Below are positions 1 through 64,000 of a DNA stretch of 64,000 nt, one piece after another. A model generated the notes under the pieces. The model was not told the origin of the DNA. It did no database searches and saw only the letters and a program-made list of their open reading frames with translations. The number at the start of each line of letters is the position of its first letter. Position 1 is the first letter of the stretch. Both the position numbers and the translations under genes were made by a program. The stretch is from assembly GCF_000165485.1 (NCBI RefSeq), contig NC_014623.1, forward strand, positions 1,135,501-1,199,500, given 5' to 3'. The DNA comes from Stigmatella aurantiaca DW4/3-1 (GTDB lineage Bacteria; Myxococcota; Myxococcia; Myxococcales; Myxococcaceae).

Positions 1-1
1 C

Positions 2-760
2 GAGAACGCGCAGACGCTCAAGGAGATCAGCGCCTCGGTGATGCGCAACGCCGAGAGCTGCCACCAGATGGAGGACATGGCGCGGCTGGGGGCCCAGGAC
101 GCCCAGGCCAGTGGCCAGGCGGTGGGGCAGACGGTGGAGGCCATGCGGCGCATCTCCGCCAACGTCTCGCTCATCGAGGAGCTGGCCCACCAGACGAACA
201 TGCTGGCGCTCAACGCGGCCATCGAGGCCATCCGCGCGGGCGAGCACGGCAAGAGCTTCAACGTGGTGGCGGGCGAGGTGCGCCGGTTGGCCAACCGCAG
301 CAAGGGGGCCGCGCGGGAGATTGGCGAGCTGGCCATCTCCAGCATGGGCGTGGCGGAGCAGTCCGGGCGGTTGTTGAAGGACCTGGTGCCAGCCATTCAG
401 CGCACGGCGGACGTGGTGCACGAGGTGGCTTCCTCGACGCGCGAGCAGTCCACGAGCGTGGAGCTGATGAGCCACGCGATGTCCCAGGTGAAGCAGGCCA
501 CGGGCGGCAACGCGACGTCCGCTGGGCAGCTCGCGGGCTCGGCGGAGCAGCTCGCCGCCCAGGCGGACTCCCTGCGGCGGCTCATGGGCTTCTTCCGCGT
601 GGCGGATGGGGAGCCCCCCCGCAGCCTCGTCGAGAACACCGAGCCACCCTCCGCGGCCGAGCCGGCCGAGCCGCTGTCCACCTCCCACCTGACGCAAGGC
701 GTGCCGGGCCTGGAGGAGGCGCTCGCGCGCGAGCTGGCCGGCGAGTTCAAGACTTCCTGA
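2..760 (+). CDS. Methyl-accepting chemotaxis protein, C-terminal part (5' end outside window)
   Basis: The reading frame is open from base 2, so the start lies upstream of the window. The visible 252 residues are the cytoplasmic signalling domain of a chemoreceptor, which controls a CheA kinase through CheW. The hairpin-tip signature is clear: [13 protein letters not shown] followed by [17 protein letters not shown]. It is flanked by long coiled-coil helices, and the last ~60 residues form a Pro/Glu/Ser-rich tail without a CheB/CheR-docking pentapeptide that I recognise. No membrane segment or sensor domain is in view, so the input is unknown. The gene ends 6 bases before the convergent thioredoxin gene. 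Confidence 0.93.
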
Positions 761-766
761 GAGGGC

Positions 767-1114
767 TCAGGCGGAAGGGGGCAGGTGCTCCCGGATGACG
801 CCGAGCCAGTAGTCCCGGCCGTAGTACTGGCTCATCTTGCCGAGCAGCTTGCCGTCCCGGAACAGCAGGAAGGTGGGGATGCCGAAGAGGCCGAAGCGCC
901 GCGCCAGCTCCTCGTCCTGGTAGGCGTTCACCTTCACCACGCGCATGCGCGCCCCTTCCAGCTCGGCCAGGAGGGCGGGCTCGGCCGCCGCGTACACCTC
1001 GCAGTTCGGGCAGCCCTCGCCCCAGAAATCCACCACCACCAGCTCGCCCTGGGGCTCGAGCACCAGCGCGTCAAAGGTGGCCTGGGTGGCATCGTAGGTC
1101 GTGGGGTGGGACAT
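767..1114 (-). CDS. Thioredoxin-family protein
   Basis: This 115-residue protein has a thioredoxin fold with the redox site GCPNC near residue 36, so it has a CPNC pair instead of the usual CGPC. The cis-proline loop (GIPTFLLF) follows near residue 79. There is no signal peptide, which points to a cytoplasmic thiol-disulfide exchange role. It starts 6 bases after the stop of the upstream CotH-type lipoprotein gene on the same strand, so the two are probably one transcript. The substrate is unknown. Confidence 0.88.
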   Translation of the reverse strand: MSHPTTYDATQATFDALVLEPQGELVVVDFWGEGCPNCEVYAAAEPALLAELEGARMRVVKVNAYQDEELARRFGLFGIPTFLLFRDGKLLGKMSQYYGRDYWLGVIREHLPPSA

Positions 1115-1120
1115 GGGTCC

Positions 1121-2929
1121 TCAGGGAACGATGGGCCGGCGCTCGAAGTCCTCGCTGCCGCGCGTCTTGCGCCCGTACACCTGACCGGCGGGCAGGGGGC
1201 CATAGTAGACGGCATCCTCCGGTGAGTACACGAGCGGCTTGCCCGCCTCGGACACCCGCCGTGCGTCGAAGAGGCCCACCTCGCCGCCCTGACGCGAGAG
1301 GGTGATGGGCAGGTGGTCTGGCCCCGCGTCCGTGTTGCCATCGGCGATGATCCGCACACGCTGATCCGGCGCCAGGGTGATGGCTGGCAACCGGTACCGT
1401 GGGGTGCCGCGCAGGTCGGCCGTCAGCTCATAGTGGTCCAGTGCCACGGGGACCGCGCCCCGGTTGTGCAGCTCCACATAGCCCGCGCTGCCCGCGGCCA
1501 CCTCGTGGATGACGAGGGAGCCGGTGCCGTGCGCCCTCAGATCCTTCATCGTCTTGAGCAGGAAGGCGCGGCGGTCGCGCACGTATTTCTTGAGGGCGTC
1601 GCGGGCGCGCGCCACGTGGGCGGGCGAGACATAGGGGTCCATGGCCAGCTCCGGGCCCGCCACGGCCCACAGCGCATCGATGTGGGCGTTCGCCCGGGCC
1701 TCCGAGAAGGGGCCCTCCAGGGCCTGCTCCAGCTTGGCCAGCACCCGCTCGCGCAGGGCGGGCCGGTCCCAGACGCGGGTGGCCAGGATGCTCCAGGTGG
1801 GGCGCTGGTTGGGGCGGTCCTCCTGGCGCTGCTCCCACAGTTCCTGCACGCCCGGGTCATACAAGGTGAAGGACTGGGGCCAGCGGTGGGAGATGATCGA
1901 GTAGGTCTCGTCCCACGTGCGCCAGTAGAGCATCCGCGCGTTGTTGAGATCCCACGGCACGTACATCCACTGGTCCTTCAGGTGCTCGTGGACCCAGTAG
2001 CTGCGCGAGTCCTCGACGACGTTGTTGGAGATGAGCGCGTCCATGGCGAGGTTGCCCAGGTACGCCTCCACATCCACGAAGCGCTCCAGCTTCGCCTCGA
2101 ACTCGGCGTCATCGGAGTGGTTCACCCAGGTGAGGAAGGTGTCGAGGTCCGCGCGGCTGACGTCCTCGTTGGTCTTCTTCTCGAAGTCCCCCTGGTAGGA
2201 GCCGCCGGGCTGGAGCGTCATCTCGCAGTTGCGGTGGCCGCAGCGGTAGACGGAGGCGTTGCGCTCCCGGCCGTGGTGCTTGAGGTACTCCTTGCCCACG
2301 TGCTCCATGTCCACGTAGAGCCCGTTGTGCTGGCCGTTGAGGCTCACCCGGACATACTGGGCACTCGGCACGGGCAACCCCATCGCCGTGTACAGGTCCA
2401 CCGCGAACTTCTCCGTCAGCTTGCCGCCGTCGTTCCAACTGGCCAGCAGGTTGAAGTGGTCCCGGTCATCCAGGTCGTAACCGGAATCCAGTTCGATCTT
2501 GAAGCTCTTCTGCGGCAGCGTGCGGGTGCTCGCGCCGCGGTAGCGGATCTGCCCGGGGGCGCTCTGTCCGTCGAGCACCACCACCACCGGCACCGTGTCA
2601 TCGGAGGTGGGGTGGGCATCCAGTTTGGCCAGGTCCTCCGGGGCGATGTACAGCTCGAACCGGGGCAGCCGCGTCTGAACCGGGGGAAACTCGCCCAGCC
2701 GTGGCCCTGCATCGGGAATGCCCGCGTCCAGTCCGCCTCCCGCCGGCGGGGGAGGGCCCCCATCCGAGGTGCCGGGCCCCTCGCCCGGAGGGAACGGGAG
2801 TTCGGGCTGACCGGGCAGCGGGTCGACTCCCGTCTCATTCTTTGGAGGAGGGTCCTTGGAAACCGGCGTCGGCCCACAGGCCAGCAACCCCACCATCGCC
2901 ACCACCCACCACCCGCACCGTTGAGACAT
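1121..2929 (-). CDS. CotH-type kinase lipoprotein with C-terminal lamin-tail domain
   Basis: This is a 602-residue lipoprotein. I chose the ATG at 2929 because it gives a short lipoprotein signal (MSQRCGWWVVAMVGLLAC, lipobox LLAC); the open frame runs further up but without signal character. A Pro/Gly-rich linker covers about residues 20-70. Residues ~75-430 resemble the CotH spore-coat kinase family (RYRGASTRTLPQKSFKIEL near the start, PWDLNNA near the end), a family of atypical kinases acting on secreted proteins. Residues ~470-602 (VIHEVAAGSAGYVELHNRG) look like a lamin-tail (LTD) domain. The protein is probably displayed on the periplasmic side or cell surface. It shares a transcript with the downstream thioredoxin. 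The substrate is not predictable. Confidence 0.85.
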   Translation of the reverse strand: MSQRCGWWVVAMVGLLACGPTPVSKDPPPKNETGVDPLPGQPELPFPPGEGPGTSDGGPPPPAGGGLDAGIPDAGPRLGEFPPVQTRLPRFELYIAPEDLAKLDAHPTSDDTVPVVVVLDGQSAPGQIRYRGASTRTLPQKSFKIELDSGYDLDDRDHFNLLASWNDGGKLTEKFAVDLYTAMGLPVPSAQYVRVSLNGQHNGLYVDMEHVGKEYLKHHGRERNASVYRCGHRNCEMTLQPGGSYQGDFEKKTNEDVSRADLDTFLTWVNHSDDAEFEAKLERFVDVEAYLGNLAMDALISNNVVEDSRSYWVHEHLKDQWMYVPWDLNNARMLYWRTWDETYSIISHRWPQSFTLYDPGVQELWEQRQEDRPNQRPTWSILATRVWDRPALRERVLAKLEQALEGPFSEARANAHIDALWAVAGPELAMDPYVSPAHVARARDALKKYVRDRRAFLLKTMKDLRAHGTGSLVIHEVAAGSAGYVELHNRGAVPVALDHYELTADLRGTPRYRLPAITLAPDQRVRIIADGNTDAGPDHLPITLSRQGGEVGLFDARRVSEAGKPLVYSPEDAVYYGPLPAGQVYGRKTRGSEDFERRPIVP

Positions 2930-3221
2930 GCACCCTCCCGTCCAGGGCGAGGAGGCGTGCACTGGGCGTGCCCCCCCCGTGTGTCCGGTACTGGATGCTG
3001 GAAGGGCGGGAGGCGCGCCCCGGGGGCGAACGGATGCGCTGGGTTGGGAACGCGGGTTCCCTGGGTGGGACGCTTGGGGGCGTGAACAGGGCAACGCCCA
3101 GGGGCGCCTGAGGCTCCGGGGGAGGAGAAGATTGCGCCGGGAGGGGGGTAGGCCGGTGTAGAACAAGGGAAGGCCGGAATCAGCTCCCCCTGGGCAGCGG
3201 GTGCGTGAATGTGGACAGTGG

Positions 3222-3233
3222 CACTGCGCAGTG
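3222..3233. promoter_or_regulatory. Perfect 12-bp palindrome CACTGCGCAGTG
   Basis: CACTGCGCAGTG reads the same on both strands. A further CAGTG half-site lies 5 bases upstream at 3217-3221, so three half-sites alternate in orientation. It lies 47 bases upstream of the SMI1/KNR4 start codon. It may be a binding site for a dimeric regulator; no regulator gene is adjacent. Confidence 0.4.
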
Positions 3234-3243
3234 GTGGGGTATG

Positions 3244-3263
3244 GGCGCCTGAAGGCAGGCGCC
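3244..3263 (+). promoter_or_regulatory. 5'-UTR hairpin before the SMI1/KNR4 gene
   Basis: GGCGCCTG and CAGGCGCC form a perfect 8-bp GC-rich stem around the loop AAGG. It ends 7 bases before the ribosome binding site (GGAGGGG, 3272-3278), close enough to influence initiation if transcribed. It could also be a DNA-level operator. It has no T-run, so it is not a terminator. Confidence 0.4.
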
Positions 3264-3280
3264 GCTGAAGTGGAGGGGCC

Positions 3281-4786
3281 ATGCACGAGTGGTTGGAGAC
3301 ACTGCAGAAGTCGGCGAAGACGACAGCTCCGGGGGCGGCTGCCGAGGAGTTACGGAGGACCGAGACGGAGTTTGGTGTCCCGCTGCCGGGAGAGCTGGGA
3401 GACCTGTACGCGGCGCTGAATGGCGGCACGTTCGAGGGCGAGGTGGTGCTCTATCCGCTGTCGGCGGAGGACGAGCTTCCCAGCGTGCTGCAGAAGACGC
3501 GGAAGATGTTGGTGGGCCTGCCGGTGTCGGGGGTGTGGCGCTTCGGCCTGAAGGGGCCGCACCGGCACCTGTTCGCGGCGCGCAAGTCGGCCATGGTGGA
3601 GCAGGGGGACGGTGGGGGGCCGCTGCCGGAGTGGGTGCAGGCGCTGGGAGACGATGACTGGCTCTATGGCACCTGGGATGAAGAGCAGCGGGAGATGCGG
3701 CTCTACCGGGCGCTGTCGCAGATGCTCCCCGTGCTGGTTCCGCCCGTGGAACATGAGGATTTCGGAGACCGCACCTTCGCTCGAGCCATCGCCGCCGTGG
3801 AGGGCGCGCTGAGCGAGCTGACCGAGGAGGGCGAGGAAGCGTCTTCGGAAGAGGAAGAGGCCGAAGACGACGAGGCGGCCGAGGAAGAGGAAGAGGCCGA
3901 AGACGACGAGGCGGCTGCGGACGAGGACGGCGAGGCAGCCGAGGAAGAGGCCGCGGACGAGGACGACGAGGCGGCTGAAGAAGAAGCGGCTGAGGACGAG
4001 GACGAGGACGACGAGACGGCCGCGGACGAGGGCGACGAAGAGGCCGAGGAGGAATCGGCCGCTGGGGAAGTGCAGGACCTCCAGTACGAGTATGAGGACG
4101 CGCAGGTGCCTCCGGCTGGGAAGTCCGCGGAGCTCCAGAAGCCCGCGGTGCTGGCCGCCGAGCGGCGCGTGAAGAGCATCAAGAAGAAGCCCGCGCGGAA
4201 GGAAGTCGTGAAGCCCGAGGCGCCCGCGAAGCCTGTGGGTGGAGGCCTTGACCAGCCCGCGGTGATTGCCGCCGATCGGCGCGTGAAGGGACTCCAGGCG
4301 CAAGCCGCTCCGGAAGCAGTGAAGGGTGAGGCGCCACGCCAGAAAGCGGCGGCTCGGACCGCGGCGAGGAAGACCACGGACAAGGTGGGTGCCGCCAGCA
4401 AGGCGCCGGCGAAGCAGGCCTCGGCCAAGACGAGTGCCGCGAGCGCCCAGCGTCCAGCGCCGAAGGCGGCCGCGAAGAAGGCTCCCGCCAAGAAGGTGGC
4501 CGCGAAGAAGGTTCCCGCCAAGAAGGTGGCCGCGAAGAAGGTTCCCGCCAAGAAGGTGGCCGCGAAGAAGAGCGCAGTGAAGAAGGCCCCCGCCAAGAAG
4601 GTGGCTGCGAAGAAGAGCGCGGTGAAGAAGGCTCCTGCCAAGAAGGCGGCCGCGAAGAAGGCTCCCGCCAAGAAGGTGGCCGCGAAGAAGAGCGCGGTGA
4701 AGAAGGCTCCTGCCAAGAAGGCGGCCGCGAAGAAGGCGACCGTCAAGAAGGCGGCCGTCAAGAAGGCGGGAGCGCGGAGGGCGTGA
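3281..4786 (+). CDS. SMI1/KNR4-domain protein with acidic region and histone-H1-like Lys/Ala tail
   Basis: The protein has 501 residues and starts at the ATG 3281 behind GGAGGGG. Residues ~1-150 look like an SMI1/KNR4 fold (GVPLPGELGDLYAALNGG is typical), a domain often found in immunity proteins of contact-dependent toxins. Residues ~180-265 are almost pure Glu/Asp/Ala. Next come two copies of a short motif, KPAVLAAERRVK and QPAVIAADRRVK, about 35 residues apart. The last ~110 residues repeat AAKKVPAKK-type units as in histone H1 C-termini. The tail should bind DNA or another polyanion, and the acidic block could mask it. No toxin gene is adjacent. The combination suggests a nucleoid- or RNA-associated role rather than classic immunity; function unknown. 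Confidence 0.85.
   Translation: MHEWLETLQKSAKTTAPGAAAEELRRTETEFGVPLPGELGDLYAALNGGTFEGEVVLYPLSAEDELPSVLQKTRKMLVGLPVSGVWRFGLKGPHRHLFAARKSAMVEQGDGGGPLPEWVQALGDDDWLYGTWDEEQREMRLYRALSQMLPVLVPPVEHEDFGDRTFARAIAAVEGALSELTEEGEEASSEEEEAEDDEAAEEEEEAEDDEAAADEDGEAAEEEAADEDDEAAEEEAAEDEDEDDETAADEGDEEAEEESAAGEVQDLQYEYEDAQVPPAGKSAELQKPAVLAAERRVKSIKKKPARKEVVKPEAPAKPVGGGLDQPAVIAADRRVKGLQAQAAPEAVKGEAPRQKAAARTAARKTTDKVGAASKAPAKQASAKTSAASAQRPAPKAAAKKAPAKKVAAKKVPAKKVAAKKVPAKKVAAKKSAVKKAPAKKVAAKKSAVKKAPAKKAAAKKAPAKKVAAKKSAVKKAPAKKAAAKKATVKKAAVKKAGARRA
4462..4776 (+). repeat. Tandem Lys/Ala/Pro codon repeats (coding)
   Basis: About ten degenerate units of roughly 30 bases encode K-K-V/A-P/A-A-K-K blocks in the C-terminus of the SMI1/KNR4 protein. 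Several neighbouring units are almost identical at the DNA level (for example the unit containing AAGAAGGTTCCCGCC recurs at 30-base spacing around 4505 and 4535). Such repeats can expand or contract by slippage, so the tail length may vary between strains. Confidence 0.85.
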
Positions 4787-4809
4787 CGGGTTAGGGCGCT
4801 CCGAGGGAC

Positions 4810-5937
4810 TCAGTGCCGCGGGCCGGGAGCATTCTCCTCCTCTATCTCGGGTGGGTGGGGAGGCTCCGGCTTGGCGGTGGGGACCAGTCCCTGTGCGATC
4901 CACCGCTCGTGGCGGCGGGCGAGGCGGTCCTGGGCCACGACCTGGACGGCTCCCGCCACGGGCAGGGCCAGGAGTGCGCCGAGCACCCCCGCGAAGGCTG
5001 TCCCCACCAGCATGGCCAGTGCGATGAGCAAGGGGCTCATCCGCAGGGTGTGGCGCTGGATGATGGGCTGGAGCAAGTGGTTCTCCACCTGCTGGTACAG
5101 CAGGAAGACGCCGAGCGCGATGAGGCCCACGCGATTGCCACCGGAGGCATACGCGGTGGCGACCACCAGCACCCCGCCGAGCAGGGGGCCCAGAAACGGG
5201 ACGAGGCCCAGCACCGCCATGGCCAATCCGAGCGGAACGAAATAGGGCACGCCCAGGAGCAGCAGCGTCACCATCGTCACCCCGCCACCGATGAGCGAGA
5301 TGCAGAACGCGCCGGCCACATAGCTGCCCACGGTGTGGTGCATCCGCAGCGCCAGCCCCCGCCAGTAGCCCCGCTCCGGGGGCGGAAGCCACAGGAGGGC
5401 CTTGTCGAATACCTCCTTGCCGAAGCAGAGGAAGAAGAGCGTCAGGACCACCACGGTGATGAAGGCCGCCAGGTGGTGGAGGATGTCCGTCACCACCCCC
5501 AGCATGGGCATCGCGGCCCCAGGCAACCGCTGCCGCGTCTCCGCCGAGACGCGCGCGATGAGGTCATAACGCGCGTCCAACTGCTCGACCCACCGCTGAT
5601 GCTTCAGTTGCTCGATGTAATCCGGCGCCTCGCGGACCAGGGACTGGCCCTGCTGCACGAGCATGGGAACGAAGGTGGTCAGCAAGGCCGCGACCAGGCC
5701 CAGGCCGGTCAGGAACACCAGGGCAACGGCCACACCGCGCCGCAAGCCCTTGCGCTGCAACCAGGACACCAGGGGACTGGCCGCCAGCGCCAGGAAGAGC
5801 GCCACCAGGACCCAGGACAGGACCCCGCTGGCGGCGCGTACCAGCAGCAACAGCCCCAGGATCGCCAGGATGTTCAGCCCCACCGTCCAGACCGTGCGGG
5901 GGGATATCTGGGAGCGTGACCCCGAGGCTGTGCTCAC
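4810..5937 (-). CDS. AI-2E family transporter (PerM/UPF0118)
   Basis: This 375-residue inner-membrane protein has about eight hydrophobic segments in the order typical of the AI-2E exporter family: two N-terminal helices, a soluble stretch (~residues 80-145), then the conserved C-terminal bundle (VPFLGPLLGG, LLYQQVENHLLQPIIQ). The EN-LLQP-I signature is diagnostic. The start is GTG at 5937, seven bases after GGAGGG, and three bases beyond the stop of the small upstream gene, so the two are probably cotranscribed. Substrates in this family vary, and AI-2 export should not be assumed. Confidence 0.9.
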   Translation of the reverse strand: MSTASGSRSQISPRTVWTVGLNILAILGLLLLVRAASGVLSWVLVALFLALAASPLVSWLQRKGLRRGVAVALVFLTGLGLVAALLTTFVPMLVQQGQSLVREAPDYIEQLKHQRWVEQLDARYDLIARVSAETRQRLPGAAMPMLGVVTDILHHLAAFITVVVLTLFFLCFGKEVFDKALLWLPPPERGYWRGLALRMHHTVGSYVAGAFCISLIGGGVTMVTLLLLGVPYFVPLGLAMAVLGLVPFLGPLLGGVLVVATAYASGGNRVGLIALGVFLLYQQVENHLLQPIIQRHTLRMSPLLIALAMLVGTAFAGVLGALLALPVAGAVQVVAQDRLARRHERWIAQGLVPTAKPEPPHPPEIEEENAPGPRH

Positions 5938-5940
5938 TCC

Positions 5941-6213
5941 CTAGCCCTCCGGGAGTTGCTCCCGGTCGATGGGACGCATCTCCTCGCGGGGGCGGGCGGT
6001 CCACCCGTCCTCGTCGTCCTCGGCCCCTTCGGCACGGAACGACTGGATCTGATCCGGGAGGATGTCCCGGAAGTCCGGCTCATCCTCCAGGGGCGGCGTG
6101 GCCACGAGCTCCTGGTCCGTGAGGTTGATCTCCTCCTCCCCCGTGACCGGGTTCACATGGCGCAGCGAGGACGCCTCGCCCACATCCTCGGTCCCCAGTT
6201 TCTTGAAGCGCAT
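5941..6213 (-). CDS. Small acidic protein of unknown function
   Basis: This 90-residue, strongly acidic, soluble protein starts at ATG 6213 behind GGAGGAAG. It has no signal peptide or membrane segment, and I recognise no family. It has the composition of a disordered regulator or adaptor (EEINLTDQEL, EDEPDF). It ends three bases before the AI-2E-type transporter start, so the two are probably made together. Confidence 0.75.
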   Translation of the reverse strand: MRFKKLGTEDVGEASSLRHVNPVTGEEEINLTDQELVATPPLEDEPDFRDILPDQIQSFRAEGAEDDEDGWTARPREEMRPIDREQLPEG

Positions 6214-6325
6214 GACTCTTCCTCCAGTGGCTCACGGTGGCTTGGCTGCTTCCGTCCCTAACAGTGCGGCGCCCCAGGGGATGCGGCAACGCTAGCAGCC
6301 CGCCTGCCTGCCCCCATCCAGGCGC

Positions 6326-6964
6326 TCAGCGGCTCGAAGCGGGCGCGGAGGAGGCGGGCTTCAAGTCCAGCAGCACCATGATCAAGGCGAGCACGCGGGA
6401 GAACGTCTCGCGCAGCACGTAGCGCTGGGTCGAGGGGTGGCCCTCGTCGGCCGCCACGCCCCAGGCATCCATGCCCACCGAGTTGGCGATGTAGAGCGCT
6501 CGGGGCAGGTGGAAGCGCTGGGTGACCAGCAGGGCGCGGCGCATGCCGAAGACGTCATAGGCCCGCACACAGCTGTCGTAGGTGGACAGGCCCGAGTTGT
6601 CGCCCTGCACCGCCGTCTCGGGCAAACCCCGCTCCAGCAGGTAGCGGCGCATGGCGCGCGTCTCGTCGTGGAACCGGTCGGAGTTGTCCCCGCTGACCAG
6701 CACCCCCCCCACCTTCTTCTCCCGCCACAGGGCGATGGCCGTGTCCAGCCGCTGGGCGAGCACGGGGGAGGGGACCCCCCCGGGCGCCAGGCCCGCGCCG
6801 AACACCAGCGCCATGGGGGCCTCGGGCGCCCCCTGCCGGGGCAGGATGCGGTCCGCGTAGCGCACCTGAACGAAGCGGGACAGGGCCAGCACCCCGAGCA
6901 GACTCAGCGCCCCGGCCAGCACCCCTCTGCGCATCCAAACACCCAGCACGCCGCGACGCCCCAT
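6326..6964 (-). CDS. SanA/YdcF-like DUF218 membrane protein
   Basis: The protein has 212 residues from ATG 6964; an alternative ATG at 6934 would remove ten residues, and neither has a strong ribosome binding site. One N-terminal membrane helix (GVLAGALSLLGVLALS) is followed by a DUF218 domain: ALVFGAGL, GGVLVSGDNS, then LLVTQRFHLPRALYIANSVG. SanA proteins in enterobacteria influence envelope permeability and vancomycin sensitivity at high temperature. An envelope role is likely here, but the activity is unknown. It is divergent from atpG. Confidence 0.85.
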   Translation of the reverse strand: MGRRGVLGVWMRRGVLAGALSLLGVLALSRFVQVRYADRILPRQGAPEAPMALVFGAGLAPGGVPSPVLAQRLDTAIALWREKKVGGVLVSGDNSDRFHDETRAMRRYLLERGLPETAVQGDNSGLSTYDSCVRAYDVFGMRRALLVTQRFHLPRALYIANSVGMDAWGVAADEGHPSTQRYVLRETFSRVLALIMVLLDLKPASSAPASSR

Positions 6965-7137
6965 GGCAAGGAAGACCGTGGACAGGGGGTCATTGTCTCC
7001 CGGCCCCTCGCGGCCTGGAAGGGGGGCTGTCTTCTTGAGAGGCGAGGGTTGACCGGCTGGCGCACCGCTTATATAGGGGGCGCCGCTCACCCTATTGCTC
7101 CCTCGTCTCCAGGGTTCGTAGCAGGAGCTAGAGGCCC

Positions 7138-8031
7138 ATGGCGTCCCTTCGCGATATCCGCAAGCGCATCCGCTCGGTGAAGAACACGCGGCAGATCACC
7201 AAGGCCATGAAGATGGTGGCCGCCGCGAAGCTGCGCAAAGCGCAGGACTCCATCATCGCCGCCCGCCCCTACGCGCAGACGCTGGACCAGATCATCGCCG
7301 ATCTGGCGGCCCGCTCGGGCGACCAGGAGCTGGCGCACCCCCTGCTGGTGAGCCGTCCCGTCAAGCGCGCCGAGGTGGTGCTGCTGACCTCGGACCGCGG
7401 CCTGGCCGGTGGTTTCAACTCCAACGTCATCCGTCGCGCCAACCGCTTCATCTACGAGAACAGCGCGCTGGAGCGCATCCAGCTGTCCACGGTGGGGCGC
7501 AAGGGCCACGACTTCTTCCGCCAGCGCGGCCAGGCCATCCGCAAGGACTACGGTGGCCTCTACCAGCGGCTGAACTACCTCGCCGCCCGGGAGATGGCCG
7601 AGGAGCTCACCGTCGGGTTCCTGAATGGCGAGGTGGACGCCGTCTACATCGTCTACAACGAGTTCGTCTCCGCCATCAGCCAGAAGATCACCGTGGAGCA
7701 GCTCCTGCCGCTTCAGACCTTCGGCCCCGCGGCGGGAACGCCGGCCGCCACGGCCACCACCGCCACCGCGCTCGTGGACTTCGAGTACGAGCCGGGCCGC
7801 CAGGACGTGCTGGACCGGCTGGTGCCGCAGGCCATCTCCATCAAGCTGTACCGCGCGCTGCTGGAGAGCGTGGCCAGCGAGCACGGCGCCCGCATGAGCG
7901 CCATGGAGAACGCCACCCGCAACGCCAGCGACATGATCGCGGACCTGTCCCTGCACTACAACCGCACGCGCCAGGCCGTCATCACCAAGGAGCTCTCCGA
8001 GATCGTCTCCGGCGCCGAGGCTCTCAAGTAG
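7138..8031 (+). CDS. atpG: ATP synthase F1 subunit gamma
   Basis: This 297-residue central-stalk subunit transmits rotation between F0 and the catalytic hexamer. The N-terminal helix [27 protein letters not shown] and the C-terminal [14 protein letters not shown] are strongly conserved gamma signatures (the first is cited here in shortened form: [17 protein letters not shown]). The start has AGGAG nine bases upstream. Subunit alpha is not upstream, where a divergent SanA-like gene sits. An antisense aldo/keto reductase separates atpG from atpD, so the usual H-A-G-D-C gene order is broken. Confidence 0.97.
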
Positions 8032-8056
8032 GCCCCGGCCGTACCGGAGGCGCCCG

Positions 8057-8977
8057 CTACGCCGCCTCGGCGGCGATGCGGGCCCGGAGCTTCTCGTCCG
8101 GCAGCCGGCCGAGGCCGGCCTTCATGTTGTCGCGCAGATGGCTGACCTTCGACGTCGCGGGAATCGCGCACGTCACGGCCGGATGCGAAATCACGAACTT
8201 CAGCAGGAGCTGGGCCCAGCTGTCGCAATCGAGCTCGGACGCCCACGGGGGCAGGGGCTTGCGCTTGAGCCGCTGGAGGAGGCCTCCGCCCGCGAAGGGC
8301 CGGTTCGCGATGACGGCGATCCCCTGATCGCGCGCGACGGAGAGCAGCCGCTGTTCGGCCTCCCGCTCCCCCACGGAGTAGTTGATTTGCACGAAGTCCA
8401 CCGGCCGGGACAGGAGCAACTTCGCCACGGCTTCGTGGGCGCTGGCGGTGTAGTGGGTGACGCCCACGTAGCGCACGCGCCCCTGCTCCTTCCAGGCCTG
8501 CAAGGTGTCCAGGTGCGTGGCGGCATCGACGAGGTTGTGGACCTGCATCAGATCGAGGCGCTGCGTGCGCAGCTTGCGCAGGGAGTCCTCCATCTGCCGG
8601 AGGCCCTCCGCCTTGCCCGAGGTCCACACCTTCGTGGCGGTGAAGAGCTTGGGCTGGAGGCCCGTTTTGACGGCGAGCGCGCCGAGTACCTCCTCGGACT
8701 GACCATACATGGGCGAGGAATCGACGAGCGTGCCCCCCAGCGCGGCGAACGCGCGGAGCACCTCCTCCAGCGGCGCGCGCTCGGCCACCCCGGGGCCGAC
8801 GTCGAAGGTCTGCCAGGTGCCCATGCCGATGACGGGGAGGGCTTCCTGGGTGCGGGGGATGGCTCGGGTGAGCATGGCGGGAGTCTCCGAGGGGGTGGCC
8901 CAGACCCGTCCCGCCGCGGTGGCGGCCAGGGCCAGGCCCGAGGTCTGAAGGAACGCGCGCCGGTCCCATCGTCTCAT
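8057..8977 (-). CDS. Aldo/keto reductase with twin-arginine signal
   Basis: This 306-residue protein starts at ATG 8977 behind GGAGG. The N-terminus MRRWDRRAFLQTSGLALAA carries a twin-arginine export motif and hydrophobic stretch, so the enzyme is probably folded in the cytoplasm and exported. The reductase tetrad is visible: Asp and Tyr in VDSSPMYG, Lys in FTATKVW and His in MQVHNLVD. Expected chemistry is NAD(P)H-dependent carbonyl reduction; the substrate is unknown. It lies antisense between atpG and atpD, ending 25 bases from the atpG stop. Confidence 0.9.
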   Translation of the reverse strand: MRRWDRRAFLQTSGLALAATAAGRVWATPSETPAMLTRAIPRTQEALPVIGMGTWQTFDVGPGVAERAPLEEVLRAFAALGGTLVDSSPMYGQSEEVLGALAVKTGLQPKLFTATKVWTSGKAEGLRQMEDSLRKLRTQRLDLMQVHNLVDAATHLDTLQAWKEQGRVRYVGVTHYTASAHEAVAKLLLSRPVDFVQINYSVGEREAEQRLLSVARDQGIAVIANRPFAGGGLLQRLKRKPLPPWASELDCDSWAQLLLKFVISHPAVTCAIPATSKVSHLRDNMKAGLGRLPDEKLRARIAAEAA

Positions 8978-9157
8978 CGGTGGACCTCCAAGAAGAAAGA
9001 GGCAAGGCTCTTAACGCGTCTTCCGCCCCGTGTCTGGCTGCCTTCTCGCCCTCCTGGCGCCATCCAGGCCCTTGAATTCACCCTGGAACGGAAGGGGTTA
9101 TAAGGAAAAGGGATGGGTTCTTCCCCCGGCCTAGGCCCAGCCCGCCGCAAGGCTTGA

Positions 9158-10705
<1,548 letters not shown>

Positions 10706-10733
10706 GGCGTTTGCCTCGCCTGGAGGGGCTTTC

Positions 10734-11285
10734 ATGCGCCTCACCCTGTCTCTGGTGCTGTTGGGGGTCGCGCTCCCGGCGTTCGCCGCGGAGCGCACCA
10801 GCAAGGCCCGCGTGAGCGCCAACGGCGCCTTCAGCGTGCGGCTGGTGGAGGTGGCTCCTGGCCAGTGCCGGCTGGAGATGCTCCAGGAGAGCGGGGTGGT
10901 GTGGCAGTTCTCCGGGTGCATCGGCACGGTGAACGACCTGTACTTCGCCTCGAACGATGGGGAGCGCGTCTGGGTGCTCATGCCCCTGGTGGAAAAGGGC
11001 AAGCGCTCCTTGGTGGAGAAGCAGGGCCGCCGGAAGGTGCGCGTGCCGGCCTGGGCCAACGCGCCGGTGGCGGCGCTGTACGGCCGCACGGGCGAGAAGC
11101 TGAAGGAGATGCGGCTGCCGGAGTTGATGGCCCCCAAGCAGTGGGGGGAAGTGCGGCAGTTGCAAGGCCACTTCAAGTGGCTGGAAGGGACGCTGGGCAT
11201 CCCGGGCACGGGCCCGCGCCTGACGGACGACGAGAAGGTGGAGTTCGAGCCGGTGGCGAGCAAGACCCAGCGGCTCTCATTCTGA
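10734..11285 (+). CDS. Secreted protein of unknown function inside the atp cluster
   Basis: The protein has 183 residues from ATG 10734 (GGAGGGG seven bases upstream). A Sec signal peptide is clear (MRLTLSLVLLGVALPAFA, cut before AERTS). The mature part is beta-rich with two Cys (GQCRLEM, SGCIG) and no catalytic motif that I recognise. It lies between atpD and atpC on the same strand with short gaps (28 and 24 bases), so it is likely cotranscribed with them, although an exported protein has no known part in F1. Family unknown. Confidence 0.82.
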   Translation: MRLTLSLVLLGVALPAFAAERTSKARVSANGAFSVRLVEVAPGQCRLEMLQESGVVWQFSGCIGTVNDLYFASNDGERVWVLMPLVEKGKRSLVEKQGRRKVRVPAWANAPVAALYGRTGEKLKEMRLPELMAPKQWGEVRQLQGHFKWLEGTLGIPGTGPRLTDDEKVEFEPVASKTQRLSF

Positions 11286-11309
11286 AGCAGCGCGGTACCC
11301 GAGGAACTC

Positions 11310-11714
11310 ATGGCCAAGCTGACCGTGGAGATTGTCACCCCAGAGAAGCGCATCCTGTCCGTTCAGGCGGACGAGGCCATCGTCCCGGGAAGCCGCGGCC
11401 TCTTCGGCGTGCGCCCCGGCCACGCGCCCTTCCTGTCGCTGGTGGAGCCCGGGGCGCTGACCCTGATCGACGCTGGCCGGCGCGAGAGCTTCTTCATCGC
11501 CGGCGGCTTCGTCGAGGTGGGCAACGACAAGGTGCTGGTGCTGGCCGATGGCGCCGAGCCGGTGGGCGGCATCGACGTGGAGGCGGCCCGCAAGCGCCTG
11601 GCGGAGGCACAGGAGCGCCTCAAGGGCTTGTCCTCCGAGGATGCCCGGTATCAGCTGGAGCAGGCCGCGGTGCGCCGCGAGACGGCGCGCATGAACGTCG
11701 CGGGCTCGCGCTAG
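11310..11714 (+). CDS. atpC: ATP synthase F1 subunit epsilon
   Basis: This 134-residue rotor subunit can inhibit ATP hydrolysis. The N-terminal beta-sandwich is conserved (VTPEKRILSVQADEAIVPG, LFGVRPGHAPFLSL) and the C-terminal two-helix hairpin is present (DVEAARKRLAEAQERLKG). It starts 24 bases after the secreted-protein gene. The following 230 bases up to the ADP-ribosylglycohydrolase-like gene show no gene. Confidence 0.96.
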   Translation: MAKLTVEIVTPEKRILSVQADEAIVPGSRGLFGVRPGHAPFLSLVEPGALTLIDAGRRESFFIAGGFVEVGNDKVLVLADGAEPVGGIDVEAARKRLAEAQERLKGLSSEDARYQLEQAAVRRETARMNVAGSR

Positions 11715-11946
11715 TCCTCCTAGGGGCCGCGGCTCGCGAGCGGTGGTGAATCGGGGGCGCGACAGCGACACGTAGCTGGGTGTGAGGCTTGCCCCGCGGC
11801 CTCGGAGTACGGTACCAAACCCGACCTCCATTGCCTCGCGGCGTTGATGCGGGGACGGCCCCTGAAGAGGATGCGGATGCTCGACGCTGGCGTGCTGCTC
11901 GATTCGGCTGGTCCTCTGCTGAGCCTCGGTTAATCTCGCGCTTCCG

Positions 11947-12972
11947 ATGCCGCTGACTCCCTCCGAGCGCCAGGACAGGTTCCACGCGGCGTTCCTGGGG
12001 CTCGCCATCGGGGATGCCCTGGGGTTTCCCCTGCGGGGTGTTCCCCCGGCAAGCCTCACGCGGCTCACCCATTTGGCGGATGACTTCGCCCCGCGCCCGC
12101 GCGGCCGGTTCGCCAAGGGGCAGTTCTCCGACGACACGCAATTGCTCCTGGCCGCCAGCGAGAGCGTCATCCGCGAGGGCAAGGTGGATGGGCGCAGCGC
12201 CGCGGCGCACTTCGCGTGGCTGTGGCAGGAGGGCGTCATCCTCCAGCCGCCCAAGGGGCTCTCCGAGGCGCTCCAGCGGCTGGCCGGGGGCGCGCCGTGG
12301 ATGAGTGCCGGGGCGCCCCTGGGCCTCAAGTGCCCCTCGGTGCTCAGCCGGGCCATGGTGGTGGGCCTCTTCGAAGGCCGCCGCGCGCGCCTGCCCCACG
12401 ACGCGGGCGTGCTCTCGGTGGTGACGCACAAGGACCCCACGTGTGCCGCCGCGGCCGCCGCGTTCGCTCAGGCGGTGGCGTTGGGCATGGAGGAGGAGGC
12501 GCTCACGGCGGCGGCCTTCTGCGAGTCCCTGGCGCTGGCGGCGGCGGTGCATGACAAGACGCTCGCGGAGGAACTGCGGCACCTGCCCCGGCTGCTCACG
12601 TGGGATGTCTCCCGCGCGCTGGGGGCGCTGCGCAAGGTGGGCGTGCCGCGCTCGGAGCTCGCCGGGGTGGATGGGCTGCCACCGCACGTGGTGCCCGTGC
12701 TGCTGACCTCGCTGTACGCGACGTTGAAGATGCCGCACGACTTTCGCGAGGCGGTGGCGCTGGTGCTGCGCTGCGGCGGCGAGGTGGACGTGGCCGCGGC
12801 GGTGACGGGCGCGCTGCTCGGGGCCCACCTGGGCACGCGGGCCCTGCCGGCGCGGCTGCGCAAGCAGGTGCTGTATGGCGAGAACCTGCTGGACACGGCG
12901 GACCGGCTCTTCCAGGCCCGCCAGGTGCGCGAGACGCTCGTCACCGCACTCGCCCTGCACCGCCGGCGCTGA
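11947..12972 (+). CDS. ADP-ribosylglycohydrolase (DraG/ARH)-like protein with altered metal motif
   Basis: The 341-residue protein has the all-helical ADP-ribosylglycohydrolase fold: GLAIGDALGFPLRG near residue 18 and the first metal site FSDDTQLLL near residue 60. The C-terminal metal motif, normally GGDxDT, reads GGEVDVAAAVTGALLGAHLG here, so the first Asp is Glu and the Thr is Val. The family removes ADP-ribose from proteins or small molecules with a di-magnesium centre. The changes may weaken or redirect the activity. No ribosome binding site is visible before ATG 11947. It appears to be transcribed alone. Confidence 0.85.
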   Translation: MPLTPSERQDRFHAAFLGLAIGDALGFPLRGVPPASLTRLTHLADDFAPRPRGRFAKGQFSDDTQLLLAASESVIREGKVDGRSAAAHFAWLWQEGVILQPPKGLSEALQRLAGGAPWMSAGAPLGLKCPSVLSRAMVVGLFEGRRARLPHDAGVLSVVTHKDPTCAAAAAAFAQAVALGMEEEALTAAAFCESLALAAAVHDKTLAEELRHLPRLLTWDVSRALGALRKVGVPRSELAGVDGLPPHVVPVLLTSLYATLKMPHDFREAVALVLRCGGEVDVAAAVTGALLGAHLGTRALPARLRKQVLYGENLLDTADRLFQARQVRETLVTALALHRRR

Positions 12973-12990
12973 GCTTGGCTGCTCTCCGCG

Positions 12991-13008
12991 CGCCCTGCAG
13001 GCAGGGCG
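12991..13008 (+). terminator. GC-rich hairpin after the ADP-ribosylglycohydrolase-like gene
   Basis: CGCCCTGC and GCAGGGCG flank two bases (in RNA the loop would open to about four or six). It begins 18 bases after the stop at 12972. No T-run follows, so it is a pausing or 3'-end hairpin rather than a classic intrinsic terminator. Confidence 0.35.
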
Positions 13009-13145
13009 AGGAGGCAGGCAGCCCACCGATCGAAGTTTGGGCGGACTTCTCCCTACACAAGTTCCTCCCCACCTTCCATCCAGGGCGGGGCCCCTGGCGC
13101 GGCGGGACGCGGAGGGGGCTCCTGTGAAGTACGGGAGGCGGAGAC

Positions 13146-13550
13146 GTGGACCTCGAATCGGAACGCCTGGAGCGAAGCCAACTGGAGAGCCTGACCACCG
13201 CCGAACTCATCCGGCACGCCTTCGCGGAAGCAAGGCTGCTGGTGAAGGCGGAGGTCCTGCATGCCAAGAAGGAGCTGCGTGAGGAAGTGAAGGCCGCGCG
13301 AACTGGCGGCATTCTGCTGGGAGCCGCCTTGGTCTTGGCGCTCTGTGGGCTGGCGGCCCTCTTCGTCGCGCTGGGGCTGGTGTTGCCCGTGGCCTCCGCG
13401 CTGGGCGTGCTGCTGGTGGGGGTGGTCATCCTTCTGCTGGCCGGCGGGCTGGCCTGGATGGGCAAGAAGAAGCTGCCCACGAAGCCCCTGAACCACACCC
13501 AGGAGCGCCTCAAGGCGGACTTCGACATGGCGCGGGAGACACTTCAATGA
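13146..13550 (+). CDS. Holin-X-like (DUF1469) membrane protein
   Basis: The protein has 134 residues from GTG 13146, with GGGAGG seven bases upstream. Two adjacent membrane helices (~residues 58-105) follow an amphipathic N-terminal helix (LIRHAFAEARLLVKAEVLHAKKEL), the layout of the putative phage-holin/DUF1469 family found widely in bacterial chromosomes with YqjD/DUF3618 partners. No phage genes are near, so this is an envelope-stress type protein and not a lysis gene. Its last codons overlap the next gene (ATGA), which indicates translational coupling. Confidence 0.8.
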   Translation: MDLESERLERSQLESLTTAELIRHAFAEARLLVKAEVLHAKKELREEVKAARTGGILLGAALVLALCGLAALFVALGLVLPVASALGVLLVGVVILLLAGGLAWMGKKKLPTKPLNHTQERLKADFDMARETLQ

Positions 13551-14029
13551 ACGAGCGTGATTCGCTGGTGACGAAGGACGAGCGGACGCACGTCCTGTCC
13601 AGCCAGAGCGCGCGGGAGCAGGTGGAGCACACCGCCGATCGCATCCGCGACGAACTGCTGCTGACCCTGGGAGAGCTGGAGCGGCGGCGGGAGCGCGTGA
13701 TGGACGTGCGCTACCAGGCCTCGCAACACCAGGGCCTCCTCATCGGCATGGGCATCGCCGCCGTCACGCTGGTGGGGGTGGGGGTGGGCATTGGCGTGTG
13801 GCGCGCGCGCCACCGGGACCAGCTCCTGGCGAGGAAGCGGCGGATGGCCCTTCAGCGCGCGTGGCATCACCCGGACCGGCTGGCCACCCGCACCGAGCAC
13901 AGCCCCTTGAGCGTGGAGCTGGGGCGCAAGCTCGTCGTCATCTTTGGTTCGGCCCTGGCCACCGCGGTGGCCAAGAACGCCGTCCAAGGGCTGGTGCCCT
14001 CCCGCGGCGCCGCGCCCGCCAAGAAGTGA
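13547..14029 (+). CDS. DUF3618-like membrane-anchored protein
   Basis: This 160-residue protein overlaps the holin-X-like gene by four bases. The N-terminal part SAREQVEHTADRIRDELLLTLGELERRR resembles DUF3618 (cited core: HTADRIRDELLLTLGEL). One membrane helix follows (~residues 64-84, rich in Gly/Val), then a basic region. DUF3618, DUF1469 and DUF883 proteins are often encoded together and may associate with the membrane or ribosomes; function unproven. It ends six bases before the convergent pgi gene. Confidence 0.75.
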   Translation: MNERDSLVTKDERTHVLSSQSAREQVEHTADRIRDELLLTLGELERRRERVMDVRYQASQHQGLLIGMGIAAVTLVGVGVGIGVWRARHRDQLLARKRRMALQRAWHHPDRLATRTEHSPLSVELGRKLVVIFGSALATAVAKNAVQGLVPSRGAAPAKK

Positions 14030-14035
14030 GCCCGC

Positions 14036-15625
14036 TCAGGCCACCTGGTAGCGCGCATCGAAGGGCGTCGGGCCCTCGGTGCGCGACACCCCATGGTCCG
14101 GGTTGGCCGCCAGGTGCTCCAGCACCTGGAAGATCGTCTCCACCTCGTCCGGCGCGCTGATGGCGGTGGCCAGCTCCTCCGCCGTTTTTCCCTGGCCCCG
14201 CTTGCCGCGCAGGTGGGAGAGCACCTTGCGTTGCAGTTCCAGCACGGCCCCGGCGGCCTTCTTGCCCGCCTCGACGCCAGGCTGGTGGTAGGCGTTGATG
14301 TGGACGAGCTGGGCGTACAGACCCACCGCGCGCTCATAGAGGGCGATGAGGGCTCCCAGCGTGCGCGGGCTCACCTCCGGCACGGTGAGCAGAATGGACT
14401 CGCGGTCCTTCTCGTAGAGCGCCCGGCGCGTGCCCAGCAGGAAGCCCACCAGGTAGTCCCCGCTGGTGGCATCCTCCTCCACGTCCTGGGAGGGGCCCTC
14501 CCGGTCCTTGAGCACCTCCACGAAGGTGACGAAGAAGTTGTGCACCCCCTCGCGCAACTGCTGCACGTAGGCGTGCTGGTCCGTGGAGCCCTTGTTCCCG
14601 TAGACGGCGATGCCCTGGTTGACCACCTTGCCGTCCAGCGACAGCTCCTTGCCCAGCGACTCCATGACGAGCTGCTGGAGGTACTTGGAGAGCAAAAGCA
14701 GCCGGTCCTTGTAGGGCAGGATGACCATGTCGTGGGTGCCCCGCCCGTTGCCGGCGTGGAACCACATCAGCGCGAGCAGCGCCGCGGGGTTCTGAGCCAG
14801 CTCCCGCTGCCGCGTCTGCCGGTCCATCTCCCGCGCGCCCGCCAGGAGCCCGTCCACGTCCAGCCCCTGGAGCCGCGCGGGCAGCAGGCCCACCGCGGAG
14901 AGCACGGAGGTGCGTCCGCCGACCCAGTCCCACATGGGGAAGGTGCGCAGCCAGCTGTTCTTCTTCGCGTACCGGTCCAGCTCGCTGTTGTCGCCCGTGA
15001 CGGCCACCGCGTGCGCGCTGAACTCGAGCCCGCGCGCCTTGTAGGCCCGCTCGGCCTCCAGCATGCCGTTGCGCGTCTCCTTGGTCCCGCCCGACTTGCT
15101 GATGACCAGGGTGAGCGTCTCCGCCAACTTGTCACCCATCTGGGCAAGCACCCGGTCCATGCCGTCCGGATCCGTGTTGTCGAAGAAGAACAGCTTCATC
15201 CGGTCCGACGGCCCGCCCAGCGCGTCCGCCACCAACTGGGGCCCCAGCGCCGAGCCGCCAATGCCGATGACCAGCAGCTGGGTGAAGCGCTCGGCCGTCT
15301 GCGGGACAATTCGCCCAGCGTGGATCTCCTCGGCGAACCAGTGCACGTCCGCCAGCGTGTCGCGGATGGCCCGGCCGATCCCCGCCTCGGGCGACAGCTC
15401 CGCGGCGCGCAGCCAGTAATGGCCCACCTGGCGCTTCTCGTCCGGGTTGGCGATGGCTCCCTTCTCCAGATCCTCCATCGCGTCGAATGCCGCCTTCAGC
15501 GGCTCGCGCATCCGGTCCAGGAAGGCCTCGGTGAACTTCATCCGCGAGATGTCGAGCGAGAAGCCCAAGGACGGGCTGACACACAGATAGCGCTTGTACC
15601 GCTCCCACAGCTCCCGCTGGCTCAT
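14036..15625 (-). CDS. pgi: Glucose-6-phosphate isomerase
   Basis: This 529-residue cytoplasmic enzyme interconverts glucose-6-phosphate and fructose-6-phosphate. I chose ATG 15625 because GGAGGA precedes it; the open frame extends five codons further. Family signatures are visible: [30 protein letters not shown] and the C-terminal [12 protein letters not shown]. Its length is close to the shorter bacterial PGI forms. It stands alone between convergent and co-directional neighbours, so it appears to be an ordinary housekeeping gene. Confidence 0.95.
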
Positions 15626-15763
15626 CGTTCCTCCGCACACCGAGTATCCCGCTGTCCTAGCGCTTCGCCCCCAACGGGAAAAGCCGCCTGACGCGTTCCT
15701 TGCGCGAAGGTAGGGACTAGGCCGACATGGACCTTCCCTGGGAGGGGGACCGAACCCCGGATT

Positions 15764-16648
<885 letters not shown>

Positions 16649-16659
16649 GGGAGACCTCT

Positions 16660-17310
16660 CTAGGACTGGGCGCGGGCCTGCCGCCGATGCCGGGTGAAGC
16701 TGCGGTGGACGAAGCGGATGAGCACCTGCCGCATCCGCCGCAGGGCGGGGTGGTGGGGCCGGGCCACGCGCGCGATGGCGCCCCCTTGCACCGCGTCGAT
16801 GATCAGCTCGACGACGGCCTCGAAGTCCGGGTGCTCGGCTGCCTCGGGGAACAGCCCGCGCGCCACGCGCACGAGGTTGTTGCGGTGAGGCCCCTCCACG
16901 GTGGCCAGCGCCGCCTGGAGCTCGGGCTCCGTGCGCGCCGCCACGTACAGCTCGACGGCGGCGAGCATCTCCGGGCGCTCGAAGACGGCCCACAACATCT
17001 CCACCGCGGCGCCGATGCGGTCCCGTCCGCCCGGCAGACCCCCGTAGCCGGCGAGATAGTCCTGGATGAGCCTGGGAAAGAGGTGCTCGACGGCGGCCAC
17101 CAGCAGCTCCGCCTTGGTCTCGAAGTGGGTGAAGATCGCGCCCTGGGAAACCCCGGCCCGCCGGGCGACCTCGACCGTGGTGAGCCGCGCGTAGCCCTGC
17201 TCGACCAGCACCCCGATGGTCGCGTCCAGCAACCTCCGGCGCGTCTCTTCCCGCCGCTCCTGTTGGGTGCGGCGGGCGGTGGCTTCCGGAGATGCCTTTC
17301 GCGGGGGCAT
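16660..17310 (-). CDS. TetR-family repressor
   Basis: The protein has 216 residues. The N-terminal helix-turn-helix is typical of TetR (RLLDATIGVLVEQGYARLT then VARRAGVSQGAIFTHF, residues ~25-70), and the C-terminal helical domain should bind a hydrophobic effector. It is the first gene of a two-gene unit with the fatty acid hydroxylase. A perfect inverted repeat lies 28 bases upstream of its start and is probably its operator, so it should repress itself and the hydroxylase. Confidence 0.93.
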   Translation of the reverse strand: MPPRKASPEATARRTQQERREETRRRLLDATIGVLVEQGYARLTTVEVARRAGVSQGAIFTHFETKAELLVAAVEHLFPRLIQDYLAGYGGLPGGRDRIGAAVEMLWAVFERPEMLAAVELYVAARTEPELQAALATVEGPHRNNLVRVARGLFPEAAEHPDFEAVVELIIDAVQGGAIARVARPHHPALRRMRQVLIRFVHRSFTRHRRQARAQS

Positions 17311-17337
17311 GCCTGGATTGTAACGTCACATAAAAAA

Positions 17338-17351
17338 AGTGACCAGTCACT
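17338..17351. promoter_or_regulatory. Probable TetR operator AGTGAC-CA-GTCACT
   Basis: AGTGAC and GTCACT form a perfect 6-bp inverted repeat with a two-base centre, in an AT-rich patch (seven A just before). It lies 28 bases upstream of the TetR start codon and about 160 bases upstream of the divergent M23 peptidase gene. GTGAC/GTCAC palindromes of this size are common TetR sites. Confidence 0.7.
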
Positions 17352-17510
17352 ATATGCAGAGGTGCCTGGGGCGGCCCGAGCGGCTTGGCGCATTGCGGCA
17401 TGGGAGCGGACAAGGGCTGGGGCCGAGCGGCGGTAGACCGGCCTGGCGCGAGCGGAAAATGCATTTGGAATAGGCTTCGCACTTCCCTCCGTTGAGAGGC
17501 AGCCCTACAC

Positions 17511-18284
17511 ATGATCCTTTCAACCCTCCTGGTCCTTGCGTCCGTTCCAGCGGTTTCCCCCAACACCCTCTCGGAGGTTCCGGAAGTCGGTGTCCCGTTC
17601 GCCTGTGGGCGTATCCACACGGTGAGCCAGGGGCACGACACGGGCAGCCACAAGTCCAACGACACCTATGCCTGGGACTTCCGCATGTCCGAGGGCACCC
17701 CCATCGTCGCCGCCAAGGATGGCGTGGTGCGCATGGCGCGCGGGGACAGCACGGAAGGGGGATGTGATGAGAAGTACGCTCCCCAGGCCAATTACGTCGT
17801 CATCTCCCACGTGGATGGACTGGAGACGCAGTACCTCCACTTCAGCGCGGTGGTGGTGAAGCCCGGCGAGCAGGTGAAGCAGGGTCAGCTCATCGGGTTC
17901 TCGGGGGCGACGGGCTGGTCGTGCGGCCCGCACCTGCACTTCAAGGTGGCGCGCCAGACGGGGCGGGGGTGGAACAACCCCTCCATTCCCGCGCGGATTG
18001 TGGGCTACGGAGATCCGGTGCGTGACACGCGCGTGGCCGCGCCGCTGTGCCGCGATTCGCGCGACAGCATGGTGGCCGCTCAGGACCGGTCCCGAGCGGG
18101 CGAGGCGGTCGTCGCGCTCTCACCCTCGGAGGAGGCGCAGCAGTCCACGAGCAGCCTCCCGCCCGGGGCGAAGGCTGTCCTCGACAGCCTCTCCGAGGCG
18201 CCCGCTCAGGGTGGCGAGGGTCTGCGTAAACCGGTCCTTCCCCGCCCGGTGAGCGGCACGGCCAGCGCCCGTGAGACTCGCTGA
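17511..18284 (+). CDS. Secreted M23-family (LytM) metallopeptidase
   Basis: The protein has 257 residues with a short Sec signal (MILSTLLVLASVPAVS). The LytM zinc site is visible as NDTYAWDF (Asp ligand) and GPHLHF (His ligands); TPIVAAKDGVV and VKQGQLIGFSGATG are typical strand motifs. These enzymes cut peptidoglycan crosslinks in the periplasm. The C-terminal ~80 residues have no clear domain. The 3' end overlaps the convergent GTPase gene by 165 bases, which is unusually long. Confidence 0.88.
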   Translation: MILSTLLVLASVPAVSPNTLSEVPEVGVPFACGRIHTVSQGHDTGSHKSNDTYAWDFRMSEGTPIVAAKDGVVRMARGDSTEGGCDEKYAPQANYVVISHVDGLETQYLHFSAVVVKPGEQVKQGQLIGFSGATGWSCGPHLHFKVARQTGRGWNNPSIPARIVGYGDPVRDTRVAAPLCRDSRDSMVAAQDRSRAGEAVVALSPSEEAQQSTSSLPPGAKAVLDSLSEAPAQGGEGLRKPVLPRPVSGTASARETR

Positions 18285-19823
18285 GGCCAGCAGCGCCCCG
18301 GCCCCCGCGAGCAGGACGAAGAGCGCGCCCGCGTTGAGGAAGTAGTCCCCGCCCAGCAGGGGACCCTCCACATAGGCGCGCACCACGCGGTACCCCACGT
18401 GGCCCAGCAGGGCGAACAGGGGCAGGTTGATGAGCGGCAGCACTCCCCAGCGTGCCACGCGCCACCAGCCCGCGACAGCTTCGGCGATCGCGGTGGTGAC
18501 GGTGTAGCGCCAGGTCTGGGCGCGCACCGCTTGCAGTTCCGCCAGCAGCGCCGGTGCATCGGGGAGCCCGAGCCTGCCGGGGTCCAGCCCGCTCGCGTGC
18601 GAGACGGCGCGGGCCTCGGTGAGCGCGGCGCGCGCGGCGGCCTCCACCGTGAGGTCATCCTCGAAGGGCTCCACCACCCGCGTCTCCGCGGCCCGGGCCC
18701 GGGTCTTGTCCCGCACGGCGTCCAGCGCGGTGGAGGCGGCCGCCACCGCCAGCCCCACGGGCAGGCTCTGCCGGGCGAACAGCGCCGCCGCGCCCATGCC
18801 GCCCGTTCCCCAGGGGGACAGGCGCAGGCCCCAGGCGGCCGGGCCCCAGAAGCGGCTCGCGGCTTGATGCCGTACTTCGGCGGCGAGGTGCCCCTGGGCC
18901 AGGGTCAGACGCGTGTCGAAGTCCTTGCTCAGCCCTTCGCTGGCGCGGCCCAGCCCCGCCTCCAGGGCGGCGCGCGTGCGAGACAGCAGCGCTTCGGTCT
19001 CCTGGAGCGCGGCGTCCACGCGGGTGGCCACCTCCTCCAAGGCGCCGAGCGCGTTGCTGCGGCGCACGCGGGAGGCCACCGCCTGGGAGGCCAGCTCCCG
19101 GAGGTGAAAGAGGAAGGCGCCGAACTCGCCCGAGACATCCTTCCCGTCGCGGGCCGCCCGGGCGCTGATGGCGAAGGCGGGGACCTGCTCCTGCGCCAGG
19201 CCGAACTGCTCGGAGGCGAGCCGGCGCGCCTGGGCCTTGAGCGTCTCCCGTGAGTCCGGGGACAGCTCGTCCGCGAAGTTGACGAGCAGGACGAGCGCCC
19301 GGCGCTGGGCAAACCCGGCGAGGAACTCCACCTGGGTGGCCTCGGCCACGCTCCCCCGGTGCATCACCACGAGGGCCACGTCCGCCAGCTCCAGCGCGGC
19401 GCGGGCCACCTCGCGATGGGCGGTGGCCACGCTGTTGAGGTCCGGCGTATCGATGAAGATCTGGCCTGACCAGAGGCCGTGAGCACCGGCCGCATAGCGC
19501 ACGACGGCGAGGCCCGCGCGCTCCAGCGCCCCCAGGTCCGCGTCCGAGGGGGCGAAGACGGTGGCGGTGGTGCTGGTGGGGCGGTTCTCGCCCTCGCGGG
19601 ACAGAGACTGTCCGGCCAGGGCATTGAGCAGGGTGGACTTGCCGGCGCCCGTGGCCCCCACGAGGGCGACGGTGAGGGGCGCGTCCTTGCGGGAGAGCCC
19701 CCGGGCATAGTCTTCCCGCAGCCGCTCCAGGCGTGCGGCGTGCGGCGCGAGCGCCGGCAGGGTCAGGGCGCTGGTGAGCAGGCGGTGAAGGGCTTCCGGA
19801 TCGGGCAGGTTCGTCGCGTCCAC
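18120..19823 (-). CDS. Dynamin-like GTPase with C-terminal membrane segments
   Basis: The protein has 567 residues from GTG 19823 (GGGGAGG 12 bases upstream); another GTG at 19910 would add 29 residues. The GTPase core has a P-loop GATGAGKST, a switch region RPTSTTATVF, the G3 motif DTPDLNS and a likely G4 at LVNFADE (NxxD-like). A long helical part (~residues 240-370) and two or three hydrophobic segments near the C-terminus suggest a membrane-remodelling or membrane-tethered GTPase. A second GTPase of related design lies at 41.5-43.3 kb. The final codons overlap the M23 gene. Confidence 0.88.
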   Translation of the reverse strand: MDATNLPDPEALHRLLTSALTLPALAPHAARLERLREDYARGLSRKDAPLTVALVGATGAGKSTLLNALAGQSLSREGENRPTSTTATVFAPSDADLGALERAGLAVVRYAAGAHGLWSGQIFIDTPDLNSVATAHREVARAALELADVALVVMHRGSVAEATQVEFLAGFAQRRALVLLVNFADELSPDSRETLKAQARRLASEQFGLAQEQVPAFAISARAARDGKDVSGEFGAFLFHLRELASQAVASRVRRSNALGALEEVATRVDAALQETEALLSRTRAALEAGLGRASEGLSKDFDTRLTLAQGHLAAEVRHQAASRFWGPAAWGLRLSPWGTGGMGAAALFARQSLPVGLAVAAASTALDAVRDKTRARAAETRVVEPFEDDLTVEAAARAALTEARAVSHASGLDPGRLGLPDAPALLAELQAVRAQTWRYTVTTAIAEAVAGWWRVARWGVLPLINLPLFALLGHVGYRVVRAYVEGPLLGGDYFLNAGALFVLLAGAGALLASASLTGAGRAAHRAGKDRFTQTLATLSGRLGEAVEDSLRPGREAARGLLRLLRG

Positions 19824-19965
19824 GTGGGGAGCGAGCCTCCCCGAGACGCGCACCCAAAGGCCAGCGCTGGATGCGGCGAGCTTCCGCCACCGTGCACTCT
19901 GGTGGCGCACGGCGACGTCCGATTCTGGCGAGCGGCCGGTGCCGGGATGCAGTTAATTGCAGCCC

Positions 19966-21450
19966 ATGGCCACCCACGAACTGCTGGATCAAGACCTCTG
20001 CCACCGGGCCCTTGTGGGGCGGGATGCCCGGTTCGACGGCCGCTTCTTCGTCTGCGTCAAGACGACCCGCATCTATTGCCGTCCCGTGTGCCCCGCGCGG
20101 ACGCCGAAGCGGGAGAACTGTGCCTTCGTTCCCAGCGCGGCCGCCGCCGAGGCCATGGGCTATCGCTCCTGCTTGCGCTGCCGTCCGGAGTCGGCCCCGG
20201 GGACGCCCGCGTGGGCGGGAACCGAGGCAAGCGTGGCCCGGGCGTTGAAGTTGATCGATGAAGGCGCCCTGGACGAGGGCTCGGTGGGACAGCTCGCGGC
20301 GCGGCTGGGCATGGGGGCACGGCAGCTTCACCGGGTCTTCGTGAGGCACCTGGGCGCGAACCCCCAGGCGGTGGCCAGCAACCGGCGGCTGTTGGTGGCC
20401 AAGCAGCTCATCACCGAGACCCGGCTGCCCTTGAGCGGCGTGGCGGCCGCGGCGGGCTTCCAGAGCCTTCGCCGGTTCAATGATGCCGTGCGGACGGCCT
20501 ACCAGCGCAGTCCGAGCGAGCTGCGCCGCGCCTCCCGGGACGCCCATGCTCAAGCCTCCGCGGCCATCTCCCTGCGCCTGAGCTATCGCCCGCCGTTCGA
20601 CTGGGACAGGGTGCTGACCTACCTCGGTGGACGCGCCCTGCCTGGCGTCGAGCAGGTGGAGGGGCAGGTTTACCGCCGGACCTACCAGCTCGGTGGCAGC
20701 ACGGGGACCCTGGAGGTGTCGCACCAGCCCGAGCGGAGGGCCCTGTCGGTTCGCATCGAAGGGGAAGGCCCCCTCCCCGTGCGCCCGCTCGTGGCGCGGG
20801 TTCGCAGGCTGTTCGATCTGGACGCGGATCCCGCGGCGTTGGCCTTGGCGCTCGGAGGAGACCCCCTCATCGGACCTCGCCTCGCGCGGGCGGGCGGGGT
20901 GCGCGTCCCGGGGGCCTTCGAGCCTTTCGAGTTGGCGGTCCGCGCCATCTTGGGCCAGCAGGTGTCCGTGAAGGGGGCCACGACGCTCGCGGGGCGGGTG
21001 ATTCAGCGCTGTGGCACCCTGGCGCCCTGGGCGCACAACGGGCTGACCCATCTCTTTCCCTCCGCGGGAGCACTGGCCCAGGCGGACCTGTCGGGGCTTG
21101 GGCTCACGGGAGGACGCATCCAGGCCCTGAAGGGGCTGGCGGCGGCTTGTGCCGCGGGCACGTGTGACCTGAAGCCGGGCGCGAGCTTGGAAGACAGCGT
21201 CGCCCGGCTCGTCGCGCTGCCGGGGATCGGTGAGTGGACGGCGCACTACATCGCCCTGCGGGCGCTGGGAGAGCCGGACGCCTTTCCCGCGTCGGATCTG
21301 GGCCTGCGCAAGGCCGCGGGAGGCGGCACCGTCTTGGCGGCTTCGGTGCTCGAACGCATGGCGGAGGCTTGGAGGCCCTGGCGCGGCTACGCGGCGCTGC
21401 TGCTCTGGACAGAGCCCGTGTTGGAGCGGGCCGTGAGCACGGCCGCCTGA
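19966..21450 (+). CDS. Ada-type regulator fused to AlkA DNA glycosylase
   Basis: This 494-residue fusion has three parts. Residues ~5-80 are an Ada zinc domain with the four Cys (IYCRPVCPA, SCLRCRP) that accepts methyl from phosphotriesters. Residues ~85-180 are an AraC-type helix-turn-helix. Residues ~190-490 are an AlkA N-terminal domain plus HhH-GPD glycosylase (LPGIGEWTAHYIALRAL, catalytic Asp in FPASDLGL). It should sense alkylation damage, activate its own operon and excise 3-methyladenine. ATG 19966 is chosen over a TTG nine bases earlier. The ogt-type gene follows 17 bases downstream. Confidence 0.92.
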   Translation: MATHELLDQDLCHRALVGRDARFDGRFFVCVKTTRIYCRPVCPARTPKRENCAFVPSAAAAEAMGYRSCLRCRPESAPGTPAWAGTEASVARALKLIDEGALDEGSVGQLAARLGMGARQLHRVFVRHLGANPQAVASNRRLLVAKQLITETRLPLSGVAAAAGFQSLRRFNDAVRTAYQRSPSELRRASRDAHAQASAAISLRLSYRPPFDWDRVLTYLGGRALPGVEQVEGQVYRRTYQLGGSTGTLEVSHQPERRALSVRIEGEGPLPVRPLVARVRRLFDLDADPAALALALGGDPLIGPRLARAGGVRVPGAFEPFELAVRAILGQQVSVKGATTLAGRVIQRCGTLAPWAHNGLTHLFPSAGALAQADLSGLGLTGGRIQALKGLAAACAAGTCDLKPGASLEDSVARLVALPGIGEWTAHYIALRALGEPDAFPASDLGLRKAAGGGTVLAASVLERMAEAWRPWRGYAALLLWTEPVLERAVSTAA

Positions 21451-21467
21451 TCTGGGAGGACCCACGC

Positions 21468-21986
21468 ATGAAAATCCATCTGACCGAGGCATTGGCCACG
21501 ACGCGCCTTCAGACGCCCATCGGAGAGCTGCGGCTCGCCGCGAGCGATGAGGGCCTTCGCGCGGTGTTGTTTGAAACGGATCCCACGGAGCTGCCGGAGG
21601 ACAGGGGCTCGGGAAGAGCGCGCGCGCATCTGGCCAGTGCCCGGGCCGCGCTCGAGGAGTACTTCGCGGGCCGGCGGAAGACGTTCGAGGGGGTGACGTT
21701 GGCGGCCCAGGGCACGGCGTTCCAACTCCAGGTGTGGCGCGCCTTGAGCCTCCTGCCCTTTGGCGAGACGGTCAGCTACGCCACCCTGGCGAAGCGGATC
21801 GGCCGGCCGGCGGCAGTGCGAGCGGTGGGGCTGGCGAATGGCCGGAACCCCCTTCCGCTCATCGTGCCGTGCCACCGCGTGATTGGCTCCAACGGCACAC
21901 TCACCGGCTTCGCGGGGGGGCTCCCCGCCAAGAAGTGGCTGCTTGAATTTGAAGGGGCGCTGACCCCCAACCTCCTGTCGCCATGA
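21468..21986 (+). CDS. ogt: Methylated-DNA--protein-cysteine methyltransferase
   Basis: The protein has 172 residues from ATG 21468 behind GGGAGGA. The suicide cysteine motif is PCHRVIGSNG, and the DNA-binding helix-turn-helix lies in SYATLAKRIGRPAAVRAVG. It repairs O6-methylguanine by transferring the methyl to its own Cys. It completes what a full-length Ada protein would do in one chain: here the Ada sensor and AraC parts are fused to AlkA, and the transferase is separate but in the same operon. Confidence 0.94.
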   Translation: MKIHLTEALATTRLQTPIGELRLAASDEGLRAVLFETDPTELPEDRGSGRARAHLASARAALEEYFAGRRKTFEGVTLAAQGTAFQLQVWRALSLLPFGETVSYATLAKRIGRPAAVRAVGLANGRNPLPLIVPCHRVIGSNGTLTGFAGGLPAKKWLLEFEGALTPNLLSP

Positions 21987-21992
21987 GGAGGA

Positions 21993-22021
21993 GGAGGTAG
22001 GAGGGCGGGGCACCTACCTCC
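21993..22021 (+). terminator. Hairpin after the repair operon
   Basis: GGAGGTAGG and CCTACCTCC form a perfect 9-bp stem around an 11-base loop, starting seven bases after the ogt stop codon. There is no T-run, so it is a 3'-end hairpin rather than a classic intrinsic terminator. Confidence 0.4.
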
Positions 22022-22079
22022 GGGGCAAGGGGACGCAAGTGCCTGGAGGGACAGGGGAGGCGCGTGTTTTCCGGTGCGC

Positions 22080-22106
22080 TGTCACGGTCGTGTCCATTGT
22101 CTCGTC
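22080..22106 (+). promoter_or_regulatory. ECF41-type promoter, TGTCAC(G)-N16-CGTC
   Basis: TGTCACG at 22080-22086 and CGTC at 22103-22106 are separated by exactly 16 bases. The consensus for ECF41 sigma factors, as I recall it, is TGTCACA-N16-CGTC, so this differs at one base. It lies 25 bases upstream of the oxidoreductase start codon with a ribosome binding site between them, a sensible promoter position. The sigma factor encoded by the second gene of the unit belongs to this same family, which implies autoregulation. Confidence 0.75.
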
Positions 22107-22131
22107 TTCCTGGCGAAAAAGGAGGAGGAAC

Positions 22132-23304
22132 ATGCGCGTCGTCATCCTTGGGGGCGGTTACGGAGGTCTCGTTTGCGCGTTGCGCTTGGCGAGGCGGGCA
22201 GGCGGGCAGGTGGCGATCACCCTGGTGAGCGAAAAAGAACACTTCGTGGAGCGCATCCGGCTGCACGAGTGGGCAGCGGGGCACAAGCCGGTGCAGCAGT
22301 CGCTCAAGGCGATGGTGGCGGACACGGGCATCACGTTCAAGCAGGGCCGTGTCACCCAGATTGATCCCCAGGGTGAAGTGCTGGTGGGCCAGGAGCGGTT
22401 GCCGTTCGACCGGTTGGTGGTGGCGCTCGGCTCGCAAGCCGATACGCGCAGCGTGCCGGGCATCCGCGAGCACGCCTTCACGCTCGAGCCCGCGTCCGCG
22501 GCCCAACTGGCCTCGATGCTCCCTGGCCTGGCTGCCCGGGGCGGGCGTGTGGTGGTCGTCGGCGGTGGGCTCACCGGCATCGAGAGCGCCACGGAGTTCG
22601 CGGAGGCTTACCCGGGACTCAAGGTGAGCCTGTTGTCCTCGAGCGGTCTGGGCAAGGATTTCCAGGAGACGGGGCGCAAGCACCTGCTCGCATGTCTGGA
22701 CCGGCTGCGGATCACCCAAGAGCAAGGGCGCGTGAAGCAGATTCACGCGAATGCCATCGAGCTGGCGGATCGCACCGTGCCCTTCGATGTCTGTTTGTGG
22801 ACCGGAGGCTTCACCGTTCCTGCCTTGCTGCGGGAGTCCGGGCTGCCGGTGAACGAGCGCGGACAGGTGTTGGTGGATCCCTTCCTGCACGTGATCGGGC
22901 ACAAGAACATCCTGGCGGTGGGAGACGCGGCCATGATGGTGGACCCGCCTTCCGCCATGGACATGGGCTGCAAGACGGCCCTGCCCATGGGCGCCCACGC
23001 GGCGGAGAACCTCGCCCGGATCATCCGGGGAGAGCCTGAGCAGCGCCTCGACTATGTCCACTCGGTTTTTTGCACCAGCCTGGGCCGCAAGGACGGGATC
23101 ATCCAGTTCTTCCGGAAAGATGGCTCGATGGTCCCCTGGGTGGTGACGGGCCGGCCGGCCGCCTGGATCAAAGAGTTCATCTGCCGCTCGACGCTTTTGG
23201 CCCCCCAGCTTGAGCGCGTGGATGTCAGCGGGACCGTGTGGCGAAAGAAGAGCCAGCCGACATCCTCGCTCGAACCCTCGGGGCGAGAGATACTGGGTGT
23301 ATGA
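22132..23304 (+). CDS. FAD-dependent pyridine nucleotide-disulfide oxidoreductase (NDH-2-like)
   Basis: The protein has 390 residues from ATG 22132 behind GGAGGAGG. Two dinucleotide-binding folds are visible: RVVILGGGYGGL at the N-terminus for FAD and VVVVGGGLTGIE near residue 140 for NAD(P)H. The C-terminal FAD motif ILAVGDAAM follows. It resembles type II NADH dehydrogenases and related quinone or carotenoid oxidoreductases. Its stop overlaps the sigma factor start (ATGA), so the two are translationally coupled. ECF41 genes typically sit beside a redox-enzyme gene, which fits. Confidence 0.9.
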   Translation: MRVVILGGGYGGLVCALRLARRAGGQVAITLVSEKEHFVERIRLHEWAAGHKPVQQSLKAMVADTGITFKQGRVTQIDPQGEVLVGQERLPFDRLVVALGSQADTRSVPGIREHAFTLEPASAAQLASMLPGLAARGGRVVVVGGGLTGIESATEFAEAYPGLKVSLLSSSGLGKDFQETGRKHLLACLDRLRITQEQGRVKQIHANAIELADRTVPFDVCLWTGGFTVPALLRESGLPVNERGQVLVDPFLHVIGHKNILAVGDAAMMVDPPSAMDMGCKTALPMGAHAAENLARIIRGEPEQRLDYVHSVFCTSLGRKDGIIQFFRKDGSMVPWVVTGRPAAWIKEFICRSTLLAPQLERVDVSGTVWRKKSQPTSSLEPSGREILGV

Positions 23305-24149
23305 CGGATGTGCAGGTAGAGGACTTCGAGGCACACAGACCTTCTCTGTGGGCCATCGCATACCGCATGCTCGGCTCGGCCTCCGAGGCGGAGGACGTCG
23401 TTCAGGAGACGTGGCTGCGCTGGCAGTCCGCCTCCCGAGAAGGGATCCGCTCGGGCCGGGCTTTTCTCTCGGCGGTGGCGACACGGCTCTGTCTGGATCA
23501 CCTCAAGAGCGCGCGTGCCCGGCGTGAGGTCTACGTCGGGCCGTGGCTCCCCGAGCCGGTGCACACGGACGCGCAGGTGGATCCCGAGACCATCTCGTTC
23601 GCGTTCTTGGTGCTGCTCGAGAGCCTCACGCCCATGGAGCGTGCCGTGTACCTGCTGAACGAGGTCTTCGGGTACAGCCATGCCGAGGTGGCCCAGATGC
23701 TCGGCAAGGAGGAGGCTTCCTGCCGGCAATTGCTGCACCGGGCCCGGGAGCACCTCGTGTCGCGGCGTCCCCGCTTTGCCCCGTCGAAGGAGGCGCATGC
23801 GCGGATGGTGACGAGCTTCCTGTCGGCCTGTTCGAGCGGGGACCTGGAGGGCATCAAGCGCCTTCTGGCGGAGGATGTGACGGCCTGGGCGGATGGGGGC
23901 GGCAAGGTCTCCGCGGCGACCCGGCTCGTTCACGGCGTGGAAGCCGTGGCGCGCCAGTACCAGGGGCTGCTCAACAAGATGATGAAGGTGCCGGGCAGCA
24001 CCCTGGAGACATCCGAGGTGAACGGCTGGCCCGCCTTGGTGGTCCGGCTCAACGGCGCGGTCTTCGATGTCATCTCCTTCGAGACCGATGGGGAGCGCAT
24101 CCACGCCATTCACGCGGTCCTCAACCCGGACAAGCTCGCCCGCCTCTAA
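23301..24149 (+). CDS. ECF41-family RNA polymerase sigma factor (SigJ-like)
   Basis: The protein has 282 residues from ATG 23301, overlapping the upstream stop. Sigma region 2 (WAIAYRMLGSASEAEDVVQETWLRW) and region 4 (LTPMERAVYLLNEVFGYSHAEVAQML), cited here by their cores EAEDVVQETWLRW and YSHAEVAQML, are followed by a SnoaL-like extension. The three ECF41 signature motifs are present: WLPEP in the linker, DGGGK and, at the C-terminus, NPDKL. In this family the extension replaces an anti-sigma factor and controls activity internally. A matching ECF41-type promoter precedes the operon. Confidence 0.94.
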   Translation: MTDVQVEDFEAHRPSLWAIAYRMLGSASEAEDVVQETWLRWQSASREGIRSGRAFLSAVATRLCLDHLKSARARREVYVGPWLPEPVHTDAQVDPETISFAFLVLLESLTPMERAVYLLNEVFGYSHAEVAQMLGKEEASCRQLLHRAREHLVSRRPRFAPSKEAHARMVTSFLSACSSGDLEGIKRLLAEDVTAWADGGGKVSAATRLVHGVEAVARQYQGLLNKMMKVPGSTLETSEVNGWPALVVRLNGAVFDVISFETDGERIHAIHAVLNPDKLARL

Positions 24150-24212
24150 CCGAGGCAGGCCGGTGGACCGGGGGCGCAGGCGGTTTGTGTCATTCTCATG
24201 ACATGCAGGGGG

Positions 24213-24251
24213 AGCACCTGGCCTTCCGGCCAGGCGCTGAAGGGCGTTTTT
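24213..24251 (+). terminator. Intrinsic terminator-like hairpin after the sigma factor gene
   Basis: AGCACCTGGCC and GGCCAGGCGCT pair over 11 positions with one mismatch around the loop TTCC. Five T follow eight bases later (24247-24251). It lies 64 bases after the sigma gene stop. A separate inverted repeat, TGTCAT-TCTC-ATGACA (24188-24203), precedes it. Confidence 0.5.
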
Positions 24252-24279
24252 GACACCGTCGAAGGGAGGCGATTACGGT
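24250..24279 (+). promoter_or_regulatory. Candidate housekeeping promoter for the methyltransferase
   Basis: TTGACA (24250-24255, a perfect -35) is followed after 18 bases by TACGGT (24274-24279). Transcription would begin about 24285, only a few bases before the ATG at 24289, so the message could be nearly leaderless. The -10 is imperfect. The T-run of the preceding hairpin overlaps the -35. Confidence 0.35.
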
Positions 24280-24288
24280 CCTCGCCCC

Positions 24289-24954
24289 ATGGGCCCTCGG
24301 GGCATCCTCCACTTTCTGCGGCAAGAAGTCCTGGTCGGTGAGCACGAGGTGTTCCACCGCACGCTTCGACACGAACTGGTGGGCACCTGTGACAGTGTCC
24401 TGGACGTGGGGTGTGGGTTCCGCTCGCCGTTGGCGTCCTTCTCACACCTCATTCCGCGCACGGTGGGCGTGGATGGCTACGCCCACGCCATCGAGCGCAG
24501 CCGGGCGGCGGGCATCCACCGCGAGTACCACTGCGTGGATCTGTTGCAGGTGGGCACGCTGTTTCCGCCGAAGAGCTTCGATGCGGTCATCGCCCTGGAT
24601 GTCATCGAGCACTTCGACAAGCCCACGGGCTATCGCTTCATGCAGATGCTGGAGTCGCTGGCGCGCAAGCGCGTCATCCTCTTCACGCCCAACGGCTATC
24701 TGCCGCAGGATGAATGGGACGGCAATGTGCGCCAGCTCCACCTCTCGGGCTGGGAGGTGTATGACTTCGAGCTGAGGGGCTACCGCGTCTTTGGCATGAG
24801 CGGGTGGAAGCCCCTTCGCGGCCAGTACGCCCTGCCGAGCATCCGCCCGTACCGGCTGGGGGGCTTCCTGTCACGGCTCACCGAGCCCTTCGCGGTGCGC
24901 TTCCCACGCCACGCCTTTCAGCTCCTGGCCATCCGGGACATGGAGCGCTCCTAG
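24289..24954 (+). CDS. Class I SAM-dependent methyltransferase
   Basis: The protein has 221 residues. The SAM-binding motif I is SVLDVGCGFRSPL near residue 38, with the acidic residue closing strand 2 in TVGVDGYAHA and a motif IV at DAVIALDVIEHFDKP. It resembles UbiE/COQ5-like small-molecule methyltransferases; the substrate is unknown. ATG 24289 is the first ATG in frame; a GGGAGG 19 bases upstream is too far to be a normal ribosome binding site. Confidence 0.87.
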   Translation: MGPRGILHFLRQEVLVGEHEVFHRTLRHELVGTCDSVLDVGCGFRSPLASFSHLIPRTVGVDGYAHAIERSRAAGIHREYHCVDLLQVGTLFPPKSFDAVIALDVIEHFDKPTGYRFMQMLESLARKRVILFTPNGYLPQDEWDGNVRQLHLSGWEVYDFELRGYRVFGMSGWKPLRGQYALPSIRPYRLGGFLSRLTEPFAVRFPRHAFQLLAIRDMERS

Positions 24955-24978
24955 AGGAGGAGCGCCTCGCGCTCCGGC

Positions 24979-25347
24979 TCAGGGCACGTGGGCCGAGCCC
25001 GCCCGGGCGTCGTAGGTGCAGCCGATCGGCGTGTTCGAGAAGGGCCTTCCGACATACAGCTGCACCCGCGCGGTGTCGGGGCCGGTCATGCTCGCCTCGC
25101 CCGCCGTGGCGCGGGAGTAGCCCCGTTCGTTGCGGGCGGTCATCTCGCACTGCTTGCGGGCCATCGCCAGGCTGACGTTGGTGGCGTGGCCGTTCTGCCG
25201 GGCTTCGTCCGTGGTTTCATCGAGGTGCGCCGAGTGATGATGAGACACACGCGCGGGCTGCTGGGATGAAGCCGATGCACACGCTTGCAGTCCCATGCCC
25301 AGCAATACCGCAAACCCCACTGCTCCTGCTCGCCTTTGGAATGACAC
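24979..25347 (-). CDS. Small lipoprotein of unknown function
   Basis: The protein has 122 residues from GTG 25347, with AGGAG six bases upstream; the frame is open further up but without a signal. The lipoprotein signal ends in MGLQAC, so the chain is lipid-anchored. The mature part has a His-rich patch (SHHHSAH), two Cys (QCEM, IGCTY) and no recognised domain. It ends 25 bases after the convergent methyltransferase gene. Confidence 0.75.
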   Translation of the reverse strand: MSFQRRAGAVGFAVLLGMGLQACASASSQQPARVSHHHSAHLDETTDEARQNGHATNVSLAMARKQCEMTARNERGYSRATAGEASMTGPDTARVQLYVGRPFSNTPIGCTYDARAGSAHVP

Positions 25348-25531
25348 GACCCTCTCCTGAAGATCCCCGTCTCTCGTTGAACGCGTGGATGGTGATCTTG
25401 CGGAGGAAAATAACCACGGACACGCGGCGGAGCTTCCCATGGACAGACAGGCCCAGGTGGCCTGTCACTATCGGACAGCAGTTCCCATAATGCTGTCTGG
25501 CAAAGCAGACATCTGTCCTGGGTGTGTCGGG

Positions 25532-25577
25532 AAAAACAGACACCCGGCGTGAGCGTGAAACAGCTCGCGCCAGGTGT
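25532..25577 (-). terminator. Strong intrinsic terminator of the amylase gene
   Basis: On the minus strand, ACACCTGGCGCGAGC pairs with GCTCACGCCGGGTGT (15 positions, one wobble and one mismatch) around an 8-base loop and is followed by CTGTTTTT. It begins 15 bases after the amylase stop codon. Confidence 0.85.
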
Positions 25578-25591
25578 CCTCCGGAGGGGGC

Positions 25592-28500
25592 CTACTTCCA
25601 GGTGTCGTTGAGCGTCGCGGCGCTGGAGGCCGGCGTGGTGTAGAGGCGGTTGGAGCCGCTCTCCCAGGTCACGTTCCCGTTGGCGTCCTTCTTGATGTAC
25701 TTGTACTCGAGAGCCGTCGAGCCAGGGAGGCTCAGCGTCACGCTCCAGGCCGGGTAGTTGGCCGGCGACAGGGCGATGGCGGCCGAAGGGCTCCAGGCCC
25801 CGAGCGCGGCGAGGTTCCCCACGAGGTAGACGTTCTGTCCCACCCCGGTGCTCGCCGTGACGGTGAAGGTGACGGTGGCCCCGGTGCTGCTCGTGGTGAC
25901 GCTCAGGGCCGCGCTGGACGCGGAGAGGTTGCCCGCCGCGTCCCGGGCACGCACGGTGTAGCTGTACGTGGTGCCCGTGCTCAGCCCCGTGTCCGTGTAG
26001 CTGGGCGAGGTGGGCGCTCCCACCAGTACGCCTCCCCGGTACACGTTGTAGCCGACGACGCCGCTGGCGTCGGTCACGGCGTTCCACGTCAGGGAGACGG
26101 AGGTGGCCGTCTTGGACGACACCGCCAGGCCCGTGGGCGTGGAGGGCCCGGTGACATCCCCCGAGGGGGCGCCCGCGGTCACGGTGCCCGCGTTGAACGT
26201 GTGCGTGCCGGCGGGGATGAAGTAGTTCAGCCCGCCGTTGTTGTCCCAGGTGCCACTGCCGTTGTTGAAGACGCACTCAAGCTGCGTGGCCGAGCCCAGG
26301 TTGAGGGTGGACTTCGCGTAGCCCGTCACCTCGGCGTTGGGCATCGCCACACCGGGTGCCGTGGTCCACGTGCCGCCCGCGGGGCGGTAGTGGATGTACG
26401 GGGTGGCGAAGCCCTTCTTGTAATAGACGGTGACGGTGTTGCCCGAGGCGGTGGTCACGCTCAGGGCGGTGCTGGCCGCGGAGGTGTTGCCTGCCGCATC
26501 GCGCGCCTTCACGGTGTAGCTATAGGCCGTGTTCGCGGCCAGGCCACTGTCCGTATAGGTGGTGTCCGTGGACGTGCCCACCTGCGTGCTGCCCCGGAAG
26601 ACGAGGTAGCCCGTCACCCCGACATCGTCCGTGGACGCCGTCCACGAGAGCGTGACGGAGGAGACCGTCTTCGACGGCGAGGTGAGGTTGGAGGGGGCGG
26701 AGGGGGACACCGTGTCCACCACCGGGCCTCCAGGGGTGATGACGCCCGCGTTGAAGGTGGAGATGCCGGTGGGGAAGAAGTAGTTGTTGCCGTTGTTGCT
26801 GTCCCAGGTGCCGCTGCCGTTGTTGAAGACGGCCTCGAGCTGCGTGGCGGTGGCCAGGTTGACGGTGTACTTCGCATGGCCTGGCACCTCCGCGTCCGGC
26901 ATGGCGATGCCCGGGGGCGTGGTCCACGTGCCGCCCGCGGGACGGTAGTGGATGTACGGGGTGGCAAAGCCTTTCTTGTAATAGACGGTGGCGGTGTTGC
27001 CCGTGCTGGTGGTGATGCTCAGGGCGGCACTGGCCGCGGAGGTGTTGCCCGCCGCATCCGCGGCCTTCACGGTGTAGCTGTACACGGTGCTCGGCGAGAG
27101 GGAGGAGTCCGTGTAGCCCGTCCCCGTGGGGGCGGCGATCTGCGTTCCGTTCCGATACACGAAGTAGCCCGCCACGCCGTAGTTGTCGGTGGAGGCCGTC
27201 CAGCTAAGCGTCACCGAGGAACTCGTCACCGCCGAGGCGCTCAACCCTGTCGGCACCGAGGGAGCCGTGGCGTCCGGCGCCTGGGTGGTGACGGAGAGGG
27301 CGGCGCTGGCTGCGGAGGTGTTGCCCGCCGCATCGCGCGCCTTCACGGTGTAACTGTAAGCGGTGCTGGGCGTCAGCCCAGTGTCCGTGTAGCCCGTCGT
27401 GGTGCTCGTGCCCACTTGGGTGCCGCCCCGGAAGACGACGTAGTCCGTCACCGCCACGTTGTCCGTGGAGGCGCTCCAGGTGAGCTTCACGGAGCGGTCC
27501 GTGCGCGTGGCCACCGCCAGCCCCGTGGGGGTGGAGGGCGCGGTGGTGTCCACCATGAGGAACGGGTAGGTGCCCGCCACCGAGCCGTTGACGTCCTCGA
27601 TGTACTTGCCGCCCACCAGGTTGTACCGGCCGGCGCCCACGTAGACGAATTGGATCTCGCTCCGGGTGATGTTGCCCCGGCTGTCGGTCGCCTCGATGTA
27701 GTAGTCGAGGAGCTGGTCGCGGTAGTTGCCGAGATACGTGTAGTAGAGGTCGCCGATCTCCTGCGCGGGCACCTTCGCCATGACGGGCAGGTAGGCGGGC
27801 TGCCACGCGACGCCATTGATGACGGGCTTCAGATCCCGGCGCGTCATCGGGTAGTCCACCCAGGCGCTCACGCGGCTGGTGTCGATGTTGGGCACGCCCG
27901 CGGCCTTGAGCGCCGCCGGGTCATACACCTTGTGGGTGTTGTCCGCGGCGTCGATGAGCTTGCCCGCGTGGGTGCGGATGCGGACCTTGATGTTGGACAG
28001 GCCGCTCACGTCATAGGCGTACGTGTAGATGGCGAAGGTGTTGCTGAAGTGGTGGAGCGTCCAGCCCTCGGACTTGTCGGTGTTGGCGCTGCCGGGGTTG
28101 TAGGGCCAGCGCTGCGGCCACCACACGGAGGGGCCGGTGCGGTCCTGGGCGAGCCGGTCTTGCACGTAGGGCTTGGAGAAGTAGAGCGACTGGTTGAAGG
28201 ACAACGTGGGCTTGACGTTGTCGTCCTGGTTCTCGTCGTAGTAGCCGAAGCCCGAGTCCATGGCGGGCAGGAGGAAGTACCAGGAGAGTTCGGCGGGGTT
28301 GGCGCCGCCGGCCCAGTCGTTGGCCGCATCGCCCTTCACGGGATAGGACAGCATCCACGGGTTGAGCTGGTTGCCCGCGTGCGTGACCTGGTTGTCCAGG
28401 GCGGTGGAGGGCTTCCAGTGGTTGGGGTGGGCATCGAGCCAGATCTGCTCGGCCGTCTTCGCGTAGTTGAGGGCCGCCTGGAGCAGGGCGAAGTTGCGCT

Positions 28501-29947
28501 CCAGGTAGTGCCAACCGTGCTCCAGCGAGACGGTCATCCCTTCCTGGATGCCGCTGAGGTTCGTCTTCGGCGCCAGATTCAGGCCAGTGGCGGAGTTGAA
28601 GGCGGGGAACTGGCCTTTCCAGATGCCGGGCGGGAGCTTCCAGTGGTGCCACTGGGGATCGCTCGAGGAGTCGCGGGTGTCCACCCAGGAGCCGTCTTGC
28701 ACGTGGACCACGTCGCTGGCGGCGGGCAGGTGGGCGGTCAGGTACTCGCTGATGCCCATGCACTGCACGCCGGCGGTGCAGGTGACGCTCCGGCCGTTGT
28801 ACCAGGTGCTCTCCGAGCCCGCGCGGCCGCCCGAGTTGTCGCCGTCATGGGCGATGACGAAGAACTGCCGCTGGGGGACGAGCCCCTCGAAGTTCTTGAG
28901 GTTCACCACGTCGACGGTGGCCTCGCCCTCCCAGCCCTCGAGCCAGGAGCCGTTCTGGTTGACGGGGATGCCGACGACGCGCGACTCAGCGCCGGTGGCT
29001 GGGTCCACGTAGCGCACCCAGTGCGGGGTGGAGGCAAAGGGGTACTTGTTGCGGATGACCTGCTGCTCGTGCGCCATGCCCAGGCTCACCCAACTGCCCA
29101 CGGTGCTGGTGTTCTGGAAGTCCGCGCGGTTGGGCGGCGACACGAGCGTGTCCGAGCCGGGATCATTCAGGAAGGGGTAGTCCCGGAGGGTGCGGGAGAA
29201 GTGGTTGTCGCCAATGACGGACCACTGGATGCCCAGCTTGGCGAGCGTGGGGATGAGGCGCTCGGAGAAGCCGAGCTCCGTGGGAAAGAAGCCCTTGGAG
29301 GACTGGAAGTCCCCGCCCAGGAAGTAAGGCTGCGCCAGGGTGGCGCTCTGGTAGATGAGATCCTTGAGGAAGTACTCCGGGCCCACCAGGGGGCCCATGG
29401 AGTGGTGTCCGGTGAAGTGGATGAGATCCAACGTCCGGTTCCCCGCGGGTGTGCGCAGGCTGTTGTACTTGTCCTTCCAGGGCGAGCCCCAGGACGTGTT
29501 GTCGTAGCCGGACACGTTCTTGAGGGTGCTCAAGTCCTGGACGTTGTTCACCACGGCGCCGGACATGGTGACGTGGACCTGCCCGGTGGGGGCGTTGGTC
29601 CTCATGTCCTGGGCAACGGCGTGCGGCCAGTACAGGTAGGCGCCTGTCTTCGCGTGGTGGGAGTAATAGGTGACCAGGTCATCGTGCGGCATCGGCGCGC
29701 CCGACGGCAGGTAATAGGTGTAGTTGGACGGAGGGTTCTTCTTCAGGTGGATGACCTGTCCGTCATACGTGTAGCGGATGGGGCCGCCCACGGGCGTCGC
29801 GGCGTACTGTGTGACGTCGTAGTACGCCCAGAAGTTGGGCATGTGGTTGTGATAGACGTGCGCTGCTGCGGGCTGGCCCCAGGCCGGCATGGCCTGGAGG
29901 GTGGCCGCGGCCAGGGCGAGCAACGTCCATTGCTTCAATCGGATCAT
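25592..29947 (-). CDS. Secreted multidomain amylase, GH57/GH119-like, with FN3, CBM25 and CBM20 modules
   Basis: The protein has 1451 residues from ATG 29947 (AAGGA upstream) with a signal peptide ending near PAWGQ. Residues ~28-790 are the catalytic region: YHNHMPNFW recalls the GH57 His motif, Glu224 sits in FFPTELGF (likely nucleophile) and Asp368/370 in IAHDGDN (likely acid). Modules follow: FN3 (~799-889), FN3 (~892-982), CBM25 (~983-1076), FN3 (~1077-1168), CBM25 (~1169-1258), FN3 (~1262-1354) and CBM20 (~1355-1451). Architecture and motif spacing fit GH119 alpha-amylases better than classic GH57. Expected role is extracellular starch or glycogen degradation. It has its own terminator. 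Confidence 0.88.
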   Translation of the reverse strand: MIRLKQWTLLALAAATLQAMPAWGQPAAAHVYHNHMPNFWAYYDVTQYAATPVGGPIRYTYDGQVIHLKKNPPSNYTYYLPSGAPMPHDDLVTYYSHHAKTGAYLYWPHAVAQDMRTNAPTGQVHVTMSGAVVNNVQDLSTLKNVSGYDNTSWGSPWKDKYNSLRTPAGNRTLDLIHFTGHHSMGPLVGPEYFLKDLIYQSATLAQPYFLGGDFQSSKGFFPTELGFSERLIPTLAKLGIQWSVIGDNHFSRTLRDYPFLNDPGSDTLVSPPNRADFQNTSTVGSWVSLGMAHEQQVIRNKYPFASTPHWVRYVDPATGAESRVVGIPVNQNGSWLEGWEGEATVDVVNLKNFEGLVPQRQFFVIAHDGDNSGGRAGSESTWYNGRSVTCTAGVQCMGISEYLTAHLPAASDVVHVQDGSWVDTRDSSSDPQWHHWKLPPGIWKGQFPAFNSATGLNLAPKTNLSGIQEGMTVSLEHGWHYLERNFALLQAALNYAKTAEQIWLDAHPNHWKPSTALDNQVTHAGNQLNPWMLSYPVKGDAANDWAGGANPAELSWYFLLPAMDSGFGYYDENQDDNVKPTLSFNQSLYFSKPYVQDRLAQDRTGPSVWWPQRWPYNPGSANTDKSEGWTLHHFSNTFAIYTYAYDVSGLSNIKVRIRTHAGKLIDAADNTHKVYDPAALKAAGVPNIDTSRVSAWVDYPMTRRDLKPVINGVAWQPAYLPVMAKVPAQEIGDLYYTYLGNYRDQLLDYYIEATDSRGNITRSEIQFVYVGAGRYNLVGGKYIEDVNGSVAGTYPFLMVDTTAPSTPTGLAVATRTDRSVKLTWSASTDNVAVTDYVVFRGGTQVGTSTTTGYTDTGLTPSTAYSYTVKARDAAGNTSAASAALSVTTQAPDATAPSVPTGLSASAVTSSSVTLSWTASTDNYGVAGYFVYRNGTQIAAPTGTGYTDSSLSPSTVYSYTVKAADAAGNTSAASAALSITTSTGNTATVYYKKGFATPYIHYRPAGGTWTTPPGIAMPDAEVPGHAKYTVNLATATQLEAVFNNGSGTWDSNNGNNYFFPTGISTFNAGVITPGGPVVDTVSPSAPSNLTSPSKTVSSVTLSWTASTDDVGVTGYLVFRGSTQVGTSTDTTYTDSGLAANTAYSYTVKARDAAGNTSAASTALSVTTASGNTVTVYYKKGFATPYIHYRPAGGTWTTAPGVAMPNAEVTGYAKSTLNLGSATQLECVFNNGSGTWDNNGGLNYFIPAGTHTFNAGTVTAGAPSGDVTGPSTPTGLAVSSKTATSVSLTWNAVTDASGVVGYNVYRGGVLVGAPTSPSYTDTGLSTGTTYSYTVRARDAAGNLSASSAALSVTTSSTGATVTFTVTASTGVGQNVYLVGNLAALGAWSPSAAIALSPANYPAWSVTLSLPGSTALEYKYIKKDANGNVTWESGSNRLYTTPASSAATLNDTWK
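26175..27280 (-). repeat. Duplicated FN3-CBM25 unit, 558-bp period (coding)
   Basis: Two in-frame copies of an FN3 plus CBM25 block lie head to tail within the amylase gene. Matching positions such as TGGATGTACGG occur at 26391 and 26949, exactly 558 bases (186 codons) apart, and long stretches around them are nearly identical. This indicates a recent duplication or ongoing homogenisation. Confidence 0.8.
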
Positions 29948-30045
29948 GGAGGGTCCTTGCTGGGGCGCCTGAGGGGACCGCGCCCGCGAGGAGAGTTCTC
30001 GCACTTGGACAGGGGTTGTTTCGGAAGCCGCCAAGACAATGGCGC

Positions 30046-30095
30046 GTTACGCGGCACGTTATGAGGAAAGCTGTGTTACGCAGCACGTCATGAGG
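30046..30095. promoter_or_regulatory. 21-bp direct repeat between divergent genes
   Basis: Two 21-base copies start at 30046 and 30075, 29 bases apart, and differ at two positions. Each begins GTTACGC, has GCACGT in the middle and ends ATGAGG. They sit 99-148 bases upstream of the amylase start and 37-86 bases upstream of the divergent gene at 30132. Spacing close to three helical turns suggests side-by-side binding of a regulator, possibly starch-responsive. Confidence 0.65.
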
Positions 30096-30131
30096 GCTGT
30101 CTGGCGCGGCCCTGGGTGAGGGTGGACCGAC

Positions 30132-30932
30132 ATGCAAGCACTGGCCGCTCGTTTCTTCGCGCGCCATCCCGCGCTCTCGCTCGCGGCGCTGGGCGCGGCC
30201 GACAACGCGAGGGAGTTGGACTTGCGCCCCGCGGGCATTCCCGTGGAGTTCCTTCCCGCCGAGCAGCACGGTGCCCTGGCGCGTCAGTACTTAGAGCTGA
30301 ACCAATTGGCGTTCGGAAAGCTGGGGCTGCCGAACTGGGTGCTGTCGGACCTGTACCTCCAGCCGGGGGCCATCGGTCTGTTGCGTTGCCCGGCCCGGAT
30401 GCTCAATGAGACGTCGCGCCAGCTGCTGCGCCTGCCGGATGAGGAGCAGGTCATCGCGGCGGCCTATTACGCGGCACCCACGCTGACGCCGGGCCAGTTC
30501 ATCGGGGTCTCATTGCTGAGTTTCCTGCCAGGGATTCACGCCGGTGCCTGGGTGAAGGCGTTGACGCTCAAAATGCTGGGCGCCCGGCGGATGAGAGGCA
30601 TTGCCCAGTGGAACAACCTCAGCCTTCGGGTCCACACCCGTCTGGGGCCCCTCCGGTTGGTGGGCCATGTGCCGGGCGTGCATGATTACGTCGAGCGCAG
30701 CTTCCTGTACGAGATGGACCTCGTGGACGAGGCACGGCAGGTGGCCGCGATGGAGCGCCGGTTCCTGCTCCAGCCCACGCTTCGGCTCTCCGCATCGGAT
30801 TCTCCCGCGTTGGGGGCGCTCCTGCGCCGCGCGGAGGCAGGCGAGGTGCTGTACCTCATCCCCCCCGGGTTGGAAGGGGGGGAGATCCACGTGCACGAGG
30901 GGCCTCTTCCCTCCCGTGCTGGCGGGCTGTGA
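30132..30932 (+). CDS. Uncharacterised protein
   Basis: This 266-residue protein has no signal peptide and no family that I recognise. One weakly hydrophobic stretch lies in FIGVSLLSFLPGIHAGAW (~residues 126-143). The rest mixes helices and strands, with Arg-rich segments (KMLGARRMRG). No catalytic motif is apparent. It is divergent from the amylase gene across the 21-bp direct repeat, so the two may share a regulator. It ends four bases before the convergent metallo-beta-lactamase-fold gene. Confidence 0.75.
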   Translation: MQALAARFFARHPALSLAALGAADNARELDLRPAGIPVEFLPAEQHGALARQYLELNQLAFGKLGLPNWVLSDLYLQPGAIGLLRCPARMLNETSRQLLRLPDEEQVIAAAYYAAPTLTPGQFIGVSLLSFLPGIHAGAWVKALTLKMLGARRMRGIAQWNNLSLRVHTRLGPLRLVGHVPGVHDYVERSFLYEMDLVDEARQVAAMERRFLLQPTLRLSASDSPALGALLRRAEAGEVLYLIPPGLEGGEIHVHEGPLPSRAGGL

Positions 30933-30936
30933 CGCA

Positions 30937-31587
30937 CTAAGGAGCGGGCGCCGAAACCCCTTCTGTGTCCTGCTCCAGCGCCATCCGGAGTGCCCGATCC
31001 CCATCCCGGGCGATGGGCTCTCCGTGGGCGAAGCAGACGGTGTCCACGGGCAGTTGATCGAGCACGCGCTGCACGCTCAGCCGGGTGCGCCCTGGTTCGT
31101 CCTGGTACTCGCTCGGGATGAACTCCGGAGTCCCATGGCCGGGCCGGGTGAGCAGGTCGGAGATGAAGACGATCCCGCGTGGGCTCTGCTGCATCCACAG
31201 CGTGAACATCGAGTGGGCGGGACCCGGTGTGTGGAGGGCGCTCAGCCCCCCGGGGAGCGTGTCGCCGTTGGCATAGATGTTGTCGGCTTCCTCTTCGAGC
31301 CCATGCGCGTTCTCAGGCGCCCATACGGGGACTTTGAAGCGCTTGCGGAACTTCCAGGCGGAGCGCTGATGGTTGCCCGCGGTGAGCACGATGGCCGTGA
31401 TGCTGCCGAGCGGGAGCAGGAGGCTCTCATCGATGGGCAGCGGGTCGATGAGGATGACGGCCCCGTCACGGTCTGCCACCGCGTAGGCGTCACTCCGGGC
31501 ATCAATGCGGTCATCGTGGACGTGCCAGTTGTAGACCCCTGGGACGACTTCTTGGAGGCTTCGCGCCTTGGCCTTGGGCTCACTCAT
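30937..31587 (-). CDS. Metallo-beta-lactamase-fold protein with degenerate metal site
   Basis: This 216-residue protein starts at ATG 31587. The fold is recognisable from VAVADRDGAVILIDPLPI-type strands, LHTPGPAHSMFTLW, IVFISDLL and a terminal CFAHGEP. The usual HxHxDH metal motif is replaced by TAGNHQRSA, so only one His is retained there, while His in HTPGPAHS and HGEP remain. It may bind a single metal or none. Substrate unknown. The start has no strong ribosome binding site. Confidence 0.8.
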   Translation of the reverse strand: MSEPKAKARSLQEVVPGVYNWHVHDDRIDARSDAYAVADRDGAVILIDPLPIDESLLLPLGSITAIVLTAGNHQRSAWKFRKRFKVPVWAPENAHGLEEEADNIYANGDTLPGGLSALHTPGPAHSMFTLWMQQSPRGIVFISDLLTRPGHGTPEFIPSEYQDEPGRTRLSVQRVLDQLPVDTVCFAHGEPIARDGDRALRMALEQDTEGVSAPAP

Positions 31588-31728
31588 GTTCACCAAGGTA
31601 TGCACGGGCGGGCGGGGCGGAGGAGTTCGCCGCCAGGCCCCTTGCCCCCCATGCTGGCGGGTTGAAGCCCGTGTGGGGCGAGGAAGGCGCCGCGCTTCCA
31701 TCTTCTCCGGGTTCAGGGGAGGAAGGAC

Positions 31729-33612
31729 ATGCTCTCGGGTCTGACGGCGGCACGTCCGCTCGTGCTCTACGACGGGGATTGTGGCTTCTGTAAGCGGTGG
31801 ATTGCGCGGTGGAGCGCGCAGACCCAGGGCCGGGTGCGCTTCCTGCCGGCGAGGCCGTTGCGGCTCTGGCTTCTGGGCATCCGGCGAGGCGATGCCCGGC
31901 GCGCGATGCAGCTCATCGAACCCTCGGGAGAGATCTCTCAGGGGGCGCGGGCCGTCTTCCGCATGCTCCTTTATTCGACGCGCCGGGGAACCCGATGGGC
32001 GGCCAGAGGGGGGTTGCTTCCCGGGGTGCGCAGGGTGGCCGAGGGCGTGTACCGCATCGTCTCGAGGCATCGCGTCCTGGCGGCGCGTGTGGACACGCTC
32101 CTCGTGGGCCGACGCTATGTCGGCCCCGCTGGGCACCGAGGGGTGCGCTGGCTGTTTTTGCGTCTGTTGGGCGGGACCTTTTTCATCGCCTTCACCTCCC
32201 TGGGGCGGCAGGTGCTCGGCCTGTATGGCTCGCGGGGCATTCGCCCCCTGCACGAGGGATTCGGCTCGGAGCGCCTCCGGCGCCTGGGCAATCAGCGCTT
32301 CCTCCAGGTGCCATCCGTGTTCTGGCTGGGGGCGTCCGACGAGGCCCTGGTGCGCGGTTGCCGTGTGGGCCAAGGGCTCTCGTTGGCGCTGATGCTCAAC
32401 GTGGCGCCACAGGTCTCCGCGGCCCTGCTCTGGGGGCTGTATTTGTCCTATATGTCGGCTGGCCGGGACTTCCTCTCCTTCCAGTGGGATGCCCTGCTGC
32501 TGGAGATGGGGCTGCTGGGGGCGCTGATGGCGCCTGCCGGCCTCCGGCCTGGCTGGGGACGCAGGGATGCTTCGGCCGTGGAGGTGGCGCTCTTCCGCCT
32601 GCTCCTTTTCCGGCTCTACCTTGGCTCGGGGCTCAGCAAGCTCCAGTCCGGCGATCGCACCTGGCGGGAGCTGACGGCCTGCCAGCACTATTATGAGACG
32701 GCGCCCCTGCCCACGCGGGGCGGCTGGTATGCGCACCACTTGCCCGTGCGGGCCCAGAAGCTCTCCACCGCCGCGGTGTTGGTGTCGGAGACAGCGCTTC
32801 CGCTGCTCATCTTCACCCCCAGGCGCCTGCGGCAGTGGGCCTTCGGGCTCTTCAGCCTTCTGCAGGCAGGCATCGCCGCCACGGGCAACTACGGCTTCTT
32901 CAACCTCCAATCGTTCGTGCTCGGGGTGTGGCTCCTGGACGATGAGGCCCTCACGGGCCTTCTGCGCCGTCTTCCGCGAAGGCCCGCACCCTCTCCGGCG
33001 CTGGGCAACTCGCTGGTGAAGGGGGCGCTTGCCCTGCCGGTCTTCGCCTTGGGGGTCAGCGAGCTGCTGGCAAGGTTCACTCCCTTCCAGCGGGCGCCCG
33101 AAGTCCTGGAGCGTTTGGAGGGATGGGCTCGGCCTTTTCGTTCGGTCAATACCTATGGCCTCTTCAGCGTGATGACCGTTGACCGGCCGGAGATCTCCAT
33201 CGAGGGCTCCGAAGACGGGGAGACCTGGCGCGAGTACCCGTTTCGCTACAAGGTTTCCCAGGTGGAAAGGCCGCCGCGGCAAGTGGCCCCGCACCAGCCG
33301 CGCCTGGACTGGCAGATGTGGTTCGCGGCCTTGGGCTCGCCTCCGGTCTGGTTCCTGTCCCTGCTGGTTCGCCTGCTGGAGGGCTCGCCGGACGTGCTGG
33401 CCCTCTTCGCGGACAACCCGTTTCCCCAGCAGCCGCCCCGCATGGTGCGCGCGGTGCTGTACGGCTACCGGATGACGGAGCTGGCCACCCGGCGGACCAC
33501 AGGGGCTTGGTGGACGCGGGAGCTGCGGGGGCTCTACGTGCCTCCCGTCTCCTTGGGGGGAGGCGCCCGCTCGGGCGTGGGCCCTTTGCTCCAGGGGTCC
33601 TCGAGCGTGTGA
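31729..33612 (+). CDS. DCC1-like thiol-disulfide domain fused to lipase maturation factor
   Basis: The protein has 627 residues from ATG 31729 behind GGGAGGA. The N-terminal ~130 residues are a DCC1/DUF393 domain with the redox motif YDGDCGFCKRW. The rest (~150-600) is a polytopic lipase-maturation-factor (LMF1-like) domain with many helices, FLSFQWDALLLEMG and LYLGSGLSKLQSGDRTW being typical. In animals LMF1 helps lipases fold in the ER. Here the fusion suggests membrane-associated disulfide chemistry in folding of exported enzymes. No obvious lipase is adjacent. Confidence 0.88.
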   Translation: MLSGLTAARPLVLYDGDCGFCKRWIARWSAQTQGRVRFLPARPLRLWLLGIRRGDARRAMQLIEPSGEISQGARAVFRMLLYSTRRGTRWAARGGLLPGVRRVAEGVYRIVSRHRVLAARVDTLLVGRRYVGPAGHRGVRWLFLRLLGGTFFIAFTSLGRQVLGLYGSRGIRPLHEGFGSERLRRLGNQRFLQVPSVFWLGASDEALVRGCRVGQGLSLALMLNVAPQVSAALLWGLYLSYMSAGRDFLSFQWDALLLEMGLLGALMAPAGLRPGWGRRDASAVEVALFRLLLFRLYLGSGLSKLQSGDRTWRELTACQHYYETAPLPTRGGWYAHHLPVRAQKLSTAAVLVSETALPLLIFTPRRLRQWAFGLFSLLQAGIAATGNYGFFNLQSFVLGVWLLDDEALTGLLRRLPRRPAPSPALGNSLVKGALALPVFALGVSELLARFTPFQRAPEVLERLEGWARPFRSVNTYGLFSVMTVDRPEISIEGSEDGETWREYPFRYKVSQVERPPRQVAPHQPRLDWQMWFAALGSPPVWFLSLLVRLLEGSPDVLALFADNPFPQQPPRMVRAVLYGYRMTELATRRTTGAWWTRELRGLYVPPVSLGGGARSGVGPLLQGSSSV

Positions 33613-33739
33613 CGTGTTGCCTGCCCCGAAGACGCCAGGGCATCCCCCCACCTCCCCAGCATGGCAACGCGCCTGGGGGGGCATTGCTTCCTGCAACGAT
33701 GCCGGGCCGCCGCGGGGCGGTCTCCCCTGGAACGGAGGG

Positions 33740-33755
33740 AGGCACGTGCATTGCT
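33740..33755 (+). promoter_or_regulatory. Sigma-54-type promoter candidate
   Basis: AGGCACGTGCATTGCT matches the -24/-12 pattern GGCAC-N5-TTGC, with the required ten bases between GG and GC. Only the base before GG departs from the consensus T. It lies 65 bases upstream of the first coiled-coil lipoprotein gene. Myxobacteria use many sigma-54 promoters; no activator gene is adjacent. Confidence 0.5.
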
Positions 33756-33819
33756 AATGGTTCCCTCGACAGGCCTGTGCCGGGGAAGAAGCCCCGGAGA
33801 GCGCCTGCCCGGAGGCTGA

Positions 33820-34116
33820 ATGTCGACGAAGGCGTGGATGACGGTGGTGATGTTCTCGGTGGGCTCCCTGGCCGCGTGTGGCCCCTCGCAGGAACTGGAG
33901 CAAGCGCGCGGGGAGGTGGAGACCTTGCGCAAGGAGAACGCGACGCTCAAGACGAGGGCGAGCGAGCTGGAGGGCACCCTCAAGAAGGCCACGCAGGAGC
34001 GTGATCAGCTGAAGGCTGTGGTGGGTCGGCTCCCCCCTGCGCCCGCTCCGGTCGCCACGCCCGCCCCCGCCAATCCGGTCCCGGTGAAGAAAGGCAGCGC
34101 CACGGCCCGGAAGTAG
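33820..34116 (+). CDS. Coiled-coil lipoprotein, first of a tandem pair
   Basis: The protein has 98 residues from ATG 33820 behind GGAGG. The signal ends in the lipobox LAACGPS, so the chain is lipid-anchored. A heptad-rich coiled coil covers about residues 25-68 (LEQARGEVETLRKENATLK), then a Pro/Ala tail with basic residues (PVPVKKGSATARK) that could touch peptidoglycan or another anionic surface. The next gene is a paralogue starting eight bases after this stop. Function unknown; the shape recalls small envelope-spacer lipoproteins. Confidence 0.85.
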   Translation: MSTKAWMTVVMFSVGSLAACGPSQELEQARGEVETLRKENATLKTRASELEGTLKKATQERDQLKAVVGRLPPAPAPVATPAPANPVPVKKGSATARK

Positions 34117-34124
34117 TGCGCCCC

Positions 34125-34424
34125 ATGAGAAAACGGACGATGAAGGTGTGGATGGCCGCCGGGGGATTGGTGCTGGGCACCCTGTGCGCATGTGGCCCCT
34201 CCAAGGAGCTGCGGCAAGTGCGCTCCGAGGCGAAGTCGCTCCGCGAGGAGGCAAGCGCGCTGCGAGCGGAGACACGGGTGCTGCGCGCGGAAAACTCTAC
34301 TTTGAAATCAAAGGTCCGAACGTTGGAGGACGATCTTGAGGAGTTGACGCGCGAGCGTGATGAGCTGAAGCTTGCGGCACAAAAACCGGCCCCGGCACCC
34401 TCCAAGAAAGCAGGCCGCAAGTAA
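34125..34424 (+). CDS. Coiled-coil lipoprotein, second of a tandem pair
   Basis: The protein has 99 residues from ATG 34125; a GTG at 34116 overlapping the previous stop, or ATG 34140, are alternatives. The lipobox is LCACGPS and the mature start CGPSKEL mirrors CGPSQEL of the preceding protein. A longer coiled coil (~residues 30-85) ends with the same ERDELK/ERDQLK pattern and a Pro/Lys-rich tail. It clearly arose by duplication. It is probably cotranscribed with its neighbour and with the BIG2 lipoprotein 27 bases downstream. Confidence 0.85.
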   Translation: MRKRTMKVWMAAGGLVLGTLCACGPSKELRQVRSEAKSLREEASALRAETRVLRAENSTLKSKVRTLEDDLEELTRERDELKLAAQKPAPAPSKKAGRK

Positions 34425-34451
34425 GCGATTGGGGCCTGGCGGGTTGCATTC

Positions 34452-35288
34452 ATGTCGAGCGTATTCCCTTGGCTCTCCATTCGACTGTTGCTGTGTCTGG
34501 CCGGAGGGCTGCTGGGAGCGTGTGGTCCGACGCCCGAGTCGCTGACGATCCTGGGCCCCGAGGAGCGCCAGCTTCGAGAGCCGGGCCAGTCGGTCCGGCT
34601 GGAGTACGAAGCGAAGGACTCCCAGGGGCGCCGGTTGGCGGAGCCCCGGGTGCACTGGTCCAGCTCCTCTCCGGAGGTGGCCACCGTGGACAAGGGGGTG
34701 GTGGTGGCCCGGAAGACGGGCCAGGCCGTCATCGAGGTGTCCGGGGGCAGGGCCCGCGCCTCCACACGCTTCGTGGTGACGATCCCCGGCCGGCTGGCGC
34801 TGCGCGCCGGGGAGCAGGAGTTCATCGAGATTGGCCGCCCGGAGCGGCTCTTCGCCACTGTCCTGGATGAGCTGGGCAAGCGCATCCGGGATGCTGCGCC
34901 CGAGTGGCGCAGTCAGGACGAGAGCATTGCCCGCATCGAGGACGGCCGGATCATCGGCGTCGGGCCTGGAACGGTGAAGCTGTCCGCCACGGTGGGGCAC
35001 CTGAGCCAGGAGCTGACCGTGCAGGTCGTCCCCGCCTTCATCCGGTTGGCCGTCGAGCCGTCCCGCCATGTCTTCACCAAGCGCGGACAGGGGGTTCAGT
35101 TCCGGGCCCGCGCCCTCGACAGCCGGGGGAGGACCGTGGACGGCGTGCCCATCCACTGGTTCTCCTCGGATGCCTCCGTTATCCAGGTCTCTTCCTCGGG
35201 TTATGTGACGGCCGTGGGCCCTGGGCGTGCCCTGGTGACGCTCTCGGCGGGCCGCAGGGTGGGAGCCGCCGAGGTGATTGTTCCCTGA
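34452..35288 (+). CDS. Lipoprotein with bacterial Ig-like (BIG2) domains
   Basis: The protein has 278 residues with lipobox LLGAC. Three repeats of a beta-sandwich follow (~residues 32-110, 112-195 and 198-278), each with the BIG2 pattern of W-x-S-x-D/S-x-x-VA (HWSSSSPEVATV, EWRSQDESIARI, HWFSSDASVIQV) and a later G-x-G-x-a-x-vt. Such domains act as spacers or adhesins on surface proteins. It is the third lipoprotein in a row on this strand and ends convergent to traB. Confidence 0.87.
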   Translation: MSSVFPWLSIRLLLCLAGGLLGACGPTPESLTILGPEERQLREPGQSVRLEYEAKDSQGRRLAEPRVHWSSSSPEVATVDKGVVVARKTGQAVIEVSGGRARASTRFVVTIPGRLALRAGEQEFIEIGRPERLFATVLDELGKRIRDAAPEWRSQDESIARIEDGRIIGVGPGTVKLSATVGHLSQELTVQVVPAFIRLAVEPSRHVFTKRGQGVQFRARALDSRGRTVDGVPIHWFSSDASVIQVSSSGYVTAVGPGRALVTLSAGRRVGAAEVIVP

Positions 35289-35351
35289 GCTGGTAGGCCC
35301 GGCGCCGGACCGCGCGGCACCCCCTCCCTTCAGGGGAGGAGGGCATCGCAC

Positions 35352-35368
35352 GGGCGCTGGAAGCGCCC
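35352..35368. terminator. Hairpin between convergent BIG2 lipoprotein and traB genes
   Basis: GGGCGCT and AGCGCCC form a perfect 7-bp stem around GGA. It lies in the 90-base gap between two gene ends, 11 bases from the traB stop. There is no T-run on either side, so termination would need help from Rho. Confidence 0.4.
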
Positions 35369-35378
35369 CGCCTTCGAT

Positions 35379-37076
35379 TCACGGCTTTGGGGCTGGCTTC
35401 GCGGGAGGAGGGGCGGCCTTGGTGCCCTTCTTCCGAGGCCCCTTCTCCGCGGGCTCTCCCGGGCAGCGAGGCTCGCCTGCCGCGGGAGGCGGCAGCACGG
35501 TGAACTCGACGCGCCGGTTGAGGGCCATGCCCTCTTCGTTCTTGTTGTCCGCCACGGGGCGGCTCCGGCCGAAGCCCTGAGAGCACAGCCGCTCGGACTC
35601 CACGCCGCTCTCCTCGAGGTAGACGCGGATGCTGGCCGCCCGGCGCCTGGACAGTTCCAGGTTGTACTCGTCGCTGGAGCGCGAGTCGGTGTGCCCCTCG
35701 ACGAGGAGGCGTTTGATCTCCGGATGCGTCTTCAGCATCTGGGAGACCTCCTCAAGGATGGGCCAGGACTCGGACAGGAGGATGTCCTGGTCCGTGGCGA
35801 AGTTGATGGGCTCCAGGATGAGGATCTTGTTGCCCTGGATGCGGGCCAGCGGGCAGCCGTTCTTGCCAGAGGGCCCCGCGGGAACGTCCGGACACCTGTC
35901 GTCCTCGTTCGCGACGCCGTCCTGGTCGTTGTCCCGGATGGGGCAGCCCGAACGTGCGGCGGTGCCCACTTCGGACGGGCAGGCGTCGATGTCGTCGGTG
36001 ACGCCATCGCCATCGGAGTCCCGCAGGGGACACCCCTTGCGCGACTCGGGGCCGGACTCGTCTGGGCAGGAGTCGACGTCATCGTTGACGCCGTCCCCAT
36101 CGCTGTCCCTGGGAGGCTCCTTGAAGCGCTCGATGGCCGCGTACTCGGACATGACGGCGGGGACCCAGATGACGGACGTGAAGAAGCTGAGCTGCGGGGA
36201 CTGAAGCGAGCACCCGCACCCGAGGCCTCCGCCCACGGTGAAGGTGAGGCCGAGGCTGCTGTACCAGCGCAAGCCCAGGAGCAGCTCCGCGGGAATCTGC
36301 CGGGCTTGTCCTGGCAGCTTGGTCAACCCCACGGCGCCGTGGACCGCGCCCACGGCGGTCACGCCCACGGTTCGGAGCAGGGGCATCTCGGCGGCGAGGC
36401 CGAAGGGGGCCATGTCGCCAATCTTCACGCCGTTGAAGACGCGGTCCGGCCGGGCCCACAGGCCGGCATTGGCCGAGATGAGCAGGCCCATGCCGAAGCG
36501 GTAGTCCACGATGAGCCCGGGGGTGTAGGTGAGGGCGCCATCGCTGGCGAAGGCCTCCTGGTTGCCGGTGGGCAGCCCGAGGTTGAAGGTGAGGGCGGCG
36601 CCCCAGCCCGAGTCCTCGGCGCGGCGCCGGAAGCCTGGCAGCGCGACCTTGCTGGTGAGGCGCAGGTCGCCCAGCACGTAGCCCTCGACGAGCCCCTCGG
36701 TGCCAATGGCCTCCAGGTTGTCACCGCCCTGGAAGAGGATGAGGGGCATGTCCACGCCCAGCTCGACCCAGTCGAACAGGCCGACGTTGGCCATGGCATC
36801 CAGCTGGAGCCGGTTGCCCACGAGGCTGAGGGCTTTTTTGGACGAGTCCCCGTTCCGGGTCACCAGCACGAGCGGGTTGATGGAGAAGCTGAAGTAGAGG
36901 CCTCCCGACGCGGAGAGGTGGGACAGGGGCCTGGACTGGCTCACCGCCACGATGTCCTGTGGGGCGCCGGAGGGCCGGAAGAGCTGGGCGTCGAAGCGAG
37001 CGTCCTGTGCGGTGGCGGCGGAGACCGCGGCGAGGCACAGGGCCAGGGCGAGGGCCGTCGGAAGCGAGCGAGTCAT
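35379..37076 (-). CDS. traB: TraB-like outer-membrane exchange protein (beta-barrel, TSP3, OmpA domain)
   Basis: This 565-residue protein has a Sec signal (ends near ATAQ). Residues ~25-320 look like an outer-membrane beta-barrel. Three calcium-binding thrombospondin-3 repeats follow (RDSDGDGVNDDVDSC, RDSDGDGVTDDIDAC, RDNDQDGVANEDDRC), then an OmpA peptidoglycan-binding domain (~420-530; EGHTDSRSSDEYNLELSRRR region) and a Lys/Pro tail. Its ATG overlaps the stop of the TraA-like gene by four bases. In Myxococcus, TraA and TraB together mediate outer-membrane fusion and exchange of lipids and lipoproteins. Assignment rests on this pairing and architecture. Confidence 0.85.
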   Translation of the reverse strand: MTRSLPTALALALCLAAVSAATAQDARFDAQLFRPSGAPQDIVAVSQSRPLSHLSASGGLYFSFSINPLVLVTRNGDSSKKALSLVGNRLQLDAMANVGLFDWVELGVDMPLILFQGGDNLEAIGTEGLVEGYVLGDLRLTSKVALPGFRRRAEDSGWGAALTFNLGLPTGNQEAFASDGALTYTPGLIVDYRFGMGLLISANAGLWARPDRVFNGVKIGDMAPFGLAAEMPLLRTVGVTAVGAVHGAVGLTKLPGQARQIPAELLLGLRWYSSLGLTFTVGGGLGCGCSLQSPQLSFFTSVIWVPAVMSEYAAIERFKEPPRDSDGDGVNDDVDSCPDESGPESRKGCPLRDSDGDGVTDDIDACPSEVGTAARSGCPIRDNDQDGVANEDDRCPDVPAGPSGKNGCPLARIQGNKILILEPINFATDQDILLSESWPILEEVSQMLKTHPEIKRLLVEGHTDSRSSDEYNLELSRRRAASIRVYLEESGVESERLCSQGFGRSRPVADNKNEEGMALNRRVEFTVLPPPAAGEPRCPGEPAEKGPRKKGTKAAPPPAKPAPKP

Positions 37077-39223
37077 ACGCGGCGTTGGGAGTAGAGGAAC
37101 AGGAGGCCTACCAGGAGCATGGCCAGGAAGGCGCCGCCGCCGGTGGAGGGGAGATCGGCCGTCGTCGTCTCACAGCAGAAGGAGCCACCCTGGGGCTCGG
37201 TGCCGGGCATGCGGCGGCCCCGTTCGCACAGCTGGGTGGCGGCCGAGCAGTGCTGAACCCCCAGACAGTCGCCGCTCTCCGCGCAGGAGCTGTTGCAGGT
37301 GCCCTGCTTCACATCGCACGAGCCGCCGCAGGGGCAGTGCGCATCGGCGAAGCACTGGACACAGGCGGAGCCATTGCAGACGGTGCCTTCGGCGCAGCTC
37401 ACCTCACAGCCGTTGGTGGGCAGACAGGTGTGGGTGGAGGTGTCACACTGACCACTGCCACAGTCGGCGTCGTTCCGGCAAGCGACACAGGAGCTGCCGG
37501 CGGGGGTGCCATCGGAGAGGCAGAAGGGGGCGTCGCCGGGGCAGGCGCTGCAGCGTGGGCCGCAGTGCCGGTCGGTGATGCAGGAGGCACACTCGCCGCT
37601 GATGCAGAACTGGCCGCTGCCACACTCGAGGTCATTTCGGCACTGCACACAGACCTGTCCATCGAGGCAGAGGGGCCGGTCGGTGGGGCACTTCACACAG
37701 TCCTGGCCACAGCGGTCCGAGGTGTTGCAGGGGGCGATGGCGTCCACACAGCGGCCGTTGGCGGTGTCGCACGTTTTGCCGTCCGCGCATTGGGAGTCAT
37801 TGGTGCATTCGACGCAGGTGGGGGAGGTGCCGGGGGTAGGGGCGGCGCACTGGGTGCCTGAGGGGCAGCAGTTGCAGGAGTTGCCGGCGCAGCTGTCATT
37901 GGAGGTGCAGGTGACGCACTGATTGCCAGAGCAGCTCTTGCCCCGCTCGCAGTCCGAGTCCTGGTTGCACTCGCGGCACTGCTTGATGTCAGGGGCACAG
38001 ACTTCATCGGGAGGACAGTCTTCGTCCCGGTTGCACTCCACACAGGTGAAGTTGGGAATGTCGCAGACCTGGCCGGAGAGGCAGTCGCCGTCATCATTGC
38101 AGCCGGTGCAGGCATTGTTGGTGCACTGACCGGTGGGACAGTCGGAGTTGTTGAGACAGCCCTTGCAGGTGTTGGTGGCCGGGTCACAGCGGCCATTGGG
38201 GCACTGGCTGTCTTCGCTGCATTCGACACAGGTGAAGGAACCCGAGACGTTGATGCAGTAGGGGGTGCTCTGACCGCAGGGGGAGCAAGAAGGGCCACAG
38301 ACGCGAGATGTGTCGCAAGGGGCGCACAGCGCGGCGCCATTGCAGTAGTAGCCGGAGCCTACGCCGCAGCCGCCATTGCCAGGAGCATTGGCATTGGCAC
38401 GTAGGCACTGCGTGCATTGAACTGGGTCGGGATAAGAGGGACGACCGGTCTCTGTCTGGAAAAACTGCTCGGGTAGGGCAAGGATAAAACCGGAAGAGTT
38501 CAGATTGACGATGGGTGTTTGGTTTGCAGTTCGTTCGAAATCGCTGAAGGCGCCTTCCAGCACAGACATTTCCAATGCGGCGTGATCAGTTACCTCGGAG
38601 TAGAGGATTTCGACAGGGTAAAGGCCTGGATTTTGGAATGTGACGTTGTTGGTGGTACGCCATGTTGGGGCACCCAGTTGGGGTGGTCGATTGATGACCT
38701 GATACTGCACGTTGTTCCGGTCAAAGATGACAAAGCTCATGGCATCGTCGGTGTAGAAACCGAAGTGCAGTGTTTTGCCAGTCATTGCCTGGGTGACGTT
38801 CAAAAAGCCTCGAAAACGCGTTCCGAAGGACGTGAACGGGTCATTGATAAAGAAACTTGTTCCGTAATTTGTCCCATTAAAAAAGTCACCGCGGCTAGCG
38901 AGAGTCCCACCTGTGTTGTTGTTGGAGAGGTCGAATGGCGTTCGGAGCACGTATGTAGTCCGGTTAGCTACCGTCCGCTCCATGAAGTCGTTCATTCCTC
39001 CGATGTAGCTTGAAGTGCTCTGTGGAAAATCACCGGCGGGATCGGTTGAAATGCTCGATGCGGAGCACAACCCCGTACCTGGCAGGTCGGGGGACGGAGC
39101 CACAGGATCTCCAAACACGATGACATCCGGCAACTTCGCCGCCGATGCGGTACCCGCGAGGCACACGAGCACCACGGCCAGCGCCAGCGGGGCGCTTCGA
39201 ATCTGAAAAGGTAGCGAGAACAA
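37073..39223 (-). CDS. traA: TraA-like cell-surface recognition receptor for outer-membrane exchange
   Basis: The protein has 716 residues. The start appears to be TTG 39223, the only start giving the signal peptide (cut near TASA). Residues ~50-235 are PA14-like, the partner-recognition domain in TraA. Residues ~265-690 are Cys-rich repeats (CVECxxDxxC units). A Gly-Gly-Gly membrane helix and RR end the chain, a MYXO-CTERM-like sorting tail, with a Cys pair (GSFCCE) before it. It is coupled to traB. In myxobacteria this receptor sets kin recognition and starts membrane exchange. GC drops to about 51% (hand count, 38521-39000) in the recognition domain. Confidence 0.9.
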   Translation of the reverse strand: MFSLPFQIRSAPLALAVVLVCLAGTASAAKLPDVIVFGDPVAPSPDLPGTGLCSASSISTDPAGDFPQSTSSYIGGMNDFMERTVANRTTYVLRTPFDLSNNNTGGTLASRGDFFNGTNYGTSFFINDPFTSFGTRFRGFLNVTQAMTGKTLHFGFYTDDAMSFVIFDRNNVQYQVINRPPQLGAPTWRTTNNVTFQNPGLYPVEILYSEVTDHAALEMSVLEGAFSDFERTANQTPIVNLNSSGFILALPEQFFQTETGRPSYPDPVQCTQCLRANANAPGNGGCGVGSGYYCNGAALCAPCDTSRVCGPSCSPCGQSTPYCINVSGSFTCVECSEDSQCPNGRCDPATNTCKGCLNNSDCPTGQCTNNACTGCNDDGDCLSGQVCDIPNFTCVECNRDEDCPPDEVCAPDIKQCRECNQDSDCERGKSCSGNQCVTCTSNDSCAGNSCNCCPSGTQCAAPTPGTSPTCVECTNDSQCADGKTCDTANGRCVDAIAPCNTSDRCGQDCVKCPTDRPLCLDGQVCVQCRNDLECGSGQFCISGECASCITDRHCGPRCSACPGDAPFCLSDGTPAGSSCVACRNDADCGSGQCDTSTHTCLPTNGCEVSCAEGTVCNGSACVQCFADAHCPCGGSCDVKQGTCNSSCAESGDCLGVQHCSAATQLCERGRRMPGTEPQGGSFCCETTTADLPSTGGGAFLAMLLVGLLFLYSQRRV

Positions 39224-39301
39224 GGGGTTACATACTCCCCTAACTGGGGCACTGGCGCAAATGTCCAGTCGCCCGGGAATCCCATCGCCTTCTTTAGCTA
39301 G

Positions 39302-39335
39302 CAGGTTGCCCCCAAGTCGTGCAACCTGTCAGGTT
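39302..39335. promoter_or_regulatory. CAGGTT/AACCTG inverted repeats upstream of traA
   Basis: Three related half-sites lie between the first XRE gene and traA. CAGGTTGC (39302-39309) and GCAACCTG (39321-39328) form an 8-bp inverted repeat, and AACCTG-T-CAGGTT (39323-39335) is a perfect 13-base palindrome sharing the middle half-site. They lie 79-112 bases upstream of the traA start. The ACCTG core is shared with sites near all three XRE genes. The outer hairpin could alternatively terminate the XRE transcript, but no T-run follows. Confidence 0.55.
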
Positions 39336-39370
39336 CGAGGAGCGCGTCAGGCCCTAGGGAAGGAGGTGTC

Positions 39371-39877
39371 TCAACGGGGTTTGTCGGCGGTAGGTGGGGC
39401 CAGCCCGAGCAGCTGGTCGGACATCTCGCCGAGAACCTGGCAGATGGTCACGAAGCGGTCCAACCTGGGCAGCGTCTCTCCGCGCTCCATCCGGCCGTAC
39501 AGGTCCACGGGCATGCGAATCCGCTCGGCCATTTCCACCTGTGTGAGCCCCAGGCGCTTCCGTGCCTCCCTCATGTTGGCGCCCAGCCTCCGCTGGAGAT
39601 CCTCGATCGGGACTTCCGCCGGGTCCGGCGCCTCGGAGGTCTCCTCGTCCGCTGTCGCGGGCTCGCGGCTTGATATCAGCCGGTTCGGTGTCTCGCCGAG
39701 CACACGGCAGATGACCACGAAGCGCTCCAGCCGCGGCACGAGGTTGCCGCGCTCCATGCGCCCGTACACCTCAGGCGTCATGTTGATCCGCTCCGCCATC
39801 TGCTCCTGTGTGAGACCCAGCCGATGACGGGCCTGGCGGATGTTCCGGCCCAGCGTCCTTCTGTCGAGGCTGTCCAT
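39371..39877 (-). CDS. XRE-family regulator with two helix-turn-helix domains
   Basis: The protein has 168 residues from ATG 39877 behind GGGAGG. It contains two Cro/C1-type domains in tandem (~residues 8-65 and ~88-148) that resemble each other (GLTQEQMAERI and GLTQVEMAERI; both YGRMERG and LPRL/VPRL), so it arose by internal duplication. One chain could bind two half-sites. It is the nearest regulator gene to traA, 147 bases upstream on the same strand. Two more paralogues follow upstream. Confidence 0.9.
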   Translation of the reverse strand: MDSLDRRTLGRNIRQARHRLGLTQEQMAERINMTPEVYGRMERGNLVPRLERFVVICRVLGETPNRLISSREPATADEETSEAPDPAEVPIEDLQRRLGANMREARKRLGLTQVEMAERIRMPVDLYGRMERGETLPRLDRFVTICQVLGEMSDQLLGLAPPTADKPR

Positions 39878-39911
39878 GCTCCTCCCTACCTGTTCACACC
39901 CAACATGATGG

Positions 39912-39971
39912 GTTGGGTCCGTGGAATACAACGCCCTAGGTTGGGTTCACAGAATGCGGCGGGTTGGTAGG
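39912..39971 (-). promoter_or_regulatory. Two copies of the GTTGGGTCC/TCA element before the two-domain XRE gene
   Basis: GTTGGGTCC (39912-39920) and GTTGGGTTCAC (39940-39950) recur 28 bases apart, the second followed by GGCGGGTTGGTAGG. They resemble the GTTGGGTCCAC element before the second XRE gene and GTTGGACTCC before the third. They may bind the XRE proteins or form part of a shared promoter. Confidence 0.5.
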
Positions 39972-40055
39972 ATAACGCGTGACGTGGCAGGTAGGATTTG
40001 AGCGCAGTCCCCGAGGGCGCAAGGCCTCAGGGGAAGGCGGTTTCTGGGAGGGTTT

Positions 40056-40523
40056 CTACCGGGCGGGAGCGTGAGAGGTGCGCCGTCTGCGGCGCCTTTC
40101 CATCGGCTCCGTTCCCAGGAAGGTGCTGAGGAGGCGCTGAAAGTCCGCGATGTGACGCCGGACAGCGACGCGCTGCAGCTGCGTCAGCCTCGGCATCACG
40201 GGCATGAGCCGGTGCAGGACCGGGAGAAGTTCGTCGTAGCCGGGGGTTCCCATGGCGGGCAGGGACTCGTGGGGGTTGGCGAGTCCCAGCAGCCGGTCCG
40301 AGGACTCGCCCAATTTCTCGCAGATGACCGTCAGCCGCTCCACCCGCGGGAAGATGAGCCCGCGCTCCATGCGTCCGTACACCTCCGGAGAAATGCCCAG
40401 CATCTCGGCCATCTGCTCCTGCGTGATGCCGAGGCGCTCCCGTGCCCGGCGGGTATTCGCCCCGAGGTTTTTCCTGAGCGCCTCCACGCGCTTGCGTTCG
40501 CGCTCTTCATCGCTGGTGTCCAT
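40056..40523 (-). CDS. XRE-family regulator, second paralogue
   Basis: The protein has 155 residues from ATG 40523 (AGGTGGG upstream). A single Cro/C1-type domain (~residues 18-76; GITQEQMAEMLGIS, YGRMERG) is followed by a helical C-terminal part with LHRLMPVMPRLTQLQ and a basic end (MERRRRRRTS). The C-terminal half differs from the third paralogue but has the same position and helical nature (LLPVLHRLMPVM versus MMTLMRHFVVEM), suggesting a dimerisation or sensing segment. Its upstream element matches that of the third paralogue closely. Confidence 0.9.
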   Translation of the reverse strand: MDTSDEERERKRVEALRKNLGANTRRARERLGITQEQMAEMLGISPEVYGRMERGLIFPRVERLTVICEKLGESSDRLLGLANPHESLPAMGTPGYDELLPVLHRLMPVMPRLTQLQRVAVRRHIADFQRLLSTFLGTEPMERRRRRRTSHAPAR

Positions 40524-40843
40524 GTGGCACCCACCTTGAAAAGTTGGAAACGTAGATAAGACTCAAAACGTTGGGTCCACAAGGACACTCGGGGTAGGTA
40601 TGGAGCGAGACCGCCCAGGTTATAACTCACCTGGTTCTTTTCCCCTTTCCTACCTGATAGGGGAGAAGATGACGACCGCCTCTTTGCGGGAAAACGGCCA
40701 CGAACGCGAGGCGCGCGAGAGAGATCATCCCTGGGAAGAGGGCCGTTGCAGCGGAAGGTGGGGGAGGAGGGGGCCGGGAGAACTGCGAGTCCGTCTCGCG
40801 TCCTGCTACCTGGACCCGGAAGAGGGTGTGCGGCAGAGGGGCG
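40524..40843. other. Regulatory intergenic region between XRE genes 2 and 3, 320 bp
   Basis: There is no convincing gene. It holds the shared GACTC-N5-GTTGG element near its left end, an inverted repeat CCAGGT-N8-ACCTGG (40615-40634) and two exact CTACCTG heptamers (40650-40656 and 40806-40812). Four ACCTG/CAGGT cores lie in this stretch. It is long for a gap between co-directional genes, so each XRE gene probably has its own promoter. Confidence 0.65.
40560..40603 (-). promoter_or_regulatory. Shared upstream element of XRE gene 2
   Basis: GACTC begins at 40560 and GTTGGGTCC at 40570, followed by AAGGACACTCGGGGTAG. The same order with the same ten-base offset occurs before XRE gene 3 (41346 and 41356). 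GACTC lies 37 bases upstream of the start codon here and 38 there. This conservation of sequence and position marks a functional control site. Confidence 0.65.
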
Positions 40844-41308
40844 CTAATCGGCGGGTCTTCCCCGCTTGGCAAGGGCGCGGCGGGTTTTCGCGGCCTCGGC
40901 CCGTCGCTTCTTGGTGAGCGTGATGAGCCGCTGCAGATGGGCGAAGATCTGCATCAGCTCCTTCCGCTCGTCTTCCGCGAGCTGGGCTTCCATCTCCACG
41001 ACGAAGTGACGCATCAGCGTCATCATCTCGTCGTAGGCCGGAGACATCCGGGGGGTCTGGGGGAGCCCCACCCCCACGCCGAAGCCGAGCATCTGATTGG
41101 GCGTCGTTCCGAGGATTTCACACAGCAGGACGAATCGTTCCAACCGGGGAAGGGCTTCCTTGCGCTCCATGCGGCCTAAGACTTCGGTCGACATTTCGAG
41201 CAGCTCTGCGAGACGGGCTTGGGAGATGTTGAGCCGGGTTCGGGCCTCGCGGATGTTGGGCCCCAATAGTTTCTTGGGGTTTTTCGCCGGCTTCTTATCC
41301 ATTCCCAT
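40844..41308 (-). CDS. XRE-family regulator, third paralogue
   Basis: The protein has 154 residues from ATG 41308 (GGTGGGG upstream; an ATG two codons later is an alternative). The Cro/C1-type domain covers ~residues 15-75 (NISQARLAELLEMS, LGRMERKEALPRL). A Gly/Val/Pro linker leads to a helical C-terminal region and a very basic end (KTRRALAKRGRPAD). It is the first of three co-directional paralogues reading towards traA. There is no toxin-like partner, so a toxin-antitoxin role is unlikely. Confidence 0.9.
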   Translation of the reverse strand: MGMDKKPAKNPKKLLGPNIREARTRLNISQARLAELLEMSTEVLGRMERKEALPRLERFVLLCEILGTTPNQMLGFGVGVGLPQTPRMSPAYDEMMTLMRHFVVEMEAQLAEDERKELMQIFAHLQRLITLTKKRRAEAAKTRRALAKRGRPAD

Positions 41309-41345
41309 CCCATGCCCCACCGCGTAAAGTCGGGGGGATACATAG

Positions 41346-41390
41346 GACTCGGAAAGTTGGACTCCAAGGACACGCGGGGTAGTCATGAGG
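41346..41390 (-). promoter_or_regulatory. Shared upstream element of XRE gene 3
   Basis: GACTC (41346) and GTTGGACTCC (41356) are followed by AAGGACACGCGGGGTAG, closely matching the element at 40560-40603. Just upstream (in the direction of transcription) lie TGACC-N5-GGTCA (41393-41407) and two CAGGT cores (41402 and 41430). Confidence 0.65.
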
Positions 41391-41492
41391 TAGTGACCGA
41401 CCAGGTCATCACCCGGCCAGTCTCCCTACCAGGTCCCCATCCCAAGCGGGCCGCGATGCCGAAGATGGCCGGATCCTACCAGATTTTCGGCC

Positions 41493-43256
41493 TCAATGGG
41501 ATGGGGAAGACGCCGATTCTTGCGTGAGTTTTCGCGCGGTGTCTTCCAGGGCGTGGGCGGTGTGGAGCCAATCGGCGGCCTGGGTGTCCAGATGTATCAA
41601 CACCTCCGCGAAGAAGCGTTTCTCCAGGGCTTGAGCCAGCGTGGCGCCATGGGCCTCGGCCCAGCGCTGGGTGACACGGGCCCTCACGTCGGCGCCGAGC
41701 AGATCCACGAAGCGCTCTAGCAGTGGGGTGGACAGCAGGGTCCCCGCCCAGATGATCGCATCGTGCCCCATGCCGCCGGTGGCCACCGTGGCGACGGCCG
41801 CTGCCCCCGAGGGAACGGAGTAGACGAGGGTGGTAAGGGCCTGGATCAACTCCTCCCGCATGCTGCCCTGGAGCTCGGTCCCCACGAGCTGTCGGCAGAA
41901 CGTGTAGAGGCTCTCGCGATCCGCGGCGTGGACGTGGAGGGCGTCGAAGCCGAGGGGCTCTTCGAGCCGGTTCAACGTTCCCGCGCCGAAGGCTTCCGTC
42001 AGCAGTGCGCGAGTGGCCCCATCGCCTCGCCATGCGGCGACCTCGGGGGAGAGCACCTCTACCAGCCGCCGCACCCCGTCTCGCAGCGTCTCGTCCGTGG
42101 CATGTAGGACGGGGGCTTCGGCGGGCGTGGGCCCTGTGAAGGACTGGCGCACCTTGCGGGAGACGAACGTCAACGCCGAGGCGAGCGCCCGGAAGGGCAG
42201 GCGCACGTAGCGGTGGAAGGAACTGCGCGCATCCAACTCGTCGCGAAAGGCATCCACGAGCACGTCGGCGGGCACGCCCTTGAGCGCCGCGCTTCGGCCC
42301 ACCGCGAGCAACTCGTGGCGCAGCCGCTGGCGGAGCCGCTCCGGCTCGTGGGCGGACTCCCGGGCCGCATGGCCCAGGGCCTCCATCTCCGCGCGCGCGT
42401 CTGCCAGGGAGGCCGCCAGGGCTCGGGACTTGAGCTCCCGGACATGCTCGGCCTGGCCCAGCAGGACGGAGAGCGCGGGCTTGTCATCCAGGGGGTAGGT
42501 GGCCAGCGGCCGTTGACCGGTTTCCACCTCTGGCTGGTGCGGCGCGAGGAAGCGTGCCAGGGGCGGCTGGCCCACGTCCGCGGCGAGCTTGTCCAGGTGT
42601 CCGCGCGCCACCTCCTCCCGCGTGGCCTCATTGTAGATGAGCAGGTAGGGACGTCCCCGTCCCACCGCGGCCCGGAGGAAGTCCACCAGCGCCGCGTTCT
42701 GGTACGTCTGTCGGCTCACCACGAAGACGAGCACGTCCACGGTGACGAGCAGGGCCTCGGTCCGGTCCCGGTTGTCGCGGTAGACGCTGTCGAAGTCGGG
42801 CGTGTCCATCACCAACAGCCCCCGGGGGACTGCGCTCTCGAGGACCAGGTAGAGCCGACCGGCCGGGCCCGGCTGATCCACGGGGGCCTCCGTGCCGGGT
42901 GGAACCGGGAGGATGTCGTAGCGTCGGATGAGAAAGTCGCGCAGCTCGCCCGTCCACGTCTCGGGATTCGCCGCGGCGAGGCACTGCTTGGTGAGCCCTC
43001 CTTCAGGACGGGCGGGGGACAAGGACATGCCGATGAGCGAGTTGAAGAGGGTGGACTTGCCCACGTTGTTGGGCCCGGCGATCGCCACCAGCAGCAGCGG
43101 CGCCTCCCCTCCAAGCCGGGGCAGCAGGTCCCTGCGGAGACGCTCGGACAGGCGCCGGGCCCTGTCCGCATCCTCGCCGTGGATGAAGCGCTCGGGCGCG
43201 GGCAGGGCGTCGAGGGAGGACTCCAGGGCTGCGCGCAACGCGATCAGGGAGGTCAT
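41493..43256 (-). CDS. Dynamin-like GTPase
   Basis: The protein has 587 residues from ATG 43256; the frame is open further up but without a better start. The GTPase core has a P-loop GPNNVGKSTLFNSL near residue 58, LVMDTPDFDS (G3) and LLIYNEATRE as a possible divergent G4. A long helical middle section is followed by a short hydrophobic segment (SGAAAVATVATGGMG) and further helices. Architecture parallels the GTPase at 18.1-19.8 kb, but sequence similarity outside the core is low. Role likely in membrane remodelling; unproven. Confidence 0.86.
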   Translation of the reverse strand: MTSLIALRAALESSLDALPAPERFIHGEDADRARRLSERLRRDLLPRLGGEAPLLLVAIAGPNNVGKSTLFNSLIGMSLSPARPEGGLTKQCLAAANPETWTGELRDFLIRRYDILPVPPGTEAPVDQPGPAGRLYLVLESAVPRGLLVMDTPDFDSVYRDNRDRTEALLVTVDVLVFVVSRQTYQNAALVDFLRAAVGRGRPYLLIYNEATREEVARGHLDKLAADVGQPPLARFLAPHQPEVETGQRPLATYPLDDKPALSVLLGQAEHVRELKSRALAASLADARAEMEALGHAARESAHEPERLRQRLRHELLAVGRSAALKGVPADVLVDAFRDELDARSSFHRYVRLPFRALASALTFVSRKVRQSFTGPTPAEAPVLHATDETLRDGVRRLVEVLSPEVAAWRGDGATRALLTEAFGAGTLNRLEEPLGFDALHVHAADRESLYTFCRQLVGTELQGSMREELIQALTTLVYSVPSGAAAVATVATGGMGHDAIIWAGTLLSTPLLERFVDLLGADVRARVTQRWAEAHGATLAQALEKRFFAEVLIHLDTQAADWLHTAHALEDTARKLTQESASSPSH

Positions 43257-43291
43257 GTGACGTCCCGACAACAGCACGTGCCACGGGCGGA

Positions 43292-43343
43292 GCCCAGTCC
43301 TTCCTCGCGCCCCTGTCCCCCCAGGACAGGCGCGGGACTGGGC
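43292..43343. promoter_or_regulatory. Long inverted repeat between divergent genes
   Basis: GCCCAGTCC (43292-43300) and GGACTGGGC (43335-43343) form a perfect 9-bp outer stem. Inside, CGCGCC pairs with GGCGCG and TGTCC with GGACA, with small bulges. The whole structure ends 16 bases before the start of the thioredoxin-TPR lipoprotein and would be in its 5' leader if transcription begins upstream. Confidence 0.5.
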
Positions 43344-43359
43344 GCTAGGGTTGCCCTCC

Positions 43360-44709
43360 ATGCGAATCCATGTTGCCTGCCTGCTGGCGGTGGGGCTTCT
43401 GGCCTGCACCACGTCTCGCACCCAAGCGCCCGAGGCTCTGACCGCGGGTGGCGAAGGCGCTCTGCCCTTCATCGAGGATGACTACGGCCGTGCACTCGCG
43501 GAGGCGAAGGCCCGGGGCCTGCCCCTCTTCGTGGATACCTGGGCCCCGTGGTGCCACACCTGCCGGTCGATGAAGGCTTATGTCTTCACCGACAAGGCGC
43601 TCGCGCGGCATGCGGGGCGGTTCGTCTGGCTCGAACTCAACACCGACCTGCCGCAGGCCGCGGGCTTCCAGGAGAAGTACCCCATCGATTTCTGGCCGAC
43701 CTTCTTCATCATTGATCCCCGGGAGGAGCGGGTTCTGGTGCGCTTCTCGGGAAGCGCCACCGTGTCCCAGCTCGAGAAGCTCTTCGAGGATGGAGAGCGC
43801 GCCTGGCGCGGTGGCTCCCAGGGGGCCGAGGCACAACTTGCCCGGGGAGATGCCCTCTATGGCGAGGGCAAGCCCGCCGAGGCCGCCGAGGCATTCGCTC
43901 AGGCGCTGGCCGAGGCGCCAACGGACTGGTCGCGCCGGGGCCGCACCCTGGAGTCGCTGCTGTCGGCCCTGTACGGCGCCAAGCAGCACGAGGCGTGTGC
44001 ACGCAAGGCCCTGGAGGAATCGCCCCAGGTGCCCCGCTCCGCGTCCCTCGCGAATGCGATGACCTGGGGGCTGGGGTGCGTGCTGATGCTGCCGCCGGAG
44101 AACCCGGCGGGAAAGGCGCTGCTCGGGAAGCTCGAAGCCAAGGCCCGGGAGGTGCTCGCGCCGCCCAGCATCGAGATGCCGGCCGATGACCGCTCCGGGC
44201 TGTATGAGGTGATGGTGGAGGCGCGCAAGACCCTCCAGGACGAAGCGGGGACGAAGGTCATCGCCGCCGAGTGGCTCGGCTTTCTCGAGGCCGAGGCCGC
44301 CAAGGCCCCCAATCCGGAGGCGCGCACCGTCTTCGATTCGCACCGCATGGTGGCGGCCCTGACGCTCGGAGAGCCTCAGCGTGTGGTGCCCGCCATCGAG
44401 CAGAGCGAGCGGGACTTGCCCAACGACTACAACCCGCCCGCGCGGCTCTCCAGCCTGTACCGGACGATGGGGCGGCTGGAGGAGGCGCTGGCCGCCAGCG
44501 GCAGGGCCCTGGAGAAGGTCCAGGGCGCCCGGCGGCTGCGCGTTCTGTCCGAGCGCTCGGCCATCCAGGCGGACCAGGGAAAGAAGGAGGCCGCCGTCGC
44601 GACGCTGGAGGAGGCCCTTGCCTATGCGAAGGCCCTTCCCAAGGCCCAGGTCTCCCAGCGCCAGCGCGAGGCACTGGAGAAGAAGCTCACGGAGCTGAAG
44701 GCGAAATAG
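43360..44709 (+). CDS. Thioredoxin-domain lipoprotein with TPR-like C-terminus
   Basis: The protein has 449 residues from ATG 43360 with lipobox LLAC. Residues ~38-145 form a thioredoxin fold with the site APWCHTCRSM and cis-proline region FWPTFFII. The remaining part is helical with TPR-like repeats (GDALYGEGKPAEAAEAFAQAL, then LYRTMGRLEEALAASGRAL; each cited in part). It is probably a periplasmic, lipid-anchored thiol-disulfide protein with a protein-binding arm. Its partner is unknown. It ends three bases before the convergent metallophosphoesterase. Confidence 0.88.
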   Translation: MRIHVACLLAVGLLACTTSRTQAPEALTAGGEGALPFIEDDYGRALAEAKARGLPLFVDTWAPWCHTCRSMKAYVFTDKALARHAGRFVWLELNTDLPQAAGFQEKYPIDFWPTFFIIDPREERVLVRFSGSATVSQLEKLFEDGERAWRGGSQGAEAQLARGDALYGEGKPAEAAEAFAQALAEAPTDWSRRGRTLESLLSALYGAKQHEACARKALEESPQVPRSASLANAMTWGLGCVLMLPPENPAGKALLGKLEAKAREVLAPPSIEMPADDRSGLYEVMVEARKTLQDEAGTKVIAAEWLGFLEAEAAKAPNPEARTVFDSHRMVAALTLGEPQRVVPAIEQSERDLPNDYNPPARLSSLYRTMGRLEEALAASGRALEKVQGARRLRVLSERSAIQADQGKKEAAVATLEEALAYAKALPKAQVSQRQREALEKKLTELKAK

Positions 44710-44712
44710 CCC

Positions 44713-45861
44713 TCAGCGGGCACCCCGGGTGTCGAAGTCGAAGAACTCGATGGACTCGAGCGGCGAATCGTTCAAGCCGCCATCGGTGAAGACGAGGACG
44801 GCATCCTCGAAGGCGGTCTTGCCCGGGGGGCCCGCGGCATAGGTGAACCGCTGGCCGTTGGTGACCAGGTGCCGGATGCCGCCGGTCTGGGCCTCTGGGG
44901 GCTGGCCCAGCAGCTCCCGGGCGCGCTTGTCCCGCGTGTGACCGATGACCTGGGTCAGGCCGAGCGGCAGGTGCAAGGGGTTGAAGCGCCGGCGCGGGTT
45001 CTGGCGCGTGCGCTCGGCATCTTCGGGCAGCACGCTGGGCCGGTGGTAGACGATGCCCAGGCCCTCCCCCTGGTCCCGGTTGCCGGGCTGGTACAGGCCG
45101 GGCACGGTGAGCGGACCGCCCTTCCAGTTCTCCACGGCGGTGTCGAGCGTGTCGTTGAGGGCGTACGCCGCCGCATGGGCATTGTTGTGGCGGTCCTTGG
45201 CGATTCCCAGCGCGAGCAGGTCTTCCCGGGTCACCCCCGCGTGGCTGACGAGCAGGCCGGGCGCGGAGGCGTAGGCCAGGCGCATGCGCCGCTCGCGCAG
45301 CAGGTAGGCCACCCATGTGCGCTGCTCCTCCCGGAAGGTGCTGTAGTCCCGGGCGATCAGCTCCACGCTGTGGACCTGGGGGTAGCGCTGGAGGAACTCC
45401 TGCTCCTGGGCCTTGTCGGTATTGTCCCCCGCGTAGATGCGGTCCGCCTCTGCCTGCGCTTCGGTGAAGGTGGCATCGGTGAAGTCCACCAGCTCTCCCA
45501 CGCGGGCCAGATCATGGTTCCCGGCGATGATGGCCACCTGATCCGAGGGCTGCGCGGCAAGCCAGGCGAGCAGATGGAGGCCACTTCGGGCCGCCGCGTT
45601 GCGTTCATGCGGCGTCCCCCAGTCGAAGTGGTCTCCCACCGAGATGAGCTGGGCATCGGGCCGCAGCCATCCATCCTGGGTGAGCAGACCCCGGCGCTCC
45701 AGGAGGGTGAAGAAGCGGTGGATGTCCGTTTGAGGGTCTCCGACGGCGACACGGGGTCTACGGGCAAAGGGCGCGAACGAGCCATGCACGGTGCGGGGCG
45801 CACCAGCGGCACATTGTGCGGCGTTGCTCAGGGCGGCTCGGATTCGGGAGGAGGAGGTCAC
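44713..45861 (-). CDS. Metallophosphoesterase
   Basis: The protein has 382 residues from GTG 45861, two bases after the stop of the LuxR gene; ATG 45915 or a GTG/ATG further up inside the LuxR gene are alternatives. Calcineurin-like motifs are visible: VGDPQTD, SVGDHFDWG, IAGNHD, LLVSHAGV and IGHTRD. The second block (GDHFDWG) shows the expected spacing to GNHD. Such enzymes hydrolyse phosphoesters with two metal ions. The target (nucleotide, protein or Ap4A-like) cannot be told. Probably cotranscribed with the LuxR gene. Confidence 0.85.
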   Translation of the reverse strand: MTSSSRIRAALSNAAQCAAGAPRTVHGSFAPFARRPRVAVGDPQTDIHRFFTLLERRGLLTQDGWLRPDAQLISVGDHFDWGTPHERNAAARSGLHLLAWLAAQPSDQVAIIAGNHDLARVGELVDFTDATFTEAQAEADRIYAGDNTDKAQEQEFLQRYPQVHSVELIARDYSTFREEQRTWVAYLLRERRMRLAYASAPGLLVSHAGVTREDLLALGIAKDRHNNAHAAAYALNDTLDTAVENWKGGPLTVPGLYQPGNRDQGEGLGIVYHRPSVLPEDAERTRQNPRRRFNPLHLPLGLTQVIGHTRDKRARELLGQPPEAQTGGIRHLVTNGQRFTYAAGPPGKTAFEDAVLVFTDGGLNDSPLESIEFFDFDTRGAR

Positions 45862-45863
45862 GG

Positions 45864-46973
45864 TCAAGGAGATTGGAAGAATTTCGCGATGAGGGCCGAG
45901 CGGCTTTCGACCCATGCCTTGCTCAGAACGTGGGTGACGTGCACCTCCACCGTCCGCTCTGAACACCCCAGTTGTGCCGCGATGGCCCTATTACTCTGGC
46001 CTTGGACGATGTGCTCGAGCACTTGCTCCTCCCGGGAGGTGAGCTCCCAGCGCTCGGCGAGCAGGTGGACGCGGGCGTTCGCCTGCGAAAGGGCGCTCTT
46101 GTCCACGACGAGGTAGTGCATGGCCAGGCCGGGGACCCGCAGGGCCGTGACGGAGATCTCCGGCAGGGCGGGCTCTCCCTGAGTGTGCCGCCGCACGGCT
46201 TCCGTCAGGGGCTGGGTGGATTGTGCGGCCAGCGCTCGGCCGGCACCGTTGGCATGAACCACCTGATGGGTGCTGGTGAGCACGAAGGCTGGCTGGCCGA
46301 GTGCCTCCATCGCGGCCTCCAGCGCTGAATGGAGCAGCCCTGCCTCCCGGAGCCGCGCCTCCAGCGTCAGCCGCCGCTGCAGCATGGGAACCAGGGTCTG
46401 GAATATCCTTTGTTCCCGCGCGGTGAAGGGCTCGGAGCGCAAGGCCCCAATCCACGACAGCAACGCGGGGCCCTCGCAGATGAGCGCTCGGAGCTGGAAC
46501 ATGTTCTCCATCCCCAACTGGCGGTAGAGCAGCACGCCGCTCTGGCTCACCCGCTCCCGGACGAGCGCTTCCTGGTCCGGTGAGATGCCCAGGCGCTTCC
46601 AGGAAGCCGCCCCCGCTTCGTGCAGGGGGGCCTCCTGGGACTCCACCTGCGTGGCAGGGCGGAAGTGCAGCACCCGGTTGCGCTGTGCGCTGGCGGGCCG
46701 CGCAGGATCGAAGTAGCCCCAGGGGGTGGGCCGCTCGCGCAGGAAGCCATCCAGGGTGTTGAACAGCTCCGTTTCGGGCGAGAACCCCGCCGCATGGCAG
46801 AAGCCTGCCCCGTAGTGGTCCAAGCCCACCGTCACGCCATAGGCCATGGCGCGCTCGGCTCGCAGTCCCTCGCGCAGCCTCGCGGTCAGCGAGGGCAGTG
46901 CCTCCGCGCCCGGTTCGACCGTGTCGATCTGACGCTGGAGGTCTGCCAGGAATGATCTATCCCTGGATTCCAT
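45864..46973 (-). CDS. LuxR-type transcriptional regulator
   Basis: The protein has 369 residues from ATG 46973 (a GTG three codons earlier is possible). The C-terminal ~65 residues are a LuxR/GerE helix-turn-helix (LTSREEQVLEHIVQG, then IAAQLGCSERTVEVHV). The N-terminal part has no phosphoacceptor domain; residues ~30-200 look GAF-like and ~210-290 PAS-like (LGQPAFVLTSTHQVVHANGAG), suggesting small-molecule sensing. It is upstream of, and nearly touching, the metallophosphoesterase gene. A large inverted repeat lies just upstream. Confidence 0.88.
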   Translation of the reverse strand: MESRDRSFLADLQRQIDTVEPGAEALPSLTARLREGLRAERAMAYGVTVGLDHYGAGFCHAAGFSPETELFNTLDGFLRERPTPWGYFDPARPASAQRNRVLHFRPATQVESQEAPLHEAGAASWKRLGISPDQEALVRERVSQSGVLLYRQLGMENMFQLRALICEGPALLSWIGALRSEPFTAREQRIFQTLVPMLQRRLTLEARLREAGLLHSALEAAMEALGQPAFVLTSTHQVVHANGAGRALAAQSTQPLTEAVRRHTQGEPALPEISVTALRVPGLAMHYLVVDKSALSQANARVHLLAERWELTSREEQVLEHIVQGQSNRAIAAQLGCSERTVEVHVTHVLSKAWVESRSALIAKFFQSP

Positions 46974-46994
46974 TTGATTCACGATTTGCCAATA

Positions 46995-47069
46995 TATCCT
47001 GTAAGGGGCCTCGGAGGCAGCCCTCCAAAAGTCTGAGGCCTCTTCCTTTAAATCTAGAATTACAGGATA
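46995..47069. promoter_or_regulatory. Nested 75-base inverted repeat upstream of the LuxR gene
   Basis: TATCCTGTAA (46995-47004) and TTACAGGATA (47060-47069) are perfect 10-bp inverted copies, both with CCAA just outside. Between them GGCCTC (47007-47012) and GAGGCC (47035-47040) form a second inverted pair, and GCCTC-G-GAGGC (47008-47018) is itself a palindrome. The region is AT-richer than the surroundings. It lies between the divergent LuxR and Ntn-hydrolase genes and may be a looped operator or a structured leader. Confidence 0.6.
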
Positions 47070-47171
47070 GACTTGGAAACTACCCTATGGGGTGTGTGAC
47101 GGCAAGGGGCGTTTCCGGGGGGAGACGTGGGCGCGGCGGGTGGGACGGGCCCTGTATGCTGCGCGCGCGCC

Positions 47172-48146
47172 ATGACCATCGACATCGCCTTCAAGACGCC
47201 GGATGCCCTGGTGTTCGCCACGGATGGGTTGGCCACGGTGATGGAGGTGGACGCTCGAGGCCAGGAGCGCTTCCTCTCCAACATGGCCAATGTGGAGAAG
47301 CTCGTTCCCTTGTCTGGGGGCCGGCTGCTCGCCATGTTCAACGGGGTGGGCTCGATTGGCGGAGGAACCGTGGCCACCTCGCTGCGTGCCTTCGATGATC
47401 GCGCCCCCTTGAAGGAGGGGGAATCCGTCGGGCATTACGCGAAACGGCTGCACACGGCGCTGGAGACCCAGGCGCTGCGCCGGTTGGGGACCTTGCCCCG
47501 GCCCTTTCACCTCATTCTCGGAGGCTTCGCGCCGCGGCCCGCGGAAGGGGTCGAGCCCCCTTCGCTCTGGTCCATCCAGTGGAGTGTGAACTCCAGCATC
47601 CCCACCACGCCTTCTCCGCTCCTGCACACCGAGGAGGAGGGAGGGGGGGAACGGCACCGTTTTGGAGTCCACTACGCGGGGGTGACCGAGGCCGTGGCCC
47701 GCTTCGTGGAAGGGTATGATCCCGTTTTGCCCGAGCGGCTGGCGGTGCTGCTGGCCGGCACGGACGCGGAGGATGGCCCACCAGGGTTGCTGGAGCAGTT
47801 GGCCCAGGAGGCCCGGCGAACGGGGGTTCCCGCGGAGCCTCTGTCCAATGAACAGGCGAGCACGTTGGCACGGCGCTATGCGCGGCGGGTGTTGCGCGCG
47901 GGCTTCTTCTCTTCCCCGCAGGAGCCGCTCTCCGAGCACTTCTCCTTGCAGGCGGCGGTGGATTACTGCGTCTTCCTCGCCCAGTGCGCCTACGCGCGCG
48001 AGAACCTTTCGCCGACCCGCCGGGGCGCTCCCCGGGTGGGTAGCACGCTCCAGGTCGCATACCTCATCCCGGATCGGCCCGCGCACCTGCTGGCGGGGAT
48101 CCGGCTGGGCGTACGTCTTCAAGGCATGGATGGAGGACTGCCGTGA
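47172..48146 (+). CDS. Proteasome/HslV-like N-terminal-threonine hydrolase
   Basis: The protein has 324 residues from ATG 47172. After Met removal the chain would begin TIDIAFKTPDALVFATDGLAT, cited here by its key residues: Thr1, Asp17 and the HslV-like TDGLAT. NVEKLVPL then places a Lys (Lys42 in the mature numbering) where proteasome Lys33 aligns, after a nine-residue insertion, and LLAMFNGVGSIGGG matches the following Gly-rich turn. This is the Ntn protease triad. The protein is longer than HslV or beta subunits, and no HslU-like ATPase or alpha subunit is near. It overlaps the next gene by four bases (GTGA). Confidence 0.72.
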   Translation: MTIDIAFKTPDALVFATDGLATVMEVDARGQERFLSNMANVEKLVPLSGGRLLAMFNGVGSIGGGTVATSLRAFDDRAPLKEGESVGHYAKRLHTALETQALRRLGTLPRPFHLILGGFAPRPAEGVEPPSLWSIQWSVNSSIPTTPSPLLHTEEEGGGERHRFGVHYAGVTEAVARFVEGYDPVLPERLAVLLAGTDAEDGPPGLLEQLAQEARRTGVPAEPLSNEQASTLARRYARRVLRAGFFSSPQEPLSEHFSLQAAVDYCVFLAQCAYARENLSPTRRGAPRVGSTLQVAYLIPDRPAHLLAGIRLGVRLQGMDGGLP

Positions 48147-49729
48147 GCACACGCAAACCTCGGGGCAAAGGCGGGGCGGGTTCAGGGAAGGGCCGGGGTT
48201 CTGGAAAGGAGGCGGCGGGCCGTTCCGTGGCCGCTCCGCGAAGTGCCGCGAGGAAGAGTGCCCGGAAGCCAGCCCAGGTCTCTGCTCCAGAACCGGCCCG
48301 AGAGCCGCCGCTTCCTCCCCTTGTGCCCGAGCCGACGGGGGCGCCGCTGGCGTTCAACAGCCGCACCTCCGAGTTGCTCTCCCCCTCGCAGGTCCGCACC
48401 GCGGAGGCGGCCGCGCTGAAAGGCATCACGGCGCGCAGGGCCTTCCAGGCCGTCATGGCCCCGGAGTCTCCTCCCGTCCCCCTGGCTCCGGCGCCCATGC
48501 CAGGGGAGCGCGTGGCGCTGTCGTTCGGGCCGGACTCCGGAGACAAGGAGCGGCAGCGGTTGGTGGCCCTGCGCAAGGAGACCGCGAAGCGGCCCGTGGT
48601 CTCGGTGCGACCCGATTATTTTGGCACGGCCGAGCACCGCGCCAGCGCGGAGCATCTGGCGAGCCTGTTGTCGGGCAAATCCGTGTTCGCCCATGCCAGC
48701 CGGGCCAGCGCCCGGCAGTCCCATGTGCTGCTGCGCACCTCCGAGGCTCGGTTCGAGCCTGACGCGGTGCTGGAGCGGGAGGGCCTCACGGTGGCGAGCG
48801 CGGACCCGACGTGGCGCGAGCCCTTCCAAGACCGGCTTGAGGATCTGATGGCCCGCTACCGTCCGCTCACGGAGCTGGAGATCCGTCCAGGACTCACCCT
48901 CACATATGGGGAGGTGGTGGCGCTCGCCGGGGACTACTACGGGACGCCGGAGGAACTGGCCGAGGAGCTGACCCCTGCCGTGGCCGACGCCATCCGAGGG
49001 GTGACGCCCCAGGATGAGGGGACCTTCCTGCTCAACACCCACCGGGGATGGTTCGATTACGCGAGCCTTGCCAACGAGAATCAGGACCATTTCGCGCCGA
49101 GGAGCTGGGGGCGCTACGCCCGGCATCACCGGGAGGCGCTGTTTCTGGCGCTGGACAAGGACCTGGATGCGGCCCTGGTGCGCAACGCCTTCGCCGATCA
49201 TTTCCTTACGGATGCCTTCGCCTCGGGCCATCTGCGCGTGCCGAGGGACTTGCTGGTGGGACTCTCCGGCGCGCTTCCCACGCGGAAGATGCACGATGAG
49301 GAGAACGTCCAGGGGCTGTGGGTAAGGAGCGCCAGTGGCTTTGTCTGGCGCTCCTACGGAGATGACCACCTGGGCACGAACCCCGTGCACCTGACGCTCA
49401 CCGCGCACGCCGTGGGGTTGTCGCTGCTGCGCGTCTTCCGGGCTTACCGGATGGAAGGGCGGGCGGCACAGACCCTGCGGACGGCGCTCGAGGAGGGCCC
49501 CGAACTGCCGTTCACCGCGGGGGAGATGGTGTCCCCGCTCACGCTGCCCGCCTTCCTGGGGGAGGTGGCCGGGTTGCCCGGAATCCGGGAGCACCTGCCG
49601 GTTCCCCTGGGAAGTACCGAGGAGCCAGAGACCGGTGGGGTGCTGGCCAACTACCCACCGATGGTGGGGGTTGGTGGCAAGCGCCGCAAGGCGACGCCTG
49701 ACTTCGAGGCTTACTTCCGGTTCGAGTGA
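48143..49729 (+). CDS. Phospholipase C/P1-nuclease-like helical protein
   Basis: The protein has 528 residues from GTG 48143, overlapping the Ntn-hydrolase stop. Residues ~1-60 are basic and low-complexity (Lys/Arg/Ala/Pro). Residues ~230-440 carry His/Asp motifs that recall zinc phospholipase C or S1/P1 nucleases: ALAGDYYG, ENQDHFAP, RHHREALFLAL and ADHFLTDAFASGHLR. No export signal is seen. The DHFLTDAFASGH block is the strongest evidence for a metal site. It is translationally coupled to the proteasome-like protein, so the two probably work together. Function unknown. Confidence 0.6.
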   Translation: MSTRKPRGKGGAGSGKGRGSGKEAAGRSVAAPRSAARKSARKPAQVSAPEPAREPPLPPLVPEPTGAPLAFNSRTSELLSPSQVRTAEAAALKGITARRAFQAVMAPESPPVPLAPAPMPGERVALSFGPDSGDKERQRLVALRKETAKRPVVSVRPDYFGTAEHRASAEHLASLLSGKSVFAHASRASARQSHVLLRTSEARFEPDAVLEREGLTVASADPTWREPFQDRLEDLMARYRPLTELEIRPGLTLTYGEVVALAGDYYGTPEELAEELTPAVADAIRGVTPQDEGTFLLNTHRGWFDYASLANENQDHFAPRSWGRYARHHREALFLALDKDLDAALVRNAFADHFLTDAFASGHLRVPRDLLVGLSGALPTRKMHDEENVQGLWVRSASGFVWRSYGDDHLGTNPVHLTLTAHAVGLSLLRVFRAYRMEGRAAQTLRTALEEGPELPFTAGEMVSPLTLPAFLGEVAGLPGIREHLPVPLGSTEEPETGGVLANYPPMVGVGGKRRKATPDFEAYFRFE

Positions 49730-49739
49730 GGGCCTCCGC

Positions 49740-50213
49740 TCACAGGGGGCGAACAGGGGGCTGGTAAAGGTCCCGCTCGGTGTCGTGGGGGCGGGAGGCC
49801 GCGCCTGCCGCGGCTCCCAGGAACGTGCCGGTCACGTGCAGGCCGATCCACCCCCAGGTGCCCAGCCCCGAGAAGAGGCGCACCAGGTGGGGACCCGCCA
49901 GGGCGTAAGCGCTCAGGAGGATGGCGGGGACCAGGATCGAAGTCACCAGCGCGGCCCCCAGCGCCCGCTTCATCTGTCCTGCGTGGTAGCCGCCGAACGC
50001 GCCGCCCAGCAAGCCGTTGAGGAGGGGGATGAAGAAGGTGATGAGGCTGATGAAGACCATGGTGGCCACGCTGACCACGAAGGTGTTGTGCTGGAACTGA
50101 ATGCCCTCGGGCCGGGGGACCACGTCCGGAGGGAGCGTGGCGTATTCCACGTAGCGGGGCGTACCGGCGGAAGACTTCAGGGCCTCGGGGGGAACGGGAG
50201 CGTGCTCGGACAT
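49740..50213 (-). CDS. Small polytopic membrane protein
   Basis: The protein has 157 residues from ATG 50213 with AGGAG seven bases upstream. After a soluble N-terminus (~residues 1-45) there are three or four hydrophobic helices (TMVFISLITFFIPLLNGLLG, then VTSILVPAILLSAYALAG, then GWIGLHVTGTFLGAAAG). No family recognised. It is convergent with the phospholipase-like gene (10-base gap) and divergent from the lipoprotein at 50440. Confidence 0.75.
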   Translation of the reverse strand: MSEHAPVPPEALKSSAGTPRYVEYATLPPDVVPRPEGIQFQHNTFVVSVATMVFISLITFFIPLLNGLLGGAFGGYHAGQMKRALGAALVTSILVPAILLSAYALAGPHLVRLFSGLGTWGWIGLHVTGTFLGAAAGAASRPHDTERDLYQPPVRPL

Positions 50214-50439
50214 GTGGAACTCCTGAGGGGCACGAAGTGCTCGCCCCTCCGAGTCGAAAGATGGGGTGCGCGCCCGCGTAGGGCATCGGGCGGAACTCGG
50301 CTGGGGACCATGCCGCCTGTGAGGCGATGGGAATGAGATGCCCGGAGCGGGGGGACGGGCGGAAGTGGCACCGGCTTGCCCTGTCGCCCGCTCCGTAGGA
50401 GGGTAGGTGAAATCTTCTCCCCCTTGGGATGGACCCTTC

Positions 50440-50865
50440 ATGAGCCTTCGCCGTGCTTCGCTGAGCTTTGCCCTCCTGTGCCTGGGCTTGTCGTCTGCCT
50501 GTGCGTTGCGCCCTCGCTACGGGGACGTGGTGGCCTCTGAGGCGGTGGCCAACTCGGCGCAGACCCCGGCATTGACGCTGCGCCTGCTGGACGCGGCGTC
50601 GAACCGCCCCATTCCGGGAGCCCGGGTCGTGGCCACCGGAGGGCGGGCGCACCTGTCCGTGGTCAGCAACGAGGAAGGCCTTGTCTCCTTGCCCGTGTCC
50701 AAGGCCCTGGCCAGCGAGAACCCCTTGCTGGAGGTCGTGCTGCCGAAGGGGGTGAAACAGTACCGGTTCGAGGAAGTCCGGCCCGAGGCGCCGCCGGCGC
50801 CTCCTGCCGCAGCCCCCGTGGAGACGGCTCCCCCCGCGGAAGCTGCTCCGGAGACGGGGACCTAG
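50440..50865 (+). CDS. Small lipoprotein with beta-rich domain
   Basis: The protein has 141 residues from ATG 50440 (an ATG 11 codons earlier is possible) with lipobox LSSAC. Residues ~40-110 look like a carboxypeptidase-regulatory-like or transthyretin-like sandwich (LTLRLLDAASNRPIPGARV, then EEGLVSLPV), a common spacer on surface lipoproteins. A Pro/Ala-rich tail follows. Its last four bases overlap the convergent dienelactone hydrolase gene. Confidence 0.8.
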   Translation: MSLRRASLSFALLCLGLSSACALRPRYGDVVASEAVANSAQTPALTLRLLDAASNRPIPGARVVATGGRAHLSVVSNEEGLVSLPVSKALASENPLLEVVLPKGVKQYRFEEVRPEAPPAPPAAAPVETAPPAEAAPETGT

Positions 50866-51536
50866 CCCAGCTTCGCGTGAAGGAAGTCCACCGTCCGCCG
50901 CCAGGCCGTCTCGGCATTCTGCGGTGAGTAGACCTCGGGACGCGTGTCGTTGAAGAAGGCGTGCTGGGCGGCGTAGCGGTGGATCTCCACGGGCACATTC
51001 GCGCCCTGGAGTTTCTTCTCCAGGGCGTTCACCCGGTCTGGAGCGCAGAAGTCGTCCTGGTTGGCGTAGTGGCCCAGCACGGCCGCCCGGATCTTCGTCA
51101 CATCCGCCTTGTCATCGCCCGGGATGCCGTAGAAGGGGACGCAGGCGGCGATCTCCGGATCCTTCGCCGCGGCGAAGAGGGCGATGCCACCGCCCAGGCA
51201 GAAGCCGGTAATCCCCACCTTCGTTCCCGGTCGGCGTTGGCGGAGGGCATCGGCCGCGCGGTGCAGGTCCACTTCCACCTGTTTCCAGTTGAGCGCGCCC
51301 ATGTATTGCTGGGCGGTGGAGGGGTCCTTGGCCACCTTGCCCTGGAAGAGGTCCACCGCGAAGACGGTGAAGCCCTCCTTGGCCAAGCGGTCCGCCACGC
51401 CGCGGATGTGGCCGTTCAGCCCCCACCACTCATGGACGAGGAGGACCGCGCCAGGGGCGTTGCCTCCTGGCGCCTCGCTCAGATAGCCCGGGAGTTCGGT
51501 TCCGTCCTTCGCGGTCCACTTCGTGCTCTCTGCCAT
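50862..51536 (-). CDS. Dienelactone hydrolase family protein
   Basis: The protein has 224 residues from ATG 51536 behind AAGGAGGA. The alpha/beta-hydrolase triad is visible: Cys nucleophile in GFCLGGG, Asp in YANQDDFC and His in AQHAFFND. Typical dienelactone hydrolases open cyclic dienelactones in aromatic-compound breakdown, but many members of this family have other ester substrates. No other aromatic pathway gene is near, so the substrate is open. Confidence 0.9.
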   Translation of the reverse strand: MAESTKWTAKDGTELPGYLSEAPGGNAPGAVLLVHEWWGLNGHIRGVADRLAKEGFTVFAVDLFQGKVAKDPSTAQQYMGALNWKQVEVDLHRAADALRQRRPGTKVGITGFCLGGGIALFAAAKDPEIAACVPFYGIPGDDKADVTKIRAAVLGHYANQDDFCAPDRVNALEKKLQGANVPVEIHRYAAQHAFFNDTRPEVYSPQNAETAWRRTVDFLHAKLG

Positions 51537-51724
51537 CGGTCATCCTCCTTGAGGGGAAAAGGAGGCGGCACCTTAAAATCCCAGCCCCTCTTTCTTGCCG
51601 GAGAAGCGGAGGGCCCGCCGTGAAGTGTCGTTCACGAGACCTGCCGCGGTGGCCGAGGAAGGGGGGGGCCTGGCGTTGGCAGGTAGGCACAGGTGAGCCA
51701 GATTGAGGGAAACGGGGAGGTCGC

Positions 51725-52234
51725 ATGTCGAAGGCATTCACCAAGGAAGACAGCAGCGGCGAGGAGCCCGTCATCCCCCGGCCTCGGCCACCCTCGGGGG
51801 ACAAGCGCTACATCACTCCGGAAGGCTACCGGGCACTCCAGGAAGAGCTGGCCCGGCTGCTGGGGCCTGAGGCAGGCGAGGAAGGGCAGGAGGCGTGGGG
51901 GGCCGCCGATCGCAAACGGGAGCGAGAGCGGCGTGCGCACTTCCTCTCGGAGACCTTGGAGGAGGTGCGGGTGGTGGCGCCCGAACCTTCGCAGGAAGGC
52001 CGTGTCTTCTTCGGTGCTTGGGTGACGTTGGAGGACGAGGAGGGCGCGGAGGTGACCTACCGCATCGTCGGGCCGGATGAGGCGGACGTGAAGGCCGGGC
52101 GGCTGAGCGTGGAGTCCCCGCTGGCGCGGGCCCTGCTGGGCAAGGAGGTGGGTGAAGCCGTGCCGGTGGAGCGGCCGCGCGGCGCGGTGGAGTACACCCT
52201 CACCCGTGTGGCCTACACGCCCGCCTCTCACTGA
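51725..52234 (+). CDS. GreB-like transcription-factor homologue lacking the acidic tip
   Basis: The protein has 169 residues from ATG 51725 behind GGGAGG. The start MSKAFTKED and RYITPEGYRALQEEL and the C-terminal QEGRVFFGAWVTLEDEEG then ESPLARALLGKEVG match GreB (cited in short pieces). The coiled coil that reaches into the RNA-polymerase secondary channel is about 15 residues shorter than in E. coli GreB, and the tip motif GD-x-SENA with its catalytic acids is absent. It should still bind RNA polymerase but probably cannot stimulate transcript cleavage. It may act as a regulator or anti-Gre factor. Confidence 0.82.
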   Translation: MSKAFTKEDSSGEEPVIPRPRPPSGDKRYITPEGYRALQEELARLLGPEAGEEGQEAWGAADRKRERERRAHFLSETLEEVRVVAPEPSQEGRVFFGAWVTLEDEEGAEVTYRIVGPDEADVKAGRLSVESPLARALLGKEVGEAVPVERPRGAVEYTLTRVAYTPASH

Positions 52235-52256
52235 AAGGGATGGAGGCCCTGAAGGT

Positions 52257-52892
52257 TCAGCAGCGCGTTCCCAGCGCGCGGCGCTCGGACTCTCCCAGGG
52301 GGTCGAGCAGGAAGAGGAGGACCGTCCGTGTAGGGCCAGGTGCGAGGCCCCCATCGCGGACCCGGCGATGGAGCTGGAAGCGGCCCTCGCCCAGCAGGGC
52401 GCCCACGATGGGCGTCCAGAGCAGGTCCTGGGCGGAGGGCTGCTTGTGGAAGGCCTCCACGCCGTACTCCCAGGCCGTGGAGGCCAGGGTGGTGGCCAGG
52501 AGGGAAGGCCCCGGGCCGTGACCACACTGACGGCTGCGCGCATAGACCTCGGCGCCAAAGAGGCCGTGGCCCACCGTGTTGATGAGCCAGGTGTCCCCAT
52601 CCCACTCCAGCGCGCGTTGGTGTGAGTCGAAGCTGGGAGGGCGCGAGTAACTGCGGCGCAGCTGGCGGAAGTTCTCCCGGAACCGGCTGGGGTCGAAGTC
52701 GCGGGGCCAGAGCAGCGAGAGCGAGGTGCGCATGGCGGCCATGAGGCCGGCGGAGTGGGCCACGGGCACGAGCCAGGTGCGAACGGGCGCATCCGGGACG
52801 GCCGCGGCGGCAGGAGCAGACGCGTCCCTGGTCGGGGGAGACGGTTCCAGGGAGGAGGACAGCGCCATCGCTAGGAGCAGACCAGACATCAT
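52257..52892 (-). CDS. DUF3943-like exported protein
   Basis: The protein has 211 residues from ATG 52892 (a second ATG follows directly). The N-terminus MMSGLLLAMALSSSLEPSP looks like a signal peptide. The core WLINTVGHGLFGAEVY, then STAWEYGVEAFHKQPSAQD resembles DUF3943 (cited in pieces), a family of envelope proteins of unknown role. No ribosome binding site is apparent. It ends 23 bases after the convergent GreB-like gene. Confidence 0.75.
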   Translation of the reverse strand: MMSGLLLAMALSSSLEPSPPTRDASAPAAAAVPDAPVRTWLVPVAHSAGLMAAMRTSLSLLWPRDFDPSRFRENFRQLRRSYSRPPSFDSHQRALEWDGDTWLINTVGHGLFGAEVYARSRQCGHGPGPSLLATTLASTAWEYGVEAFHKQPSAQDLLWTPIVGALLGEGRFQLHRRVRDGGLAPGPTRTVLLFLLDPLGESERRALGTRC

Positions 52893-53241
52893 GAGGAGAA
52901 TCCTATCGAGAAGCGCCCCTCGAGGGCCTCGCGGCGAGCGGTAAACGCCCTTGGCCCGAGAGTGTGGAGAAGTCCCTTTCCGCGAGGGGTGCCCTCCTGC
53001 GTCATGGGCCACGGCAGGTGTCGCTCACCACCCACTGGGGGTGGACCCATACCCAGAATTCCAGCCAGCAATGACATCCAAATTGAGAAGTCTCAGGCTG
53101 TTTTTTGTTAGCGATTCATGCTCCAGCGTCAACGCCAGGCCCGTTAAAGTGTTGCTCGCGCTGGAGAGGAATTGCCTCGGCCGAGGGGGATCCATGAACC
53201 AGCGCGTCCCGCTTCGATTGGACAGCAAGGAGAAGACAATC
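52893..53241. other. Divergent intergenic region, 349 bp
   Basis: No gene is supported. The middle (about 53060-53110) is noticeably AT-richer and carries TGAGA-AG-TCTCA (53084-53095) followed by a T-run. A perfect 12-bp palindrome CCTCGGCCGAGG lies at 53175-53186, 56 bases before the lipoprotein start. Both are candidate operators for the divergent DUF3943-like and lipoprotein genes. I could not identify a convincing -35/-10 pair. Confidence 0.6.
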
Positions 53242-53877
53242 ATGGGCCTGTGCTTTAACAAGAGCTGGAAGATTCTGGTTGGAACGTTTGGTTTGTCTCT
53301 GATGGCCTGCGGAGGAGCCGCCGGAGAGGCCTCGGAGACCTTGGGACAGGCTTCGCAAGGGATTGATGGGGCCGTCACCCTGACACTCCATGGGGGCGCG
53401 GAGCTGAACCTGGAGTGTGGCGTGAGCACGTGGTCGGATCCAGGCGCCACGGCCACCGATGGCTCCGGCGCGCCGCTGTCAGTCCAAACATATAATTCCG
53501 GCAGTGATGCATACGGGCCGGGACCTCAGGCAGGCTCCGAGGGGACATATTACGTGTCGTATCTGGCCCAGGACGCCAACTGGAACCTCGCGGAGGCGGT
53601 CAGGACCGTGATCGTTCGCGACACCCTGGCCCCCACGCTGGTGCTCGCGGGCGAGACGGACATCGTCCACACGTGTGGCAGCAACTGGGAGGAGCCGGGC
53701 TACAGCGCTGCGGATGCCTGCTACGGGAACCTGACGTTGTCCGTGGCGGTGACCGGGAGTGTGAACGGCTGGAGTGAAGGGACGTACACGGTGACGTACG
53801 CGGTGCAGGACAGCGCGGGCCACGCCGCATCGGCGTCGCGCACCGTGACCGTGGTCGATTGCCCCGTCTACGAGTAG
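53242..53877 (+). CDS. Surface lipoprotein with two Ig-like (DUF5011-type) domains
   Basis: The protein has 211 residues from ATG 53242 (AAGGAGA eight bases upstream); ATG 53194 in the same frame is less likely because it adds a charged stretch before the signal. The lipobox is LMACGG. Two beta-sandwich repeats (~residues 45-125 and ~127-210) have the DUF5011/HYR look: CGVSTWSDPGATATDGSG and CGSNWEEPGYSAADACYG. Such domains are spacers or adhesins on surface proteins. No catalytic part. Confidence 0.85.
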   Translation: MGLCFNKSWKILVGTFGLSLMACGGAAGEASETLGQASQGIDGAVTLTLHGGAELNLECGVSTWSDPGATATDGSGAPLSVQTYNSGSDAYGPGPQAGSEGTYYVSYLAQDANWNLAEAVRTVIVRDTLAPTLVLAGETDIVHTCGSNWEEPGYSAADACYGNLTLSVAVTGSVNGWSEGTYTVTYAVQDSAGHAASASRTVTVVDCPVYE

Positions 53878-54009
53878 CCGCCTTCCCCTCGGCTGGGTCT
53901 CCTCTGGGGCCAGAGCGCCTCCAGGTGGCCTGGGCCGGGGAGGGGGGCCGGATTGAATCTTCCGCGGGGAGCCCCGTCAGACAGGGCACTACGACGGAGG
54001 AACTCGAAC

Positions 54010-54360
54010 ATGGCTCTCAAATCCGGCATCGTTTTCTTGGCTCTTGGCACGTTGTTCCTCGGCTCCAGCGCGTTGGCCCAGGGGGGGTATGGGGGCCACG
54101 GAGGGCCCTCCCACCACCGCCCGCAGCCGCCGCGCCCCTCGAATCAGGAGGGCCGCTACGAACTTCAGACGGTGCAGGAGTGGTCGCCCGGGCGCTATGA
54201 GAAGGTGTGGGTGCCCGAGGAGTGCCGGTACCGCCCCCGCCGCGGCGTGCAGCAGTGCCAGGGGGGCTACTACGAGCAGCGGTGGGTGCCCGGCCGCTAC
54301 GAGACGGTGGAGAAGTGGGTGTGGGTGCCCGGCCGGTACCACCGCTACGGCCGGTCCTGA
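54010..54360 (+). CDS. Small secreted protein with WVPGRYE repeats
   Basis: The protein has 116 residues from ATG 54010 behind GGAGGAA, with a Sec signal cut near ALAQ. The mature part starts with a Gly/His/Pro-rich segment and then repeats a short aromatic motif: WSPGRYEKVWVPEE, RWVPGRYETVEKW, VWVPGRYHRYG. Similar W-x-PG-x-Y repeats occur in proteins of outer-membrane or spore surfaces. Two Cys (EECRY, QQCQG) could form a disulfide. Function unknown. Confidence 0.82.
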   Translation: MALKSGIVFLALGTLFLGSSALAQGGYGGHGGPSHHRPQPPRPSNQEGRYELQTVQEWSPGRYEKVWVPEECRYRPRRGVQQCQGGYYEQRWVPGRYETVEKWVWVPGRYHRYGRS

Positions 54361-54432
54361 GGTTTCCCCCCTCTTGTCGGTGCCAGCCCCGAGGGTGCCT
54401 TTTGCGTGACGCCCTGCTAGGGAGGTCGCGAT

Positions 54433-55158
54433 ATGGCGACCGCGTTCGTGACAGGGGCTGGCATCCGGGTGGGCAAGGCGGTGGCGCGGGCCCTGAGCCA
54501 GGCGGGCTATGAGCTGGCGCTCCACGCCCATCGGTCCCTCAAGGAGTTGGAGGTTCTCGCGGAAGAGCTGCGTGCCCTGGGGGGCCGCGTCACCCTCTAT
54601 TCGGCGGATCTCTCGAACCCACGGGAGGTGGATGCGCTGGGCGAGCGTGTGCGCGCCGCCCACCCCGTGCTGGATGTCGTCGTCCACAACGCGGGCCTGT
54701 ACGAGCGAGTTCCCTTCGAGGCCATCACCCGGGAACAGTACCGGACGATGCTGGGGGTGAACTTGGACGCGCCTTTCTTTCTCACCCAGGCGCTGCTGCC
54801 CGCCTTGCGCTCGGCCCCCTCTCCGCTGGTGGTGAACATCACCGACATTGGCGGCGAGCGCGCGGTGAGCCACTTCGCGCACTACTCGGTGAGCAAGGCG
54901 GCGCTCATCATGTTCACCCGGGCACTGGCGGTGGAGTTGGCCCCTCAGGTGCGTGTCAACGCGATCTCCCCCGGGACCGTGGCCTTCCCCGAGTCCTTCA
55001 ATGCGGAGGAGCGGGAGGCCGTGCTTCAGCGCATTCCCATGCAGCGCGAGGGCGGGGTGGAGGACATCGCGCGGACCGTGGTCTTCCTCGCACGCGAGGC
55101 CCCCTACATCACTGGGCAGGTGTTCGCCGTGGATGGCGGCAGGAGCGCGGCGTTGTGA
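54433..55158 (+). CDS. Pteridine-reductase-type short-chain dehydrogenase
   Basis: The protein has 241 residues from ATG 54433 behind GGGAGG. The cofactor motif reads TGAGIRVGKA, with Arg where classic SDRs have Gly (TGxxxRxG), followed by HAHRS; both are marks of the pteridine reductase PTR1/FolM group. The active site has Asp in NITDIGG instead of Ser, with Tyr 13 residues later in HYSVSK, exactly the PTR1 spacing. It probably reduces a pterin or a similar compound with NADPH. The stop overlaps the next SDR gene. Confidence 0.83.
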   Translation: MATAFVTGAGIRVGKAVARALSQAGYELALHAHRSLKELEVLAEELRALGGRVTLYSADLSNPREVDALGERVRAAHPVLDVVVHNAGLYERVPFEAITREQYRTMLGVNLDAPFFLTQALLPALRSAPSPLVVNITDIGGERAVSHFAHYSVSKAALIMFTRALAVELAPQVRVNAISPGTVAFPESFNAEEREAVLQRIPMQREGGVEDIARTVVFLAREAPYITGQVFAVDGGRSAAL

Positions 55159-55952
55159 GCGCCGGGCCTTCTGGGGGCAAGACGGGGACGCGCAAGGTTC
55201 TCATCACCGGTGGAGGCTCGGGCATCGGTCTCGCCGTGGCGGAGGCCCTGGTGCGCGCGGGCGGGCGGGTCGCGGTGACAGGCCGTCGGCCCGGGCCGCT
55301 GGAGCAAGTGGCCGCGTCCTTCCCGGGCCAGGCCTTCGCGCTGCCGTGCGATGTGGCCTCCGCGTCCGCGCGCGAGGGGCTGTTGGCCCGGGCTCGGGAC
55401 GTGCTGGGCGGGCTGGACGGCTTCGTCCATTGCGCGGGGTGGGTGAGGCACCAACCGTTCGGCCACATCGACGAGGACGCCCTTCGTGGCCAGCTCGAGG
55501 TCAACCTCGTGGCGCCCCTGCGGCTGGGAGAACAGGCCCTGGACGTGTTGGAGCCAGGGGGCGGAATGGTCTTCCTCTCCTCGACGCTCGCACACCGGCC
55601 GTTGCCCACGAGCGCGGTCTACAGCGCGGCGAAGGCGGGGCTGCTCCAGGTGGTGAAGGCCTTGGCCCTCACGGGGGCTGCCCGGGGAATTCGCGCCAAT
55701 ACGGTCTCTCCCGGAGTGGTGGACACGGCGATGACCCGTGAGCTGCGCCTGAGGCCTGGCGAGGAGCCTCCTCCGCCGCCAGAACACGCGGCCCGGCTAC
55801 AGGAGCAACTGGAGTTCCTGGGTTCGCTCCACCCGCTGGGCCGTCTGGGACAGCCGGGTGAGCTGGCGGAAGCCGTGGTGCACCTGCTGGGAGCGTCCTG
55901 GACGACGGGGGCCGAGGTGGTCGTGGATGGGGGAATCCTTCTCCGGGAATGA
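55155..55952 (+). CDS. Short-chain dehydrogenase/reductase (classical)
   Basis: The protein has 265 residues from GTG 55155, overlapping the stop of the upstream SDR by four bases. It has the classical cofactor motif TGGGSGIGLA, the NAG-like CAGWV and the triad Ser (FLSST), Tyr and Lys (VYSAAKAG). A Pro-rich insertion ([13 protein letters not shown]) lies in the substrate-binding loop, where SDRs vary most. The C-terminal motif TGAEVVVDGG is typical. Substrate unknown. It is translationally coupled to the pteridine-reductase-type SDR. Confidence 0.88.
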   Translation: MSAGPSGGKTGTRKVLITGGGSGIGLAVAEALVRAGGRVAVTGRRPGPLEQVAASFPGQAFALPCDVASASAREGLLARARDVLGGLDGFVHCAGWVRHQPFGHIDEDALRGQLEVNLVAPLRLGEQALDVLEPGGGMVFLSSTLAHRPLPTSAVYSAAKAGLLQVVKALALTGAARGIRANTVSPGVVDTAMTRELRLRPGEEPPPPPEHAARLQEQLEFLGSLHPLGRLGQPGELAEAVVHLLGASWTTGAEVVVDGGILLRE

Positions 55953-55990
55953 AATGATAAGAGGAGGGCTCGCCTGGGAAAGAGGCTGGG

Positions 55991-56743
55991 ATGAAACTGG
56001 ACACGCGTTTTCGGCTCTTCGTGGTGCTGGCGGGGGTGTTCATCACCTCGCTGATCGTCGGCGACATCATCGGAGTGAAGCTCTTCGAGGTGAAGCTGGG
56101 GCCGATCCTGGCGGTGATGTCGGCCGGCATGCTGCCGTTTCCCGTGACGTTCCTGCTCACCGACATCCTCAACGAGTTCTACGGCAAGAAGGCGGCCCGC
56201 TTCGTCACCTGGGTGGGCTTCGGCATGGCCCTGTTCGCCTTCGCCGTTATCAACATCGCCCAGGGCGTCGATTGGGCCCCCCTCACCCGCGCTCCGGACT
56301 ACACGGGGACCTCCGAGAACTCATTCAACAACGTCTTCGGCGGCTCGCAGCGCATCCTCATCGCGTCGATGATCGCCTATCTGATCGGCCAGTTCAGCGA
56401 CATCGCCATCTTCAACCTGCTCAAGCGCAAGTCGAACAACCGGTTCTTGTGGCTGCGGGCCACGGGCTCCACCCTGGTTTCGCAGTTCATCGACACGGTG
56501 GTGGTGCAGATCATCGCCTGGGTGGGGGTGCTCTCCACCGACGTCATCATCCGCATCGTGTTCACCTCTTATGTGGTGAAGCTGCTGGTGGCCGTGGGCC
56601 TGACGCCCCTCATCTACGCGGGCCATGCCGTGGTGGAGCGCTGGCTGGGCATCCACCCGGTACGGCTCGGCCCTGACGGTGAACCGGTCCCTGAGCCTGG
56701 AGACGGTGTCCTGCGGCCCGAGGCGCCGGGCCGGGCCGCCTGA
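55991..56743 (+). CDS. Queuosine precursor transporter (YhhQ/VUT family)
   Basis: This 250-residue inner-membrane protein has about six helices and the family signatures VGDIIGVKLFE near residue 24, PFPVTFLLTDILNEFYGKK near residue 51 and SQFIDTVVVQII near residue 167. YhhQ-type proteins import preQ0 or preQ1 for queuosine biosynthesis. A QueD homologue converges on it four bases away, which suggests both salvage and synthesis of the tRNA modification. The last ~25 residues form a soluble tail. Confidence 0.88.
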   Translation: MKLDTRFRLFVVLAGVFITSLIVGDIIGVKLFEVKLGPILAVMSAGMLPFPVTFLLTDILNEFYGKKAARFVTWVGFGMALFAFAVINIAQGVDWAPLTRAPDYTGTSENSFNNVFGGSQRILIASMIAYLIGQFSDIAIFNLLKRKSNNRFLWLRATGSTLVSQFIDTVVVQIIAWVGVLSTDVIIRIVFTSYVVKLLVAVGLTPLIYAGHAVVERWLGIHPVRLGPDGEPVPEPGDGVLRPEAPGRAA

Positions 56744-56746
56744 CCG

Positions 56747-57136
56747 CTACGAGTCCTCGCCCTGGTAGACGCAGCCGCTGGTGCATGTCTCTCGCACCAC
56801 GATCCGGCTCAGCTGGGGCAGTCCCGGGCGCAGCCGCTGCCAGATCCACCGCGCCAGATTCTCGCTGGTGGGGTTCTTCAGCCCCTCGATCTCATTGAGA
56901 TAGTTGTGGTCGAGTTGCGCGTGCAGGGGGGTGAAGGCCTCCTTGAGGTCGGCGAAGTCCATGATCCAGCCGGACGGCTCACTCACGGGGCCCCGGACGT
57001 GAACCTCCACGCGGAAGCTGTGCCCGTGCAGCCGGAAGCACTTGTGGCCGGGGGGAACGTTCGGAAGCCGGTGGGCTGCCTCGAAAGTGAACTCCTTGAA
57101 AATCTCCAAGAACACTCCTGGTGAACCAAGCGCCAT
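56747..57136 (-). CDS. queD: 6-carboxy-tetrahydropterin synthase (QueD/PTPS family)
   Basis: The protein has 129 residues from ATG 57136, with AGAGGGGG six bases upstream. Zinc ligands are visible in FEAAHRL and RLHGHSF, and the catalytic Cys precedes them in HKCFRLHGH. The conserved DHNYLNE and [10 protein letters not shown] near the C-terminus fit QueD, which makes the queuosine precursor from dihydroneopterin triphosphate. It lies beside the queuosine-precursor transporter gene and two SDR genes, the first of pteridine-reductase type, a coherent pterin neighbourhood. Confidence 0.9.
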
Positions 57137-57240
57137 GCGCGTTCCCCCTCTCTTACACCAACCCACGCAAGACGCATCCCGCCTGGGTGCTTGGAGTCCT
57201 CTCCGCCAGGCCTCCCGTAACCTCCCCGAATCGCGATGAG

Positions 57241-57350
57241 CCGCCGCCCTCCCCAGCAGCCTGGCGGGCGGCGGGGACAGGAACGAGAGGAATGAAGGCT
57301 CCTTGGGCCTTGTCCGCGCCCAACCCCGCGGTGCCCCCATCGCCGCGGAC
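57241..57350. promoter_or_regulatory. Two inverted repeats between queD and the beta-helix gene
   Basis: CCGCCGCCC (57241-57249) pairs with GGGCGGCGG (57266-57274), and GTCCGCG (57312-57318) pairs with CGCGGAC (57344-57350). The second ends six bases before the AAGGAG ribosome binding site of the beta-helix lipoprotein gene and could fold in its leader. GC-rich repeats are partly expected here from composition. Confidence 0.3.
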
Positions 57351-57367
57351 CCACACAAGGAGTCTGG

Positions 57368-59026
57368 ATGCGTTTCAGAGCGGCCCTCGTGGCCTTCGGC
57401 AGTGCTGTCACCTGTGCGTGGCTCGCCTCCTGTGGCAAGGCGGAGATGACCCAGCAAGAGCACGGCTCCCGTCCCGATGGGACGGGGACGACGGTGCAGG
57501 TCCCTGCGCCGGGAGCAGGTGGAACGTCCCCGCTGCCCGTGGACCCCCCCCCCCTTCCCGCCCCGTCCCCTCCGGCCGAGGAGCCTGCGCCTGGACCTGT
57601 CCCAGAGGTGCCAGCCCCTCCTCCCGAGGCCGAGGAGCCCCCGCCGCCGCCGGAGTTCTCCCGCATTCTCTGGGTCTCCCCTCAAGGGGCTGACTCCGCC
57701 GAAGGTTCGCAAGCGAAGCCCTTCCGCACCGTGGCCAAGGCGCTCTCCCTGGTGCGGCCCGGTGAGGCGGTCTTTCTCGGGACGGGCACGTACTCGGAGC
57801 GGTTGAAGCTGGAGGAGCGGGGCGGGAGCGCGGACCAGGTCCTCACGGTGAAGGCCGCGCCCGGTGCCACGCCCCTCTTCAAGGGCGGCTCGGGAAGCAG
57901 CACCCCGATGATCGACGTGCGCGGCGCGTATTGGCGCATCCAGGGGCTCACCGTGGACATGGCCGGTGACAAGGCGTTCGCGGTGTTCTGGCGCGGCAAG
58001 GGGGCCCACCACGGCGTTCTTCGCGGCAGCACCTTGAAGAACGGGACTGAAGGCGCGGGCGTCAGCATCGCCGAGTCCGCCAGCGACGTCCTCATCGAGG
58101 GCAACGAGATCCACCACTTCCAGAAGAGTGGGGAGGACAGCCACGGCGTCGTGGTCCAGACGACCGCGCGCAACGTGGTGGTTCGCGGCAACGACATCCA
58201 CCACAACTCGGGCGATGGGGTGCAGTGTCTCGGCCCGGAGGGCGGCGCGACCATCGCGGGCACCCCCTTCGACAACCTGCTCGTGGAGGACAACGAACTG
58301 CACGAGAACCGGGAAAATGGCGTGGACATCAAGACGTGCACCCACGTCACCCTGCGCCACAACACCCTCTGGGGCCATCGCCGCACCTCCACCTCGGCGG
58401 GGGAAGGGATGGTCATCCACCTGTCCGCGAGCGACGTCGCCGTGGAGGACAATGTGCTGCGCGCCAATGGGCGAGGCATCGTCGTGGGGGGCGTCCGGGT
58501 GGGGGCTCCCCCCACCCGCATCATCGTGCGCCGCAACCTGGTGCTCGATGGGGACAGCTCCGATGGCAACGATGGGCTTGGCATCCGGGTGGACACGTCC
58601 ACGGACGTGAAGGTGCAGCACAACACCGTGTGGAACATGCCAGGCCCCTGCCTGGTGTTTGGCCACGGCACCTCGGGCCCCTCGAAGACGTTGGATCTGC
58701 GCAACAATGTCCTGGCCGGTTGTGGCATCACCTTGCGCGCCGGAGACGATCGCAGCGGGGTGGTCATGGACAGCAACCTCTACTTCCGATCCGGGGGCAA
58801 GGCCGTCTTCCGCCGCGAGTCCGAAGACCTGGATCTGGGGGAGTGGCAAGATGCGTCGGGGCTGGATGCTCACTCGGTAGAGCAGGCGCCGGCCTTCACG
58901 GACGTGGATTCCGAGGACTTCACGCCGGGCCCGGACTCCCCCGCACGGGACACCGGGGTGACACTGGGGTTGCCTTTTTGTGGACAGGCGCCGGATCGGG
59001 GAGCACGCGAGGCGGACTGCCCCTGA
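57368..59026 (+). CDS. Right-handed beta-helix lipoprotein (pectate-lyase-like)
   Basis: The protein has 552 residues from ATG 57368 behind AAGGAG, with lipobox LASC. A Pro-rich stalk covers ~residues 40-97. From ~100 a DUF1565-like start ([20 protein letters not shown]) leads into parallel beta-helix repeats with N-x-ctl/ladder patterns ([50 protein letters not shown]). Such folds bind or cleave polysaccharides. No lyase catalytic Arg/Lys set was identified with confidence, so a binding role is possible. Confidence 0.86.
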
Positions 59027-59080
59027 GGGCCGGGGGCGTATAGACTGCTGAGGCCGTCTCCTCCCGGAGTCCACTGCCTC

Positions 59081-61045
59081 GTGTCGTCTCCTGAGATTTC
59101 CCTCGGCGTTGCCCTCGTTCCTTCGGACTCACCCGCCCGGGAGCCGCTCATGCGGGCCACGGAGCGGGCGGGCCTGCGCGTGGTGGAGGGCCCCGCCGAG
59201 GCCGTCATCATCCTGGTGGATCTCACCGCCGCCGGCAGCGGCCCCGCGCTCGCCTTGTTGCTGTCAGGCAACGGGGCCGCGCACGCGCTGCTGCTGGCGC
59301 TGGTGGATCCGGGGGAGGACGCCTTCGCCTCGCTGGAGCCGTTGCGCCCAGCCGATGTGATTACCAGCGCCGTGCCGCACGAGCTGGCCTACCGGCTCCA
59401 ACGCCTGGCCGAGCGCTACCGCGAGCGGGAGGAGCAGGCCCAGCTCCAGAAGGACCTCTCGCTGCTGCTGGAGTTCACCGCGGACTATGCCGAGAGCCTC
59501 GATGTCGGGGTGCTCCTGCACGACGTGACGCGCCGGTTGGCCCTCCGGCTCGACATCTCCCGGGCCTCGCTGGTGATGCTGGACCGGGACGAGGGCGTCA
59601 TCGTCGCCTCCAGCGATGATCCAGCCCTCAAGAACCGGCGCATCGAGCTGGCGCGCTACCCGGAGATCCGCGAGGTGGTGCGCACGGGCCGTCCCGTGAT
59701 GGTGGAGAATGCTCCCAACCACCCGCTGCTGGAGGGCGTGCAGCGCGCCGTGGCCGCCCAGGGCATCCACGCGATCGCCGCGCTGCCGCTGCCCATCCGG
59801 GGCGAGGTGCGCGGCGTACTGCTGGTGCGGGCCGCGGGCCAGCGCCGCACCTTCTCCGCCCGGGAGATCGACTTCCTGACGACCGTGGCGCACGCCACCG
59901 CCATCGCGCTGCGCAACGCCACCGTGCTCCAGAACATGCGCGGGCAGACGGAGCGCGAGAAGTCGGCCCGCATCGCCGCCGAGGAGCAGGCGGCCGCGCT
60001 GCGCACCTACCACCTGTTCTTCGCCAACGTGAGCGAGGGGGTGGCCATCCTGGATGACAAGGCGTGCGTGCTCAGCCTCAACCCGGCGGGCGCCATGCTG
60101 CTGGACACCTCGCCCAATGAGGCCCGTGGGCGCCACCTGCACCAGCTCACCCATCCGGTGGATGACGGGGTGTTGATGGAGATGGTGTCCTGCGCGGGGC
60201 GCGGGGAGACGCGCGCGGGGGTGGATGTCGGGGTGTGCACCCAGGCTGGACGGCAGCTGACGCTCTCCCTGTCCGCCGCGCCCCTGCGCGACAGCGGGGC
60301 CGCCACCATCCTCTCCTTCCGGGACGTGACGCACGCGCGCCGCCTGGCCGACGAGCTGCGCCACACCAAGGACTTCCTCGAGCGGCTCATCGACTCGTCG
60401 GTGGACGCCATCATCGCCGCCGACATGCAGGGCCGCATCATCCTCTTCAACAAGGGGGCAGAGGCCATCCTGGATTACACCGCCCAGGAGGTGCTGGGGG
60501 CGATGACCATCCGCCAGCTCTACCCCGCGGGGGTCGCCGAGCGCATCATGGCCCAGCTGCGCAGCCCGGACTTCGGGGGCCGCGGACGGCTGTCCATGTG
60601 CCGGCAGGACGTGGTCAACCGGGCCCGGGAGCTCGTCCCGGTGAACATGACGGCCTCCATCCTCTACGAGGGGGGGCGCGAGGTGGCCAGTGTGGGCATC
60701 TTCACGGACCTGCGCGACCGCATGCAGTTGGAGCGCAAGCTGTCGGACGTGGAGACGCGGCTGGAGGAGAGCGAGAAGAGCGCGGTCATCGTCGCGCTGG
60801 CGGGCACCGCCGCCCACGAGCTCAACCAGCCGCTCACCTCGGTGATGGGCTACGCGGAGCTGCTCAAGCGCAAGCTCAAGCCAGAGGACTTCGCTTACAA
60901 ACCCGTGGACATCATCTACCGCGAGGCCGAGCGCATGGCGGAGATCGTCCGGAAGATCGGGAAAATCACCCGCTACGAGACCAAGACCTATATGGGCACG
61001 CAGCGCATCCTCGACCTCGACAAGGCGTCCTCTCATGAAGAGTGA
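59081..61045 (+). CDS. GAF/PAS sensor histidine kinase lacking the ATPase domain
   Basis: The protein has 654 residues from GTG 59081. The N-terminal ~105 residues may be a degenerate receiver. A GAF domain (~140-290), two PAS domains (~305-425 and ~430-560) and a HisKA dimerisation helix pair follow; the phosphoacceptor His lies in [17 protein letters not shown]. The chain ends ~60 residues later, so the HATPase domain is missing, and the DNA shows no frameshifted remnant. It overlaps the following full-length kinase gene by 11 bases. It may be phosphorylated in trans by that partner. Confidence 0.87.
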
Positions 61046-62954
61046 CTTCCGGGTGTTGCGCAGGGCGGGGGGGCCGCCGCCGGAAGCCTTCCAGACCCTC
61101 TTCGAGGTGCTGGACGAGCCGCTGGCGCTGTGTGACGGCGACTTGAGGCTGCAAGCGGCGAATCCGCCCTTCCTGCGCTTCTGTACCGCCCACGGCACCA
61201 CGGCCGAGGGCATGGTGGCGGGCATGGTGCAGACACTGTCCCAGGAGCCCGGGTTGGTTCCGGAGGATGGGGACAGCTCGGACGTGGAGGTTCCGCTGCC
61301 GGGCCGGCGCTGCGTGCTGCTGACGGTGGCGCGCCGGGGGGACACGGTGGCGGTGCGCGGCCGGCTGGAGCCCGGGCGGCTCATGGTGGCCGAGCGCGCC
61401 CTGCTGGAGCAGGCCCGGACCGAAGGCGTCCTGCTCGACCTGAGCCGCAGCGTGGCGGAGGCCAGCGGCGAGGAGGAACTGGTGGCGGCGGTGGCGCGCG
61501 GGGTGAAGGAGCTGTTCCCCAGCCGCACCTTCTGCATCCGCATCGTGGATGCGCGCACCTGCGGCCTCACCTCGCTCTACGCGGAAGGCCGGTTGAAGGA
61601 GGGCGCGCACGAGCCCTTGGTCCTCAAGCGCAGCGCGGTGGCGCGGACCCACCTGGAGATGGCGCGGCTGCCCTCCGACCGGGTGATGGTGGCCCGGGAG
61701 GTACCGCTCATTTTCACGGGTACGGCGCTCGGTGTGAGCGCTCCCTTGGTGGCGAGCGGCCAGCTCTTTGGCGCCATCAACATGGAGTACCCGGAGGGGC
61801 TCGAGGCGGACGTCTCCCACGATGAGCGGGTGCTCCTGCAACTTGCCAACCAGGTGGCCGTGGCGGTGCGCAACGCCAAGCTCATCGACGAGCTGACGTT
61901 CGTGCGCAAGTACCTGGAGGACCTGCTGGAGCGGGCCAATGCCCTCATCCTCGTGGCGAACCGGGACCGGCAGGTGGTGGTGTTCAACCAGGCCCTCTCG
62001 GCGCTCACCGGCTTCGCGAAGGAGGAAGTGCTGGGCAAGGACGTGTTCGCCTTCATCCCCGAGGACGAGCAGCTGCGCTTCGGCGCGATGCTGTCGGCGG
62101 CCATGCGCGGCGAGCGGGTCAACAGCATCGAGACGCGGCTGCGCTCACGCGACCGGGAAGTGCGCGTCACGTTCGCCACCTCCCACATGCTCACGCCCCA
62201 GGGCGAAGTCGAGGGCGTCATCGCCATCGGGCAGGACATCACCGTCATGAAGGAGCTGGAGAAGCGCATCATCCACGCCGAGAAGCTGGCCTCCATCGGC
62301 CAACTGGCCGCCAGCGTGGTGCATGAAATCAACAACCCGATGACGGCGGTGGCCACCTACGCCGAGGCGTTGCTGATGAATGCGCGGCTCCGCCCCAACT
62401 CCACGGCCGAGCAGGACAAGCTGAAGAAGATCCGCGAGAGCAGCGACCGCATCCTGCGCTTCACCCGGGACCTGGTGTCCTATGCGCGGCCGGCCAAGGA
62501 GAAGCCGGAGCAAGTTCCGCTGGAGTCCATCCTCGAGCAGGCCGTGAGCTACTGCGAGCACGTGGTCTCGCACGCGAAGGTGAACGTGGAGCGCGACTAC
62601 GCCCCGTTGCCGCCCGTCTCCGCGGTGCGCGCCAACCTGGTCCAGGTCTTCGTCAACCTCATCACCAACGCCTGCCACGCCATGGTGTCCGGCGGAAAGG
62701 TGATGCTGTCCACCCGGCGAGATGGCCAGGACGCGGTGGTCCTGGTGCGGGACACGGGCACGGGCATCGACCCCAAGCACCTGGGGCACATCTTCGACCC
62801 CTTCTTCACCACGAAGGAGGAGGGAAAGGGCACGGGGCTGGGGCTCTCCATCGTCCAGGGCATCGTGGAGAGCCACGGCGGCCGCATCACCGTGGACAGC
62901 ACGCTGGGCGAAGGCACCGTCTTCACCCTGCGGCTGCCCCTGGCCAAGCCCTGA
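61035..62954 (+). CDS. PAS/GAF sensor histidine kinase
   Basis: This 639-residue complete kinase has a PAS-like N-terminus (~15-110), GAF (~125-290), PAS (~300-410), HisKA (H in SVVHEINNPMTAVATY) and a HATPase domain with N box (LVNLITNACHAM), G1 (VLVRDTGTGID), F (IFDPFFTTK) and G2 (GKGTGLGLSI). No membrane helix is seen, so it is cytoplasmic and probably senses a soluble signal. It starts 11 bases before the stop of the ATPase-less kinase, so the two are made in matched amounts. No response regulator is in the window. Confidence 0.93.
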   Translation: MKSDFRVLRRAGGPPPEAFQTLFEVLDEPLALCDGDLRLQAANPPFLRFCTAHGTTAEGMVAGMVQTLSQEPGLVPEDGDSSDVEVPLPGRRCVLLTVARRGDTVAVRGRLEPGRLMVAERALLEQARTEGVLLDLSRSVAEASGEEELVAAVARGVKELFPSRTFCIRIVDARTCGLTSLYAEGRLKEGAHEPLVLKRSAVARTHLEMARLPSDRVMVAREVPLIFTGTALGVSAPLVASGQLFGAINMEYPEGLEADVSHDERVLLQLANQVAVAVRNAKLIDELTFVRKYLEDLLERANALILVANRDRQVVVFNQALSALTGFAKEEVLGKDVFAFIPEDEQLRFGAMLSAAMRGERVNSIETRLRSRDREVRVTFATSHMLTPQGEVEGVIAIGQDITVMKELEKRIIHAEKLASIGQLAASVVHEINNPMTAVATYAEALLMNARLRPNSTAEQDKLKKIRESSDRILRFTRDLVSYARPAKEKPEQVPLESILEQAVSYCEHVVSHAKVNVERDYAPLPPVSAVRANLVQVFVNLITNACHAMVSGGKVMLSTRRDGQDAVVLVRDTGTGIDPKHLGHIFDPFFTTKEEGKGTGLGLSIVQGIVESHGGRITVDSTLGEGTVFTLRLPLAKP

Positions 62955-62960
62955 GGCCGC

Positions 62961-63680
62961 TCAGTAGCGGACCTGCAACTCCAACTGCCGGGCGGGCTTG
63001 CCGTCCAGAGCCTCCAGGCGGACGGTGTACTTGCTGTGGTGCAGCTCCGCGGGGGCCTGGAGCGTGGCGGGGGCGTTGGGCGAGGCCACCGCGCTGGCCA
63101 CGGGCCCCTGCTCCGGCTTGACGGAGACCTTCACCCGGCCCTGGCCCACGCTCAGGGAGATGTCCAGCGGCATGCCGCCCCGGGGAGGCCGGTTCTCGTG
63201 GCTGTACTGCTCCAGCCGTGAGCCGCTCAGCTCATCCGCCCGGAGCCGTGACTCGGCCTTGTCCGCGAGCAGGCCGCCCGAGCCGCTGCGCTGGGTGCCA
63301 TTCATGCTGCCACTGGTGCTGTAGAAGTACTCGGCGTCGTAGACGTCCTGCGGCACGCGCTTCACCTCGAAGCGATCCGTCTTCTGCTCCGCCGCCGCGC
63401 CCGCCCCGGGTTTCGCGGAGAGGACGAAGGTGAACACGTTGGCCCCGTCCTTCAGGGGCTGGGTGAGCTCGAAGCGGCCTTCCTGGAGGGCCACGGGCGT
63501 GCCATTGAGCGTGAGCGAGGGCTCCACGCCGCGCACCTGTCCACTGAAGGCCTGGGATTCCGAGGGCGTGACGGAAGGGGGATCCATGTCGAGCTTCAGG
63601 GCCACGCCCTTGCCCTGGCACCCCCAGAGTCCACCCCAGCCGAGCACTGCCACCACCGCGAGAAAGGCTCCCGTGCGCAT
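62961..63680 (-). CDS. Lipoprotein of unknown function
   Basis: The protein has 239 residues with lipobox LWGCQG. Residues ~25-105 look like a beta-sandwich repeat (VEPSLTLNGTPVALQEGRF is typical of glucodextranase-like Ig domains). Residues ~110-160 are Ser/Gly-rich, and the end is beta-rich. No catalytic motif recognised. It ends six bases after the convergent kinase stop and shares a short gap (9 bases) with the gene upstream on the same strand. Confidence 0.8.
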   Translation of the reverse strand: MRTGAFLAVVAVLGWGGLWGCQGKGVALKLDMDPPSVTPSESQAFSGQVRGVEPSLTLNGTPVALQEGRFELTQPLKDGANVFTFVLSAKPGAGAAAEQKTDRFEVKRVPQDVYDAEYFYSTSGSMNGTQRSGSGGLLADKAESRLRADELSGSRLEQYSHENRPPRGGMPLDISLSVGQGRVKVSVKPEQGPVASAVASPNAPATLQAPAELHHSKYTVRLEALDGKPARQLELQVRY

Positions 63681-63689
63681 CGTGTCTCC

Positions 63690-64000
63690 TCAGGAGTCGC
63701 CCTTGTCGTCCAACTCGCGGGTGAACTCCTCGTTGGTGAGCATGCCCTTGCGCGCCATGATGCGCATGAGTGCCCAGAACTTGCGTTCCAGCTCCTCGAC
63801 CCGGTCCGGCTCGTCCCGCAGGCCGCCGCCGATGAGGTAGTCCAGGTCGTCCAGCACCCCCGAGCCGCCCGGGGCGGGCCGCTTCTGCGCCTTGGCCCCC
63901 TTCTTGCGTCGCTGCTGCTCGCGCTCGGTGATGAGGTCCGCCAGGGAGGTGCGCTGCGTCTTCTCCGCGGCGCTCAGCTCCTCGCCGACAATGACCTCCT
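63690..64000 (-). CDS. Protein of unknown function, C-terminal part (5' end outside window)
   Basis: A frame is open from the window edge to the TGA at 63690-63692 on the minus strand, giving 102 visible residues. It reads as a charged, helical region (SLADLITEREQQRRKKG, then VLDDLDYLIGGG) ending in a helix ELERKFWALMRIMARKGML then TNEEFTREL, a pattern seen in adaptor-type proteins. There is no domain that I can name. Only nine bases separate it from the lipoprotein gene downstream, so they are likely cotranscribed. Confidence 0.75.
   Translation of the reverse strand, partial: EVIVGEELSAAEKTQRTSLADLITEREQQRRKKGAKAQKRPAPGGSGVLDDLDYLIGGGLRDEPDRVEELERKFWALMRIMARKGMLTNEEFTRELDDKGDS

Follow-up and report, generated by a model that had tools for sequence, protein, structure and literature searches.

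A candidate XRE-family operator at the traA outer membrane exchange locus of Stigmatella aurantiaca and its relatives

Genes and promoters at the traA locus

Whether cells exchange membrane, goods and toxins with one another depends on the outer membrane exchange receptor TraA. In the window (the whole 64,000-nucleotide stretch of S. aurantiaca DW4/3-1 that was analysed), traA occupies positions 37073-39223 and has a TTG start; it is followed by traB (35379-37076), which encodes its OmpA-domain partner and has Pfam OmpA and TSP_3 matches. The traA product scores 1080.7 bits against the NCBIfam model NF033759 (exchanger_TraA; cutoff 750), which identifies it as a TraA receptor. The two genes overlap by 4 bases; the traAB operon of M. 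xanthus has the same arrangement and the same 4-base overlap (PMC3325183).

All genes, promoters and operators described in the window are on the minus strand, where the gene order is GTPase gene, XRE3, XRE2, XRE1, traA, traB. XRE1 (39371-39877) has two HTH domains, with two stretches matching each of Pfam HTH_3 and HTH_31; XRE2 (40056-40523) and XRE3 (40844-41302) match HTH_3. The HTH_3/HTH_31 scores (83.2, 45.8 and 39.3 bits for XRE1, XRE2 and XRE3, respectively) are all above the Pfam cutoff of 23, and each gene has a palindrome upstream of its own start, as befits an XRE regulator. None of the three scores above the NCBIfam cutoff for the RstR-, ClgR- or HigA-type subfamilies. The best RstR match is that of XRE1, at 71.4 bits against a cutoff of 80 (a sum over its two domains); XRE2 reaches 37.0 bits, and the ClgR score is 19.2 against 170.

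A consensus sigma-70 scan returned a single site, on the wrong strand and no better than in shuffled sequence; promoter predictions are therefore drawn from comparative alignment alone. The predicted traA promoter, TTGCGC-N17-GAGTAT (39232-39260), was not recovered by the scan; the TTG start lies 8 bp downstream of it. In the alignment of genus g1 and genome G083, the promoter reads TTGATC-N17-GATAAT, followed by GTAACCCCTTG. In eight genomes the predicted -10 element is followed by GTAACCCC and by a conserved TTG start which lacks a Shine-Dalgarno sequence (39223-39260 in the window); one possibility is a leaderless traA mRNA that begins at this TTG.

An eight-genome alignment predicts the promoters of XRE2 (TTGTGG-N18-TATCTA, 40553-40582) and XRE3 (TTGGAG-N17-TATGTA, 41339-41367), which are paralogous over about 130 bp in the eight-locus alignment. 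They share a layout: an upstream palindrome TRACC-N5-GGTC, a CTACCCCGNGTGTCC element, the -35 and -10 elements, and a GGTGGGC region before the start. The element adjoining the -35 is CTACCCCGAGTGTCC at XRE2 (40583-40597), with exact matches in the genus at XRE2 and XRE3 only, and CTACCCCGCGTGTCC at XRE3 (41368-41382), identified in the same exact-match search. Within the genus, the XRE2/XRE3 composite and the CAACCCANNATGNTGGGT composite of XRE1 match exactly at the traA/XRE locus only; copies with one mismatch occur elsewhere.

Three other assignments in this DNA were rejected. CTACCCCGNGTGTCC is locus-specific yet found only at XRE2 and XRE3, and may be merely part of the duplicated promoter rather than an operator. 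No Rfam match supports an RNA element. The CCAGGT-N8-ACCTGG repeat (40615-40634) is a poor terminator candidate, since it is found on the opposite strand and diverged relatives no longer have it.

From ACCTG cores to a candidate ACC-N5-GGT operator

A sequence-only reading of this DNA had counted 11 ACCTG/CAGGT cores in about 829 bp of gap sequence, with 1.6 expected. The recount is exact: the four gaps contain cores at 39302, 39324, 39330, 39888, 39988, 40616, 40629, 40652, 40808, 41402 and 41430. The expected number was slightly low; it is 2.0 at the rate of intergenic DNA of the same genome (33,357 bp, sampled over the genome; genome sample 400 kb) and 2.9 at the window average. The enrichment nevertheless stands, and core density in intergenic DNA elsewhere in the genome is lower than in the gaps, not equal to it. 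The Poisson p value is 9e-6, or about 0.005 once corrected for 512 possible 5-mers, and none of 20,000 resamplings of intergenic pieces reached 11 cores. The four CTACCTG heptamers (39886, 39988 reverse, 40650, 40806) and the palindrome AACCTG-T-CAGGTT upstream of traA (39323-39335) are also present as first described. All seven related loci are enriched, with 5-13 cores each where 1-2 are expected.

Some other short strings match or exceed this enrichment in the gaps, among them CTACC (10 against 1.0 expected) and ACCCAAC (4 against 0.1); ACCTG alone is therefore not the full signal. Neither ACCTG nor CTACCTG is enriched genome-wide as a whole motif (CTACCTG, 2237 occurrences against 2427 for the reversed control). 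Since short words are equally enriched and the heptamer is ordinary genome-wide, relatives were compared. Three close relatives retain every core except one. Of the cores, only 41402 and 40616 persist in each of four diverged relatives; 40652 persists in three of them. Conservation thus holds for the key sites, but most cores are not kept outside close relatives.

ACCTG is chiefly one half of a 13-letter candidate operator with two-fold symmetry, RACC-N5-GGTY. Spacers of 0 to 13 were compared in the upstream DNA of 43 non-redundant members of the XRE family, from this and other genomes and outside the traA locus: N5 gave 15 sites against 0.26 expected, and the other spacers 0-4, the four being N10. 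Twenty sites show symmetric preferences beyond the search pattern (R/Y 18 and 17, Y/R 19 and 20, K/M 19 and 15), which refine the consensus to RACCYKNMRGGTY; ACCTG is the commonest form of the half-site RACCYK. About five of the 11 cores fit the operator, four in strict palindromes and one in a CGT variant; about six are outside any N5 site and are not explained by it. The idea that every core is a site is accordingly not supported, and the unit is ACC-N5-GGT instead of ACCTG. A palindrome with the wrong spacer, ACCTGN3CAGGT, was also discarded: it occurs 54 times in the genome, with none at the traA/XRE locus among the matches listed.

The single-contig genome (10,260,756 bp) contains 29 strict RACCYKNMRGGTY copies. 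Three of these are at XRE/traA loci, which make up about 0.04% of the genome: the palindrome between XRE1 and traA, and two before other XRE genes. TGACCN5GGTCA occurs at 20 sites genome-wide, including the operator of XRE3, and the intergenic background of the operator is about one site per 33 kb. Enrichment is weak upstream of 20 held-out, unrelated XRE paralogs (ACC-N5-GGT, 4 against 0.73; RACC..GGTY, 1 against 0.12), so not every family member carries the site; about two thirds of XRE-family promoters are without it. The CGT half shows a weak spacer preference in XRE promoters (N5 6, N4 5, N6 4). One strict copy (L267, G000:C1:719925) precedes, by about 150 bp, a gene encoding a protein with a DnaN-like beginning (DnaN is the sliding clamp of DNA polymerase).

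O-traA (GAACC-TGACA-GGTTG, 39322-39336), a strict copy between XRE1 and traA, precedes the predicted -35 of traA by 61 bp; a counterpart is found beside XRE1 in all seven genomes of the genus. O-X2 (TAACC-TGGGC-GGTCT, 40608-40622) retains ACC-N5-GGT in 8 of 8 genomes. Abutting it, the alignment reveals a degenerate second operator (GAACC-AGGTG-AGTTA, 40623-40637), whose XRE3 counterpart in G080-G083 reads RGACC-N5-GGTTA. O-X3 (TGACC-TGGTC-GGTCA, 41394-41408) is conserved as TGACC-N5-GGTC in seven of eight genomes, with GGCC in G082. Both O-X2 and O-X3 are retained in diverged genomes despite changed flanks.

The XRE1 promoter differs in form. Its start-proximal palindrome, ACCCAAC-CCATCAT-GTTGGGT (39896-39918), is of ACC-N10-GGT type and corresponds to CAACCCANNATGNTGGGT, which is present at XRE1 in all seven genomes of the genus (six exact; one mismatch in G081). 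Upstream of it are a second N5-like site (CAACC-TAGGG-CGTTG, 39929-39943; same position in 6 of 7 genomes) and a CGT-variant N5 site (CTACC-TGCCA-CGTCA, 39980-39994) of the form found at Myxococcus traA. Within the coding start of traA there is a further ACC-N5-GGT palindrome, CGACCTGCCAGGTAC (39075-39089), retained in four close genomes.

The traA locus and its upstream sites in other genera

All seven genomes of the GTDB-like genus g1 preserve the order GTPase-XREs-traA-traB, apart from some inserts. In G083 (genus g8) the locus contains two XRE genes; members of g3, g5 and g7 and one g19 genome have one, and the remaining g6 and g19 genomes that were laid out have none. No XRE adjoins traA in most of the Myxococcus and Corallococcus genomes examined; a distant XRE must therefore be assumed there. 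Genera without the array have a conserved gene of about 355 codons and no Pfam match between the GTPase gene and traA (e.g. L073 4299-5378, L079 4486-5550, L081 3086-4156). It is apparently at the place of M. xanthus mxan_6894, and on inspection by eye the C-terminus is reminiscent of a DAC-type nucleotide cyclase; mxan_6894 lies 126 bp upstream of traA and is not reported as a regulator (PMC3325183).

The palindrome is not tied to traA in every Stigmatella-type genome. Three of seven (G080, G081 and G082) have kept it next to XRE1, with traA 2-4 kb away behind inserted genes. These inserts (L069 6776-8930, L070 6634-8805, L071 6847-11228) encode an extra XRE with an XRE1-type palindrome in two of the three genomes, ORFs resembling Cys-rich secreted proteins in G080 and G081, and an RCC1-like repeat protein in G082.

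In an XRE tree built from 62 columns, in which many forks are unresolved, a single clade (100/97) unites the traA-linked XREs of the genus with those of G083. The same tree requires three separate XRE-traA associations; the single traA-linked XREs of g3 and of g5/G104 arose separately. Recognition helices are near-identical among the traA-linked XREs of the clade (PEVYGRMERG), which makes cross-binding likely.

The operator was sought upstream of 64 traA genes from other species and genera. The GGT-only motif, taken from XRE promoters, matches 24 of 64 (other spacers, 0-5). With either a GGT or a CGT half the N5 site is found in 45 of 64 (other spacers, 0-9), the CGT half having been added only after the Myxococcus alignment was seen. 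Most Myxococcus traA sequences have the CGT form RACCTGNNACGTY, as upstream of XRE1 here; the M. xanthus site (GGACCCGCGACGTCG) reads GGACC-CGCGA-CGTCG in strain AM003. Sites with the GGT half include GAACC-CTGTA-GGTTC (g5) and GGACC-CTGGA-GGTCG (Corallococcus).

With either half allowed, the N5 site is present at traA in 22 of 27 sequences in g19 and 13 of 15 in g6, counts never reached in 3000 column shuffles each, which preserve the relatedness of the sequences. The same shuffles gave p values of 0.003 for g3/g7, where the site is very near the start and may overlap the ribosome-binding site, and 0.014 for g5; under the strict pattern g1 does not reach significance. Within 260 bp of traA, no N5 site is found in G083 or in three genomes of the genus. 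In Corallococcus G061 and G063 (L214, L212), about 50 bp that contains the traA operator in the others is missing, a natural deletion that offers a possible test. A traA with 81% identity comes from a record titled Comamonas sp. KCTC 72670 (L240), which is plainly a myxobacterium under the wrong label.

Proposed regulation of outer membrane exchange

The site, its symmetry and spacing specificity, its recurrence before XRE genes and traA, and the tandem XRE duplication were computed directly. Recurrence before genes of one XRE family is as expected of an autoregulatory XRE site. From this we infer operator binding, the identity of the binding XRE and the sign of control. Our main reading, given a probability of roughly 0.6, is that the symmetric RACCYKNMRGGTY operator is bound by the XRE/HTH_3 family and governs both the XRE genes and traA; the earlier suggestion of a shared XRE site reaching traA would survive in this form, as ACC-N5-GGT recurs before both in several genera.

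In the proposed mechanism, dimers of the myxobacterial XRE/HTH_3 family would bind ACC-N5-GGT. At XRE2 and XRE3 the operator precedes the predicted -35 by about 25 bp and has a weaker second copy directly upstream; each of the two would thus regulate itself and probably the other. Since the operator is found between XRE1 and traA here, and before traA in Myxococcus, Corallococcus and genera g3, g5 and g7, transcription of traA, and with it outer membrane exchange, would most likely be under the control of a family XRE. Sites that lie upstream of the -35 point to activation or looping, not polymerase blocking.

The operator might instead autoregulate XRE genes only, the copy before traA being simply the 3' flank of XRE1 with no role at traA. 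The three genomes in which the copy remains with XRE1 while traA is 2-4 kb off fit this explanation, as does the conserved promoter that traA owns 61 bp downstream of the site. It is nonetheless unlikely: Corallococcus, Myxococcus and genus g5 have independent N5 sites upstream of traA where XRE1 is absent. Somewhat less probable still is that another regulator, e.g. a global two-fold symmetric activator, binds the site and controls both XREs and traA. This would suit a site upstream of the -35, unlike that of a typical XRE repressor, and the lack of the site in about two thirds of XRE-family promoters. Against a background of about one site per 33 kb, however, the strong concentration before genes of one XRE family is what autoregulation predicts, and a 15-bp palindrome with half-sites 10 bp apart would suit an XRE dimer.

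ACCTG clustering could also be a by-product of tandem XRE promoter duplication and chance, with no functional site. The paralogy of the XRE2 and XRE3 promoters over about 130 bp and the poor conservation of most cores beyond close relatives agree with this; it is made very improbable by an enrichment that is confined to one spacer and is seen in promoters of unrelated XRE genes as well as in those of traA in other genera, and by palindromes that are conserved while their flanks have drifted.

No traA regulator or operator was found in the open-access literature searched. The Caulobacter proteins RtrA, RtrB, CdxA and CdxB are likewise radiated XRE paralogs with similar DNA-binding domains, which bind overlapping sites and control a surface trait, the holdfast adhesin (PMC10688885). 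They belong to another phylum, have another target and are ChIP-proven, where the present case is computational, and are compared as a functional analogue only; unlike them, the Stigmatella paralogs are in tandem and adjacent to the predicted target gene. An XRE regulator of M. xanthus shares the myxobacterial setting and an architecture of N-terminal HTH and C-terminal helices; it differs in regulating DNA repair, and the text of the paper gives no binding motif (PMC12288472). A survey of palindromic XRE motifs likewise deals with autoregulatory palindromes upstream of XRE genes; its main text does not spell out ACC-N5-GGT (PMC12565409).

A broader view, put forward tentatively and with rather less confidence than the main reading, is that radiating XRE paralogs control outer membrane exchange in the Myxococcaceae via a conserved traA operator. 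They would have settled beside traA at least three times, forming in the genus a cross-regulating array in which one member has two HTH domains. The operator offers a first testable candidate for the switching of outer membrane sharing. As the 15-bp site extends from Stigmatella-type genomes to M. xanthus, control of kin recognition can be put to a direct test in the model species. The operator also yields predicted targets for a large XRE family that is so far uncharacterised.
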